NCBI GenBank assembly: GCA_030744875.1
Contig: JASLPR010000088.1
Span: forward strand, 1-48,955
DNA from: Chloroflexota bacterium
GTDB taxonomy: Bacteria > Chloroflexota > UBA11872 > VXNJ01
Direction of reading: 5' to 3'
DNA length: 48,955 nucleotides
Shown: positions 1 to 48,955 of the stretch, piece after piece
Layout of the letters: every line of letters begins with the position of its first letter
Numbering within the stretch: position 1 is the first letter of the stretch
Translations under genes and position numbers: made by a program
The notes under the pieces: generated by a model
The model's database searches: none
The model's input: the letters and a program-made list of their open reading frames with translations, nothing else
Told to the model about the DNA's origin: nothing

Positions 1-78
1 GGCAGGCACCCCAGGTACGCCGATTGGTGCAGCGGGGTCTACCCGGCCAGCGTGAATGCCGCGGTTCGCCAGACCTGA
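1..78 (+). CDS. possible 3' end of an unidentified upstream gene (partial)
   Basis: Frame 1 is open from the window edge to a TGA at 76-78 and encodes 25 residues. Nearly every codon ends in G or C, like the real genes here, while the other two frames do not show this. The peptide (…RYADWCSGVYPASV…) matches no family I recognise. It could equally be chance, since the stretch is short. Confidence 0.3.
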   Translation, partial: GRHPRYADWCSGVYPASVNAAVRQT

Positions 79-269
79 TCCGGCGCCGCCGTACAGGAGG
101 AATCGATCAGGGCAGGTCCAGAAGTCTTCCCCGGAACGCGATTCGGGTCGCCCGCCGGTCTCGGTCGCTGCCGTCACCTCCGCTCCGCGCTCCCTTCCGA
201 ACCCATCGTGGCGTCCTGGCATGGCGCCAGTCGGCCGCCGATCCCGGGCCATACACGGGCTGAGCGCTC
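79..269 (+). other. spacer upstream of rnc, no gene recognised
   Basis: No reading frame here has consistent GC3 bias. An AGGAGG sits at 95-100 but no ATG, GTG or TTG follows at a usable distance, so it is not obviously a ribosome binding site. I see no clear promoter or terminator. Confidence 0.4.
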
Positions 270-1001
270 ATGAAGCTGGCCGCCTCGCTCGACGAACTGG
301 AAGCCCGGCTGGGCTACGTGTTCAACGACCGTGCCTTGCTCGAACGGGCGCTGGTCCATCGCTCGCTGGTCAACGAGTCCGAGCTCGAAGCCACCGACTC
401 CAACGAGCGGCTCGAGTTCCTGGGTGATGCCGCGCTTGAGTTGGCGGCCACCACCCACCTCTACAACCGCCATCCCGACCGCCTCGAAGGCGAGTTGTCC
501 GCCGCCCGCGCCGCGCTGGTGAATCTGCGCGCCCTGGCTCGCCGCGCGGAAGCCGTCGGCCTGGCCGATTTCGTCAGCACCGGCGCCGGCGACATCCTGC
601 GCGGCGGCCGTTCCCGCGGCACCGTGATCGGTCGCAGCTACGAGGCCGTCATCGGGGCCGTCTTCGTCGACGGCGGCCTGGCCGCCGTCGAGAGGTTCCT
701 TGAGCCCTGGTTCGAGGAGTTCTACGCAAGCTACGAGTTCAGCCCCGAGGCCCTGGACAGCAAATCGCGCCTGCAGCACCTCACCCAGGGCGCCGGCGGG
801 CCGTCGCCCGCCTACCACCTGGTCGCGTCCTCCGGTCCCGACCACTCCCGCCTGTTTCGGGTTGAGGTGGCCGCCGGCGGCGAGACCCTGGCGGTCGGCC
901 AGGGCACCAGCGTGCAGCGCGCCGAATTGGACGCCGCCGGGCGCGCCCTGGCGGCACTCGACCGCGACCGCCCCGACAACCGCGAACCGGGGTCCGGGTA
1001 G
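270..1001 (+). CDS. rnc: ribonuclease III
   Basis: Double-strand-specific endoribonuclease for rRNA and mRNA processing; 243 aa, normal for the family. The RNase III signature is [10 protein letters not shown] (residues 45-54), giving the metal ligands E46, E49 and D53, with E73 in the LEGELS segment. The second metal motif, usually A-D-x-x-E-A-L-I-G-A, reads [10 protein letters not shown] (121-130). The Glu is kept (E125), but the Asp position (E. coli D114) is Arg122. A double-stranded-RNA-binding domain fills roughly residues 163-231, though its usual Lys-rich end is replaced by VQRAEL. The ATG at 270 gives the expected N-terminus; the ribosome binding site is weak. The stop abuts the smc start codon, so the two genes are probably co-transcribed. 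The rnc-smc order is common in bacteria. Confidence 0.93.
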
Positions 1002-4000
1002 ATGTACCTGCGCGAACTCGAAATACATGGCTTCAAGAGTTTTGCCCGCAAGACGAAGCTCGAATTCGGCACCGGCGTCACCGCCGTCATCGGCCCCAAC
1101 GGCACCGGCAAGAGCAACGTCGCCGACGCCATCCGCTGGGCCATGGGCGAACAGAGCATGCGCTCGCTGCGTGGCAGCCGTACCGAGGACGTGATCTTCG
1201 GCGGCAGCAGCGGGCGGTCCCGATCCGGCATGGCTCAGGTCACCGTGACGTTCGAGAACTCCGACAACTGGCTACCGATCGACTTCGACAAAGTCGGCAT
1301 CAGCCGCCGCGCCTACCGGTCCGGCGAAAACGAATATCGCCTCAACGGTTCTACAGTCCGGCTCAAGGACATCCAGGACCTGCTGCGCTCCGGCGGCATC
1401 GCCCTCGGCGGCAGCATGGTCATCGGCCAGGGCGAAGTCGACGCCGCGCTCAGCCTGCGGCCCGAGCACCGTCGCCTGCTGCTGGAAGAGGGCGCCGGCG
1501 TCTCGCGCTACTACGCCCGCCGCGACGACGCTCGCCGCCGTCTCGACCGCACCGAGCGTAATCTCCAGCGGCTCGACGATCTGCATTCCGAGCTCGGCCC
1601 GCGACTGGAGTTGCTGCGCGAACAGGCCGAAGTCGCGGAGCGCAGCGGCGAGCTGGCCGGCGATCTGCAGGACAAGTCGCGCGCCCTGCTCGCCCACCGG
1701 CTCGCCTTGGCCATCGGCGCGCGCGAAAACTCTGCCACCGCCCACGCCGAGGCGAAGGCCCGGCTTGAGGAATTCGAAGCTCGCGACGGCCCCGAAGAAT
1801 CGACCGTCGCCGACGAGCAGGTCGCGGCCGCTGCCGCCACCACCGCCGCCGCTGTCGCCGCCCACGAGGAGTTGCGCGCCCGCCTTAACGAGCTCACCGC
1901 CGCGGCCCGCTTGGCCGAGCAGCGCGCCGAATTCGAAGATCGCGCTCTCGCCGACCTGGAAACCCGGCTTGCTGCCGCCGTCGAAGCCGGTGCCGGAGCC
2001 GTCGCGGTTGTCGAGCAGTTACAGACCGACGTCGCCGCGCTCGAAACTGCCTGCCGGGAACTCGAAGACGAAGTCTCGGCGGCGGGGCCGGCAGGGGCGT
2101 CGGAGGAGAGCATCGACGAACTGGAAGCCGCGGTCGCCGAGGCCCGCAAGGTCGCTACCGACCTAGCCGGCGAGATCACCCGCATCCAGGAATCGCAGCG
2201 CTCCCTGACCGCCCGGCAGGCCGAGAACGACAACGCCGCCGCCAACGCCGCCGAAGATGTTCAGACTTCGGCCGCGGCCGTCGTCACCCAGCAAGCGGAG
2301 GCGGTCGAAGCCGAGCGCCGCGTACACGACGCCGAGGCCCGTTCGGTCGAGGCGCGCACCGTCCGCGACCGCGCCGCCGCCCGGGTCCGCGCGATGCGGT
2401 CGGAACTTGAACGCGCCGGCGCCGACACCATCGAGCAGCGCGCCGCCCTCGAAGCTATGCGCGCCGAAAGCCAGGCCGTGGCCACCGCCGGCGCCGAGTC
2501 GATGGCCACCCGCCAGGGCATCCTGGCGCTCCTCGAGAACGCTGATCAGCTGCGCCTGCGTGGGCTCCTGCGGACCGGCCTGCTCACCATCCCGCCCGAA
2601 TTCGCCGCCGCCGTCGACGCCGCCCTCGGCGATCTCTTCCAGGATGTCGTCATCGATCGCATCGAGGACCTCGGCACGGCCATCACCTTTCTGCGCGACC
2701 AGCCCGGCACCCGCGTCCGCTTCCGCCCGGCCGCCGGCATCACCGGCCCGTCCGGGTGGCGCTGGCCGTTTGGCGGCGGCCCCCCCGACGATGACGGCAT
2801 CGTCGGCACTCTCGACGGCCTGATCCAGGTAAGGCCCGAGTACGACGACGCGCTCACACCGCTGCTGCAGGCCATCGTGGTCGTCGACGACCTCGACACC
2901 GCCATCGGCCTGCGCACCGGCGATCGCGACATCGGCTGCTATCAACTGGTCACCCGCGACGGCGAGCTGGTCGACCATGACGGCTCCGTCCTGGTCGGCC
3001 GCCGCGACGAAGAAGACAGCACCGATTTCGCGGCCCGCGCCGCCGAGCTCGAATCCGCCATCGCCACCGCCGAGCCCCGGCTAGCCACCGCCGTCGAGAC
3101 CGAGCAAATCGCCCGCGAGGCTCTCGAAAGCGCCGTCACCGAAGAGGAACGCGCCGGCGAGGACCTGGAAGCCGCCATGCTCTTTGACGCTGGTTCGCGT
3201 TCCGGGCATCACAGTGCCCAGGAAGAACTCAACCTCGCCAACCGCCAGCTCGCCTTCTGGGAGGCCCTGGTCGTGCGCACCGCCGAAACTGCCGAAGAGA
3301 TCACCAATCGCCAGGAGTTGGCCCGGCACGGCCTGGCCGAGTCTCAGCCCCGCATCGCACCCTGCCGTGAGGCCGTCGAAATCGCCGAAGCCCGGCTCGC
3401 CGCCGCCCGGCAACTCGCCAGCGAATCCGGCATTGCCGAGCTTCGTTCGTGCCTGCTGATCGAGCGTGAGCGCTTGGAGGGCACCCGCGTCCGCCTGCAG
3501 AACCAGCAATCCCTGGCCGAGGCCGCCGTCAGCGATCAGGCCCGCGCCGAAGAAGACATCACCGCCACCCGGGCACGGGTCGAGGCCGCCCGCGCCGAAG
3601 CCGAAACTTTCCAAACCGAATCCGCCGAAATCGGTGAGCAACTCCCAGCCCTCGCCGAGGACGTCGAAACCCGCCGCCGCGAAGCCTCCGAACTGGAGAT
3701 GGCGCGCGGTCAGGCCGACCTCCTGCGGCGCAGCCGCGAGGTCGAACGCGGCGAGATCGACAACGCCGTCCGCGCCGCCGCCGACCGCACCGAATTTGCC
3801 GACCAGCGCATTGCCGACATCCGCGACCGCATCCGCCAGGAACTCGGCGTTGAAGACCTCGAACCGCGGCGCTACTCGCGACCGGTCGGCGAGCTCGAAG
3901 CCGAGATCGAACGTCTCCAGCGCCTGGTCTACGACATCGGCCCGGTGAACCCGATGGCCCCGCAGCAGTTCGAAGACGAGAGCAACCAGTTCAAGACCCT

Positions 4001-4580
4001 CGGCGAAGAAATCGTTGACATGGAGCAGACGGTCGAAGAACTGCGCAAGCTCACCCGCGAGCTGGAGACCGCCGTCCAGGACGAATTCATGCGCACCTTC
4101 GACCTCATCCGCAGCGAGTTCCGCAAGTACTTCCGGATGCTGTTCGGCGGCGGCGACGCCAGCCTCGAGCTAACCGATCCTGAAGACCCGGCCACCTCCG
4201 GCCTTGAGATCACCGCCAAGCTGCCCGGCAAACGCGCCCAGCGGCTCGAGGCGCTTTCCGGCGGCGAGCGTTCGCTGGTCTCGGTGGCCCTGCTCTTCGC
4301 CATGTTCAGTGCCCGTCCCGGGCCCATCTGCGTCCTCGACGAGGTCGACGCCGCGCTCGACGAAGCCAACACCGAGCGATTTCGCCACATCCTGCACGAC
4401 TTCGCCCAGCGCACTCAGTTCATCGTCATCACCCACAACCCCGGTACCATTGAAGAGGCCGACTCCATCCTCGGCGTATCGATGTCTGCCAACGGGGTGT
4501 CCGAGCTCGTCTCGGTCCGCATGAATGGCGTCGACGGCAACGGCGCCGCCGCCCCGGTCGAGATCCCCAGCGTCGGCTAG
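1002..4580 (+). CDS. smc: chromosome segregation protein SMC
   Basis: Structural-maintenance-of-chromosomes ATPase that compacts and segregates DNA; 1192 aa, the usual size. The N-terminal head has a Walker A GPNGTGKS (31-38). Long Ala/Glu/Arg-rich coiled coils follow (about 170-500 and 660-1000). Between them lies a hinge (about 512-645), including [15 protein letters not shown]. The C-terminal head has the signature LSGGERSL (1085-1092) and Walker [14 protein letters not shown], with D1113 and E1114. The N-terminus [15 protein letters not shown] is typical and fixes the ATG, which directly follows the rnc stop codon. The kleisin partners ScpA and ScpB are not in the window. Confidence 0.96.
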
Positions 4581-4586
4581 ATAACC

Positions 4587-6461
4587 ATGGCAACCACCGT
4601 CGATCCGCTCGCCACCTTGGCCGATCGCTACGACTCCCACGGATTCCGCTTCAGCCTCGGCCCAGTCGAGTTCCACGCCTGCCGCCGCTGCGAGGACGAC
4701 TCCCCCGTGCTGGCCGCCGTCCTCAACCTCACCGAGCTTGAGCCGCCGGTGGTCGCCGAGGTCACCGCCGCCGCCGAGCGCTGGCCGCGCGCCGCGTTCG
4801 CCGACTGGCGGCCCATCGATATCCACCCGGTTTCCGAGAGCCTCTACGTCGTCGTCGCCGACGATCCCGGTGGCGGCCGCCCGACCGATGACGGCGAGGC
4901 CATCCGGCCCCACACGGCCGCCCGGGCGGTCAATCTTGGCGTTCAGGCGGCCCGCGCGGCCGAGTTCCTGCTGGCGGCCGGCATCGCCGTCCCGGCCATC
5001 CCGCCCGGCCTGCTGCGCGAGACCCTCGACGAAGGCCTGGTGATCCTGCACGCCTGGCTGCTGCCGGTGCTCCCCTGGCTGCTCCGGCTCGGCGCCTCGG
5101 CCGCCGCCCCGGCGGCGATTGCGATACCGCCCGAAACCGATACCGGCGGCCCGCCCGCCCCGCGCACGGCCGTGTTCGCGGTCGCCACCCTGGTCCGCCG
5201 GCTCCTCGAAGGCTTGCCTCCGGCGCGCCGGGCGGGCGTTGCCCGGGCCGCCATCGCGCCCCGACTCGAGCGGATCCTGGCCCGCGCCACCGCCGACTCC
5301 CTCTCGCGCCGCCCGCCCGGCCTGCGCGAATTCGCCCGTGAACTCACCGACGCTGGCCCCGCCAACCGCCGCAACTTCGTGCCCGCCGCGCGCCGTCCCG
5401 TGCAGCGGCGGCGCCGCCGTTTGCTCACCCGTCCCCGCCGTCTGCTGCCCGACCGGCCGGTCACCGAGGTCGGCCCGCCGCGGGTGAAACCCTGGATGAT
5501 CGCCCTCGTCACCGCCGCCGGCATCATCGCCTTCCTGGCCCTGTTGCCGCGCATCGGTAATCCCCTCGAGCCGGTCGAGGACATCCTCACCGAGTTCCGC
5601 TCCGCCTTCACCGACCCCGAGGAGCCCGACGCCGACAGCGCCTCGGCGGACCGCCTGCTGCTGGTCCCTGACTTCACCGGCCGGCAGCAATCCGAGGTGC
5701 AGTTGGAGGCCGCCCGCCTGGACCTCGAACTCACAGTCGCGGAAGAGATCGCGCCCGACATCGCGCCCGGCTCGGTCATTCGCCAGGAGCCGGCGTCCGG
5801 CGCCCGGGTGCGCGGCGGCGCAGCCCTGACCATCGTCGTCGCCCGCGGCGAAGCCGAAGCGTTTCTCATCGCCGTGCAGAACCGCACCGCTCTCGACGCC
5901 CGCGAGGCGCTGACCGAGCTGGGCTTCGTGGTCGTCGAAGTGCCCGGCTACGACGAGAACCGTCCCGCCGGCATCGTCCTCAGCCAGTCGCCGGAGCCTG
6001 GGCTGGTGCTGCCCAAGGGCACCCAGGTCGTCATCGAAGTCAGCCGCGGCGCCCGCCGCCTGGCGATTCCCTCCGTCGTCGGCCTGCCTGAAGAAGACGC
6101 CTCCCGCATCATCACCGACCTGGGCCTCAACGTCGCCGCCGAACCGGTCACCGACGCCCCCGTCATCCGCCAGCCCGGTGAAGTCGTGGCCCAGCAGCCC
6201 GGCGCCGGTTCGTCGGTCGAACCCGGCGCAACGGTCGTCCTGCGCATCTACGCGCCCGACGCCATCACGGTCCCGGATCTCACCGGGCTCGACCTGGGCC
6301 AGGCCCTGCAGGCCATCGCCGCCGCCGGGCTCGCCCCCGGAATCGTCCAGCAGACCCCCGGCGAAGCGGATCAACCCCTCGTCGTCATCGCCCAGTCGCC
6401 GCCGTCCGGCTCGCCGGCGGCCCGCAACACCGTGATCGACTTCCAGATCGGCCCCCGGTAG
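4587..6461 (+). CDS. membrane protein with degenerate protein-kinase-like N-terminus and four PASTA domains
   Basis: The 624-aa protein has three parts. Residues 1 to about 260 look like a decayed Hanks-type Ser/Thr kinase: an N-terminal RYD…F.LG-like stretch, an 'L..AGIAVPAIPPGLL' segment where kinases have the H-R-D loop, and a C-terminal LERILARATADSLSRRP that resembles the end of PknB kinase domains. The VAIK lysine, HRD and DFG motifs are absent. An Arg-rich segment precedes one membrane helix (303-322). Four PASTA repeats follow, at about 355-420, 425-487, 491-554 and 560-624. PASTA repeats bind uncrosslinked peptidoglycan or muropeptides in the PknB/PrkC and PBP2x families. The architecture therefore suggests a cell-wall sensor without kinase activity. 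PASTA assignment is firm; pseudokinase homology is inferred from weak pattern similarity. Confidence 0.75.
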   Translation: MATTVDPLATLADRYDSHGFRFSLGPVEFHACRRCEDDSPVLAAVLNLTELEPPVVAEVTAAAERWPRAAFADWRPIDIHPVSESLYVVVADDPGGGRPTDDGEAIRPHTAARAVNLGVQAARAAEFLLAAGIAVPAIPPGLLRETLDEGLVILHAWLLPVLPWLLRLGASAAAPAAIAIPPETDTGGPPAPRTAVFAVATLVRRLLEGLPPARRAGVARAAIAPRLERILARATADSLSRRPPGLREFARELTDAGPANRRNFVPAARRPVQRRRRRLLTRPRRLLPDRPVTEVGPPRVKPWMIALVTAAGIIAFLALLPRIGNPLEPVEDILTEFRSAFTDPEEPDADSASADRLLLVPDFTGRQQSEVQLEAARLDLELTVAEEIAPDIAPGSVIRQEPASGARVRGGAALTIVVARGEAEAFLIAVQNRTALDAREALTELGFVVVEVPGYDENRPAGIVLSQSPEPGLVLPKGTQVVIEVSRGARRLAIPSVVGLPEEDASRIITDLGLNVAAEPVTDAPVIRQPGEVVAQQPGAGSSVEPGATVVLRIYAPDAITVPDLTGLDLGQALQAIAAAGLAPGIVQQTPGEADQPLVVIAQSPPSGSPAARNTVIDFQIGPR

Positions 6462-6690
6462 GTGCGGCCACTAGCCGGGTGTCCCCCTCCCGTCCGGCAA
6501 ATCTCCGTCGCCATCCGGCCAATAACGTGTGACAATCCCCCGCGGTTCTATTCTTCAGACTCTCACCCGGGCCCCGCCGATTCCCCAACCGGCTCGCGGC
6601 CCGGCCATCGCAAGGAAGGCGCCCAATAGCCACGATCTCGCCATCGTCCCGGAAGATTCCCCCTCCGCACCGGTCCCGGCCTGTCTAATC
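6462..6690 (+). other. spacer before M23 gene
   Basis: A frame continuous with the M23 gene extends upstream to a GTG at 6529, but its codons look non-coding and the signal peptide begins at 6691. A GTGACA at 6529-6534 and a TATTCT at 6549-6554 resemble -35 and -10 boxes, but the 14-bp gap is too short to trust. The spacer is strongly C-rich on the + strand. Confidence 0.35.
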
Positions 6691-8247
6691 ATGCCCGGAA
6701 CCCGCCTCCGCTCCCTGCTCGGCGCACTGGTGATCGCCGGCCTGCTGGCCGGCTTCATGCCGCCGGGCGCGGCCCACGCGCGCATCTGCCTGCCGTCGCC
6801 CAACTTCGCCGTCGCCGGCGGCTGGTTCTTTTCCGAAACCGGCGGCGACACCGACCTCGGCTACGTCGTCCGCGATGACGCGCAGGCCCGTTTCTGGGAG
6901 GCCTTCCAGGCCGAAGGCGGCGTTGCCGCGCTCGGCTACCCGGTCTCAGGCCGTTTTCAATTCCGCGGCTTCACCACCCAGGCCTTCCAGAAGGCCATCC
7001 TGCAATGGGACCCGGCCCGCGACGGTATCAACTACTTCAATACCCTCGACGAACTGCAGGCCCTGGGGTTCGACGAGTTCTTATTCAGTTTCCGCCAGAT
7101 ACCGCTCCACGCCGCCCTGCCGGCCGACGCCGGACTCGACCCGCGCATCCCGGCCGAATTTGAGCTGATCGAGCAGAACCACCTGGCGTTGCTGGACCCC
7201 TACCCGCTGTTCCGTGAAGTCTTCGCCGGCAGCGACTGGCGCGATCTCTACGGGCTCCCGATCTCCTTCCAGGACTTCGGTCCCTTCCAGACGGTGCGGA
7301 CGCAACGGCAGGTCCTGCAGGTGTTCACTGTCGCCGGGCTCGGCGGTGCGGTCGGCACGGTATCGGTCGCCAACTCCGGCGACATCGCCAAAGAGGCCGG
7401 CCTGGTCCCAGCCGCGGCCGCCACGCCCATCGCCGCGCCGATCGATCTCGGCGGCGCCCCCGAATCCGTCGCGCTCGACGCCCTCGACGTTGCGCCCGGC
7501 GGGCAGGTCCTGATCCGCGTCACCGGCGTCAGCGGCGCCCTGACCGTCGCCTACGCCGGGCTCACCATTCCCGGTTTCTGCGTCGCCGGCGCCGATACCC
7601 TGCTCATTCCGGTCGACCGCACCACCCCACCCGGCCCGGTACCGGTGGCCATCGCCGTAGCCGGCGAACCGCCCGGTCGCGTGCTCAATACTGGCTTCAC
7701 GGTCCTGCCGTCCGGATTTGACTCGACCGTCATCCAGTTGCCCGACAACCTCGTATCGACGCTCGACCCGGCCACCATCGCCGCCGAAAACGCCACCCTC
7801 GCCGCCGTCTTCGCCAACGTTTCGGCCCGCCGAATCTGGCAAAGGCGCTTCCTCTGGCCGGTGGTCGGGGCGGTTTCGGCCACGTTCGGCCAGGATCGGA
7901 CCTACCAGCCCGGCTCGGTCGTTGGCTTCCACAGCGGCCTCGACATCGCCGCCCCGACCGGCGCGGCGGTCAACGCCGCCCAGAACGGTGTCGTCGTCTT
8001 CGCGGAGTTCCTGCCCATCCACGGCAATACGGTCATCCTCGATCACGGCTGGGGCATCTTCAGTGCCTATTCGCATCTCTTGGCCATCGAGGTCGCGACC
8101 GGCGGGACGGTCTTCGCCGGGCAGACCATCGGCCTAGTCGGAAACACCGGCCGCTCGGTCGGCCCCCACCTGCACTTCGAAATCCGCGTCCACAACGTGC
8201 CGTTGGATCCGCTGCCCTGGATCGACACCGACGTCCTCGGCGGCTGA
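6691..8247 (+). CDS. secreted M23 (LytM-type) peptidase with Chloroflexota-type N-terminal modules
   Basis: A 518-aa exported protein, probably a murein endopeptidase. A signal peptide ends near PPGAAHA (about residue 30), which is why I place the start at ATG 6691 rather than at an upstream in-frame GTG. The mature N-terminal half has modules of the type 'FWEAF..EGGVAALGYPVS', 'QAFQKAILQWDP' and 'DLYGLPISFQDFG…RTQRQVLQVF', familiar from Chloroflexota surface proteins. An Ig-like middle domain follows. The C-terminal M23 domain keeps all zinc ligands and catalytic residues: H414 and D418 in HSGLD, and H493 and H495 in HLHFE. It is therefore predicted active, unlike many EnvC-type activators. 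It lies between a PASTA protein and mutS2, so it is likely to work on the cell wall with its upstream neighbour. Confidence 0.85.
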   Translation: MPGTRLRSLLGALVIAGLLAGFMPPGAAHARICLPSPNFAVAGGWFFSETGGDTDLGYVVRDDAQARFWEAFQAEGGVAALGYPVSGRFQFRGFTTQAFQKAILQWDPARDGINYFNTLDELQALGFDEFLFSFRQIPLHAALPADAGLDPRIPAEFELIEQNHLALLDPYPLFREVFAGSDWRDLYGLPISFQDFGPFQTVRTQRQVLQVFTVAGLGGAVGTVSVANSGDIAKEAGLVPAAAATPIAAPIDLGGAPESVALDALDVAPGGQVLIRVTGVSGALTVAYAGLTIPGFCVAGADTLLIPVDRTTPPGPVPVAIAVAGEPPGRVLNTGFTVLPSGFDSTVIQLPDNLVSTLDPATIAAENATLAAVFANVSARRIWQRRFLWPVVGAVSATFGQDRTYQPGSVVGFHSGLDIAAPTGAAVNAAQNGVVVFAEFLPIHGNTVILDHGWGIFSAYSHLLAIEVATGGTVFAGQTIGLVGNTGRSVGPHLHFEIRVHNVPLDPLPWIDTDVLGG

Positions 8248-8289
8248 TTCACGGGCCGCACGGCGGTTTTGACGGATATCATTTCCGGA

Positions 8290-10647
8290 ATGTCCACCTC
8301 CGCCCGCACACTGGCCGCCCTCGAGCTCCCGGCGATCCTGGCAAGGGTCGCCGACCACGCCGCCTTCTCGCTCAGTCGCGAGCAGGTCCGCCGGCTGGTT
8401 CCGGCCACCGACCCGGACACCGTCCGCTGGCTGCTCAATGAAGTCAGCGAGGCCTGCGACGCCCTGGAGATCAATCCCAGCCTGACGGTCGGCGCCGTCC
8501 GTGACATCCGCGCCCGGCTGGAGGCCGCCCGGATCGAATCGCGCCTCGACGCCGCCGATCTGCTGACCATCGCCGGCACCATTCGTGGCGCGGCCGGTTT
8601 GCGCACCGGGCTGGCCAACGTCAGCGAAGTCGCCCCTGGGCTGGCCGAGTTCGCGCGCCAGATCGACCCGCTCCCCCACCTGGCCGCCGCCATCTCCCGC
8701 TGCATCGCCGACGACGGCGAGATCCTCGACTCGGCCTCACCGGCGCTCGCTCGCGTACGGTCGGCGGGCCGCAAAGCGCAGCAGCGCCTCCACACCGGCA
8801 TCGAGCGCGTGCTGCAGGCCGAGCGCCGTCGCGACCACATCCAGGAGGCCATCTACACCGAGCGCTCGGGACGGCTCGTGATCCCGATCAAGAACGAATA
8901 CCGCCGCGAGTTTCCGGGCGTGATCCACGACATTTCGGCCACCGGACTCACGGTGTTCATGGAGCCCCTCGAGGTCGTCGAATTGAACAACGAGTGGCAC
9001 CGGCTGCAACTGGAAGAGCGCAACGAGATCGATCGCGTCCTTGCCGAACTTACCGCCAACGTCGCCGAGTCGGTCGAAATCCTCGAACTCAACCTGTCGG
9101 TGGCCGCCGAGATTGACGTCGCGCTGGCCCGCGCCCGCTACGCCCACAGCACCGACGCGACGGCCCCCGAAGTCGCCGCCGACCGTTCGTTTACGTTTCT
9201 GCAGGCCCGCCATCCGCTGCTCGGCGCCGAGGCCGTGCCCCTCGACATCGCCCTCGGCCCGGCGCACGGTTTCAACGCGGTGCTCATCACCGGGCCCAAC
9301 ACCGGCGGTAAGACCGTGGCCCTCAAGACGGTCGGCTTGCTGCACCTGATGGCCGCCTGCGGGTTGCACATACCCGCTGCCGACGGCTCCCGGGTCGCCG
9401 TCTACGAGCAGCTATTCGCTGACATCGGCGACGAACAGAGCATCGAGCAGAGCCTCAGCACGTTCTCCTCGCACATGAGCAACCTGGTCGAGATGGTCGA
9501 CCGGGCGGGGGAAGGTGACCTGGTCCTGGCCGACGAAATCGGCGCCGGCACCGATCCCGCCGAGGGCGCCGCGCTGGCCCGGGCTATCGTCGAGACGCTG
9601 CTCGACAGCGGCGGGCAGATGGTCGCCACTACCCACATCGCCGAGCTAAAACACTTCGCCTACCAGCATGCCAACATCGAGAACGCCAGCGTCGAGTTCG
9701 ACCTCGAGACCCTCTCCCCCACCTACGTGCTGCGGATGGGCCTGGCAGGGGCCAGCAACGCCATCGACATCGCCGCTCGGCTGGGCCTGAGCGCCGGCGT
9801 TATCGAGCGTGCCCGCGAACTCATCGGCGGCGAGCACGAAGCCACCGAGCAACTCTTGGAGCGCCTGCGCCACGATACCGACGCCGCCGAAGAAGATCGC
9901 CGCCAGGCCGCCGCCGAACTGGAAGCCGCCCGCGAGGCCCGCGCCGGCGCCACTGAATCGATTGAGGCCGCCGAGGACCGCGAAGCCGAGCACTGGCGTG
10001 AAACCCGCCGCGAAGCCCGCACGCTCCTGCGCCAGATGCAGTCCCTGGCCCGGGAGACCGAGCGGGCCGCCCGCGACGAAGATCGAGACCATCTCCGCGG
10101 TGCCGTCCGCGCCGGCCGTGAATTGCAGGAGAGCCTGGACGACAGCGGCTACGAGCCCGGCGATCAGGCCGACCCGGTGCGCGACCTGCCGGTCGTGCGC
10201 CCCGGCGACCGCGTCCGCCTGCGCGGCCTACGCGGTTCCGGCGAAGTCATCTCGGTCGACTCCGCCGGGCACGACATCGAGATCATATCCGGCGCGATGC
10301 GCATGCGCGTCGCCCCCGAGGAGATCGAGAGCGTCGAATCCAACCCCACCCCGCCGCGTCCCCCCGACTCAGCCGCCCGGCCGTTGCCGATCCCCAGTTC
10401 GGGGTACCTGGACATCGACCTGCACGGCCTGCGCGCCGAGGGCGCCGCCGAAGCGGTCGAAGAAGGCATCGACCGCGCAATGCTCGAGGGCCGCCAGTTC
10501 GTACATCTCATCCACGGCCGTGGCACCGGGGCGCTGCGGGCGGCGGTGCGCCGTCATCTCCAGGGGCATCCGCTGGTGAAGAAGTTCGCCGACGCGCCGC
10601 CGCACGAAGGTGGTTCCGGCACTACGGTCGTCGATCTACGCGGCTAA
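8290..10647 (+). CDS. mutS2: MutS2 family ATPase with Smr endonuclease domain
   Basis: MutS2 acts in recombination control in some bacteria and in rescue of collided ribosomes in Bacillus. The 785-aa protein has the MutS core and clamp region, then a Walker A GPNTGGKT (335-342) and Walker B LVLADEIGAGTD (D415, E416). A charged coiled coil follows (about 510-650), and then a KOW-like segment around VRPGDRVRLRGL. The C-terminal Smr domain shows DLHG (710-713) and HGRGTG (742-747), so the nuclease or RNA-cleaving motifs are intact. It lacks the MutS mismatch-recognition domain. I chose ATG 8290 (MSTSARTLAALEL) over the in-frame TTG at 8269, because MutS2 proteins start close to this Leu-rich helix. 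A TATCAT at 8277-8282 could be a -10 box but has no matching -35. Confidence 0.93.
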   Translation: MSTSARTLAALELPAILARVADHAAFSLSREQVRRLVPATDPDTVRWLLNEVSEACDALEINPSLTVGAVRDIRARLEAARIESRLDAADLLTIAGTIRGAAGLRTGLANVSEVAPGLAEFARQIDPLPHLAAAISRCIADDGEILDSASPALARVRSAGRKAQQRLHTGIERVLQAERRRDHIQEAIYTERSGRLVIPIKNEYRREFPGVIHDISATGLTVFMEPLEVVELNNEWHRLQLEERNEIDRVLAELTANVAESVEILELNLSVAAEIDVALARARYAHSTDATAPEVAADRSFTFLQARHPLLGAEAVPLDIALGPAHGFNAVLITGPNTGGKTVALKTVGLLHLMAACGLHIPAADGSRVAVYEQLFADIGDEQSIEQSLSTFSSHMSNLVEMVDRAGEGDLVLADEIGAGTDPAEGAALARAIVETLLDSGGQMVATTHIAELKHFAYQHANIENASVEFDLETLSPTYVLRMGLAGASNAIDIAARLGLSAGVIERARELIGGEHEATEQLLERLRHDTDAAEEDRRQAAAELEAAREARAGATESIEAAEDREAEHWRETRREARTLLRQMQSLARETERAARDEDRDHLRGAVRAGRELQESLDDSGYEPGDQADPVRDLPVVRPGDRVRLRGLRGSGEVISVDSAGHDIEIISGAMRMRVAPEEIESVESNPTPPRPPDSAARPLPIPSSGYLDIDLHGLRAEGAAEAVEEGIDRAMLEGRQFVHLIHGRGTGALRAAVRRHLQGHPLVKKFADAPPHEGGSGTTVVDLRG

Positions 10648-10739
10648 GCCGCCCTGCGCTCGCCGCGCCGCCGCTCCGCACCCGCCCCCACTCCACCGCC
10701 CCACGCCCGCCACTGCTCCAGACCCTCCCCGCCCCGGTG

Positions 10740-10916
10740 CTACTGGCGAAACGCCCCGTACTTGATGTCGGCGTCGGACGAACCGGGCAACGACGAGCGC
10801 GCCCAGCCCGAAACTTGGGTCCACCGCTTGGAGATAAACACGCCGATGCCAAAGCCAATGCCAAAGGCGGCTCCGGCGGCCAGTCCGACCGCAATTAGTG
10901 CTTGCTTAGCCTGCAA
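10740..10916 (-). CDS. small glycine-zipper membrane protein, unknown function
   Basis: A 58-aa reading frame starts at TTG 10916 (- strand), behind GGAG/AAGG at 10930-10923, and stops at TAG 10742-10740. It begins MQAKQALIAVG and has one predicted membrane helix (about 5-28) in which Gly and Ala recur every three or four residues (AAGAAFGIGFGIGVF). A basic SKRW follows, then a short polar tail ending YGAFRQ. Codon third positions fit coding DNA. It begins 23 nt after the rsfS stop codon, so it is probably the last gene of a nadD-rsfS-small-protein operon. I do not recognise a family. A glycine zipper suggests helix packing or oligomerisation in the membrane. Confidence 0.6.
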   Translation of the reverse strand: MQAKQALIAVGLAAGAAFGIGFGIGVFISKRWTQVSGWARSSLPGSSDADIKYGAFRQ

Positions 10917-10939
10917 CTCTCGCCTTCTCCTCGGTCGCC

Positions 10940-11332
10940 CTACGGCATATGTACCAGCGCCGGCGCATCCGCCCAGAATTCCTCCAGCGCGTAGTAGGTT
11001 CGCTTCTCCTCGACAAACACGTGCACCAGCACGTCGCCGAAATCCACCACCATCCAACCATCCGACGGCGACCCTTCGGGCCGCCCGCGACGATCAGCAT
11101 CCTCGCGCATCGCGTTCACCACCTCGTCCACCAGCGCCCGCACGTGGACGGTGCTGGTGGCGGTGCAGATCACGAAAAAATCAGCAATCGTGGTCAGTTC
11201 ACGAATGTCCAGGAGCTTGATATCGGCCGCGTTACGTTCGCTCGCCCTAACGACGATCTGGTGAGCCAACTCATTCGATTCCAGGCTGATGGCACGCTCC
11301 CGGCAAGAACCGCCCTTACATAACTCCGACAA
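10940..11332 (-). CDS. rsfS: ribosomal silencing factor RsfS
   Basis: RsfS binds uL14 and prevents subunit joining under nutrient limitation. The core DIKLLDIRELTTIADFFVICTAT and the later DGWMVVDFGDVLVHVF and YALEEFWADAP segments are diagnostic. The only in-frame ATG/GTG/TTG upstream of the conserved ESNELAHQIV helix is TTG 11332, giving 130 aa. A CTG at 11284 is an alternative. A GGAG followed by an out-of-frame ATG-TAA (11321-11316) lies inside the N-terminal stretch, so the true start is uncertain. The gene follows nadD by 28 nt, the usual nadD-rsfS pairing. Confidence 0.9.
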   Translation of the reverse strand: MSELCKGGSCRERAISLESNELAHQIVVRASERNAADIKLLDIRELTTIADFFVICTATSTVHVRALVDEVVNAMREDADRRGRPEGSPSDGWMVVDFGDVLVHVFVEEKRTYYALEEFWADAPALVHMP

Positions 11333-11341
11333 AGTCTAGCA
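11333..11341 (-). promoter_or_regulatory. extended -10-like element at rsfS 5' end
   Basis: On the - strand the sequence reads TGCTAGACT: a TG, one base, then TAGACT (11338-11333). It lies in the 28-nt nadD-rsfS gap and ends right at the proposed TTG start, so a transcript from it would begin inside that reading frame. It resembles the elements before ftsE and the S41 gene. No good -35 box is present. Confidence 0.25.
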
Positions 11342-11360
11342 TCGAAATGAAGCGCCGAGG

Positions 11361-11996
11361 TCAGCCTTCGGGAATTCGGTACAGGTTCAAAGCCTCGATG
11401 TGACGGCCCACTGCCGGGTGCACCAGGTCGGCGTAGGGCCGCCCCGCCGCGATCCGCGCCCGGATATCCGTCGAAGAGATCTCCGGTCCGGCCCGCCGTC
11501 GCTTTTGTAGCTGGCCGGCATCCACGCCCAATTGCGCCGCTAGCGCCGCCAGGTCGCGCGGCGCCGCCCCGGGGCGCTCCACCACCACCATCCGCACCTC
11601 GTTCAGCAGCTCCTCGATAGCCCGCCACTCCTCCAGTTCCTCCGCCAGGTCCGCGCCGACGATGATGGTCAGCTCCCGCTCCGGATAGCGATTCCGCACC
11701 TCGGCGATCGTATCCCGCGTGTACGAGGGCGGCGGGCGTTCCAGTTCCAGCCCGGACACCTCGAAACGCGGGTTGTAGGCGGTCGCCAGTTCGCACATCC
11801 GCAGGCGCTCTTCAGCCGCCACCGCCGGCGCGCCGCGCAGTGGCGAGCGGCGGGCCGGGACAAACAGGACGCGCGCCAGCGCATAGGCCTCCGCCACGTC
11901 GGCCGCGATTGCCAGGTGGCCCCGGTGAATCGGGTCGAACGACCCGCCCAGGATTCCGATGCCGCCCGCCGCCGCATCTCTGGTTCGCGCATTCAT
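11361..11996 (-). CDS. nadD: nicotinate-nucleotide adenylyltransferase NadD
   Basis: NadD converts nicotinate mononucleotide and ATP to deamido-NAD in NAD biosynthesis. The 211-aa protein has the nucleotidyltransferase signature GGSFDPIHRGHL (17-28, with H24 and H27 of the HxGH-type motif) and the C-terminal ISSTDIR (173-179) that contacts ATP. The ATG at 11996 gives a 15-residue lead before the first strand, slightly long but usual. It is the first gene of the - strand operon with rsfS and the small membrane protein, and is divergent from rho. Its codons favour G at third positions (CGG, GCG), unlike the C-ending + strand genes. Confidence 0.95.
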   Translation of the reverse strand: MNARTRDAAAGGIGILGGSFDPIHRGHLAIAADVAEAYALARVLFVPARRSPLRGAPAVAAEERLRMCELATAYNPRFEVSGLELERPPPSYTRDTIAEVRNRYPERELTIIVGADLAEELEEWRAIEELLNEVRMVVVERPGAAPRDLAALAAQLGVDAGQLQKRRRAGPEISSTDIRARIAAGRPYADLVHPAVGRHIEALNLYRIPEG

Positions 11997-12075
11997 ATCT
12001 ATTACAGGCTAGACCCTCCCCATCGGCTTCACCAATACTCCCCGTCACCCCGGCGATTCGGTGGCCGGGGGATTC
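11997..12075. promoter_or_regulatory. divergent spacer, nadD promoter side
   Basis: On the - strand a TAGCCT lies about 12 nt before the nadD ATG. A TTGGTG lies 18 nt further upstream, a weak promoter-like pair. If used, the mRNA leader would be very short. The evidence is only pattern similarity. Confidence 0.25.
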
Positions 12076-12104
12076 TTGACGGGCCACAAAACCCGTGATA
12101 GCTT
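12076..12104 (+). promoter_or_regulatory. sigma-70-type promoter of rho
   Basis: A TTGACG (12076-12081) is followed after exactly 17 bp by TAGCTT (12099-12104). A TG at 12096-12097 makes an extended -10. This is the best promoter match in the window. Transcription would start near 12111, leaving a leader of about 350 nt before the rho start codon. Confidence 0.6.
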
Positions 12105-12459
12105 TACCTTCGGTGCGCCTGTTCGGGCGTCTGCCCCGGTTTCTCACCACGAGCCTCTAGAGATCCGCCACCACAAGCAAACCGCTTCGTCGTGGACGCG
12201 TGTGGAAATCGACATCCGTGGTGCGCGATGACTGCCAGATGCAGACCATCGCCCTCGAGACCAGGAACCGCTCGCCAGGAGCGCACCACCGAACTTGCCG
12301 GATTTCCGGGCAGGACTTCCCGGAGACGATCGCGTCCTCATGACCCGGCCATAACCCTGTATCGAGGCCAGCAACCATCTCGAACCCCATCCCCACCCAT
12401 CTCTGGTCCCGCCGGACCGACCGTCCCGTCCGCCAACTCCCAATCGAGGAGAAACCCCT
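12105..12459 (+). promoter_or_regulatory. long C-rich leader of rho
   Basis: About 350 nt without a credible gene. The non-template strand is C-rich and G-poor over its last 130 nt, the type of RNA Rho itself binds. Small hairpins are possible, such as CGCTC-GCCAG-GAGCG near 12269-12283 and CCGG-ATTT-CCGG near 12299-12310. Rho genes in several bacteria are autoregulated by Rho-dependent attenuation in the leader; that would fit here but is inferred. An AGGAG at about 12446-12451 serves the TTG start. Confidence 0.4.
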
Positions 12460-13827
12460 TTGAGCAGTCGACGTCGGCAGTCCCGCCCACGATCCAATCA
12501 GCAACGCCAGTACGATCGGCACCAGCCGGCAGTCGCCCTCCAGAACCCGGTAGACGATGCCCTCAACGGCATGTTCACGCCCCGTGAGCTGCGGAGTCGC
12601 GAGATCCGCGATCTCCACGTCATGGCCAAGAGCATGGAGATTGACAATTACGAGCGCTACAGCCGCGAAGAGCTCATCGACCGGCTGATCCGGACAAGCG
12701 ACGATCGCCAGGCCAATGCCCTCGAAGTCGGCATCCTGGAGAACGTCAACGAAGGCTACGGCTTCCTGCGGCGCGACGACCACTGGAACCCCAGCCGGCT
12801 CGACATCTACGTATCGCAGACCCAGATTCGCAAGTTCGGACTGCGCACCGGCGACGCCGTCACCGGCCAGATTCGCCGCCCCAAGGAAAGCGAGAAGTTC
12901 CGCGGTCTGGTCCGGGTGGTGGCGGTCAACGATCGCGATCCCGATTACGCCAGCCGGCGACCCCACTTCCAGCGGATGACACCCATCTTCCCCGAGGACC
13001 AGCTGGTTCTGGAGAACGACCCCGAGGAAATGACCACCCGCATCGTCGACCTGGTGGCGCCGATCGGTCGCGGCCAGCGCGGGCTGATCGTATCGCCGCC
13101 CAAGGCCGGCAAGACCGAGCTGATGAAGCGCGCCGCGTCGGCCATGCTCGAGAACTACGACGACCTCCACGTCATCATCGCGCTAATTGGTGAACGGCCG
13201 GAGGAAGTCACCGACTGGGAGCGCGCGCTGGGCGCCGAAGTCATCAGTTCCACCTTCGACGAATCGCCCGAGAGCCACTGCCGGGTCGCCGAGCTCACCA
13301 TCGAGCGCGCCCGGCGGCTGGTCGAGGGCGGACGCGATGTAATGGTCTTCCTGGACAGCATCACCCGGCTCGCGCGGGCCTACAACCTCACCGTGCCGGC
13401 CAGCGGCAAGACCCTCACCGGTGGCATCGACCCCGGTGCGCTCGTGCCGCCAAAGCGTTTCTTCGGCTCCGGGCGCAACATCGAAGACGGCGGCAGCCTC
13501 ACCGTGCTCGCCTCCTGCCTCATCGACACCGGCAGCCGCCAGGACGAAGTCATCTACGAAGAATTCAAAGGCACCGGCAACTGGGAGCTGATACTGAATC
13601 GCCGTCTCGCCGAGCGCGGTACCTTTCCCGCCGTCGATGTCCTAAAATCGGGCACCCGCCGGGTGGAGTTGCTCCTCGACGAGGAGGAAACCCGCGTCAA
13701 TTGGTTGCTGCGGAGGATGCTGGGGGCCGTCGGCGACGACGATGCCATCGAATTGATGATGGACCAGCTCCGCAAGACCAAAAAGAACCAGGACTTCCTG
13801 GCCAACATCATCAAGCAGTCGCTCTAG
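12460..13827 (+). CDS. rho: transcription termination factor Rho
   Basis: Hexameric RNA-dependent ATPase and helicase that ends transcription; 455 aa. An Arg/Gln-rich tail (1-22) precedes the Rho N-terminal helical region (about 40-80, FTPRELRSREIRDLHVMAKS). The cold-shock RNA-binding fold follows (about 85-155, GILENVNEGYGFLR). The ATPase core has Walker A PPKAGKT (213-219, K218), then DSITRLARAYN, GGSLTVLASCL, and RQDEVIYEEFKGTGN around the catalytic and Q-/R-loop region. The start is a TTG, supported by a GAGGAG eight nt upstream and by the usual N-terminal layout. No insertion domain or intein is present. Confidence 0.96.
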   Translation: MSSRRRQSRPRSNQQRQYDRHQPAVALQNPVDDALNGMFTPRELRSREIRDLHVMAKSMEIDNYERYSREELIDRLIRTSDDRQANALEVGILENVNEGYGFLRRDDHWNPSRLDIYVSQTQIRKFGLRTGDAVTGQIRRPKESEKFRGLVRVVAVNDRDPDYASRRPHFQRMTPIFPEDQLVLENDPEEMTTRIVDLVAPIGRGQRGLIVSPPKAGKTELMKRAASAMLENYDDLHVIIALIGERPEEVTDWERALGAEVISSTFDESPESHCRVAELTIERARRLVEGGRDVMVFLDSITRLARAYNLTVPASGKTLTGGIDPGALVPPKRFFGSGRNIEDGGSLTVLASCLIDTGSRQDEVIYEEFKGTGNWELILNRRLAERGTFPAVDVLKSGTRRVELLLDEEETRVNWLLRRMLGAVGDDDAIELMMDQLRKTKKNQDFLANIIKQSL

Positions 13828-13871
13828 CTCTCCGGAGCTCGTCCGCACGAAACCACCCCGAGCCACCCCAC

Positions 13872-13886
13872 CGGTGGCGGCCACCG
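13872..13886 (+). repeat. inverted repeat between rho and rplI
   Basis: CGGTGG-CGG-CCACCG forms a perfect 6-bp stem with a 3-nt loop, 45 nt after the rho stop and 17 nt before the rplI ATG. No T-run follows, so it is not a classical terminator. It could be a processing or translation-control hairpin for L9. Confidence 0.35.
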
Positions 13887-13902
13887 CTAGCGAATTGAGA
13901 GA

Positions 13903-14514
13903 ATGAAAGTAGTCCTACTCGCCAACGTCAAGAATGTCGGCCGCATCGGTGATCTCGCCGAGGTCGCCGACGGCTACGCCCGCAACTTCCTGATCCCCCA
14001 GAGCCTCGCCAGCCTGGCCTCCCCGAGCATCATGCGCAGCGTCGAGTTTCAACAGAAGCTCGAGCGCAACCGCGAGATCCAGGAGCAGATCGAAGCCGAA
14101 GTCCTGGCTCGCGGGTTGCAGGGCGCGGTGGTGGTCATCCCGGCGGCGGTCGGCGGCGACAACCGCATCCACGGCCAGATTACCAACCAGCAGATCGCCG
14201 ACGCCATCCTCGAGCAGCTCGAGCTAGAAATCGACCGCCACAAGATCGAAATCGACCAGCCGCTGCGCAACCTCGGCATGATCGTGCTGCCGGTGCGCAT
14301 CACCCGCGGACTGGAAGCCTCGATCACCGTCGACGTCGTCGACGCCGAGGAATACGCCGCCGCCCAGGCCGCCGAAGCCGCCGCCGCCGCCGAGGCCGAG
14401 CGGTTGGCCGCCGAAGAAGCCGCCGCGGCCGAGGCCGCGGAAGCCGCGCTCGGTGGCGAGGACGACGCCGAAATCGTCGACGAAGAGGACACCGCCGCTC
14501 CCGAAGAGCTCTAA
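13903..14514 (+). CDS. rplI: 50S ribosomal protein bL9 with long acidic/Ala C-terminal tail
   Basis: bL9 binds 23S rRNA near the L1 stalk and helps reading-frame maintenance. The N-terminal domain MKVVLLANVKNVGRIGDL…YARNFLIP is diagnostic, followed by the connecting helix (about 41-75) and the C-terminal globular domain up to about residue 150. The protein is 203 aa, against roughly 148 in E. coli. The extra 50 or so residues are almost only Ala and Glu/Asp, ending EEDTAAPEEL. The coding DNA of the tail keeps the same frame and codon bias, so it is not a frameshift artefact. The gene sits between rho and dnaB; an rplI-dnaB pairing is common. Confidence 0.95.
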   Translation: MKVVLLANVKNVGRIGDLAEVADGYARNFLIPQSLASLASPSIMRSVEFQQKLERNREIQEQIEAEVLARGLQGAVVVIPAAVGGDNRIHGQITNQQIADAILEQLELEIDRHKIEIDQPLRNLGMIVLPVRITRGLEASITVDVVDAEEYAAAQAAEAAAAAEAERLAAEEAAAAEAAEAALGGEDDAEIVDEEDTAAPEEL

Positions 14515-14531
14515 CCGGGTGGCACGTCGAC

Positions 14532-15863
14532 TTGACTGAGGATCGCCTTCCCCCGCAGAACATCGAAGCCGAGCGCACCACCCTGGGCAGCCTGCTGATC
14601 GACCCCGAGGGGCTGGTCCGCATCGCCGACTCGCTCAAGCCGCAGGATTTCTACCGCCGCCCTCACCAGCTGATCTTCACTGCCATCAGCGATCTCTATG
14701 CCCGCAGCGAGCCCGCCGACATCGTTACCGTCTGCGAAGAGCTCGATCGCCACAGCTCCCTGGAGGATGTCGGCGGCGAAGCCTTTGTCAGTTCGCTCGC
14801 CAACGATGTCCCCACCCCGTTCCACCTCGAGCACTATGCCAACATCGTCAAGCGCGCCGCGGTGTTGCGGCGGCTCATCGTCGGCGCCGGCGAGATCTCG
14901 AGCCTCGCCTACAGTTCCGAATCGGAATGGCGCGACATCCTCGACGGGGCCGAAAGCATCGTCTTCGGCATCAGCCACGACCTTGAAACCGGCCAACACA
15001 TCACCCTGCGGAAAGTGCTGACCGAGTACGTCGACCAGCTGCACTTCCGTCACGAGCGCCCTGACATGCTCAGCGGCGTGCCTACCGGCTTCCCGCGCCT
15101 CGACGAGATGCTCGGCGGCTTCCAGCGCTCGAATCTGGTCATCGTCGCCGCCCGCACCGGAGTCGGCAAGACCACCTTCATGCTCAACATCGCCTGGAAC
15201 GCCGCCCTCAAGAATAAGGTCCCGGTCGTCATTTTCACGCTCGAGGTCGCGCCCGATCAGCTCTGCCAGCGGCTCATCAGCATGCAGGGCGGCATCGACT
15301 CCAGCCTCCTGCGTGACGCCCGGCTCACTGATGGCGACTTCCAGAAGGTCAGCGCCGCGGTTGGCGAGCTGTCCGAGTGCCCGATCTTCATCGACGACTC
15401 CCCCTCGCTCAACGTCATCCAGCTGCGCGCCAAGTGCCGTCGGCTGCAGGCCGAGCACAACGTCGGGCTGGTTGTCATCGACTATCTCCAGCTGATGCAC
15501 GCCCCCGGGCACCGGGAGAACCGGGTCCAGGAGATTTCCGAAATCACCCGTTCGCTCAAAGCGATTGCGCGCGAGTTGGAGATCCCGGTCATCGCCGGCG
15601 CGCAGCTGTCCCGGGCCATCGACTCCCGCTCGGACCAGAAGCCGCGCCTCTCCGATCTACGCGAAAGCGGCTCGATCGAGCAAGACGCCGACATCGTCAT
15701 GTTCCTCTACGCCGAGGCATCCGATATCCAGCACTCCGGTCCGCTGCGCATGAAGGCCGAAATCGCCAAGCACCGCAACGGCGCGGTTGGCGAGATGGAC
15801 CTCGTCTTCCTGCGCAACCAGGGCGTCTTTCTGCCCGACCGCGGCTCCTCGGCCACCCTCTAG
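14532..15863 (+). CDS. dnaB: replicative DNA helicase DnaB
   Basis: Hexameric 5'-3' helicase of the replisome; 443 aa. The N-terminal domain begins with LPPQNIEAERTTLGSLL (about 6-22), which fixes the start at TTG 14532, 17 nt after rplI. The RecA-like C-terminal domain has Walker A ARTGVGKTT (207-215, K213). It also has the Walker B region with VVIDYLQLM and a late SIEQDADIVMFLY segment (arginine-finger region). No intein is present, although DnaB is a common intein site. Confidence 0.95.
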   Translation: MTEDRLPPQNIEAERTTLGSLLIDPEGLVRIADSLKPQDFYRRPHQLIFTAISDLYARSEPADIVTVCEELDRHSSLEDVGGEAFVSSLANDVPTPFHLEHYANIVKRAAVLRRLIVGAGEISSLAYSSESEWRDILDGAESIVFGISHDLETGQHITLRKVLTEYVDQLHFRHERPDMLSGVPTGFPRLDEMLGGFQRSNLVIVAARTGVGKTTFMLNIAWNAALKNKVPVVIFTLEVAPDQLCQRLISMQGGIDSSLLRDARLTDGDFQKVSAAVGELSECPIFIDDSPSLNVIQLRAKCRRLQAEHNVGLVVIDYLQLMHAPGHRENRVQEISEITRSLKAIARELEIPVIAGAQLSRAIDSRSDQKPRLSDLRESGSIEQDADIVMFLYAEASDIQHSGPLRMKAEIAKHRNGAVGEMDLVFLRNQGVFLPDRGSSATL

Positions 15864-15896
15864 CCCGACCGCCGCGGAATCCACCCTGCGGGGTCA

Positions 15897-15902
15897 TATA
15901 AT
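15897..15902 (+). promoter_or_regulatory. consensus -10 box upstream of secA
   Basis: A perfect TATAAT lies in the 103-nt dnaB-secA gap, 65 bp before the secA GTG, in one of the few AT-rich patches of the window. No TTGACA-like -35 is found 16-18 bp upstream, so it may rely on another factor. Confidence 0.4.
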
Positions 15903-15966
15903 GAATATTGAACGTCGCGTCGCCCTGTCCGCGGGCGAGCGACCGTCCCAATCGACCTGAGCGCCC

Positions 15967-18525
<2,559 letters not shown>

Positions 18526-18570
18526 CGATTTCCGATATCCTTCCCTCAATCGGCCACCAAAGGACACCTG

Positions 18571-19684
18571 ATGGACAGCAAAGAAGCCCGCACCATTTCC
18601 CACCAGATCGTGGATCGCATCCGCGACCTCCGGGAGCGTCTTTGACCACTCCGGCAAGCAGGCGAAACTAGAAGGACTCGAGAAACAGACCACCGCCGAA
18701 GGCTTCTGGAACGACCAGCGCGCCGCCGGCGGCGTCATGAAGACGGTCCACCGCCTGCGCACCGAAATCGAAACTTGGGACGGGCTGGAGAGCGACGCCG
18801 CCGACCTGGCCGAGTTGTCCACCCTGCTCGACGACGATCGCTCTTTGCTGGACGAGGTGGAGGCGGGTATCAAAGATCTGGAAACGAACCTCCACGATCG
18901 TGAATTCGAGCTCGTGCTCAGTGGCGAGTACGACTCCTCCGACGCCCTGCTAACCATCCAGGCCGGGGCCGGCGGCACCGAGTCCCAGGACTGGGCCGAG
19001 ATGTTGCAGCGGATGTATCTCCGTTGGGCCGAGAAGCGCGGCTACAAGATCGAGATCCTCGATGTATCCCCCGGCGAGGAAGCCGGCATCAAGAGTGCCA
19101 CCATCCAGATCGCTGGGGTGCACGCCTACGGCTACGCCAGCGCGGAGGCCGGCGTCCACCGGCTGGTGCGCATCTCGCCGTTCGACTCCGGGGCGCGCCG
19201 CCACACTTCGTTCGCGCGGGTCGATGTGATCCCGGTACTCGACGACACCGAGGTCGAAATCGACATCGACCCGGCCGAAGTTCGCATCGACACCTTCCGC
19301 GCCGGTGGCCATGGCGGCCAGCACGTCAACAAGACCGACTCCGCCGTCCGCGTCACCCACCTGCCCACCGGGCTGGTTGCCACCTGCCGCAGCCAGCGCT
19401 CGCAGATCAAGAACCGCGAAGTCGCCTGGACAATCCTGCGCGCCCGGCTGCTTGAGGCCCGCCGCGCCGAGCAGGACGCCCGCCGCGACGAACTGCGCGG
19501 CGAGCACGTCAGCGCCGGCTTCGGCAACCAGATTCGCTCCTACGTGCTGCAGCCCTATCGCCAGGTCAAAGACCTGCGCACCGACCACGAAACCAGCGAC
19601 ACCGAAGGCGTCCTCGACGGCGACATCGATGGCTTCATGCAGGCCTACCTCCAGGCGCGCCTGGCCGACGCCCCGGCCGGCTAG
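18571..19684 (+). CDS. prfB: peptide chain release factor 2, expressed by programmed +1 frameshift
   Basis: RF2 reads UGA and UAA stop codons. The gene is in two frames. Frame A runs from ATG 18571 for 24 codons to CTT at 18640-18642, then an in-frame TGA (18643-18645). Skipping T18643 joins the second frame at GAC 18644, open to 19684. The joined protein is 370 aa, close to the 365 aa of E. coli RF2. The shift site has the classical features: CTTTGAC preceded, three nt before CTT, by an internal GGGAG. The anticodon-mimic SPF is at 202-204 and the catalytic GGQ at 248-250, in GHGGQHVNKTDSAVR. AAGGA upstream of the ATG is a good ribosome binding site. The shift makes expression self-limiting when RF2 is abundant. 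Confidence 0.95.
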
Positions 19685-19690
19685 GTGGCC

Positions 19691-21100
19691 ATGCTCCGCC
19701 CCGGCTGCCTGCTCGCCCTCCTGGCGCTCGGCCTGGCCCTGGCACTGGCTCCGGCGGCGCTGGCCGACACCGCCGAGCTCGAAGGTGCCGCCGGCGACAT
19801 CCAGGTCGATTTCGGACGCGAGATCCTCTTCACCCTCGAAGCCCCCTGGGACGGGCCCGACCCGGTCTCCGCCACGGTCTTCTATGGCCTCCCCGACGGC
19901 GCCCTGCGCACGTTCGCCCGGGCCGAAGACCTGGCCGTCGGAGCCGGCCTGACGGCCAGTTACGTCTGGGACATCCGCGACATGCTCGTGCCCGGGGCCG
20001 AGATCGAATACCACTGGCGGGTCACCGACGCCGCCGGCGAGCGGTTCACCAGCGCCCCGGCGGTGTTCGTCTACCAGGACTCCTCGCTGCCGTGGGAGAT
20101 CATCGCCAACGACGATGTTGAAGTCCGCTGGTACGCCGGCGGACAGGCCTTCGGCGAGCGTGTCATCGGGGTCACGGTCGACGCGCTCGCCCGGCTCGAA
20201 GACACCTTCCAGATGCGCCTCGAGCACCAGACCCGGATCATCATCTACGCCGACGGCGACCTCATGCGCGAGGCCCTCGGCGGCGGCACCAGCCAGTGGG
20301 TCGGAGGGCAGGCCATCGGGCCCTTCAACGTGATCGTCTTCCACGCTACCCCCACCACCAACGACCTGGACATGCTGCTGGCCCACGAACTCACCCACAT
20401 CGTCATCGACCAAGTCTCCGACAACCCGTTTTCGAGCCCGCCGTCGTGGATTCATGAGGGGCTGGCCACGATCAACGAAACCACCGGCGAGCTGCGTTTC
20501 GACTACCCGGGCATCGTCGACGACGCCCTCCGCCGGGATTCGCTGCTTTCCCTGCGCGGGCTCACCGGTTCCTTCCCGGCCAGTTCCGGCGGCGCCATCC
20601 TGGCCTATGCCGAGAGCAACTCGCTGGTGAACTACGTCATCGCCACCTACGGCGCCGGGTCCATCGGCCGGCTGCTCCGCGCCTACCGGGAGGGCGTCAC
20701 CGACGACGAGGCCGTCCAGGTGGCCATCGGTATCAGCTTGGACCGGCTCGAGCGCCAGTGGCTGGCCTGGCTGGGCGGTGAAGAGCTGCCCCCGGAAGAG
20801 GTCGACCAGGCCGATTCCGCGCCGGCGGCAACCCCGGCAAAGGCCGATCCAGAAGCCCCCGCCCCCGCCACCCCGGCGCCGGTCGCGGTGGTGGCGACTC
20901 CGGCCGCCGTCCCGGCCGAAGCCGCCGCTCCCACTCCAGCCGTCATTGCCGCTTCACCCCAACCCGCCCCCGCCGCTCCCGTGCCGGCCGCCGTCGATTC
21001 CGCAGGCGCCTTCCCTACCGGCCCGGTGCTGCTGGTCGTCGCCGGCGTCGTGCTTATCGGGGTCGCCTTCCGGGTCGCCCGTCCCCGCGGTTCCGCCTAG
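19691..21100 (+). CDS. membrane-anchored peptidase-MA-like zinc metallopeptidase
   Basis: A 469-aa exported protein. A signal peptide (about 1-23, LLALLALGLALALAPAALA) is followed by a β-rich N-terminal domain (about 25-130). A gluzincin-type active site then has HELTH (H232, E233, H236) and a downstream Glu in WIHEGLATINE (E256). A Pro/Ala-rich linker (about 375-435) leads to a C-terminal membrane helix (about 442-462) and a basic RPRG tail, so the catalytic domain is displayed outside the membrane. It begins 6 nt after the prfB stop; an in-frame GTG at 19685 is the alternative start. Such proteins are frequent in Chloroflexota. Substrate unknown; an envelope-protein or peptide target is an inference. 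Confidence 0.75.
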   Translation: MLRPGCLLALLALGLALALAPAALADTAELEGAAGDIQVDFGREILFTLEAPWDGPDPVSATVFYGLPDGALRTFARAEDLAVGAGLTASYVWDIRDMLVPGAEIEYHWRVTDAAGERFTSAPAVFVYQDSSLPWEIIANDDVEVRWYAGGQAFGERVIGVTVDALARLEDTFQMRLEHQTRIIIYADGDLMREALGGGTSQWVGGQAIGPFNVIVFHATPTTNDLDMLLAHELTHIVIDQVSDNPFSSPPSWIHEGLATINETTGELRFDYPGIVDDALRRDSLLSLRGLTGSFPASSGGAILAYAESNSLVNYVIATYGAGSIGRLLRAYREGVTDDEAVQVAIGISLDRLERQWLAWLGGEELPPEEVDQADSAPAATPAKADPEAPAPATPAPVAVVATPAAVPAEAAAPTPAVIAASPQPAPAAPVPAAVDSAGAFPTGPVLLVVAGVVLIGVAFRVARPRGSA

Positions 21101-21340
21101 CGCCGCGCCGTCACCGCTCTTGCCACGCAACCCGTCTCTCCCATACCTGACCGCTCGGGTCCAGGGGAGCGCGAAATCCCCCGCCCGGCGTGGTTCTCTT
21201 GCTAGAATTGACCTCGCAACCGCAAGTTGCCGCAATCTGGGAGGCGGTAGATTCGCGGCCCGGCCTGGAAGTACGGTCTATGAATTCTGTGCCCCGCCTG
21301 CCCGTGAGGTCCGCGACCACGGGACTTTCCCGCTAGCCTC
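21101..21340 (+). promoter_or_regulatory. ftsE upstream region with extended -10 and two leader hairpins
   Basis: TGCTAGAAT at 21200-21208 is a TGN extended -10 with TAGAAT, so transcription could start near 21215. Two inverted repeats follow in the presumed leader. GCAAC-CGCAA-GTTGC is at 21216-21230. A stronger hairpin is at 21301-21323: CCCGT, a 2-nt bulge, GGTC-CGC-GACC, then ACGGG. It ends 17 nt before the ftsE TTG. No obvious ribosome binding site is present, so the hairpin may affect initiation. Confidence 0.4.
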
Positions 21341-22021
21341 TTGATAATCGTTCAAGACGTAGTCAAGGCCTACGACGAAATCACCCCCGCCCTCGACCAT
21401 GTGTCGCTGCAGATCAACGACCGCGACTTCGTCTTCCTGGTCGGCTCCAGCGGCGCCGGCAAGACCACCCTGATCCGGCTCATCAACAAAGACGAAGAGC
21501 CCACCAGCGGCTCGATCTTCGTCGACGGCGTCAACATCACCCGTCTGAAGCGCGGCGAAGTCCCGTCCCTGCGCCGCAAGATCGGTGTCATCTTCCAGGA
21601 CTTCAAGCTCCTGCCCCACGCCACCGTCTCCGAGAACGTCGAATTCGCCCTCCGGGTTGTCGGCGAGCACGACGGCCGCGGCCACCAGCGGGTCGAAGAG
21701 GCCATCGAGACGGTGGGCCTGAGCGCGCAGGCGCGACGGCGTCCCTACCAGCTCTCTGGTGGCGAACAGCAGCGCGTGGCGATCGCCCGCTGCCTGGTCA
21801 CCGACCCGCCGATCGTCATCGCCGACGAGCCCACCGGCAACCTCGACCCCGACACCGGCTGGGAAACCATGAACCTGCTCGTGCGCATCAACGCCATGGG
21901 CACCACCGTACTCATCGCTACCCACAACCGTGAACTGGTCAACACCATGCGCCGGCGGGTCATCTCCCTGGAGGACGGCAAGGTCGTCCGCGACGAAGTC
22001 GGCGGTGGCTATAGTGGCTAG
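21341..22021 (+). CDS. ftsE: cell division ATP-binding protein FtsE
   Basis: ABC-type ATPase of the FtsEX complex, which transmits ATP hydrolysis across the membrane to activate murein hydrolases at division. The 226-aa protein has Walker A GSSGAGKT (35-42), signature LSGGEQQR (138-145), Walker B IVIADEPTGNLDP (D162, E163) and H-loop ATHNR. The start is a TTG that gives the standard FtsE N-terminus MIIVQDVVKAY. It overlaps ftsX by 8 nt and is followed, after ftsX, by a paralogue of nearly the same length. Confidence 0.93.
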   Translation: MIIVQDVVKAYDEITPALDHVSLQINDRDFVFLVGSSGAGKTTLIRLINKDEEPTSGSIFVDGVNITRLKRGEVPSLRRKIGVIFQDFKLLPHATVSENVEFALRVVGEHDGRGHQRVEEAIETVGLSAQARRRPYQLSGGEQQRVAIARCLVTDPPIVIADEPTGNLDPDTGWETMNLLVRINAMGTTVLIATHNRELVNTMRRRVISLEDGKVVRDEVGGGYSG

Positions 22022-22904
22022 GTTCCGCACCATCCGCTACATCATCGGGGCGGCGTTCGGCTCGATGTGGCGCAACCTGCTCACCACGTTCACGGCCATC
22101 ATCACGATCGCCATCATGCTGATCGTCTTCAGCACATTCCTGGCCGTCAATGACACCCTCGACCACATGATCGACGCGCTCGGCCGCCGCACCAACCTGG
22201 TCGCCTACGTGCAGGACGCCGCCCCGCCCAGCGAGATCACCGCGCTGGTGCAAAGCGTCTCCGCCCGGGCCGACGTGGCCGAAATTGTCTTCGTCTCCCG
22301 CGAGCAGGCCGCCGACGACTTCCGTAACACGCTCTCCGACCTGGCCGAGATTCTCGATGTCATCGAGACCAACCCCTTCCCGGCCAGCATCGAAGTGCGC
22401 ATGGCCGATCCCGAGGGGCTCCTGCCGCTCGCCGATGAGTTGCGCCTGCAACCCGCGCTAATCGACCAGGTGCTGGTGCGCGCCGACGTCGTCGGCCGGC
22501 TGTTGCGGGTCTCCAACCTGGCCCGCATCGGCGGCGGCATCCTCATCATCTCGCTCGGCGCGGTCACGCTCTTCGTCATCTTCAATACCATCCGCCTGGC
22601 GGTCTATTCGCGCCGCGAGGAGATCGAGATCATGAGGCTGATCGGCGCCACCGACTGGTTCGTGCGCGGCCCCTTCGTGGTCGAAGGCGCGGTCATCGGC
22701 TTCATCGGCGCCGGGCTCTCGGCCATCGCGGTGGTTGCCGGTTACGCCCGCGTCGGCCCCACCCTCGAATCGCTGGTTTCGTTCCTGCCCATCCAGACCC
22801 AGACCGGCTTCGTTACCAACCTCGCCCTCTTCACGATGCTGATGGGCGTGCTCATCGGCTCGGTCGGATCGTATTTCTCGGTCCGCCGCTACCTGGAGAA
22901 CTGA
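22014..22904 (+). CDS. ftsX: cell division permease-like protein FtsX
   Basis: Membrane partner of FtsE; 296 aa, typical length. A cytoplasmic lead (ARFRTIRYIIGAAFGSMWRN) precedes TM1 (about 20-43). An extracytoplasmic domain (about 45-170) is the site that engages EnvC/PcsB-type hydrolase regulators in other bacteria. Three C-terminal helices follow, with the YSRREEIEIMRLIGATDWFVRGPF segment conserved in FtsX. Start GTG 22014 overlaps the ftsE end by 8 nt and fits the family N-terminus. It is flanked on both sides by FtsE-like ATPase genes. Confidence 0.93.
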   Translation: MARFRTIRYIIGAAFGSMWRNLLTTFTAIITIAIMLIVFSTFLAVNDTLDHMIDALGRRTNLVAYVQDAAPPSEITALVQSVSARADVAEIVFVSREQAADDFRNTLSDLAEILDVIETNPFPASIEVRMADPEGLLPLADELRLQPALIDQVLVRADVVGRLLRVSNLARIGGGILIISLGAVTLFVIFNTIRLAVYSRREEIEIMRLIGATDWFVRGPFVVEGAVIGFIGAGLSAIAVVAGYARVGPTLESLVSFLPIQTQTGFVTNLALFTMLMGVLIGSVGSYFSVRRYLEN

Positions 22905-22916
22905 CCGGAACCCGTC

Positions 22917-23612
22917 ATGATCGTCCTGCAAGACGTTTCCAAGGCCTATCGCAAGGACCGCGTCGCCCTCCAGGACATCACGCTGTCCGTTTCCCGCGAA
23001 GAGTTCGTCTTCGTCACCGGGCCCAACGGGGCCGGCAAGTCAACCCTGCTGAAACTTCTCACCCTCCAGGAGCGTCCTACCGATGGTGTCATCGTCGTCG
23101 ATGGAATGGATACCGCGCTCGTGGACAATGGCAAGCTGGCGATTTACCGCCGCAAGATCGGCATCGTCTTCCAGGACACCCGGCTCTTTCCCGACCGCAG
23201 CGTGTTCCAGAACGTCTCGCTGCCGCTGCGCATATCCGGCGTCGCCGGCCGCAAGGTGCGCGAAATGACCGCGGCCGGCCTGCGGACGGTTGGGCTGGAA
23301 GACTTCGCCGACCGCCGTGCCGACGAGTTGTCCGGCGGCGAACTCCGCCGCGTTGCCATCGCCCGCGCCATCGTCGGCCGCCCCCAGTTGCTGCTCGCCG
23401 ACGAGCCCACCGACAGCCTCAGCCCCGAAGCCTCGAAGGAAGTCATGGCGCTGCTGCTGCAGATCAGCCGGTCCGGGGTCACCACCCTGGTCGCCACCCA
23501 CGACCGCGCCGCCGTCGACCTCCTGCGCCGCCGGGTTATCCGTCTCGAAGACGGTCGCGTGGCGGCCGACCGGCCTTCCAGTAAATTCGATGCCGTCCTT
23601 GAACCTGCCTAG
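22917..23612 (+). CDS. second FtsE-like ABC ATPase
   Basis: A 231-aa ABC ATPase that aligns with the FtsE at 21341 with almost no gaps. Walker A is GPNGAGKS (35-42), signature LSGGELRR (138-145), Walker B LLLADEPTDSLSP (D162, E163) and H-loop ATHDR. All catalytic motifs are intact, so it should hydrolyse ATP. It starts 12 nt after ftsX and overlaps the downstream M23 gene by 23 nt, placing it firmly in the same operon. It could pair with the same FtsX to make a mixed ATPase dimer, replace FtsE in some conditions, or serve another permease. It is diverged from FtsE (different signature and D-loop), so it is not a recent duplication. Confidence 0.88.
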   Translation: MIVLQDVSKAYRKDRVALQDITLSVSREEFVFVTGPNGAGKSTLLKLLTLQERPTDGVIVVDGMDTALVDNGKLAIYRRKIGIVFQDTRLFPDRSVFQNVSLPLRISGVAGRKVREMTAAGLRTVGLEDFADRRADELSGGELRRVAIARAIVGRPQLLLADEPTDSLSPEASKEVMALLLQISRSGVTTLVATHDRAAVDLLRRRVIRLEDGRVAADRPSSKFDAVLEPA

Positions 23613-24828
23613 AATCTCCCGCCTCGCGGTGGCCCTGGTCCTTGTGGCCGGCTTCGCGCTGGGCGGCCACGCCATCCTGGCCGACGAATTCGACGAGCAG
23701 ATCGACGAGAACCAGGGCGAACTGGAAAAGATCGACGCGCAGACCCAGGAGGCGCGCGCCTTTCTGGCCGCCACCCAGGCCCGCCGCTCGGCCCTGCAGA
23801 GCCGCCTGCGCGTCGCCGATGAGGCCCGCTACCGCGAGATCGGCAAGCTGCAGAGCCTGCAGATCGAACTCGACACCGCCGAGCTGGAAATCCTTTCCAC
23901 CGAGCGCCAGGTGCTGGCGCTGACCGCCGACTTCGAAGCCGAAAAGGCCGTCATCGGCGGCAAGTTGCGGGCGCTCTACAAGGCCAACCGCGGCCTCAGT
24001 TCGCTCGAAGTGCTGCTCTCCTCCGGGTCTTTTACCGAGGGTCTCGACAAGATGAGCTCGCTCGAGGCCGTGGTCCAGCAGGACTTCGCCGACATCCGCG
24101 ACCTGCTTGACCGGCGCGAAGAAATCCGCCTCCGCAGCATCGTCCTGGCCGCGCAGCGCGCCGAGGTCGTCGGGCTCAAGGCCGAGCGGGAGGTGGTGCA
24201 GGTCGAGCTCGATCGCCGCACCGAGGAGCACCAGGCGCTCTTGGACGCCGTCGCCGAGCAGGAGGGCCAGGCCGAGGCCGATATCGAAGCGTTCGAGGCT
24301 GAGGCGGCGGCCATCAACTCCCGCATCGACCGCCTGCGCGCCGAGCGCGCCGCCGAAATCGCCGAGTTGGAACGCCAGCGCCGTATCGAAGAGGCCCGCG
24401 CCGCCGCCGCCGCCGCCACCGGCGGCGGCGGTTGGATCTGGCCGTTGTTCGGCATCATCACCACCGAGTACGGCGGTTGCACGTTCGGCCAGTGCCCGCA
24501 CGTCGGCATGGACATCGCGGCGCCGCTCGGCACCCCGATCCTGGCCGCCACCTCCGGCGTAATCCTCTACGCCGACTACGCCGTACCCGGCGACCGGCGC
24601 GCCTCCTACGGCATGATCGTCATCATCGCCCACAACGCCACCGAAGAGACCGTCTACGCCCACCTCGCCGACATCACCCTGCCACCGCCGGTGGTTGCCG
24701 GCCAGCTGGTCAATGTCGGCCAGGTAATCGGCTACGTCGGGCTTACCGGCTGGACCACCGGCCCGCACCTGCACTTTGAATACCGGCTCAACGGCGTCCA
24801 ACTGAATCCCCGCCTGGTCATCGGCTAG
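23590..24828 (+). CDS. EnvC/PcsB-like coiled-coil M23 peptidase
   Basis: A 412-aa exported protein. A signal peptide ends near GGHAILA (about residue 28). A long coiled coil, rich in Glu, Ala, Arg and Gln, spans about 30-275, with KLRALYKANRGLSSLEVLLSSGSF in the middle; that segment is typical of PcsB/EnvC proteins. The C-terminal M23 domain has H304 and D308 in HVGMD, and H393 and H395 in HLHFE, so zinc ligands are intact. In other bacteria the coiled coil of such proteins docks on the outer FtsX loop. Its position directly after ftsE-ftsX-ftsE2 supports that role. Start ATG 23590 lies within the end of the upstream ATPase gene. Confidence 0.88.
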   Translation: MPSLNLPRISRLAVALVLVAGFALGGHAILADEFDEQIDENQGELEKIDAQTQEARAFLAATQARRSALQSRLRVADEARYREIGKLQSLQIELDTAELEILSTERQVLALTADFEAEKAVIGGKLRALYKANRGLSSLEVLLSSGSFTEGLDKMSSLEAVVQQDFADIRDLLDRREEIRLRSIVLAAQRAEVVGLKAEREVVQVELDRRTEEHQALLDAVAEQEGQAEADIEAFEAEAAAINSRIDRLRAERAAEIAELERQRRIEEARAAAAAATGGGGWIWPLFGIITTEYGGCTFGQCPHVGMDIAAPLGTPILAATSGVILYADYAVPGDRRASYGMIVIIAHNATEETVYAHLADITLPPPVVAGQLVNVGQVIGYVGLTGWTTGPHLHFEYRLNGVQLNPRLVIG

Positions 24829-24829
24829 C

Positions 24830-24844
24830 GGCCGGTTCCCGGCC
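24830..24844 (+). terminator. GC-rich stem-loop after M23 gene
   Basis: GGCCGG-TTC-CCGGCC is a perfect 6-bp stem with a 3-nt loop, starting 2 nt after the stop codon. A short TGTTCG follows rather than a T-run, so it may pause polymerase or protect the mRNA end rather than terminate strongly. Confidence 0.4.
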
Positions 24845-24903
24845 TGTTCGCGCCGCCGGTGCCAGGTTGAGCCTGTAACTCCGCCCTTCTCGCGCGCCGC
24901 CTG

Positions 24904-24912
24904 TGCTAGCTT
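24904..24912 (+). promoter_or_regulatory. extended -10 element before S41 protease gene
   Basis: TGCTAGCTT: a TG, one base, then TAGCTT, the same hexamer as the rho promoter. It lies 75 bp before the ATG at 24988. No clear -35 is seen. Confidence 0.4.
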
Positions 24913-24987
24913 GAACAGGTACCCCCGCCGCTGGCGCGGGCCCAACCAAGAACCCCCGGCCCTACCTCATTTCGAAGGGCAGCCCCC

Positions 24988-26217
24988 ATGAAACTGCGCC
25001 TCATCCTCACTGTCGTCGGCGCGATTGCCATCGCCGGTATCTTCCTGGCGGGCTACGCCACGGCCGGGTTCTCCGGTGGCGGTCTGCCCGGCGGTACCAG
25101 CGGCCCTTCCGACGAGTTGCTCGACGAGGTCAGCGCCGACTTCGACATCTTCTGGGAGGTGTGGGATCGGCTTCAAACCAACTACTACGAAGGTCCTCGC
25201 GATGTCCATGAACTGGTCCGCGGCGCCAGCCACGGCATGATCGCCGCCGTCGGCGACCCCAACACCGTCTTCGTCGATCCCGAGCCGGCCCAGCTCGACC
25301 GTGAGCGCCTGGAGGGCAAGTTTGAGGGCATCGGCGCTACTGTCGAACTGGACGACGTAGGCCACCTGCGCATCATCCGCCCGCTCCCCGGCAGCCCCGC
25401 CGAGGAGGCCGGCATCGAGGCCGGCGATGTCGTCATCAGCGTCGACGGCCTGGCGACGCGCGGCCGCGAACTCATCGACATCATCCAGCAGGTGCGCGGC
25501 GAACGCGGCACCGAGGTCGTGCTGACCATCCGGCGCGCCGGCGTCGCCGAGGCCTTCGACATCACTGTCGTCCGCGACGAGATCGTCATCCCGTCGGTCG
25601 TCTCCGCCATCGTCGAGGGCTACGGCTACGTTCGGCTGACTACCTTCGGCGCGCAGACCGCCGACGACCTCCGCGATGTCCTCGAGGACTTCCGCGAAGA
25701 CGGCATCCTCGGCATCATCCTCGACCTGCGCAACAACCCCGGCGGCTTCCTCGACGCCGCGATCGATGTCTCCAGCGAGTTCGTCCCGCGCAACAGCGTC
25801 ATCGTCCGCGAGAACACCCGCGACGAGGGCCAGCAGGTCTTCCGTTCCTCGCGCTCGCCCACGGCGGCCGATCTGCCGATGGTCGTTCTCATCAACGGCG
25901 GCAGCGCCAGCGCGTCCGAGATCGTCGCCGGCGCCATCCGCGACCACGATCGCGGCGTGCTAATCGGCGAGACCACCTTCGGCAAGGGCTCGGTCCAGAT
26001 TCCCTTCTCGCTCTCCGACGAGTCGGTCGTCCGGATCACCGTCGCCATCTGGCTCACTCCCGACAGCCAGCACCTTGACGGCCAGGGCATCGAGCCCGAC
26101 TTCCCGCTGGTGTTCAACGGCGGCGAATTGGGCACACTCGACGACAATTACGTCCGCGCCGCCATCGGCGTTCTGGAGGGCGGCGACTGCTGCGAGACCT
26201 ATATCGATGCCGCTTAA
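24988..26217 (+). CDS. S41 family C-terminal processing peptidase
   Basis: A 409-aa exported or membrane-anchored serine protease. An N-terminal hydrophobic segment (about 4-28) is probably a signal anchor. A PDZ domain (about 112-200) has FEGIGATVEL and SPAEEAGIEAGDVV. The S41 core has YVRLTTFG, ILDLRNNPGG, the catalytic Ser308 in GSASASE, and Lys333 in FGKGS, 25 residues later as in plant D1 protease. CtpA/CtpB-type enzymes degrade or trim envelope proteins, including murein hydrolases and their regulators. Its place after the FtsEX-M23 genes suggests it controls that system, though it has its own promoter-like element. Confidence 0.92.
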   Translation: MKLRLILTVVGAIAIAGIFLAGYATAGFSGGGLPGGTSGPSDELLDEVSADFDIFWEVWDRLQTNYYEGPRDVHELVRGASHGMIAAVGDPNTVFVDPEPAQLDRERLEGKFEGIGATVELDDVGHLRIIRPLPGSPAEEAGIEAGDVVISVDGLATRGRELIDIIQQVRGERGTEVVLTIRRAGVAEAFDITVVRDEIVIPSVVSAIVEGYGYVRLTTFGAQTADDLRDVLEDFREDGILGIILDLRNNPGGFLDAAIDVSSEFVPRNSVIVRENTRDEGQQVFRSSRSPTAADLPMVVLINGGSASASEIVAGAIRDHDRGVLIGETTFGKGSVQIPFSLSDESVVRITVAIWLTPDSQHLDGQGIEPDFPLVFNGGELGTLDDNYVRAAIGVLEGGDCCETYIDAA

Positions 26218-26250
26218 CCCCGACAAAACCCCCTACCCCCGGACCGGCAC

Positions 26251-26595
26251 ATGAGCCACGACGCCGTATTCCAGGAACCCGACATCGCCGAGGCCCTGGG
26301 CATTCTTGAGCCGGTCGTCGCCGAACTGGTCGAGGACCTCCCGGCCTGCCGATTCTCGACCCGGCGCTTCATCGAGATCCTGCTGGGCAACGAGGAGTAC
26401 AACGAGGCCTACGAAGCCGCCCTGCGCACATTTGAATTCGACCGCGAAAACGGACTCAAGATCCTCCACGGGCAGGTGATCGCCACCGCCCTGCGGCACC
26501 AGCAGACCCTGGCCTTCGTCGGGTTCGTGCACGGCGAGCCCGACCACGTCGATCCTTACTGCCACAGCGCCTGGTGGCGCAAGGAGCGCGATTGA
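26251..26595 (+). CDS. hypothetical protein, 114 aa
   Basis: A soluble, acidic protein with coding-type third positions. It starts MSHDAVFQEPDIAEAL and contains STRRFIEILLGNEEYNEAYEA, a helix-rich stretch. It ends with a His/Cys/Trp-rich tail, HGEPDHVDPYCHSAWW. The N-terminal half could be a small helical bundle or winged-helix fold; the tail could bind metal. I recognise no family. It lies 33 nt after the S41 gene and 55 nt before a glycosyltransferase, without an evident ribosome binding site. Confidence 0.6.
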   Translation: MSHDAVFQEPDIAEALGILEPVVAELVEDLPACRFSTRRFIEILLGNEEYNEAYEAALRTFEFDRENGLKILHGQVIATALRHQQTLAFVGFVHGEPDHVDPYCHSAWWRKERD

Positions 26596-26633
26596 TCCGC
26601 CCGCCGGCTCCTTCCGCCTCCGCACCCGCGCCC

Positions 26634-26648
26634 GGGCTCCGGTAGCCC
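26634..26648 (+). repeat. small stem-loop immediately before a glycosyltransferase start
   Basis: GGGCT-CCGGT-AGCCC: a 5-bp stem with a 5-nt loop ending 2 nt before the ATG at 26651. It takes the place where a ribosome binding site would be. Confidence 0.25.
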
Positions 26649-26650
26649 CC

Positions 26651-27787
26651 ATGCGCGTCGTCCTCGTCTCCAACCTGTTCCCGCCCGACATCGGCGGGCC
26701 GGCCACCCACATCTCGCGGCTCGCCGGTGAGCTTTTTGCCCGCGGGCATCGCGTCCGCGTCATCGTCGCCGCCGAGGACCCGCGCATCCATGGCGACGAA
26801 CCCTATCCGGTCCGCCGCATCTCCCGCCGCCTGCCGGTGCCGCTGCGTTTCGCCCTCGTATTCGTCTGGGCCTGGCTGGCCGCTCTCTTTGCCGATGTCG
26901 TCTACGTCAACGGCCTCGAACTCCCCGCCACCGCCGCTGCCCGCTGCGCCTTCCGCCCGGCCGTGCTCAAGATCGTCGGCGACTTCTCCTGGGAATACGC
27001 CATCCGCCACCGCTGGACCGACGACGGCATCGACCCCTACCAGGCCCGGCGCTACCCGCTTCGTGTCGAGCTGGTCCGTTTCGCCCAGCGGCTCTACTGC
27101 CGGCTCGCCGGCCGCATTGTGGTCCCCAGCCGCTACCTGCGCGGTCTCGTGCACGGCTGGGGCGTCCCGGTGGAGCGCATCCACGTTGTCAACAACGCCC
27201 TCGTCGGCCGGCCGCGGGTGCGTCACGCCGCCGACGACCTGCGCCGACAGCTCGATCTCAGCGGACCGATCGTCCTCACGGTCGCCCGCCTCTACCCCTG
27301 GAAACAGATCGACGACCTCGTCCGCATGTCGCTCGACTTCGACGGCGCAGCCCGCCTGGTGATCGTCGGCGACGGACCCGAGCGTGCCGCTCTCGAACGC
27401 CTCGCCGCCGATCTCGAAGCCCCGGCCTCGTTCGTCGGCGCCGTCGACCAGCACGACGTCTTCAGCTACCTCAAAGCCGCCGACCTGTTCGTGCTCAACA
27501 CCCGTTACGAGGGCATGTCGCACGTCCTCCTCGAAGCCCGCTGGGCCGGCGTTCCGATCGTCACCACCGACGTCGGCGGCAATCTCGAAATCCTCGAGTC
27601 CGACCGCGACGCGCTCCTGGTTCCCTACGGCGACCACCCGGCCATGACCGCCGCCATCAACCTCATCCTCGCCGATCCCGCCCTCGCCACTCGGCTGGGC
27701 GAGAACGCCCGCACCGACCTTGAGCACTACACCTGGGACCGTCAGGTGGACGAGACACTCCATCTGCTGCGGGCGCCCGCCGGCTGA
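26651..27787 (+). CDS. GT4-type glycosyltransferase
   Basis: A 378-aa GT-B fold enzyme that moves a sugar from a nucleotide donor to a growing glycan. The N-terminal MRVVLVSNLFPPDIGG..THISRLAGEL is the standard GT4 acceptor-side start. The C-terminal domain has GDGPERAALERLA and the EX7E motif in EGMSHVLLEARWAGVPIV. The substrate is unknown. It is separated from the main glycan operon by a 6-TM protein gene, so it may be a separate unit. Confidence 0.88.
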   Translation: MRVVLVSNLFPPDIGGPATHISRLAGELFARGHRVRVIVAAEDPRIHGDEPYPVRRISRRLPVPLRFALVFVWAWLAALFADVVYVNGLELPATAAARCAFRPAVLKIVGDFSWEYAIRHRWTDDGIDPYQARRYPLRVELVRFAQRLYCRLAGRIVVPSRYLRGLVHGWGVPVERIHVVNNALVGRPRVRHAADDLRRQLDLSGPIVLTVARLYPWKQIDDLVRMSLDFDGAARLVIVGDGPERAALERLAADLEAPASFVGAVDQHDVFSYLKAADLFVLNTRYEGMSHVLLEARWAGVPIVTTDVGGNLEILESDRDALLVPYGDHPAMTAAINLILADPALATRLGENARTDLEHYTWDRQVDETLHLLRAPAG

Positions 27788-27849
27788 CCGGTACTCGCCA
27801 TCCGCCCGCCCCGCCCCGCCCCCGCGATGCCCTCCCGCAGGTCGGTCTG

Positions 27850-29154
27850 ATGCTCGACTTCCTGCTGCGCGGCTTCCGCCCCACTCCCCACGTCGACCGC
27901 GCGTTGCTTGCGGCCCCCGCCCGCACCGGCGTTCTCATCGGGCTGCTGACCGGGCTCAACGTCGGCGCGGTGGTCTGGGCGCTCGTCCTGGCGGTCGCCA
28001 CCATCGTTGGCTTTGGCAGCGGCAGTCCGGCCGGCAATTTCCGGGCCACGCTCAGTGGCAGCTGGCCCCTGTTCCCGACCATGGTCCTGGCGGCCGGTCT
28101 CGCCGCTCCGGTCCGCCGCCATTTCCTCGGCCGGCATCCCCACTGGGGGCAGGTCGGCGCCGGCCTCGCCGTGCTGGCCGTCTTCCTGCTGCTCGTGCTT
28201 CCCTGGGCGTTTCGCCAACGCCTGATCCAGGGCGACCTCCTCACCCGCGAGCCCGTCTACACCGTCCCGCGCACCCTCTACCGGGCCACCGAGACCGACG
28301 GCTGGCTCCTGCTCTGGTTCGGCCTCCTGGCCCTCGGCGGCGCGCTTCTATTCACGGTCGTCACACGCTGGGTTTTTGACTTCGGTTTCGCTCGTCTGCG
28401 GAACGTTGCTCCCGAGGTGATCGAAGTCGCCACTCCCGACCCGAGCGATTTTCAGCGCCAGCAGACCGGGCTCGGGCAACTCAAGCTCGAGATCGCCGAG
28501 CTACGCGCCCGGCCTACTCGCCGCGTCACCATAGACCCGGTTATCGGAGGCACCCACGTTGTCGATCGCGAAGTCGATCGCGCGGTGCCGCGCTGGATGG
28601 AACCGCTGGCCGCGCTCAACTTCGGCCCCGGCAAGTTCCTCCTGATCGGCTTCATCGCCGCCGCGGTCTTCTGGTTCAGCGCCGTCGCCGCGCGAGTTCC
28701 GCAGGAATGGGTCATCTGGCGCGCGGCCACCTTCGTCACTCCCGATGCCCCGGCCTACGTCGTCCCGTTCGAACTCGTTCCCAACGTCTCCGCCATCCGC
28801 ATCTACGCGGTCTCCGGCGAGGGCGACGTGATCGCCGCCGTCGCCCATCGCCGGCAACTCGACGCCCTCCCCGACAAGACCGTGCGCACCCGCGACGATC
28901 CCGACTCCGACTCCATAAACTCCGGCCTGCCCACTGTCATCGGCCTCGAAGACCTGGAACCCGGCCCCTACGACCTCCGTCTCAGCCGGTTCAGCGGCTC
29001 CGTCCTGGTCGGGGTCGCCGCCGAGCGCACCTCGGCCTTCTCAACCCATGTGCTGGCCCTCGTCCTCGGCATCGCCGCCGCCGGCATGCTCGCCGGCGGG
29101 GCTGGCCTGCTGCTGCTGGCCCTGGCCAATCTCCGCGCCTACTTCGACTTCTGA
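27850..29154 (+). CDS. six-helix integral membrane protein, unknown function
   Basis: A 434-aa protein with predicted membrane helices at about 27-54, 71-88, 102-121, 151-174, 262-282 and 399-427. A charged cytoplasmic or outer loop (about 185-255) lies between helices 4 and 5. A domain of about 115 residues (283-398), rich in β-type residues, lies between helices 5 and 6. The latter reads like a small sandwich (YVVPFELVPNVSAIRIYAV…). No enzyme motif is recognised. The context between a glycosyltransferase and the glycan operon hints at export or envelope function, but this is inference. Confidence 0.72.
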   Translation: MLDFLLRGFRPTPHVDRALLAAPARTGVLIGLLTGLNVGAVVWALVLAVATIVGFGSGSPAGNFRATLSGSWPLFPTMVLAAGLAAPVRRHFLGRHPHWGQVGAGLAVLAVFLLLVLPWAFRQRLIQGDLLTREPVYTVPRTLYRATETDGWLLLWFGLLALGGALLFTVVTRWVFDFGFARLRNVAPEVIEVATPDPSDFQRQQTGLGQLKLEIAELRARPTRRVTIDPVIGGTHVVDREVDRAVPRWMEPLAALNFGPGKFLLIGFIAAAVFWFSAVAARVPQEWVIWRAATFVTPDAPAYVVPFELVPNVSAIRIYAVSGEGDVIAAVAHRRQLDALPDKTVRTRDDPDSDSINSGLPTVIGLEDLEPGPYDLRLSRFSGSVLVGVAAERTSAFSTHVLALVLGIAAAGMLAGGAGLLLLALANLRAYFDF

Positions 29155-29201
29155 GCCGCCGCCTCTCCATCCGACCCGGCGCGCGCGGCCGGCCGGCACC
29201 G

Positions 29202-29207
29202 TAAAAT
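29202..29207 (+). promoter_or_regulatory. TAAAAT -10-like box
   Basis: TAAAAT differs from TATAAT at one position and sits in the 121-nt gap before the glycan operon. It has no good -35. A start here would place the downstream palindrome in the early leader. Confidence 0.25.
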
Positions 29208-29227
29208 CAGGGCTCTACGTGCTCTTT

Positions 29228-29241
29228 TTGACATAATGTCA
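29228..29241 (+). promoter_or_regulatory. perfect 13-bp palindrome with embedded extended -10, before glycan operon
   Basis: TGACAT-A-ATGTCA (29229-29241) is an exact inverted repeat around one central base. The same bases include TGACATAAT, readable as an extended -10 (TGN + CATAAT). TTGACA (29228-29233), a consensus -35, overlaps its left arm. The site lies 34 bp before the TTG at 29276. A dimeric repressor or activator binding here would control polymerase directly. The protein is not identified in the window. Confidence 0.45.
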
Positions 29242-29275
29242 GCGCGGCAACCCTCTCCCTGGCGGTCCCATCGGC

Positions 29276-30415
29276 TTGAACCTCCTCATGTACAGCGGCG
29301 ACAGCGATGTCGCCCGCGGTCGGGAAGGCCCCTTCCACAACACCCTCGCTGGTCTCTCCCCTCGCTGGGAGCGCATCGACGTCATCACCCCCGGCCATGC
29401 CGACGCCTGCCCCACCACCCTCTTCGGCAACGTCCACATCCACCCCTCCACCCGCCACCGTTTCATCCAGCGCTGGTTTGTCGTTAACAGAGTGAAGGAA
29501 TTGGCCGCGCAGCGCCGCTACTCCCTAGCGGTCAGCCACGACCACGGCATCTTCAGCAACGGCTTCGCCGCCATGACCCTGCGTTCGCAACTCGGAATTC
29601 CCTACGTGTCGGAAATACATCACGTCCCCGGCGTCCCCCGCGCCGGCAGTCTCAATGAGCGCATCCAGAAATGGATCGCCCGCTTCTACGTTGCCCGCGC
29701 CCGCGGCCGTGCCACCGCCTTCCGTGCGGTCAACAACGTTCAGATGCCGGCCCTCTTTCGCGACTGGGGCGTCGCCGCCGACAAGATCCTGGTCCTGCCC
29801 TCGGCCTACCTCGATTTCGAGGTCTTCCATCCCGACGAATCCGCCGAGCCGGCCTGGGATGTCCTCTTCTGCGGGCGCCTGGACCCCAACAAGGGGCTCG
29901 ACCTGTTGGCCGCGGCGGCCGCCATCGTCGCCCGCGCCCGGCCCGAAGTCCGGTTCCTAGTGGTCGGCGATGGCCCCGGGGCCGCCGGCCTGCGCACCGA
30001 CCTGGACCGCCGGGGCATCAGCGACCGATTCGAGATCTGTCGCTGGGTCGAGACCCCCGATGATCTCGCCGATTGCTACCGCCGATCGCGCCTCCTCCTC
30101 TGCACCTCCTATTCCGAGGGCGGCCCGCGAGTCGTGCTCGAAGCCATGGCCTGCGCCACGCCGGTCGTTTCAACCCCGGTGGGCGTCGTCACCGAACTCA
30201 TCGAAGACCGTGTCACCGGCCGCCTGGTGGACTGGCAGTCGGCCGACATCGCCACCGCGATTCTTGAGGTGCTCGACGATCCCGCCGCCACCGCGCGCAT
30301 GGCCCGCCTGGCCCACCAGGCCGTGCTGCCGCTGGATCGCCAGGTCACGCTCGATGACTACGCCGACGCCTACGTCCGCCTGGCCGAAGAGCAAGAGCGC
30401 CGGCGCACCGCATGA
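29276..30415 (+). CDS. GT4-type glycosyltransferase
   Basis: First gene of the compact glycan operon; 379 aa from TTG 29276 (MNLLMYSGDSDVA…). An in-frame ATG at 29288 would remove the first β-strand, so TTG is preferred. The donor domain has GRLDPNKGLDLL, VVGDGPG and EX7E in EGGPRVVLEAMACATPVV. The acceptor domain has SHDHGIFSNGFAAM and SEIHHVPG. Stop and next start overlap as ATGA. Confidence 0.87.
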   Translation: MNLLMYSGDSDVARGREGPFHNTLAGLSPRWERIDVITPGHADACPTTLFGNVHIHPSTRHRFIQRWFVVNRVKELAAQRRYSLAVSHDHGIFSNGFAAMTLRSQLGIPYVSEIHHVPGVPRAGSLNERIQKWIARFYVARARGRATAFRAVNNVQMPALFRDWGVAADKILVLPSAYLDFEVFHPDESAEPAWDVLFCGRLDPNKGLDLLAAAAAIVARARPEVRFLVVGDGPGAAGLRTDLDRRGISDRFEICRWVETPDDLADCYRRSRLLLCTSYSEGGPRVVLEAMACATPVVSTPVGVVTELIEDRVTGRLVDWQSADIATAILEVLDDPAATARMARLAHQAVLPLDRQVTLDDYADAYVRLAEEQERRRTA

Positions 30416-31527
30416 ATGTCCTGCTGATCACCCAGGAACTCGACCCCAACAGCTCCAACATGCGGGTCGCTCACGACTGGGCCGCCGCCATCGCCGCCCG
30501 CTGCGAGCACGTCACCGTGCTGGCGGCGCGGGCCCGCCGACACGACCTTCCGGCCAACGTCACCGTCGTGCCGCTGCGCCGGTCCGAATCCGACTCGCGC
30601 CCGCTGGTTCTCGTCCGCCTGCTCTGGCACCTCTTCCGGCTCTTCGCGCGCGGTCGCGTCGATGTCGTCTTCGCCCACATGGTCCCGGCCTTCGCCCTGC
30701 TCGCCTGGCCCTTCTGCAAGCTCCGCCGCCGGCCCCTGACGCTCTGGTACACCAGCCACGGCCGGACCCGCGCGCTGCGCCTGGCCACCCGCCTCATCGA
30801 TCTGCCGATCACCGCCTCCGCCGACAGCTACCCGGTCGCCGATTCCCGGCCCGCCGTCATCGGCCACGGAATCGACGTCGCCCGCCTGCGCGCCGCGAAC
30901 GTTCCTCCCGCCCGCCCGCCGCTTATCGCCTTCGCCGCCCGCATCACCCCCCTCAAGCAGGTCGAACTCACCATCCGCGCCCTCGGCGCTCCCGTCCTCC
31001 GCGATCACCCGGGTCAACCGGTCCTGGAGATCGCCGGCGAGCCCTTTTACCCGGCCGACCGCGAGTACGTTGCCGGGCTCAAGCGCGAAGCCGCCGCCCT
31101 TGGACTCGCCGACCGCGTCACCTTCCGGGGAGGCGTCCCCGGCACCGACATGCCGGCGCTCTACGCGCGCTCCACCATCACCGTCTCCTGCCGCGCCGTG
31201 CCGGCCATGGACAAGAGCGCCCTCGAGTCGCTGGCCGCCGGCGTCCCGGTCGTCACCAACAACCCTTCCTTCATATCCCTGTTTGGCGACTACGCCGACC
31301 AACTATCCTTCGTGGGGGCCGATCCCGTGGCGCTGGCGGCGCGTATCGCCGCCCTGCTCGACAAACCGGCCGCCTGCCAGAAGATTGCCAGCGACCTCGC
31401 CGAAAGCGTCGAGCGCTTCCACGGCCTCGAAGGTTTCGCTGATCGCCTCGTAGACATATTCCGCACTCTGGACGGCGGCGGTGCCGTCGATCTCGCCGCA
31501 ATCGAAAACGAAAGTGGAGTTCTATGA
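30412..31527 (+). CDS. GT4-like glycosyltransferase with altered EX7E motif
   Basis: A 371-aa GT-B protein. The N-terminus MNVLLITQELDPNSSNMRVAHDWA and the central FAARITPLKQVELTIRALG are GT4-like. In the donor motif the usual first Glu is Pro: the segment reads VPAMDKSALESLAAGVPVV, keeping only the second Glu. This may mean changed donor binding or a different subfamily. It overlaps both neighbours by 4 nt (ATGA). Confidence 0.82.
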   Translation: MNVLLITQELDPNSSNMRVAHDWAAAIAARCEHVTVLAARARRHDLPANVTVVPLRRSESDSRPLVLVRLLWHLFRLFARGRVDVVFAHMVPAFALLAWPFCKLRRRPLTLWYTSHGRTRALRLATRLIDLPITASADSYPVADSRPAVIGHGIDVARLRAANVPPARPPLIAFAARITPLKQVELTIRALGAPVLRDHPGQPVLEIAGEPFYPADREYVAGLKREAAALGLADRVTFRGGVPGTDMPALYARSTITVSCRAVPAMDKSALESLAAGVPVVTNNPSFISLFGDYADQLSFVGADPVALAARIAALLDKPAACQKIASDLAESVERFHGLEGFADRLVDIFRTLDGGGAVDLAAIENESGVL

Positions 31528-32129
31528 ATCCCCTGATGGTCCGCCTCTTCGCCCGCCTGGTCCTGCAACTACCGGACATCGAGTTACTGCCCGCCTACCA
31601 GAAACGGGTCATTGCCCTGCGCCACTTCGCGCTGTCGCTGCAGCCCGGCGTGCAGATCGGCGAGGACGTCGCCGTCCATCCGCGTTTCTACTACCCGCGC
31701 GGCGTCGAGTTGGATTTCGCCGACGGCGCCGAGATCAAGCGCGACGTGCGGGTTGGCCGCGACGGCGAGGTTAGCGGCGCGTCGACCCTGGCGGTCGGTG
31801 TCGGCTCGCAGATACTGTCGGACTGCCACCTGGACTGCTCGGCCGACATCACCATCGGCGCCGGCACCCACATCGGCCGGGCGTGCAGCATCTACACCCA
31901 CACCCACCAGACCGACTCCCGCGCGGTCCCGATCCTCGACTCGCTGGTCAAGACCGCCCCGGTCACCATCGGTGCCGACGTCATGATCTATAGCGACGTC
32001 GTCGTCCTGCCGGGCATTACCATCGGCGACGGCGCCGTCATCGCCGTCCGCTCGGTCGTCACCCGCGATGTCGAGCCCTATACCATCGTCGCCGGGGTGC
32101 CCGCCGAGAAGGTCGGGGAGCGCACCTAG
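31524..32129 (+). CDS. left-handed β-helix (hexapeptide-repeat) acyltransferase
   Basis: A 201-aa enzyme of the galactoside/maltose O-acetyltransferase type. Hexapeptide repeats run from about 40 to 185: IGEDVAVHP, IGAGTHIG, IGADVMIYSDVVVLPGITIGDGAVIA. The histidine-bearing loop is YTHTHQTDS. It ends with IVAGVPAEKVGER, typical of the family. It probably adds an acetyl or similar group to a sugar of the glycan, or to a sugar precursor. ATGA overlap with the upstream glycosyltransferase. Confidence 0.87.
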   Translation: MNPLMVRLFARLVLQLPDIELLPAYQKRVIALRHFALSLQPGVQIGEDVAVHPRFYYPRGVELDFADGAEIKRDVRVGRDGEVSGASTLAVGVGSQILSDCHLDCSADITIGAGTHIGRACSIYTHTHQTDSRAVPILDSLVKTAPVTIGADVMIYSDVVVLPGITIGDGAVIAVRSVVTRDVEPYTIVAGVPAEKVGERT

Positions 32130-32130
32130 C

Positions 32131-33960
32131 GTGAGCGCCACCGCGCCCGTCCCGCCCTTCACCGGGGAGCTGCTGCCGGAAGTTCGCCAGGCGCTTATCG
32201 GCGTTTCGGACTACCTGCACGGCGCCACCACCACCGACGGCCGCCTCGTCTGTGCCGAGCACCGCCTGGACCACACCGGCCGCAGCGCCCGGTCCATCGT
32301 CATCGACTGCGCGCTCCACGCCGCCACCGGCGACGACCGGTACTTCCAGCGCGCCCTGAGCCGCGCCCTGACCACCGACGCCCGCCTGGCCCCCGATCCC
32401 GAGCACGGCGCCTGGATCTTCCATCCCGGGCGACTCGACCCCAACAACATGTCCACCAGCGTCATCGACGGCGGCGACTGCGTTGACGCGCTGGCTACCT
32501 TCTTGCTCCAGTTCGCCGACCGGGTGGACGACGATCTCCGCGAGCGGCTCGAAGCCACCATCGCCCGCCATTGCGACACCTACCTGGCCAACGCCGCCGT
32601 CACCAAGGAAGTCACCAACCAGCGCCTCTGGGGCGCGATGGGGCTGGCCTCGGCCTACCGGCTCACCGGCAAGGACGCCCGGAAAGACGCCGTCATGCGC
32701 TCGCTGGAGGTCTCGTTCGGCGACCAGAATCCCGACGGCTCGTTCTCCTACCACCCGACCGCCACCGAGCACGGCCTCCCCGCCGGCGCCGGCGGGGCCA
32801 GCGTCTACTACCAGTCCCGCCACCTGGCCTTCGCCCACCACGCCCGGGTTATGTGCGACGAACCCGAGGCCTTCGCCGCCGAGTTCGAGCGCGGCATCGA
32901 TTTCCTACTCGCCGCGATCACCCCGGAGGGCTTCAAGCCGCTGGTGCTCGATTCCAAGCCCTGGTTCTGGCAGGGGCCGCTGGAGGCCGGCAGCCACCCC
33001 TACGACCTCTACGCGATCGCCGCGCTGGCGCCGGACGGCTCGAGCGAAGACGTGCTCGCCAACCTCACCGGCCGGCTGTTCGAGACCCGCGACGAAGATG
33101 GTGCCTTTCGCGGCGTGCCGGCCGGCGGACGCGGTTTCAACTGCCGTCATTTCCACACCGCCGACCTCGCCTGGCTGGCCCGCGCCGCCGAACTCACCCC
33201 GCTGGCCCCCGATCCGGCTCCGGCCCACCGTCTTGACGAAGCGAAGCCCCGCGTCTACTCCGACGCCGGGCTCATCCGCCTGCAGACAGCCGAAGCCTGC
33301 GCCCTGATCGCGGTCGCGCCCGGTCCGCGCAACCTGCTCTACGGTGCCCGTGCCGGCGGCGGCGAACTCGTCTATCTCGGCCGCCGCCGCGACGGCTGGC
33401 GCAACCGGGTCGAGCGCTGGTCCGCCCCCGACCGCGAGATCCCCGGCTGGTTCACGCCGGCCGGCTCCGACCTCCGCTCCAACCTCGATTCCTACTTGCG
33501 CCACAATCGGCCGGGCCGCGATCTCCGCTTTCGCCTCTACACCGCCCGCACCCGACTCAAGTCCGGCCGCCCGTTCGACAGCCTTCGCGCCCTCTTTGCC
33601 GACCTCCGCGCCGAAGCCGCCGTCGCGCTGGCGCCGGTCGCCCACAGCCGCCATTGGCCGGCGTGTGGCGTCGAAGTGGTCGCCGGCGGGATCCAGATCG
33701 AAGCCGGGCTCGCCGGGCTCGGCGGCGAGCCGTTCGCCGGGCTCACCCTGCGGCGTCGCTACGAACTCGCCGGCGACCGCCTGCTGGTCGACGAGACCCT
33801 CACCGCCCGCGACTGCAACGCGCCCATCACCTACCGCCCCCCACCCGGTGCCCGCGATCTGCTCTGCGAGCCTGACTGCGACTGGGACACTTCCCCGGCG
33901 CGGATCACCTGCCACCCGCGCGGCGCACCCGCGACCGTCCGGATACGTTTTGAGCTCTAA
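32131..33960 (+). CDS. putative toroid-fold carbohydrate-active protein (heparinase II/III-like)
   Basis: A 609-aa protein. Residues about 15-370 are made of repeated helical pairs with conserved turns (LHAATGDDRYFQRAL, AYRLTGKDARKDAVM), the look of an (α/α)6 toroid. Residues about 385-609 are β-rich. This two-part layout is like heparinase II/III-family lyases and some glycan hydrolases. Candidate active-site segments are DPNNMSTSVIDGGDC and GGASVYYQSRHLAF. There is no signal peptide or membrane helix, unlike most lyases of this kind, so it may act in the cytoplasm. Start GTG 32131, one nt after the acyltransferase stop, is preferred over upstream in-frame codons. Confidence 0.6.
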   Translation: MSATAPVPPFTGELLPEVRQALIGVSDYLHGATTTDGRLVCAEHRLDHTGRSARSIVIDCALHAATGDDRYFQRALSRALTTDARLAPDPEHGAWIFHPGRLDPNNMSTSVIDGGDCVDALATFLLQFADRVDDDLRERLEATIARHCDTYLANAAVTKEVTNQRLWGAMGLASAYRLTGKDARKDAVMRSLEVSFGDQNPDGSFSYHPTATEHGLPAGAGGASVYYQSRHLAFAHHARVMCDEPEAFAAEFERGIDFLLAAITPEGFKPLVLDSKPWFWQGPLEAGSHPYDLYAIAALAPDGSSEDVLANLTGRLFETRDEDGAFRGVPAGGRGFNCRHFHTADLAWLARAAELTPLAPDPAPAHRLDEAKPRVYSDAGLIRLQTAEACALIAVAPGPRNLLYGARAGGGELVYLGRRRDGWRNRVERWSAPDREIPGWFTPAGSDLRSNLDSYLRHNRPGRDLRFRLYTARTRLKSGRPFDSLRALFADLRAEAAVALAPVAHSRHWPACGVEVVAGGIQIEAGLAGLGGEPFAGLTLRRRYELAGDRLLVDETLTARDCNAPITYRPPPGARDLLCEPDCDWDTSPARITCHPRGAPATVRIRFEL

Positions 33961-35173
33961 CCCATCCGAGCAGCCGGCCCCGCGACTCACCATCGTCGCC
34001 AACGCCCGCATCCCCGGAGAGAAGGCCCACGCCATCCAGATCGTGCAGATGGCGGCGGCGTTCGAGCCGGTCTTCACCGACGTGCGCGTAGTCTTCCCGT
34101 GCCGCGCCAACACCGCCGCCATGCAGTCCGTCGGCGATCCCTTCGACTACTACGACGTACCGCGGGCGTTCGGTCTGGTAGGCCTGCCCTGCATCGATGC
34201 CGTCAAGCGGGTCACCATCGACTGGCCCCTCCTGAACCGTTTTCCGTTTCCGTTGCTGGCCCACCTGCTGCAGCTCTGGACCTTCGCCTTCTCCGCGTTC
34301 CTGTTCGTCGCCCGCCTGCCCGGCGGTGTCGTCTACTCTCGCGATCTCTTCGTCCTGACCGTCCTCGCGCTGCTCTCCCGCCGCCGCGACAGCCGCTTCA
34401 TTTTCGAAGTCCACACCCTGCCCCGCTCCGGTCCGGCCCGCCGGCTGCACCTCTGGGCCGCCCGGCGAGCCGACGCCATCGTTGCCATTTCCGACCACCT
34501 GCACGATTGGTACCGCGATCGCGGATTCGACCCTTCTCGCCTGCTGGTGGCCCGCGACGGCGTCAACCTGGAGACCTTCGCCGCCCTGCCCGATCGCGCG
34601 GCCGCCCGCGCCCGGCTCGGCATTCCCGCGGAGGCCCGGGTCGCCGCCTACACCGGCCACTTCTATCGCTGGAAGGGCACCGACACGCTGGCGGCCGCCG
34701 CCCCCCTCCTTCCCGCCCCCTGGCAGGTGCACCTGGTCGGCGGCATCGGCGGCGATCTCCAGCGGCTCGCCGGGCTCGCCGACGGCGACCGCCTGCACGT
34801 CCACGGCCACCTGCCCCAGCGCGAGGCCATCCAGTACGCGGCCGCCGCCGATGTCGTGGTCCTGCCCAACTCCGGCGAGTCCGAAATATCGGCCGACTAC
34901 ACCTCACCGCTCAAGCTGTTCGAGTACATGGCCTCCGGGCGGCCGCTGGTCGCCTCCGATCTGCCCTCGATCCGCGAAGTCGTCCGCCCCGACGAGCACG
35001 CCCTGCTGGTCCCACCCGACGATCCGGCGGCCCTCGCGGTCGCGATCCAGCGCCTTGCCGCCGATCCCGACCTCGCCGGCCGTCTCGCCGCCACCGCTCG
35101 CGAGTACGTCACGGACTTTACCTGGCCGGTCCGCGCCCACGCGATCGCCAGCTTCGTCGAGTCGCTGCCATGA
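33950..35173 (+). CDS. GT4-type glycosyltransferase
   Basis: About 407 aa from TTG 33950, giving MSSNPSEQPAPRLTIVANAR; this start overlaps the upstream gene by 11 nt and is not certain. Acceptor-side N-terminus with ARIPGEKAHAIQIVQMAAAF. Donor domain with YTGHFYRWKGTDTLA and DYTSPLKLFEYMASGRPLVASDLP, the variant in which Ser/Thr-Pro-x-Lys replaces the first Glu of EX7E. This variant is frequent in EPS glycosyltransferases. ATGA overlap with the next gene. Confidence 0.85.
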   Translation: MSSNPSEQPAPRLTIVANARIPGEKAHAIQIVQMAAAFEPVFTDVRVVFPCRANTAAMQSVGDPFDYYDVPRAFGLVGLPCIDAVKRVTIDWPLLNRFPFPLLAHLLQLWTFAFSAFLFVARLPGGVVYSRDLFVLTVLALLSRRRDSRFIFEVHTLPRSGPARRLHLWAARRADAIVAISDHLHDWYRDRGFDPSRLLVARDGVNLETFAALPDRAAARARLGIPAEARVAAYTGHFYRWKGTDTLAAAAPLLPAPWQVHLVGGIGGDLQRLAGLADGDRLHVHGHLPQREAIQYAAAADVVVLPNSGESEISADYTSPLKLFEYMASGRPLVASDLPSIREVVRPDEHALLVPPDDPAALAVAIQRLAADPDLAGRLAATAREYVTDFTWPVRAHAIASFVESLP

Positions 35174-37740
35174 GCGTCACCCGCGCTCTGCTCCAGCTGC
35201 TGTTCGGAGCCCGGCCGCCGTTGCGCATCCTGCTTGGCTATCTCCTGCCCCTGCTGGTGCTCTACCGGCGGCTCCTTTTTGAAGGCCATGCCGGGCTCGA
35301 TCTCGACTTCCTGATCGCCTACCGCCCTCGTCTCGAAATCTTGCAGAGCGGCCTCCATAGCGCCCAGTTGCCCGTCTGGACCGACACCTACCTCAGCGGC
35401 TTCCCGGTCGCATACTCCGAGTACGGCTGGTTCTATCCACTCACCTGGCTGTTCCTGCGCATCTTCCCGATGCCGTTCGCCTACCACGCCGAGGCTGCCC
35501 TGGGCGTGCTCCTGGCCGCGCTCGCCGCCTACGCCCTGGGCCGCGCCTGGGGCCTGCAACGCCTGCCCGCCTTCGTCGCCGGCTATCTCTACGCCTTTGC
35601 GCCCTTCGTCTTCGCCACCACGCTCTTTCTGAACTTCGCGACCGTCTTTTTCGTCCTGCCGGCGGCGATCCTGGCCATCGAACGCATCGCCCAGGGGCGC
35701 CGCTGGTTCATCCTGCTGCTGGCGTCGGTGGTCGGGATCAACATCCTCGCCGGGCACCCCCACATCTCGGTGCTGCTGGCCTTCGGCGCGTCGCTCTACG
35801 GCATCTTCCGCGCCGTCTGGATCTATCGTGACAACGGCGTCGTCGCCGCGCTGCGCCTCGTTGTCCTGCTGGGATTCGCCGCCGCTCTCGGCTTGCTGCT
35901 CGGGGCGGTCCGGCTGCTGCCGCTGCTGGTCATCACCGGCGAATCCACCCGCGCCGGGGGCATCGACTTCGGCACCGCCGCCGCCGGGGCCATCCATCCG
36001 CTGGCTTTGTTGCTCGGCTACGCCTATCCCGCCTTCGATCTGCCGCGCGTCTTCGACGGCGTCCTGAAGGCCGAGCCGCTGGCCTATCTCGGCCTGCTGG
36101 CCCTGCCGTTGGCGGTTCTCGCCATCGCCCGTCGCTGGCGGCAGCGCACGGTCATCTTCCTCACCGTCATGACGGTCCTTTCCTGGATACTGGCCTTCGG
36201 CGACACCGCTCCGGCCTTCCGCGCGCTCCACTCCTTGCCGCTATTCGGCTTCTTCCGCATTCCATCCCGCTTCATCCTGCTGGCCGGTTTCGCGCTGGCG
36301 TTCCTGGCCGCCTTTGGGCTGCAAACGCTGCGCACCCCCGGCCCCGCCGCGCCGCCCGTCAGCCGCTGGTTCGCGCGGGTCTTCGCGGCCTACGGCGTCT
36401 TCCTGGCCCTGGCCGTCGTTGCGACGACTGCAATCCTCGAAATCAACTACGGCCCGCTCCGCAACGCCCTCAACCGCGGCATCGACCGCTTCTTGGTCGG
36501 CGGCGCCGGCGCCTACGCCACCCTCGGAGAATGGCAGGGCATGTTCGCCGGCGCCCGGCAGCGACTCGAACAGGCCTTCACCCTGCTCAGCTGGACGCCG
36601 GTTTTCACGGCGATCCTCGCCCTTGCCGCCGCGCTGGCTTGGCGCCGCCTGGCCGCCGGCCGCTGGAGTTCCGGCGCCGCCACCACCTTCCTGGCCCTCT
36701 TCCTGATCCTCGATCTCACCTTCTCGATGGGTCACGGCATCGAGACCGTCTCCGCCGAAACCCTCGATGCCGAGATCCGGTCCGCCACCCTCCTGCAAAA
36801 CCTCGGCCCGACCCGGGTATTGTCCTTCCGGGGGCTCGCCGATAAATGGGAACTCTCCATGACCGGCCGCGACGAGTTGTTCCCGCCCGACGACCGCGAC
36901 CGCCTCGAGTACCTGTTCCTGCGCGAGGTCATTACCCCCGACCTGGCGAGCCGCTCCGGGCTCACCAGCATCGACGGCTACGAGAACCTCATGACCCAGC
37001 GGCAGGCCGAGGTGCTGGCCTACCTGGGCAGCGAGCGCTCCACGGTGCGCGGCTTCGCGGTCAGCGCCACCGAGTCCGAAGAGAGCAAGGCCGCCACGCT
37101 GCGCGATCGCCTGCCGGCGCTGGCCGCCTTCAACGTCGGCGCGGTGCTCTCGGGCACCAACCTCGACGCCGCCCTCGGGCCGCCGGCCTACACCGTGGAA
37201 GTCGAAATCCCGGCCCGCTACGAAGCCGACCAGACGGTCTGGATCTACCTCGTCCCAGAACCTCTCGGCGACTACTACCTGACCAACAACTGGCGACTCG
37301 ACGACCCGGCCGAGCCCACCGACAGCGTTCTCGACCGGCTGCTGCGGTCCCCGCCGGGACTGGTCACGCTCGACGCCGACCCGGGCCTCCCGGACGCCCC
37401 CGGCCCCGCCACCGGCTCGTTCGAAGTCCTCGACAGCGGCCCCGGCCGGCATGTCCTGCGCGTCCACGCCGACGCGCCGACGGTCCTGGTGGTCAACCGC
37501 TCCCACCTGCCTGGCTGGTCGGTGGCGCTCAACCAGTACCCGATCGCGCCGCTGGTCGCCAACCGCTTCGCCGTCGCGGTTGCCATCCCGGCCGGCAGCA
37601 GCACCGTCGCGCTCGCCTACACCCCGCCGGACTACCCGCTCGGCGCGCAGCTCAGCCTGGCGGCGCTCGCCGTCCTCGTCACTCTTGCCATCATCGCCTA
37701 CCGGCGCTCGCGCCCGCCCGCGGAGGACACCCGCCAATGA
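35170..37740 (+). CDS. YfhO-family membrane protein (GT-C-like)
   Basis: An 856-aa polytopic protein. Residues about 15-530 contain roughly a dozen membrane helices. The first outer loop reads GLDLDFLIAYRPRLEI…LPVWTDTYLSGFPVAYSEYGWFYPL, the pattern of YfhO proteins. Residues about 540-820 form a large extracytoplasmic domain with LPGWSVALN. A last helix lies near 826-846, followed by a basic tail. YfhO proteins are implicated in glycosylation of teichoic acids or surface glycans using lipid-linked sugars. A role as side-chain transferase or polymerase in this operon is possible. Overlaps at both ends are ATGA. An open extension upstream in the same frame is non-coding shadow. Confidence 0.85.
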   Translation: MSVTRALLQLLFGARPPLRILLGYLLPLLVLYRRLLFEGHAGLDLDFLIAYRPRLEILQSGLHSAQLPVWTDTYLSGFPVAYSEYGWFYPLTWLFLRIFPMPFAYHAEAALGVLLAALAAYALGRAWGLQRLPAFVAGYLYAFAPFVFATTLFLNFATVFFVLPAAILAIERIAQGRRWFILLLASVVGINILAGHPHISVLLAFGASLYGIFRAVWIYRDNGVVAALRLVVLLGFAAALGLLLGAVRLLPLLVITGESTRAGGIDFGTAAAGAIHPLALLLGYAYPAFDLPRVFDGVLKAEPLAYLGLLALPLAVLAIARRWRQRTVIFLTVMTVLSWILAFGDTAPAFRALHSLPLFGFFRIPSRFILLAGFALAFLAAFGLQTLRTPGPAAPPVSRWFARVFAAYGVFLALAVVATTAILEINYGPLRNALNRGIDRFLVGGAGAYATLGEWQGMFAGARQRLEQAFTLLSWTPVFTAILALAAALAWRRLAAGRWSSGAATTFLALFLILDLTFSMGHGIETVSAETLDAEIRSATLLQNLGPTRVLSFRGLADKWELSMTGRDELFPPDDRDRLEYLFLREVITPDLASRSGLTSIDGYENLMTQRQAEVLAYLGSERSTVRGFAVSATESEESKAATLRDRLPALAAFNVGAVLSGTNLDAALGPPAYTVEVEIPARYEADQTVWIYLVPEPLGDYYLTNNWRLDDPAEPTDSVLDRLLRSPPGLVTLDADPGLPDAPGPATGSFEVLDSGPGRHVLRVHADAPTVLVVNRSHLPGWSVALNQYPIAPLVANRFAVAVAIPAGSSTVALAYTPPDYPLGAQLSLAALAVLVTLAIIAYRRSRPPAEDTRQ

Positions 37741-38849
37741 AGGTCTGCCTGGTCGCCGATGCCCTGGAGCCGGTCACTGGATGGGGCCGCTACGCCGGCG
37801 AGATCGCCCGCGGCCTTATCGCCGCCGGGGTCGATGTACGGCTGGTCTCGCCGCGCGATCATTGCCGCTACCGCGACTTGGCCGTCCATCCCGACCATCG
37901 CGACCTGCGCTCCTTCATGTACGGCGACCGCCACTGGGCGAAGCTACTGCTCAAGACCTTCCCGACGCTCTACCGCGCCATCGCCGGCTGCGACCTGGTC
38001 CATTGCTTCGTCGAGCCCTACCTGCCGGCGCTGGCGCTGCTGCCGCGTCGCCTGTCGCTGGTCGCCTCGCTGGTCGGCACCTACAGCCTCCCGAGCGTCC
38101 ACCCCGGCCCCGAGCGCCGGCTTGTCCAACGCGCCTATCGGCGCGCCCGCGGCTTCCTCTCCATCAGCGGCTACACCGCCCGCCGCGTAGCCGCCGAGTT
38201 CCCGGTGGACAACGTCCACGTCGTCCCGCTGGGAGTCAACACCGCCGACTTCCATCCCCGCCGCCCCCTCCCCCACCGCCAGGAGAAACTGCTCCTCACC
38301 GTTGGCATGGTCAAGCACCGCAAGGGCCTCCACATCTCCATCGAGGCCTTCGCCCACGTCCTCGAAAAGCACCCCACCGCCCGCTACATAATCGCCGGCC
38401 AACTCGAGCGCAGCCCCTACCTCGATCAACTCCGCGCCCGGATCGACGAACTAGGCATCGCCGACGCGGTCGAGATCCGCGGCGAGATCAGCGAAGACGA
38501 AAAGATCGACCTCTACCACCGCGGCTCGGTCTTCGTGGCCCATTTCCTCAGTAGCGCCACCAGCTTCGACGGCTTCGGACTGGTCTACTTGGAGGCCAAC
38601 GCCTGCGCGCGCCCGGTCATCGGCACCTACGACTCCGGCGCCGAGGAGCCCATCCAGCCCGGCCGCAACGGTCTACTGGTGGCCCAGGGCGACGTCGCCG
38701 CCACCGCCGGGGCCATCGACCGCCTCTTCACCGACAGCGAATTCGCCCGCAAACTCGGCGCCGGCGGCCGCATCCGCGCCGACGAGCTCAACTGGCAGAA
38801 CACCACTGAGCGCGTCATCCGCCTCTACGAATCGGTCCTCAAGCCATGA
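37737..38849 (+). CDS. GT4-type glycosyltransferase
   Basis: A 370-aa enzyme. MKVCLVADALEPVTGWGRYAGEIARGL is a classic N-terminus. The donor side has LTVGMVKHRKGLHISIEAFA and DGFGLVYLEANACARPVIG, with Asp in place of the first Glu of EX7E. A good GGAGG lies upstream of the ATG, inside the end of the YfhO gene. ATGA overlaps at both ends. Confidence 0.87.
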   Translation: MKVCLVADALEPVTGWGRYAGEIARGLIAAGVDVRLVSPRDHCRYRDLAVHPDHRDLRSFMYGDRHWAKLLLKTFPTLYRAIAGCDLVHCFVEPYLPALALLPRRLSLVASLVGTYSLPSVHPGPERRLVQRAYRRARGFLSISGYTARRVAAEFPVDNVHVVPLGVNTADFHPRRPLPHRQEKLLLTVGMVKHRKGLHISIEAFAHVLEKHPTARYIIAGQLERSPYLDQLRARIDELGIADAVEIRGEISEDEKIDLYHRGSVFVAHFLSSATSFDGFGLVYLEANACARPVIGTYDSGAEEPIQPGRNGLLVAQGDVAATAGAIDRLFTDSEFARKLGAGGRIRADELNWQNTTERVIRLYESVLKP

Positions 38850-40030
38850 TTGCCCGCCGCCCCCCCGCGCCCCGGCTCTGGACGATCCTGGCGATGCTCC
38901 TGATCGCCGGCGTGGCCCTAGGGCTGCGCCTCAAGCGCATCGACGAAAGCCTCACCCTCGACGTGAGGCACTTCATCGAGTTCGCCGAGACGCTCTTCAC
39001 CGGCCGCCACCTCGACTACTACGCCGGCGTCAGCGGCCACGAGTTCACCTACGCTCACCTGCCGCTGTTCCCCCACCTGCTGGCGCCGGTCCTGCGGCTG
39101 TTTCGGGCGTTTGGCCTCGACGGTCTGCACGCCGTAAAGGCCGTCGCGTACGCCGCCGATCTCGGCGCGGCCTTTTGTCTCTACCTGCTGGCCCGCCGCC
39201 AGGGCCTCGCCCGCCTGCCGGCCCTGGCCCTGTTGACGCTCTGGCTCTTCCATCCACGAGTCATCGAGGCCAGCGTCGGCCAGGCCCACGTGGTCTCGCT
39301 GGCGGTGCTCTTCGGGTTCCTGGCCCTGCTCCGCAAGGATCTCCCTTGGCAGGCCGGGCTGTTCTGGGCGCTGGCGGTCGCCACTCGCACCGAGTTCATC
39401 TTCCTGGCGCTGGCCGCTGCCGTGCACTACGGCGTCCATCGCCGCGCGCAGTTCCGCGGTTTTCTGCTCGGCGCGACGGCCGTCCTCGCGGTCTTCGTGC
39501 TGCCCTTCATCATCCGCGATTTCGAGGCCCTGCGCTGGGGGATCTACGGTCACCTGAACGGACGCGGCGACGGCCTGCCGTTGTTCCGGGCCATCTTCGA
39601 CATTCTCGGTCAGCCCTTCCCCGACGCCCTGAGCGGACCCAACGACTGGTACCTGCGGATCGGCGCTCCGGTCGCGATTGCGCTCACCGCCTTCGACCGC
39701 AATCTCCAGCGCGTCCTGCTGGCGGTCTCGCTTGTCTTCGTCCTCAGCCTGATGGTCGTCCACGCCCGCTACCTGGTCATGCCGCTCTCGCTGGCCGCCG
39801 TTTACTCCGCGCGCCCCGGCCTCATCTGGGTCTTTGTCGCCTGGTACGCAATCGACGCCCCCACCGCCCTCCGCCCCGACCAGTACCTCCTCGGCCTGGA
39901 GACCGGGCAACTGCTTTGGGTGGTGATCGTGGTGGCGCTCTACGCAGCCGCGCCGATCCGGCGCTACGTCGAAGCCCGCCTGCCGGCCGCCACCGACCTC
40001 CCCGATCCGGGATCCGCCGGTGGCCACTGA
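38846..40030 (+). CDS. GT-C-like polytopic membrane glycosyltransferase
   Basis: A 394-aa protein with about nine or ten predicted helices. The first outer loop has RIDESLTLDVRHFIEFAETL, and LDYYAGVSGHEFTYAHLPLFPHL is like the mannosyltransferase and GT87 (DUF2029) group. Those enzymes use polyprenyl-phosphate sugars on the outer face of the membrane. Exact donor unknown; O-antigen-type polymerase is a less likely alternative. Starts within an ATGA overlap and overlaps the flippase gene by 11 nt. Confidence 0.75.
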   Translation: MIARRPPAPRLWTILAMLLIAGVALGLRLKRIDESLTLDVRHFIEFAETLFTGRHLDYYAGVSGHEFTYAHLPLFPHLLAPVLRLFRAFGLDGLHAVKAVAYAADLGAAFCLYLLARRQGLARLPALALLTLWLFHPRVIEASVGQAHVVSLAVLFGFLALLRKDLPWQAGLFWALAVATRTEFIFLALAAAVHYGVHRRAQFRGFLLGATAVLAVFVLPFIIRDFEALRWGIYGHLNGRGDGLPLFRAIFDILGQPFPDALSGPNDWYLRIGAPVAIALTAFDRNLQRVLLAVSLVFVLSLMVVHARYLVMPLSLAAVYSARPGLIWVFVAWYAIDAPTALRPDQYLLGLETGQLLWVVIVVALYAAAPIRRYVEARLPAATDLPDPGSAGGH

Positions 40031-41495
40031 CTCCAATCGACCGGTTGAGGTCGGCCGCCGCGCGATTTCCGGGGTCGCTTCCCTGGGCCTGCGCGAGGGT
40101 GGCATGCGCATCCTGGCCTTTGGCGGCGATGTCGCGCTCTACCGGTTGCTGCTGCCGGAGGTTTTCGGACTGGTCGTGCCGATCGCCTTCATCGCCGGGA
40201 TCATCAAGCAATTCAGCGACCTGGGTCTCGCCGCCACCCTCTTGCAGCGCGAGGACGAGCCCGGGGAGCGGGATCTCCGCACCGTCTTCGCCGTCCAGGC
40301 GACCCTCGCCGCCACCGCCGCCGCGCTGATCTTCCTCAGCGGGCCGCTGCTCCTCGATCTCATCGACGAAGGCTCCCCCGACCCCTGGCTGATCCGCGCC
40401 TTCTCGCTTTCGGTGCTCATCAGCGCCTTTCGCGCCGTCCCGGCCGCCATGCTCGAGCGTCATCTCAACTTCGGCCGCCTGGCCATGGCCGATGTCGCCG
40501 GCACCGGCTGGTTCTACGCCGCCGGCATCGTCCTGGCGGTCGCCGGGGCCGGGCCCTGGGCGCTGGTCGCCGCCCACGTCGGGGCCAGCATCGTCCCCAC
40601 CCTGCTCCTCCTGATTTTCTACCCCTGGCGGCCGGTACCGTCCGTGCAGCGCGGCCGCCTGCGCCAGAACCTCGACTTTGGGGCCAAGTTCCAGGGCCAG
40701 CGCCTCCTGCTGATGCTCAAAGACAGCCTCATCCCGATCCTCGGCCCCACCGGCTACGGCCGCGCCGCCACCGGCCTGCTGGCCTGGGGCGACAAGCTTG
40801 CCCAGCAGCCGCTGATCCTCACCCAGATCGTCGCCCGGGTCAGCCTGCCCGCGTTCGCGCGGGTCCAGAGCGAGCGCGCCGCCGTCGCCCGCGGCGCCCA
40901 CCTGACCATCAAGTGGACTGCCCTGCTCACCCTTCCGTTCTTCGCCGTCGTCATCGCCTTCGCCACCCCGATTGCCGACTTCATCTACGGGCCCACCTGG
41001 AGCCAGGCGGTGCCGGTGCTCTATCTGCTGGCCATCAACGCCCTGCTGGTGCCGATCAACGGCCTGCTGACGCCGATCATCAACGCCCTCGGGCACAGCG
41101 GCCGCCTGCTCATCTTGGCCGTCGTCTGGACCGCCGCGGCCTGGGCCACCGCGCTGGTGCTGATCGTGAGTGGGGCCGGCTTCGCGGCCATCGCCATCGG
41201 CCTCGCTGCCACCCAGATCGCCGCTTTGCTCTACCTGGCCCCGCTGGCGCTGCGACTGGCCGGGGTCAACGTCGCCCGCGCCGCCGGCCTCCCCTTCGTC
41301 CTCGCCGCCGCCAGCGGCCTCATTGCTTGGTTCGTGCTCCGTCCGCTCACCACCAACCTGCCATTGCTGCTGCTCTTCGCCGGGCTCGTCTTAGCCGCCT
41401 ATGCCGTTGCGCTCTATGCTCTGGACGGCGACAACCTGCGCCACGAGGCTGGCGACGTCCTCCGGTTGCGCCGCCGCCAATCACCCGCGTCATGA
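40020..41495 (+). CDS. Wzx-type polysaccharide flippase (MOP superfamily)
   Basis: A 491-aa protein with 12-14 predicted helices. The N-terminal stretch (ISGVASLGLREGGMRILAF, FGLVVPIAFIAGIIKQFSDLGLAATLLQRED) matches the polysaccharide-synthase family that flips lipid-linked oligosaccharides. A central basic loop (GRLRQNLDFGAKFQGQRLL) follows, as does ARVSLPAFARVQ. Start GTG 40020. Its presence shows the glycan is built inside on a lipid carrier and exported as units. Confidence 0.87.
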   Translation: MATDSNRPVEVGRRAISGVASLGLREGGMRILAFGGDVALYRLLLPEVFGLVVPIAFIAGIIKQFSDLGLAATLLQREDEPGERDLRTVFAVQATLAATAAALIFLSGPLLLDLIDEGSPDPWLIRAFSLSVLISAFRAVPAAMLERHLNFGRLAMADVAGTGWFYAAGIVLAVAGAGPWALVAAHVGASIVPTLLLLIFYPWRPVPSVQRGRLRQNLDFGAKFQGQRLLLMLKDSLIPILGPTGYGRAATGLLAWGDKLAQQPLILTQIVARVSLPAFARVQSERAAVARGAHLTIKWTALLTLPFFAVVIAFATPIADFIYGPTWSQAVPVLYLLAINALLVPINGLLTPIINALGHSGRLLILAVVWTAAAWATALVLIVSGAGFAAIAIGLAATQIAALLYLAPLALRLAGVNVARAAGLPFVLAAASGLIAWFVLRPLTTNLPLLLLFAGLVLAAYAVALYALDGDNLRHEAGDVLRLRRRQSPAS

Positions 41496-41538
41496 TGAAC
41501 TGCCCCCCACCCACCACCCGACGGAAGGCCGAGCGCGT

Positions 41539-42600
41539 TTGAAGATCTTTCTGGCCGGGCCCTGGTGGAACACCGGTAGCTGGACCGAATACATCGCCGC
41601 CGGCTTCGGGCGCCTCGGCCACGACGTCCGCACCTTCATTTACAGCCGCGATCTCAACCGCCCGCTCGGCCTGCACTCCCGGCTGCGTCGCAAGCTGCTC
41701 GGCCCCGACCGCTTCCAGATCGAGCGGGTCTTCGCCAACGCCCGCCAGGACAACCTCGACTTCATCTACGGCGTCGAGGAGTTCGCGCCCGATCTCATCC
41801 TGGTAGTCAAGGGCGAGACCCTGCTCCCGGAGACCCTCCACGCCGTCAAACGCCGCACCGGCGTCCCCTTGATCCAGTGGTGCGGTGACGACCCGTTCTG
41901 GTTCCCCAACATCGTCGGCGCCTTCAGCATCTACGACCATTTCTTCATCGCCGACGCCTCCTACATCCCCGATATTGAGAAACACGGCTCGCTGTCCGCC
42001 GGGTTCCTGGCCCATGCCGTCGACGAGACGGCCTACCATTCCGATATTCCCTCCGCCGCCGAGGCCACCGACGTCATCTTCGTCGGCGACTCCCGCCATC
42101 AGATGGGCCACCTGCCGGAAAACTGGCATCGCGTCGAGGTCCTCGAAGCCGTGGCTCGCGCCGGATTCAACCTCGCTATCTACGGCCGTGGCTGGGAGTC
42201 CCTTCCCCACTCCTACGCCGTCCGCGAGTTCGTGCGTGGCCCGGAGTTGCTGCCCGCCACCCGCGTCGCCGCCGCCTACCGCGCCAGCGCCATCGTCCTC
42301 AACGTCCACCACCCGCAGATGGTCCACGGCTGCAACATGCGCACGTTCGAGGCGGCCGCCTGTGGGGCGTTCCAACTCGTCGACGACCGCGCCTCGCTGA
42401 CCGAGCTTTTTGATCCACCGGACGACATCGTCGCCTACCGCTCTTCCGAGGAACTCGTCGAACTGATCCGCCACCATCTCGACCATCCCGCCGAGCGCGC
42501 GGCCATCGCCGCCCGCGGCCGCGAAACCGTCCTCGCCCGCCACACCTACTCGCAGCGTCTCGCCGAACTCCTGCAACGCGCCACCGGGCAGTCGGCGTGA
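41539..42600 (+). CDS. CgeB-like glycosyltransferase
   Basis: A 353-aa GT-B type protein. N-terminus MKIFLAGPWWNTGSWTEYIAAGF from TTG 41539, with GGAAGG about 10 nt upstream. Central PDLILVVKGETLL and VPLIQWCGDDPFWF are typical of the CgeB (DUF3880) group. The C-terminal GCNMRTFEAAACGAFQLVDD is the Glyco_trans_1_2 motif. It is not a standard GT4 enzyme. Preceded by a 43-nt gap, the longest inside the operon, and followed by a GTGA overlap. Confidence 0.82.
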   Translation: MKIFLAGPWWNTGSWTEYIAAGFGRLGHDVRTFIYSRDLNRPLGLHSRLRRKLLGPDRFQIERVFANARQDNLDFIYGVEEFAPDLILVVKGETLLPETLHAVKRRTGVPLIQWCGDDPFWFPNIVGAFSIYDHFFIADASYIPDIEKHGSLSAGFLAHAVDETAYHSDIPSAAEATDVIFVGDSRHQMGHLPENWHRVEVLEAVARAGFNLAIYGRGWESLPHSYAVREFVRGPELLPATRVAAAYRASAIVLNVHHPQMVHGCNMRTFEAAACGAFQLVDDRASLTELFDPPDDIVAYRSSEELVELIRHHLDHPAERAAIAARGRETVLARHTYSQRLAELLQRATGQSA

Positions 42601-43445
42601 CTGCCGAATTCCCCCCTGCGGTCATCGGAATGTCGCCCCGCGATATATTGCGCACGTTGCTGCACACCCACTACCACCAGCCGGCCATCTGCCTCTTCCG
42701 CGCCCTCGAAATGATCGAAATGCGCGACCTCGACTTCGCCGCCCCGATCCTCGACCTTGGCTGCGGCAACGGCGACATCGGCGATCTCGCGCTCCGCTCG
42801 CACTGGCCGGTGCACGGGCTCGACCTGCTCCCCTCCGAGGTGCGCGCCGCGGTCGCCCGCGATGCCTACGACGGTGCCACCGTCGGCGACGCGACCTCGC
42901 TGCCCTACCCGGACCAATCCTTCGGCGCGGTCGTCAGCATCTGCGTTATCGAGCACATCCCCGACGACCTGGCGGTCATCGCCGAAGTTGCCCGGGTGCT
43001 CCGCCCCGGCGGCCGCTTCGCCTTCAGCACCCCCAGCGCCCACTTCGAATCGCAGCTGCTCGACGCCGACCAGACCGGGGCCGTCGCCGCCGCCAACGAC
43101 CGCCTCGGCCACCACCACTACCGTTCTCGCGAGGAGTGGTTCGACATCCTCCGCGAGCACGGCCTGGAACCGGTCGAGCACCGCTATTTCCTCCCGGCCG
43201 GCACCCAGCGCCGCTGGCAGAAGCTGGACAACCTGATGGTCCGACGCATCGGCTCCCGGCGCGTCCTGGATATCGTCCGTGGACTGCGCCGCCGCCGTTT
43301 GTTGCCGCTGCGAGCCTGGTCCTGGCTGTGGTCGCTCCTGCTGGCCCGCCATCTGCGCCCGGTGCCCGCCGGCGCCGTCGGCGGCGGCCAGTTGATCGTC
43401 GCCCGCCGTCCCGATCCCGAGTCCGCCGATGATCTCCGCGACTAG
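42597..43445 (+). CDS. class I SAM-dependent methyltransferase
   Basis: A 282-aa protein starting at GTG 42597 (GTGA overlap). The SAM site is ILDLGCGNGDIG (51-62), followed by the acidic GLDLL strand. VSICVIEHIPDDLAVIAEVARVLRPGGRFAFSTPS is the motif III to IV region of Methyltransf_11. Probably methylates a sugar hydroxyl or a glycan end. No membrane segment. Confidence 0.87.
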   Translation: MTAEFPPAVIGMSPRDILRTLLHTHYHQPAICLFRALEMIEMRDLDFAAPILDLGCGNGDIGDLALRSHWPVHGLDLLPSEVRAAVARDAYDGATVGDATSLPYPDQSFGAVVSICVIEHIPDDLAVIAEVARVLRPGGRFAFSTPSAHFESQLLDADQTGAVAAANDRLGHHHYRSREEWFDILREHGLEPVEHRYFLPAGTQRRWQKLDNLMVRRIGSRRVLDIVRGLRRRRLLPLRAWSWLWSLLLARHLRPVPAGAVGGGQLIVARRPDPESADDLRD

Positions 43446-44520
43446 CCGTCCGCGGGTGCTGCACCTCACGCCCCGGCTCTTTGGCGAAGAGGGCGTGGTC
43501 GGTGGCGGCGAGCGCTATCCGCTGGAACTCGCCCGCGCCATGTCCGCCCACGTGCCCACCCGGCTCGTCGGCTTCGGCCCCCGATCCGGTCGCGACACCG
43601 ACGGCCGGCTCGAGATCCATGCCGAAAGGCGCCGGGTCGAAGTCGCCGGCCGCGCCCACGATCCGGTCAATCTGGGCTTCCTGCGGCACATCCTCTGGGC
43701 CGACGTCGTCCACTTCCACCAGTTCCGCTCCACCGCCTGCGCCCTCGGCGCCCTGCTGGGCCGGCCGTTGCGCCGCCGGCTCTACGTCACCGATCACGGC
43801 GGCGGCGGATCCAACCTGCTGCGCCGCTTGCGCCTGGGCCGCTGGCTGCACGCCCACCTTTCGCAGTCGGCCTTCACGATCGGCACGATGCCCTATGTTG
43901 GCCGCCGCCACGAGGTCATCTTCGCGGGAGTCGATACCGACCTCTACCGGCCCGGTCCCGCGAAGGTCCCGGGCCGGGTCGTCTATCTGGGGCGCCTGCT
44001 CCCCCACAAGGGCGTCGAACACCTCATCGACGCCATCCCGACCGGCGCCCACCTGACGGTTATCGGGCGGGTCCACGACCAGGAGTATTTCGACCATCTC
44101 CAATCCCGCGCGGCGGGCCGGCCGGTCGAGTTCGTCACCTCCGCCGCCGACGACCGGGTGATCGAGTTGCTGGCCTCCGCCCAGGTCTTCGTCCTTCCGT
44201 CGGTCTACGAAGATTTCCGCGGCCGCCGCCAGGCGCTCCCCGAGCTGGTCGGCCTGGTTCTCCTGGAGGCGATGGCCTGCGGCACGCCGGTCATCTGCAC
44301 CGACGTCGGCGGCATGCCCGAGATCGTCACCGGGGGCAAGACCGGGTTCGTCGTCGAGCCCTCGTCGGGGCCGGTCATTGCTGCCGCGCTCGCGCCGTTG
44401 CTCGACGACCCGGACCGCGCCGCTGCCATGGGTAGCGCCGCCCGCGAGGATGTGCTGGCCCGCTTTACGTGGGACGCCGTCGCCCGCCGTTGCCTCGACC
44501 AATACCGGAGCGACGCCTGA
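43429..44520 (+). CDS. GT4-type glycosyltransferase
   Basis: A 363-aa protein. VLHLTPRLFGEEGVVGGGERYPLELARAM is a good acceptor-domain start (gene begins ATG 43429, overlapping the methyltransferase by 17 nt). Donor domain: YLGRLLPHKGVEHLIDAI and ELVGLVLLEAMACGTPVICTD with an intact EX7E. Confidence 0.87.
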   Translation: MISATSRPRVLHLTPRLFGEEGVVGGGERYPLELARAMSAHVPTRLVGFGPRSGRDTDGRLEIHAERRRVEVAGRAHDPVNLGFLRHILWADVVHFHQFRSTACALGALLGRPLRRRLYVTDHGGGGSNLLRRLRLGRWLHAHLSQSAFTIGTMPYVGRRHEVIFAGVDTDLYRPGPAKVPGRVVYLGRLLPHKGVEHLIDAIPTGAHLTVIGRVHDQEYFDHLQSRAAGRPVEFVTSAADDRVIELLASAQVFVLPSVYEDFRGRRQALPELVGLVLLEAMACGTPVICTDVGGMPEIVTGGKTGFVVEPSSGPVIAAALAPLLDDPDRAAAMGSAAREDVLARFTWDAVARRCLDQYRSDA

Positions 44521-44521
44521 C

Positions 44522-45736
44522 ATGCGCATCGCCGTCCTCATCGACTTCTACCCCCCTGAGAATCGCGGCGGTGCCGGCATCGTCGCCCAGCGTCTGAATC
44601 GCCACTTCGCCGACGAGGGCCACGAGATCCTCGTAGTCGCTTCGACGAACGGCGAGCCCTCCACCGAGCAGGTCGAGGAGGCCGAGGTCGTCCGCCTCGC
44701 GCTCGACTACCCGGAGCGCTTCCGCAATTACCGCGGCATCCAGAATCCCCCCGCCCTGCCCCTGGTCGGCGAGCAGCTGCGGCGCTTCCGTCCCGACGTG
44801 GTCCACGCCCATAACGTCCATCACCACCTTTCGTTCGGCGCCCTCGGGGTCGCCGACGAACTTGGCTTCCCGGTGGTGCTCACCTCCCACGACTACCTGA
44901 TGGTCTGCTGCGGCCGGCTCACCTGTGCCACCGGCCCCACCGACCTCAAACCGCGCCAACTGCACTGCCTGGCGCAGCAGCGCTTTCGCTACAACCCGCT
45001 GCGCCGTTCCCGCATCCGCCGCCTGGTAAATCGCCATGTCGACCGCGTCCTGGCCATCAGCGATGTGATGCACCGGGCGCTGGCGCTGAACGGCTTTCAC
45101 TTCCTCGAAACGGTCCACAACGGCATCGACCCCTTCACCTGGCCGGCCAACGATCCCGCGCCCGCTGACTCCGGCAATACCGAAGCCCCGCTGGTCGTAC
45201 TCCCCGCCCGCCTCTCCGCCGAAAAGGGCACCGAGCGGCTGCTCGACGCCGTCGCGCTACTCCCCACCCCCGAGCGCCCGTGCATCCTCTTCGCCGGTGA
45301 CAATCCCCGTTACCAACCAGCCCTGGAGGCCTACGCCGCGCACCTGGGCCTGGGCGATCGCATCGAAATCAGCGGCTGGGTCGACCAGGCGCGGATGGTC
45401 GAAATCTTCCGCTCCGCCGACATCGTCGTGACGCCCTCCACCTACCCCGATCCGTTCAACCTCGGCAACATCGAGGCCATGGCCAGCGCCCGGCCGGTGA
45501 TCGCCTCGGCGTTTGGCGGTGGACCCGAGATCGTTCGCGACGGCGAGACCGGCTACGTCGTTGATCCCAACGACACTCCCCTGTTCGCCCGCCGGCTGGC
45601 CGCTCTGCTCGGCGATCCCGATCTCCGCGCCACCATGGGCGCCGCTGGCCGCCGCCGTGTACTCGAAAGCTTCACCCTCGCTCGCCAGGCCGGGGCGGTC
45701 ATGGCCGCCTACGAACGCGCCATCGCCGCCCGATGA
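44522..45736 (+). CDS. GT4-type glycosyltransferase
   Basis: A 404-aa protein from ATG 44522, one nt after the previous stop. The N-terminus MRIAVLIDFYPPENRGGAGIVAQ is typical. TSHDYLMVCCGRLTC is an acceptor-side insertion with paired Cys. Donor side: LPARLSAEKGTERLLDAVALL and DPFNLGNIEAMASARPVIAS, with Asp as the first acidic residue of EX7E. ATGA overlap with the next gene. Confidence 0.87.
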   Translation: MRIAVLIDFYPPENRGGAGIVAQRLNRHFADEGHEILVVASTNGEPSTEQVEEAEVVRLALDYPERFRNYRGIQNPPALPLVGEQLRRFRPDVVHAHNVHHHLSFGALGVADELGFPVVLTSHDYLMVCCGRLTCATGPTDLKPRQLHCLAQQRFRYNPLRRSRIRRLVNRHVDRVLAISDVMHRALALNGFHFLETVHNGIDPFTWPANDPAPADSGNTEAPLVVLPARLSAEKGTERLLDAVALLPTPERPCILFAGDNPRYQPALEAYAAHLGLGDRIEISGWVDQARMVEIFRSADIVVTPSTYPDPFNLGNIEAMASARPVIASAFGGGPEIVRDGETGYVVDPNDTPLFARRLAALLGDPDLRATMGAAGRRRVLESFTLARQAGAVMAAYERAIAAR

Positions 45737-46893
45737 GCCAGCCCCGCGTCCTACATATCATCACTTCGCTGGCCGTCGGCGGGGCCCAGCGCCACCTCCT
45801 GAGCCTGCTCGCCGGCCTTGGCGACGAGTACGACTGCGACCTGGTGTATTTCAAGGACGACGACCTGGTCCCCGAGTTCCGGTCCGTCGCCGGAAATGTC
45901 ATCCGACTCGACCTCGGTGGCCGTGCGGCCCCATTGCGCCTGCCGACGCTCATCGCGCACATCCGCCGCGGTCGCTACGACCTGGTCCACACCCACCTGC
46001 TCAAGGCCGACATCTGGGGGGCCATCGCCGCCCGGCTTGCCGGCACGCCGGTCATCAGCAGCAAGCACAACGCCGAGAGTGTGCTCCGGAACCCAGCCAT
46101 CGGCACGCTGCACGGTCTACTCGCCCGGCTCGACAGCCGGGTAATCGCGCTCTCCTCGGCGGTCGCCGAGTACATGAGCCACACCGGCCGCATCACCGGA
46201 CCGCGTATGGTCGTGATTCATTACGGACTCGACCCGCAGGCGGCGTCAACGGGCGGCCGCGCCAGGGTCCGGCAAGAATTCGACATCTCCCTCGACGCGC
46301 CGCTGGCGCTCTGCCTGGCGCGACTCGATCCCCAGAAGGACCACGCCGGCCTCCTGCGCGCTTGGGCGGTGGTGGTCACCGGGCGGCCCGACGCCCGCCT
46401 ATTGCTGGCCGGCGGCACCCAGCTCGGCGGTGATGCCTATGTAGAAGGTCTCCACCGCCAGGCCGCCGCGCTCGGAATCGAATCCAGTGTCCACTTTGCC
46501 GGCGTCCGCCGCGACGTGCCCGATCTGCTGGCCGCTGCCGATCTGCTCGTGATGGCGTCGCGCTGGGAAGGGCTCGGCATGGTGTTTCTCGAAGCCATGG
46601 GCGCGTCGCTCCCGGTGGTCGCCACCCGCGTCGGCGGCGTCCCCGAGGTAGTCCTGCACCATGGCACCGGCCTGCTCGTCCCGCCCGGCGACTCGCCCAC
46701 CCTGGCCGCCGCCCTCCAGCGCCTGATCGACGACCCCGAACTCGCCGACCGACTCGGCCGGGTCGGCCGCCTGCGCCTCGAAACCGAGTTCACTACCGCC
46801 GCCATGGTCCGCAAGACCCTCGACCTCTACGCCGGAATCCGGGGTACCATCGACCCGGCCCCCTCCCCCCACCCCCCGGAAGACAGTCTATGA
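45733..46893 (+). CDS. GT4-type glycosyltransferase
   Basis: A 386-aa protein. N-terminal VLHIITSLAVGGAQRHLLSLLAGL, then VHTHLLKADIWGAIAARLAG. Donor side CLARLDPQKDHAGLLRAWA and EGLGMVFLEAMGASLPVVATRVGG, EX7E intact. ATGA overlaps at both ends. Confidence 0.88.
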   Translation: MSQPRVLHIITSLAVGGAQRHLLSLLAGLGDEYDCDLVYFKDDDLVPEFRSVAGNVIRLDLGGRAAPLRLPTLIAHIRRGRYDLVHTHLLKADIWGAIAARLAGTPVISSKHNAESVLRNPAIGTLHGLLARLDSRVIALSSAVAEYMSHTGRITGPRMVVIHYGLDPQAASTGGRARVRQEFDISLDAPLALCLARLDPQKDHAGLLRAWAVVVTGRPDARLLLAGGTQLGGDAYVEGLHRQAAALGIESSVHFAGVRRDVPDLLAAADLLVMASRWEGLGMVFLEAMGASLPVVATRVGGVPEVVLHHGTGLLVPPGDSPTLAAALQRLIDDPELADRLGRVGRLRLETEFTTAAMVRKTLDLYAGIRGTIDPAPSPHPPEDSL

Positions 46894-47852
46894 GCCAGCC
46901 CCGATCCCTCGTCACCGGCTGCGCCGGCTTCGTCGGGTCGCACCTTTGCCGGCGGTTGCTTGACGAAGGCCACCTGGTAACCGGCATCGACGGCCTCACC
47001 GACAGTTACGACCCGGCGGTCAAGCGCGCCAACCTGGCGGGCTTCGCCGCCGACCCGGGGTTCACGTTCGTCGCTGGGCACCTGGCCGACCTGGACCTGC
47101 CACCGCTGCTGGAGGGCATCGACTACGTGTTCCATCTCGCGGCCCGCGCCGGCGTCCGCGGTGGTTGGGGCGCGGTTTTCGACGACTACCAGCGCGACAA
47201 CGTCACCTCGACCCAGCGCCTGCTTGAGGCGCTGCGCCTCAAACCCGGCGCTCGTCAGTTCATCCTGGCCTCGACGTCTTCGATCTACGGCCGCGACCCG
47301 CCCCTCCCCACCCCCGAAACCGCCCCGGCCAACCCGCAGTCCTACTACGCCATCACCAAGCTCGCCTGCGAGAAGCTCGCCGCCGCCTACCTGCATCACT
47401 TCGACGTTCCGATTACAACGCTGCGTTTCTACACTCTCTACGGACCGCGCCAGCGACCCGACATGGCGTTCCACATCTTTCTACGATCACTGCTGCGCGA
47501 TGAGGAGATCACTGTCTTTGGGGACGGCGCCCAGACCCGCGAAGTCACCTACATCGAGGACGCCGTCGACGCCATCCTGCTGTCGCTGGGCGCCGACCGC
47601 ATCGGCCAAACCTTCAACGTCGGCGGCGGCACCTACCGCGAACTCAACGGCTATCTCGAAGAACTCGAAATCGTCGCCGGCCGCCGCTTCCGCCGCCGCA
47701 CCGCTCCGGTCGTCGAGGGCGATCAGTTGCACAGCCGCGCCGATGTCACGCAGGCCCGCGATGTGCTCGGCTACGCCCCCGGCTGGTCCCTGCGCGACGG
47801 CCTGCAGGCCGAGTTCGACTGGCTCCGTGCCGTCTACGACGACCCGGGCTAG
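46890..47852 (+). CDS. NAD-dependent sugar-nucleotide epimerase/dehydratase (SDR family)
   Basis: A 320-aa extended-SDR enzyme. NAD site GCAGFVGSH (10-18), catalytic Ser130/131 in ASTSSIYG, and YxxxK at Y153-K157. The later GPRQRPDMAFHIF and GDGAQTREVTYIEDAVDA segments point to the UDP-glucose/UDP-glucuronate 4-epimerase group. It would supply an epimerised UDP-sugar, perhaps UDP-galactose or UDP-galacturonate, to the transferases around it. Substrate is inferred. Confidence 0.88.
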   Translation: MSQPRSLVTGCAGFVGSHLCRRLLDEGHLVTGIDGLTDSYDPAVKRANLAGFAADPGFTFVAGHLADLDLPPLLEGIDYVFHLAARAGVRGGWGAVFDDYQRDNVTSTQRLLEALRLKPGARQFILASTSSIYGRDPPLPTPETAPANPQSYYAITKLACEKLAAAYLHHFDVPITTLRFYTLYGPRQRPDMAFHIFLRSLLRDEEITVFGDGAQTREVTYIEDAVDAILLSLGADRIGQTFNVGGGTYRELNGYLEELEIVAGRRFRRRTAPVVEGDQLHSRADVTQARDVLGYAPGWSLRDGLQAEFDWLRAVYDDPG

Positions 47853-47870
47853 TCCGACGCCATCGCCTCC

Positions 47871-48955
47871 GTGAGACCCATCCGCATCCTCCAGGTCCTG
47901 GAAGCCACCATCGGCGGGACCAAGCGCCACCTGCTCGACCTCTGCACCCTGCTCGATCCCGAGAAATTTCAGGTCACGGTCGCCTGCCCCCGCGTCCGTT
48001 CCGAGCACCACGGCGACACGTCCTTCGTTGCCGAACTACGCGAAGCCGGCATCGCCGTCGAGTTCGTCCCGATGGTCCGGCGCATCAACCCCTTCGCGGA
48101 CGCCCGCTCGCTCTGGCGGCTGGCCTGCGTCGTGCGGCGCGGGCGCTTCGACGTGATCCATGCCCACAGTTCCAAGGCCGGCTTCGTCGGCCGCCAGGCG
48201 GCGTTGTTCGATCGCCGGGCCTGGGTCGTGTACTCCCCACACGGCTTCTATTTCCTCAACTTCAACAACCCGCTCAAGGTCGCCATCTTCAAGTGGGTCG
48301 AGCGCCTGGCCGGCCGCTCCACCGATATCCTGATCGCGCTCTCGAAGGGTGAGCACGCCGAAGCGTTGCGGCAGCGGGTCGTATCCGCCGAGCGTCTGCG
48401 CCTGGTCGAGAACGGCATCGCCCATCTCGAAGGTCTGCCGCGCAGCGAGGCCCGCGCGCGGCTCGACGTGCCGCCGGAAATTCCGGTCATCGGCACCATC
48501 TCCCGCTTCACCCCCCAGAAGGCCCCCTTCGATCTCGTCGAGGCCGCCGCCCGCCTCATTGCCGACCGCCCGAACCTCCAGTTCCTCTGGTTCGGCGACG
48601 GCGAGATGCGCTCCGCCGTCGAGGACGAAATCGAGCGCCGCGGCCTCGCCGCCGCCATCCGTCTGCTCGGCTACCGCGAGGACGCCCGCGCCCTGCTGCC
48701 GGCGCTCGACGTGTTCGTCCTCGCGTCGCGCTGGGAGGGCCTCCCCTACACGATCATGGAGACCATGGACGCCGGTGTGCCGGTGGTCGGCACCGATGTG
48801 GTCGGCACCCAGGACTTCATCGAACCCGACCGCAACGGCGTGCTGGTCCCGGTCGGCGACCCAGCGCGCCTGGCTGCGGCGGTCGACGACCTGTTGACAC
48901 GCCCCGAGCACGCCGCCATCATCGCGGCAGCCGCCGCTCGCGATGTCGGCGGCCG
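47871..48955 (+). CDS. GT4-type glycosyltransferase, 3' end beyond window
   Basis: Open from GTG 47871 to the window edge with no stop: 361 codons plus two bases, so nearly full length. It starts MRPIRILQVLEATIGGTKRHLLDL. The later VYSPHGFYFLNFNNPL and ISRFTPQKAPFDLVEAA are followed by an intact EX7E in EGLPYTIMETMDAGVPVVGTD. The 18-nt gap to the epimerase keeps it in the operon. Confidence 0.87.
   Translation, partial: MRPIRILQVLEATIGGTKRHLLDLCTLLDPEKFQVTVACPRVRSEHHGDTSFVAELREAGIAVEFVPMVRRINPFADARSLWRLACVVRRGRFDVIHAHSSKAGFVGRQAALFDRRAWVVYSPHGFYFLNFNNPLKVAIFKWVERLAGRSTDILIALSKGEHAEALRQRVVSAERLRLVENGIAHLEGLPRSEARARLDVPPEIPVIGTISRFTPQKAPFDLVEAAARLIADRPNLQFLWFGDGEMRSAVEDEIERRGLAAAIRLLGYREDARALLPALDVFVLASRWEGLPYTIMETMDAGVPVVGTDVVGTQDFIEPDRNGVLVPVGDPARLAAAVDDLLTRPEHAAIIAAAAARDVGG

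Follow-up and report, generated by a model that had tools for sequence, protein, structure and literature searches.

Analyses of the window, the whole stretch of 48,955 nucleotides of Chloroflexota DNA, revealed a gene encoding a membrane receptor with four PASTA repeats and a cytoplasmic domain that is devoid of kinase catalytic motifs. Profile, structure and synteny comparisons showed that, at the sequence level, the ancestor of this domain was the kinase domain of the PASTA kinase linked to rnc-smc in the same class. The loss of the catalytic residues, the retention of the kinase shape and of the wall-binding part, and the fact that no other such kinase was found together suggest that the sensor does a job needing no phosphorylation. 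We infer that the protein probably functions as a wall-binding membrane scaffold, a non-phosphorylating pseudokinase descended from a PASTA Ser/Thr kinase receptor of the PknB/StkP type. Genomes are labelled G000-G060; f1 is the family of the window, f1 and f2 together form its order, and f1-f5 its class. The features of the window are located as follows:

4587..6461 (+), PASTA pseudokinase receptor gene, 624 aa, ATG start
4605..5366 (+), degenerate protein-kinase domain, about residues 7-260 (hhalign, AlphaFold models, Foldseek/VIA, alignment)
4707..4718 (+), position of VAVK, reading VLAA, lysine absent (alignment)
4989..5012 (+), position of HRDLKPQN, reading VPAIPPGL (alignment)
5049..5060 (+), position of DFG, reading HA (aligned -HA), followed by W157-L158, invariant in four f1 sequences (alignment)
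5127..5135 (+), APE motif retained as PPE, NPQ in G002 (alignment)
5367..5492 (+), Arg-rich juxtamembrane linker (sequence)
5493..5549 (+), one transmembrane helix, residues 303-321 (hydropathy)
5664..6452 (+), four PASTA repeats at 5664-5843, 5877-6044, 6066-6248 and 6264-6452 (Pfam)
270..1001 (+), rnc (RNase III), heading the conserved gene order
1002..4580 (+), smc
6529..8247 (+), M23 peptidase gene, kept downstream in family f1
8269..10647 (+), mutS2

The source genome (G000; 2.30 Mb, 89% complete) contains no PASTA match beyond the four repeats of this gene. In the 624-aa protein, Pfam recognised PASTA in four stretches (E 2.9e-45) and no other family, and relaxing the threshold to E<=1 still brought up no kinase family. 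The NCBIfam model PknB_PASTA_kin (NF033483) matched the PASTA part alone, with 125.4 bits, below its cut-off of 450, and phmmer against the PDB matched the protein solely from residue 358 on, to PASTA segments of kinases such as PknB and StkP. One clear hydrophobic stretch (303-321) lies between the cytoplasmic domain and the PASTA repeats, in agreement with an earlier note on this DNA, which had described one membrane helix and four PASTA repeats in a gene located between smc and an M23 peptidase. That location was also confirmed, as the gene begins 7 bases after the end of smc (4580) and the M23 peptidase ORF (M23 domain E 1.1e-29) begins 68 bases 3' of it; HxxxD and HxH, which we take to be the motifs of such peptidases, are visible in the M23 protein. 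The N-terminal half of this peptidase, of ~440 aa, is kept in the f1 relatives and had no Pfam match at E<=1. A longer ORF of 734 aa on the opposite strand (4170-6374, -) was rejected as a real gene and regarded as a by-product of GC-rich DNA, since the PASTA matches and a GC3 of 0.90 are found in the + frame.

The kinase layout of the N-terminal domain was invisible to single-sequence family searches and became apparent with a profile of the four f1 members that keep the domain (window, G002, G003 and G004). Hhalign comparison of this profile with a kinase set drawn from this locus and elsewhere gave a probability of 96.1, an E of 3.7e-9 and a score of 68.1 over 245 columns. The first kinase profile (14 rows) held L128, an ORF without kinase motifs that is probably a PASTA penicillin-binding protein, and the partial row L123; the comparison repeated without L128 and without f5 gave a probability of 97.0, an E of 1.1e-10 and a score of 78.5. 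As controls, 100 column shuffles gave scores of at most 22.3, and reversing the alignment gave 12.8. Single f1 lineages matched the kinases more weakly, with hhalign probabilities of 86.0 for the window, 91.9 for G003 and G004 together and 4.6 for G002. When 41 class genomes and 400 phylum genomes were searched with the profile, strong matches were confined to the four f1 genomes, and all eight further loci matched outside the family were Pkinase by Pfam, among them the f5 gene at the equivalent position (E 9.2e-4). In addition, hmmsearch of the profile against the PDB returned 22 matches at E<=1, all of them protein kinases, with a best E of only 0.0094.

Structure prediction from the four f1 sequences alone yielded a poor AlphaFold model (pLDDT 45.3, pTM 0.46) in which strands and helices follow one another as in a kinase N-lobe. 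Foldseek analysis of this model, whose alignment was free of kinases, placed the pseudokinase domain of Rv3910 (MviN) first (E 1.5e-4) and kinases next, and VIA-align superposed residues ~4-92 on kinase N-lobes with Z up to 8.4, middling by the scale of the tool, the VIA rows spanning mainly residues 5-124. Because the model is poor (pLDDT 45), these fold matches are supportive only. A second model from 16 rows that included kinases, and was thereby biased by its alignment, reached a pLDDT of 81.5 and a pTM of 0.82, matched Mycobacterium tuberculosis (Mtb) PknB with Z 19.9 and an rmsd of 3.7 over 228 residues, and had a best Foldseek E of 7.8e-10. Rv3910 topped the Foldseek matches for the low-confidence f1-only model, not for the better 16-row model, and the assignment of the C-lobe depends on hhalign and the biased 16-row model. 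The kinase ancestry of the N-terminus is shown by the profile-profile comparison, the out-of-family matches, the AlphaFold and Foldseek results and the finding that the positional orthologues are PASTA kinases. That the domain has no relation to kinases at all is thus hardly credible: the missing Pfam match, the low confidence of the f1-only model and the weak G002 lineage would fit such a view, which is nevertheless contradicted by profile, structure and synteny evidence alike and was rejected on the hhalign, Foldseek, VIA, Pfam and PDB profile matches. The PknB-type layout read in the N-terminus by the earlier note was therefore borne out, and its idea of a kinase-derived, catalytically empty PASTA receptor is supported by the structure prediction and fold search, which predicted a bilobal kinase fold and retrieved kinases.

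The catalytic landmarks were located in the 16-row alignment. The VAVK position reads VLAA in the window, YEAA in both G003 and G004 and ARLA in G002, while HRDLKPQN is replaced by VPAIPPGL (window), ISVLPSAS (G003), ISVLPATS (G004) and VVAIDPIQ (G002), and DFG is gone in all four. The catalytic Lys, the HRD Asp and the DFG Asp are consequently absent from every f1 sequence keeping the domain, consistent with the absence of the VAIK lysine, HRD and DFG noted earlier for the window; three of the four still have the APE motif, in the form PPE. Both f5 genes retain VAVK and DFG, carry HGD in place of HRD, and have lost ~15 residues where helix G is expected, a deletion common to f5 and f1, and the f3 genes contained canonical kinase motifs in 7/7 complete cases, counted on seven of nine genomes, G028 being left out for its split frame and G036 because it meets a contig edge. 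Missing motifs do not prove inactivity, and the kinase fold might have kept or gained a nucleotide-dependent activity through non-canonical residues. Enzymes of this sort are found in other families, YegI and SelO among them, and the constraint on the N-terminal domain described below would be in line with one; however, the four f1 sequences share no Lys, Asp or Asn at the catalytic landmarks, helix G is absent, and neither PP2C_2 nor FHA was matched in the five f1 genomes, which makes an unconventional enzyme quite improbable.

Genomic context analyses revealed that rnc-smc-PASTA is an old gene order, present already around active kinases. The class sample comprised 41 genomes and 40 PASTA loci including the window (G035, 69% complete, gave no match), and three of nine loci examined outside the class had no PASTA match. 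The gene smc lies directly upstream of the PASTA gene in 33 of the 40 class loci (f1 4/5, f2 19/19, f4 5/5, f5 2/2, f3 3/9). Along this locus, the PASTA protein carries a canonical kinase in f3, a kinase with HGD and without helix G in f5 and a motif-free domain in f1, and consists of the transmembrane helix and PASTA alone in f2, f4 and G001. The cytoplasmic domain was absent in 19/19 f2 proteins (375-391 aa, G007 having a longer called start), in 5/5 fetched f4 proteins (299-313 aa) and in G001 of f1 (387 aa), and Pfam detected PASTA alone in one f2 example, one f4 example and G001. The full-length open frame was kept in four of five f1 genomes, belonging to three genera. A tree of rnc and smc, built on the 29 loci where rnc is accompanied by a long smc (G001 not among them) and rooted by choice on f3 (one row, G040), gave the topology (f3,(f5,(f4,(f1,f2)))) with a support of 1.00 at the family nodes. 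Because f1 retains the dead domain, we infer that its loss occurred separately in f4, f2 and G001, that is, by at least three deletions. A strongly Arg-rich tail or linker before the transmembrane helix (5367-5492 in the window, the N-terminal tails in f2) was kept after loss of the kinase domain; lipid or nucleic acid may be its ligand, or it may mirror a GC-rich codon bias.

The rest of the Hanks-kinase pathway was surveyed in the same families. Pkinase matches occurred in 0/5 f1, 7/19 f2, 3/6 f4, 2/2 f5 and 9/9 f3 genomes, FHA matches in 0/5, 0/19, 0/6, 2/2 and 9/9, and PP2C_2 matches in 0/5, 0/19, 3/6, 0/2 and 8/9, respectively, and thus none of Pkinase, PP2C and FHA was detected in the five f1 genomes. 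These are 84-96% complete; single absences may be gaps, which is unlikely for five together. FHA was detected in none of the 30 f1, f2 and f4 genomes and PP2C_2 in none of the 24 order genomes, which looks like a wholesale loss of the pathway. Transpeptidase (PBP) matches were found in 41/41 class genomes, with two or three per f1 genome, and peptidoglycan is therefore probably made in f1. It may be proposed, tentatively, that the lineage dismantled the kinase, the phosphatase and the FHA reader of Hanks-type signalling and kept the PASTA receptor as a non-phosphorylating peptidoglycan-sensing scaffold, with the pseudokinase signalling by protein contact. If true, this would be a natural separation-of-function experiment, and the ancient, selected role of PASTA receptors would be kinase-independent.

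Selection on the domain was estimated from one close pair, G003 and G004. The Nei-Gojobori omega was 0.258 for the N-terminal domain (bootstrap 95% 0.156-0.41), 0.093 for PASTA, 0.107 for the transmembrane region, 0.257 for smc and 0.079 for M23, and the identity between the window and its relatives was 24-26% in the N-terminal domain, 46-54% in the transmembrane region and 36-43% in PASTA. By these omega and identity values, the dead domain is under purifying selection in this one species pair, though it is constrained less than the ectodomain. The scaffold reading is weakened by the dispensability of the domain, which may be a slowly decaying relic because it is gone in G001 and in the f2 and fetched f4 proteins, and by its evolution, which is faster than that of PASTA. 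On this evidence, together with the at least three separate deletions (tree and G001) and the absence of a detectable FHA partner, such as reads the MviN pseudokinase, from the five f1 genomes, the transmembrane-PASTA part would work alone, as in f2, f4 and G001, and the dead kinase domain would be functionless and heading for deletion. This appears somewhat unlikely in view of the full-length frame kept in three genera, the omega bounded at 0.41 and similar to that of smc in the same pair, the invariant W157-L158 and the APE glutamate kept in three of four sequences.

Under the preferred reading of a wall-binding scaffold, the PASTA ectodomain would still bind peptidoglycan fragments or lipid II, and this binding would direct the protein to places where the wall grows or the cell divides. 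There it might recruit or control wall enzymes, namely PBPs and, in f1, perhaps also the neighbouring M23 endopeptidase, via direct contacts of the ectodomain, transmembrane helix and linker. The pseudokinase domain would be a cytoplasmic docking or dimerisation module, since discarded by most relatives, and the output would be other than phosphorylation. According to the accessible text of PMC12077195, StkP does more than act as a kinase: its ectodomain positions PBP2x, and the hydrolase LytB is directed by StkP. It is therefore plausible that a PASTA receptor could have a role that needs no kinase.

The protein shares with the PASTA kinases PknB, PrkC, StkP and Stk1 the order kinase-linker-TM-PASTA, a PASTA sequence match to Mtb PknB and the predicted fold of the N-terminal domain, but lacks the catalytic motifs and helix G, and no PP2C, FHA or other Hanks kinase was detected in its genome. 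MviN (Rv3910 of M. tuberculosis, ActPs3 family), the top Foldseek match of the f1-only model, is likewise a wall-system membrane protein with a motif-free kinase domain. According to the accessible text of PMC12599244, the membrane protein that bears this pseudokinase domain is required for peptidoglycan synthesis; PknB phosphorylates the domain, and FhaA reads it. Among working domains of this kind, that of MviN comes nearest. Unlike MviN, the window protein bears PASTA, with 0 FHA and 0 Pkinase matches in 5/5 f1 genomes. The GLW pseudokinases of Proteobacteria, as described in the accessible text, also have bulky hydrophobic residues replacing the kinase motifs and a transmembrane helix C-terminal to the domain, but belong to another phylum, have another motif and are described there with no mention of PASTA. 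The accessible text of the bacterial pseudokinase review (PMC12599244) covers ActPs1-3, GLW, CP1, DYD and DLHK, and names PASTA once, in the reference list. No published PASTA pseudokinase was found in the accessible literature joining a pseudokinase and a PASTA domain, subscription papers being outside its scope, and none of the titles on PASTA in Chloroflexi/Chloroflexota concerned PASTA pseudokinases.

The kinase-less proteins of f2, f4 and G001 share gene position, transmembrane helix and PASTA repeats with the window protein, but have nothing cytoplasmic past a short tail. TM-PASTA proteins without a kinase exist in other phyla. PASTA kinases have been studied almost exclusively as enzymes, and here a single syntenic gene can be traced from an active-looking kinase through a partly degraded one and a pseudokinase to a protein without cytoplasmic domain, with the ectodomain kept throughout. 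This series suggests that selection maintains a function independent of phosphorylation, and it offers natural variants for testing.

The earlier note had also proposed that the receptor could couple muropeptide binding to wall hydrolysis or chromosome compaction, and had asked whether the order smc-PASTA-M23 is conserved. A same-strand M23 gene was present downstream in 5/5 f1 genomes, with an aminotransferase-like gene between it and the PASTA gene in G003 and an equal spacing in G004. With the M23 protein of the window as query and flanks of unequal length among loci, no match was obtained in the fetched flanks of 19 f2, 5 f4 and 2 f5 loci, and in f3 an M23 match lay downstream on the opposite strand in 5/9 loci. 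Of this order, smc-PASTA held in 33/40 class loci and a same-strand M23 gene following it was limited to f1, so that a coupling to M23 would be family-specific and is weakly indicated. Regarding chromosome compaction, no Smc over the cut-off and no ScpA was found genome-wide in G001, G024, G026, G028, G032, G036 and G039, which gave sub-cut-off fragments or nothing; G001 (locus L034) and these six f3 genomes still carry the PASTA gene. In G001 and the five f3 loci reaching far enough (that of G036 is cut off by the contig edge), the PASTA gene is preceded by rnc, with no smc between. Because smc is not needed for the gene to be kept, and the smc-PASTA order predates the loss of the kinase, a link to chromosome compaction is unlikely and was rejected as a mechanism. 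At one f2 locus (L035, G005), a convergent CtpA-type protease and FtsE/FtsX-like ABC genes were seen by eye 3' of the kinase-less PASTA gene (8138-11841, -).
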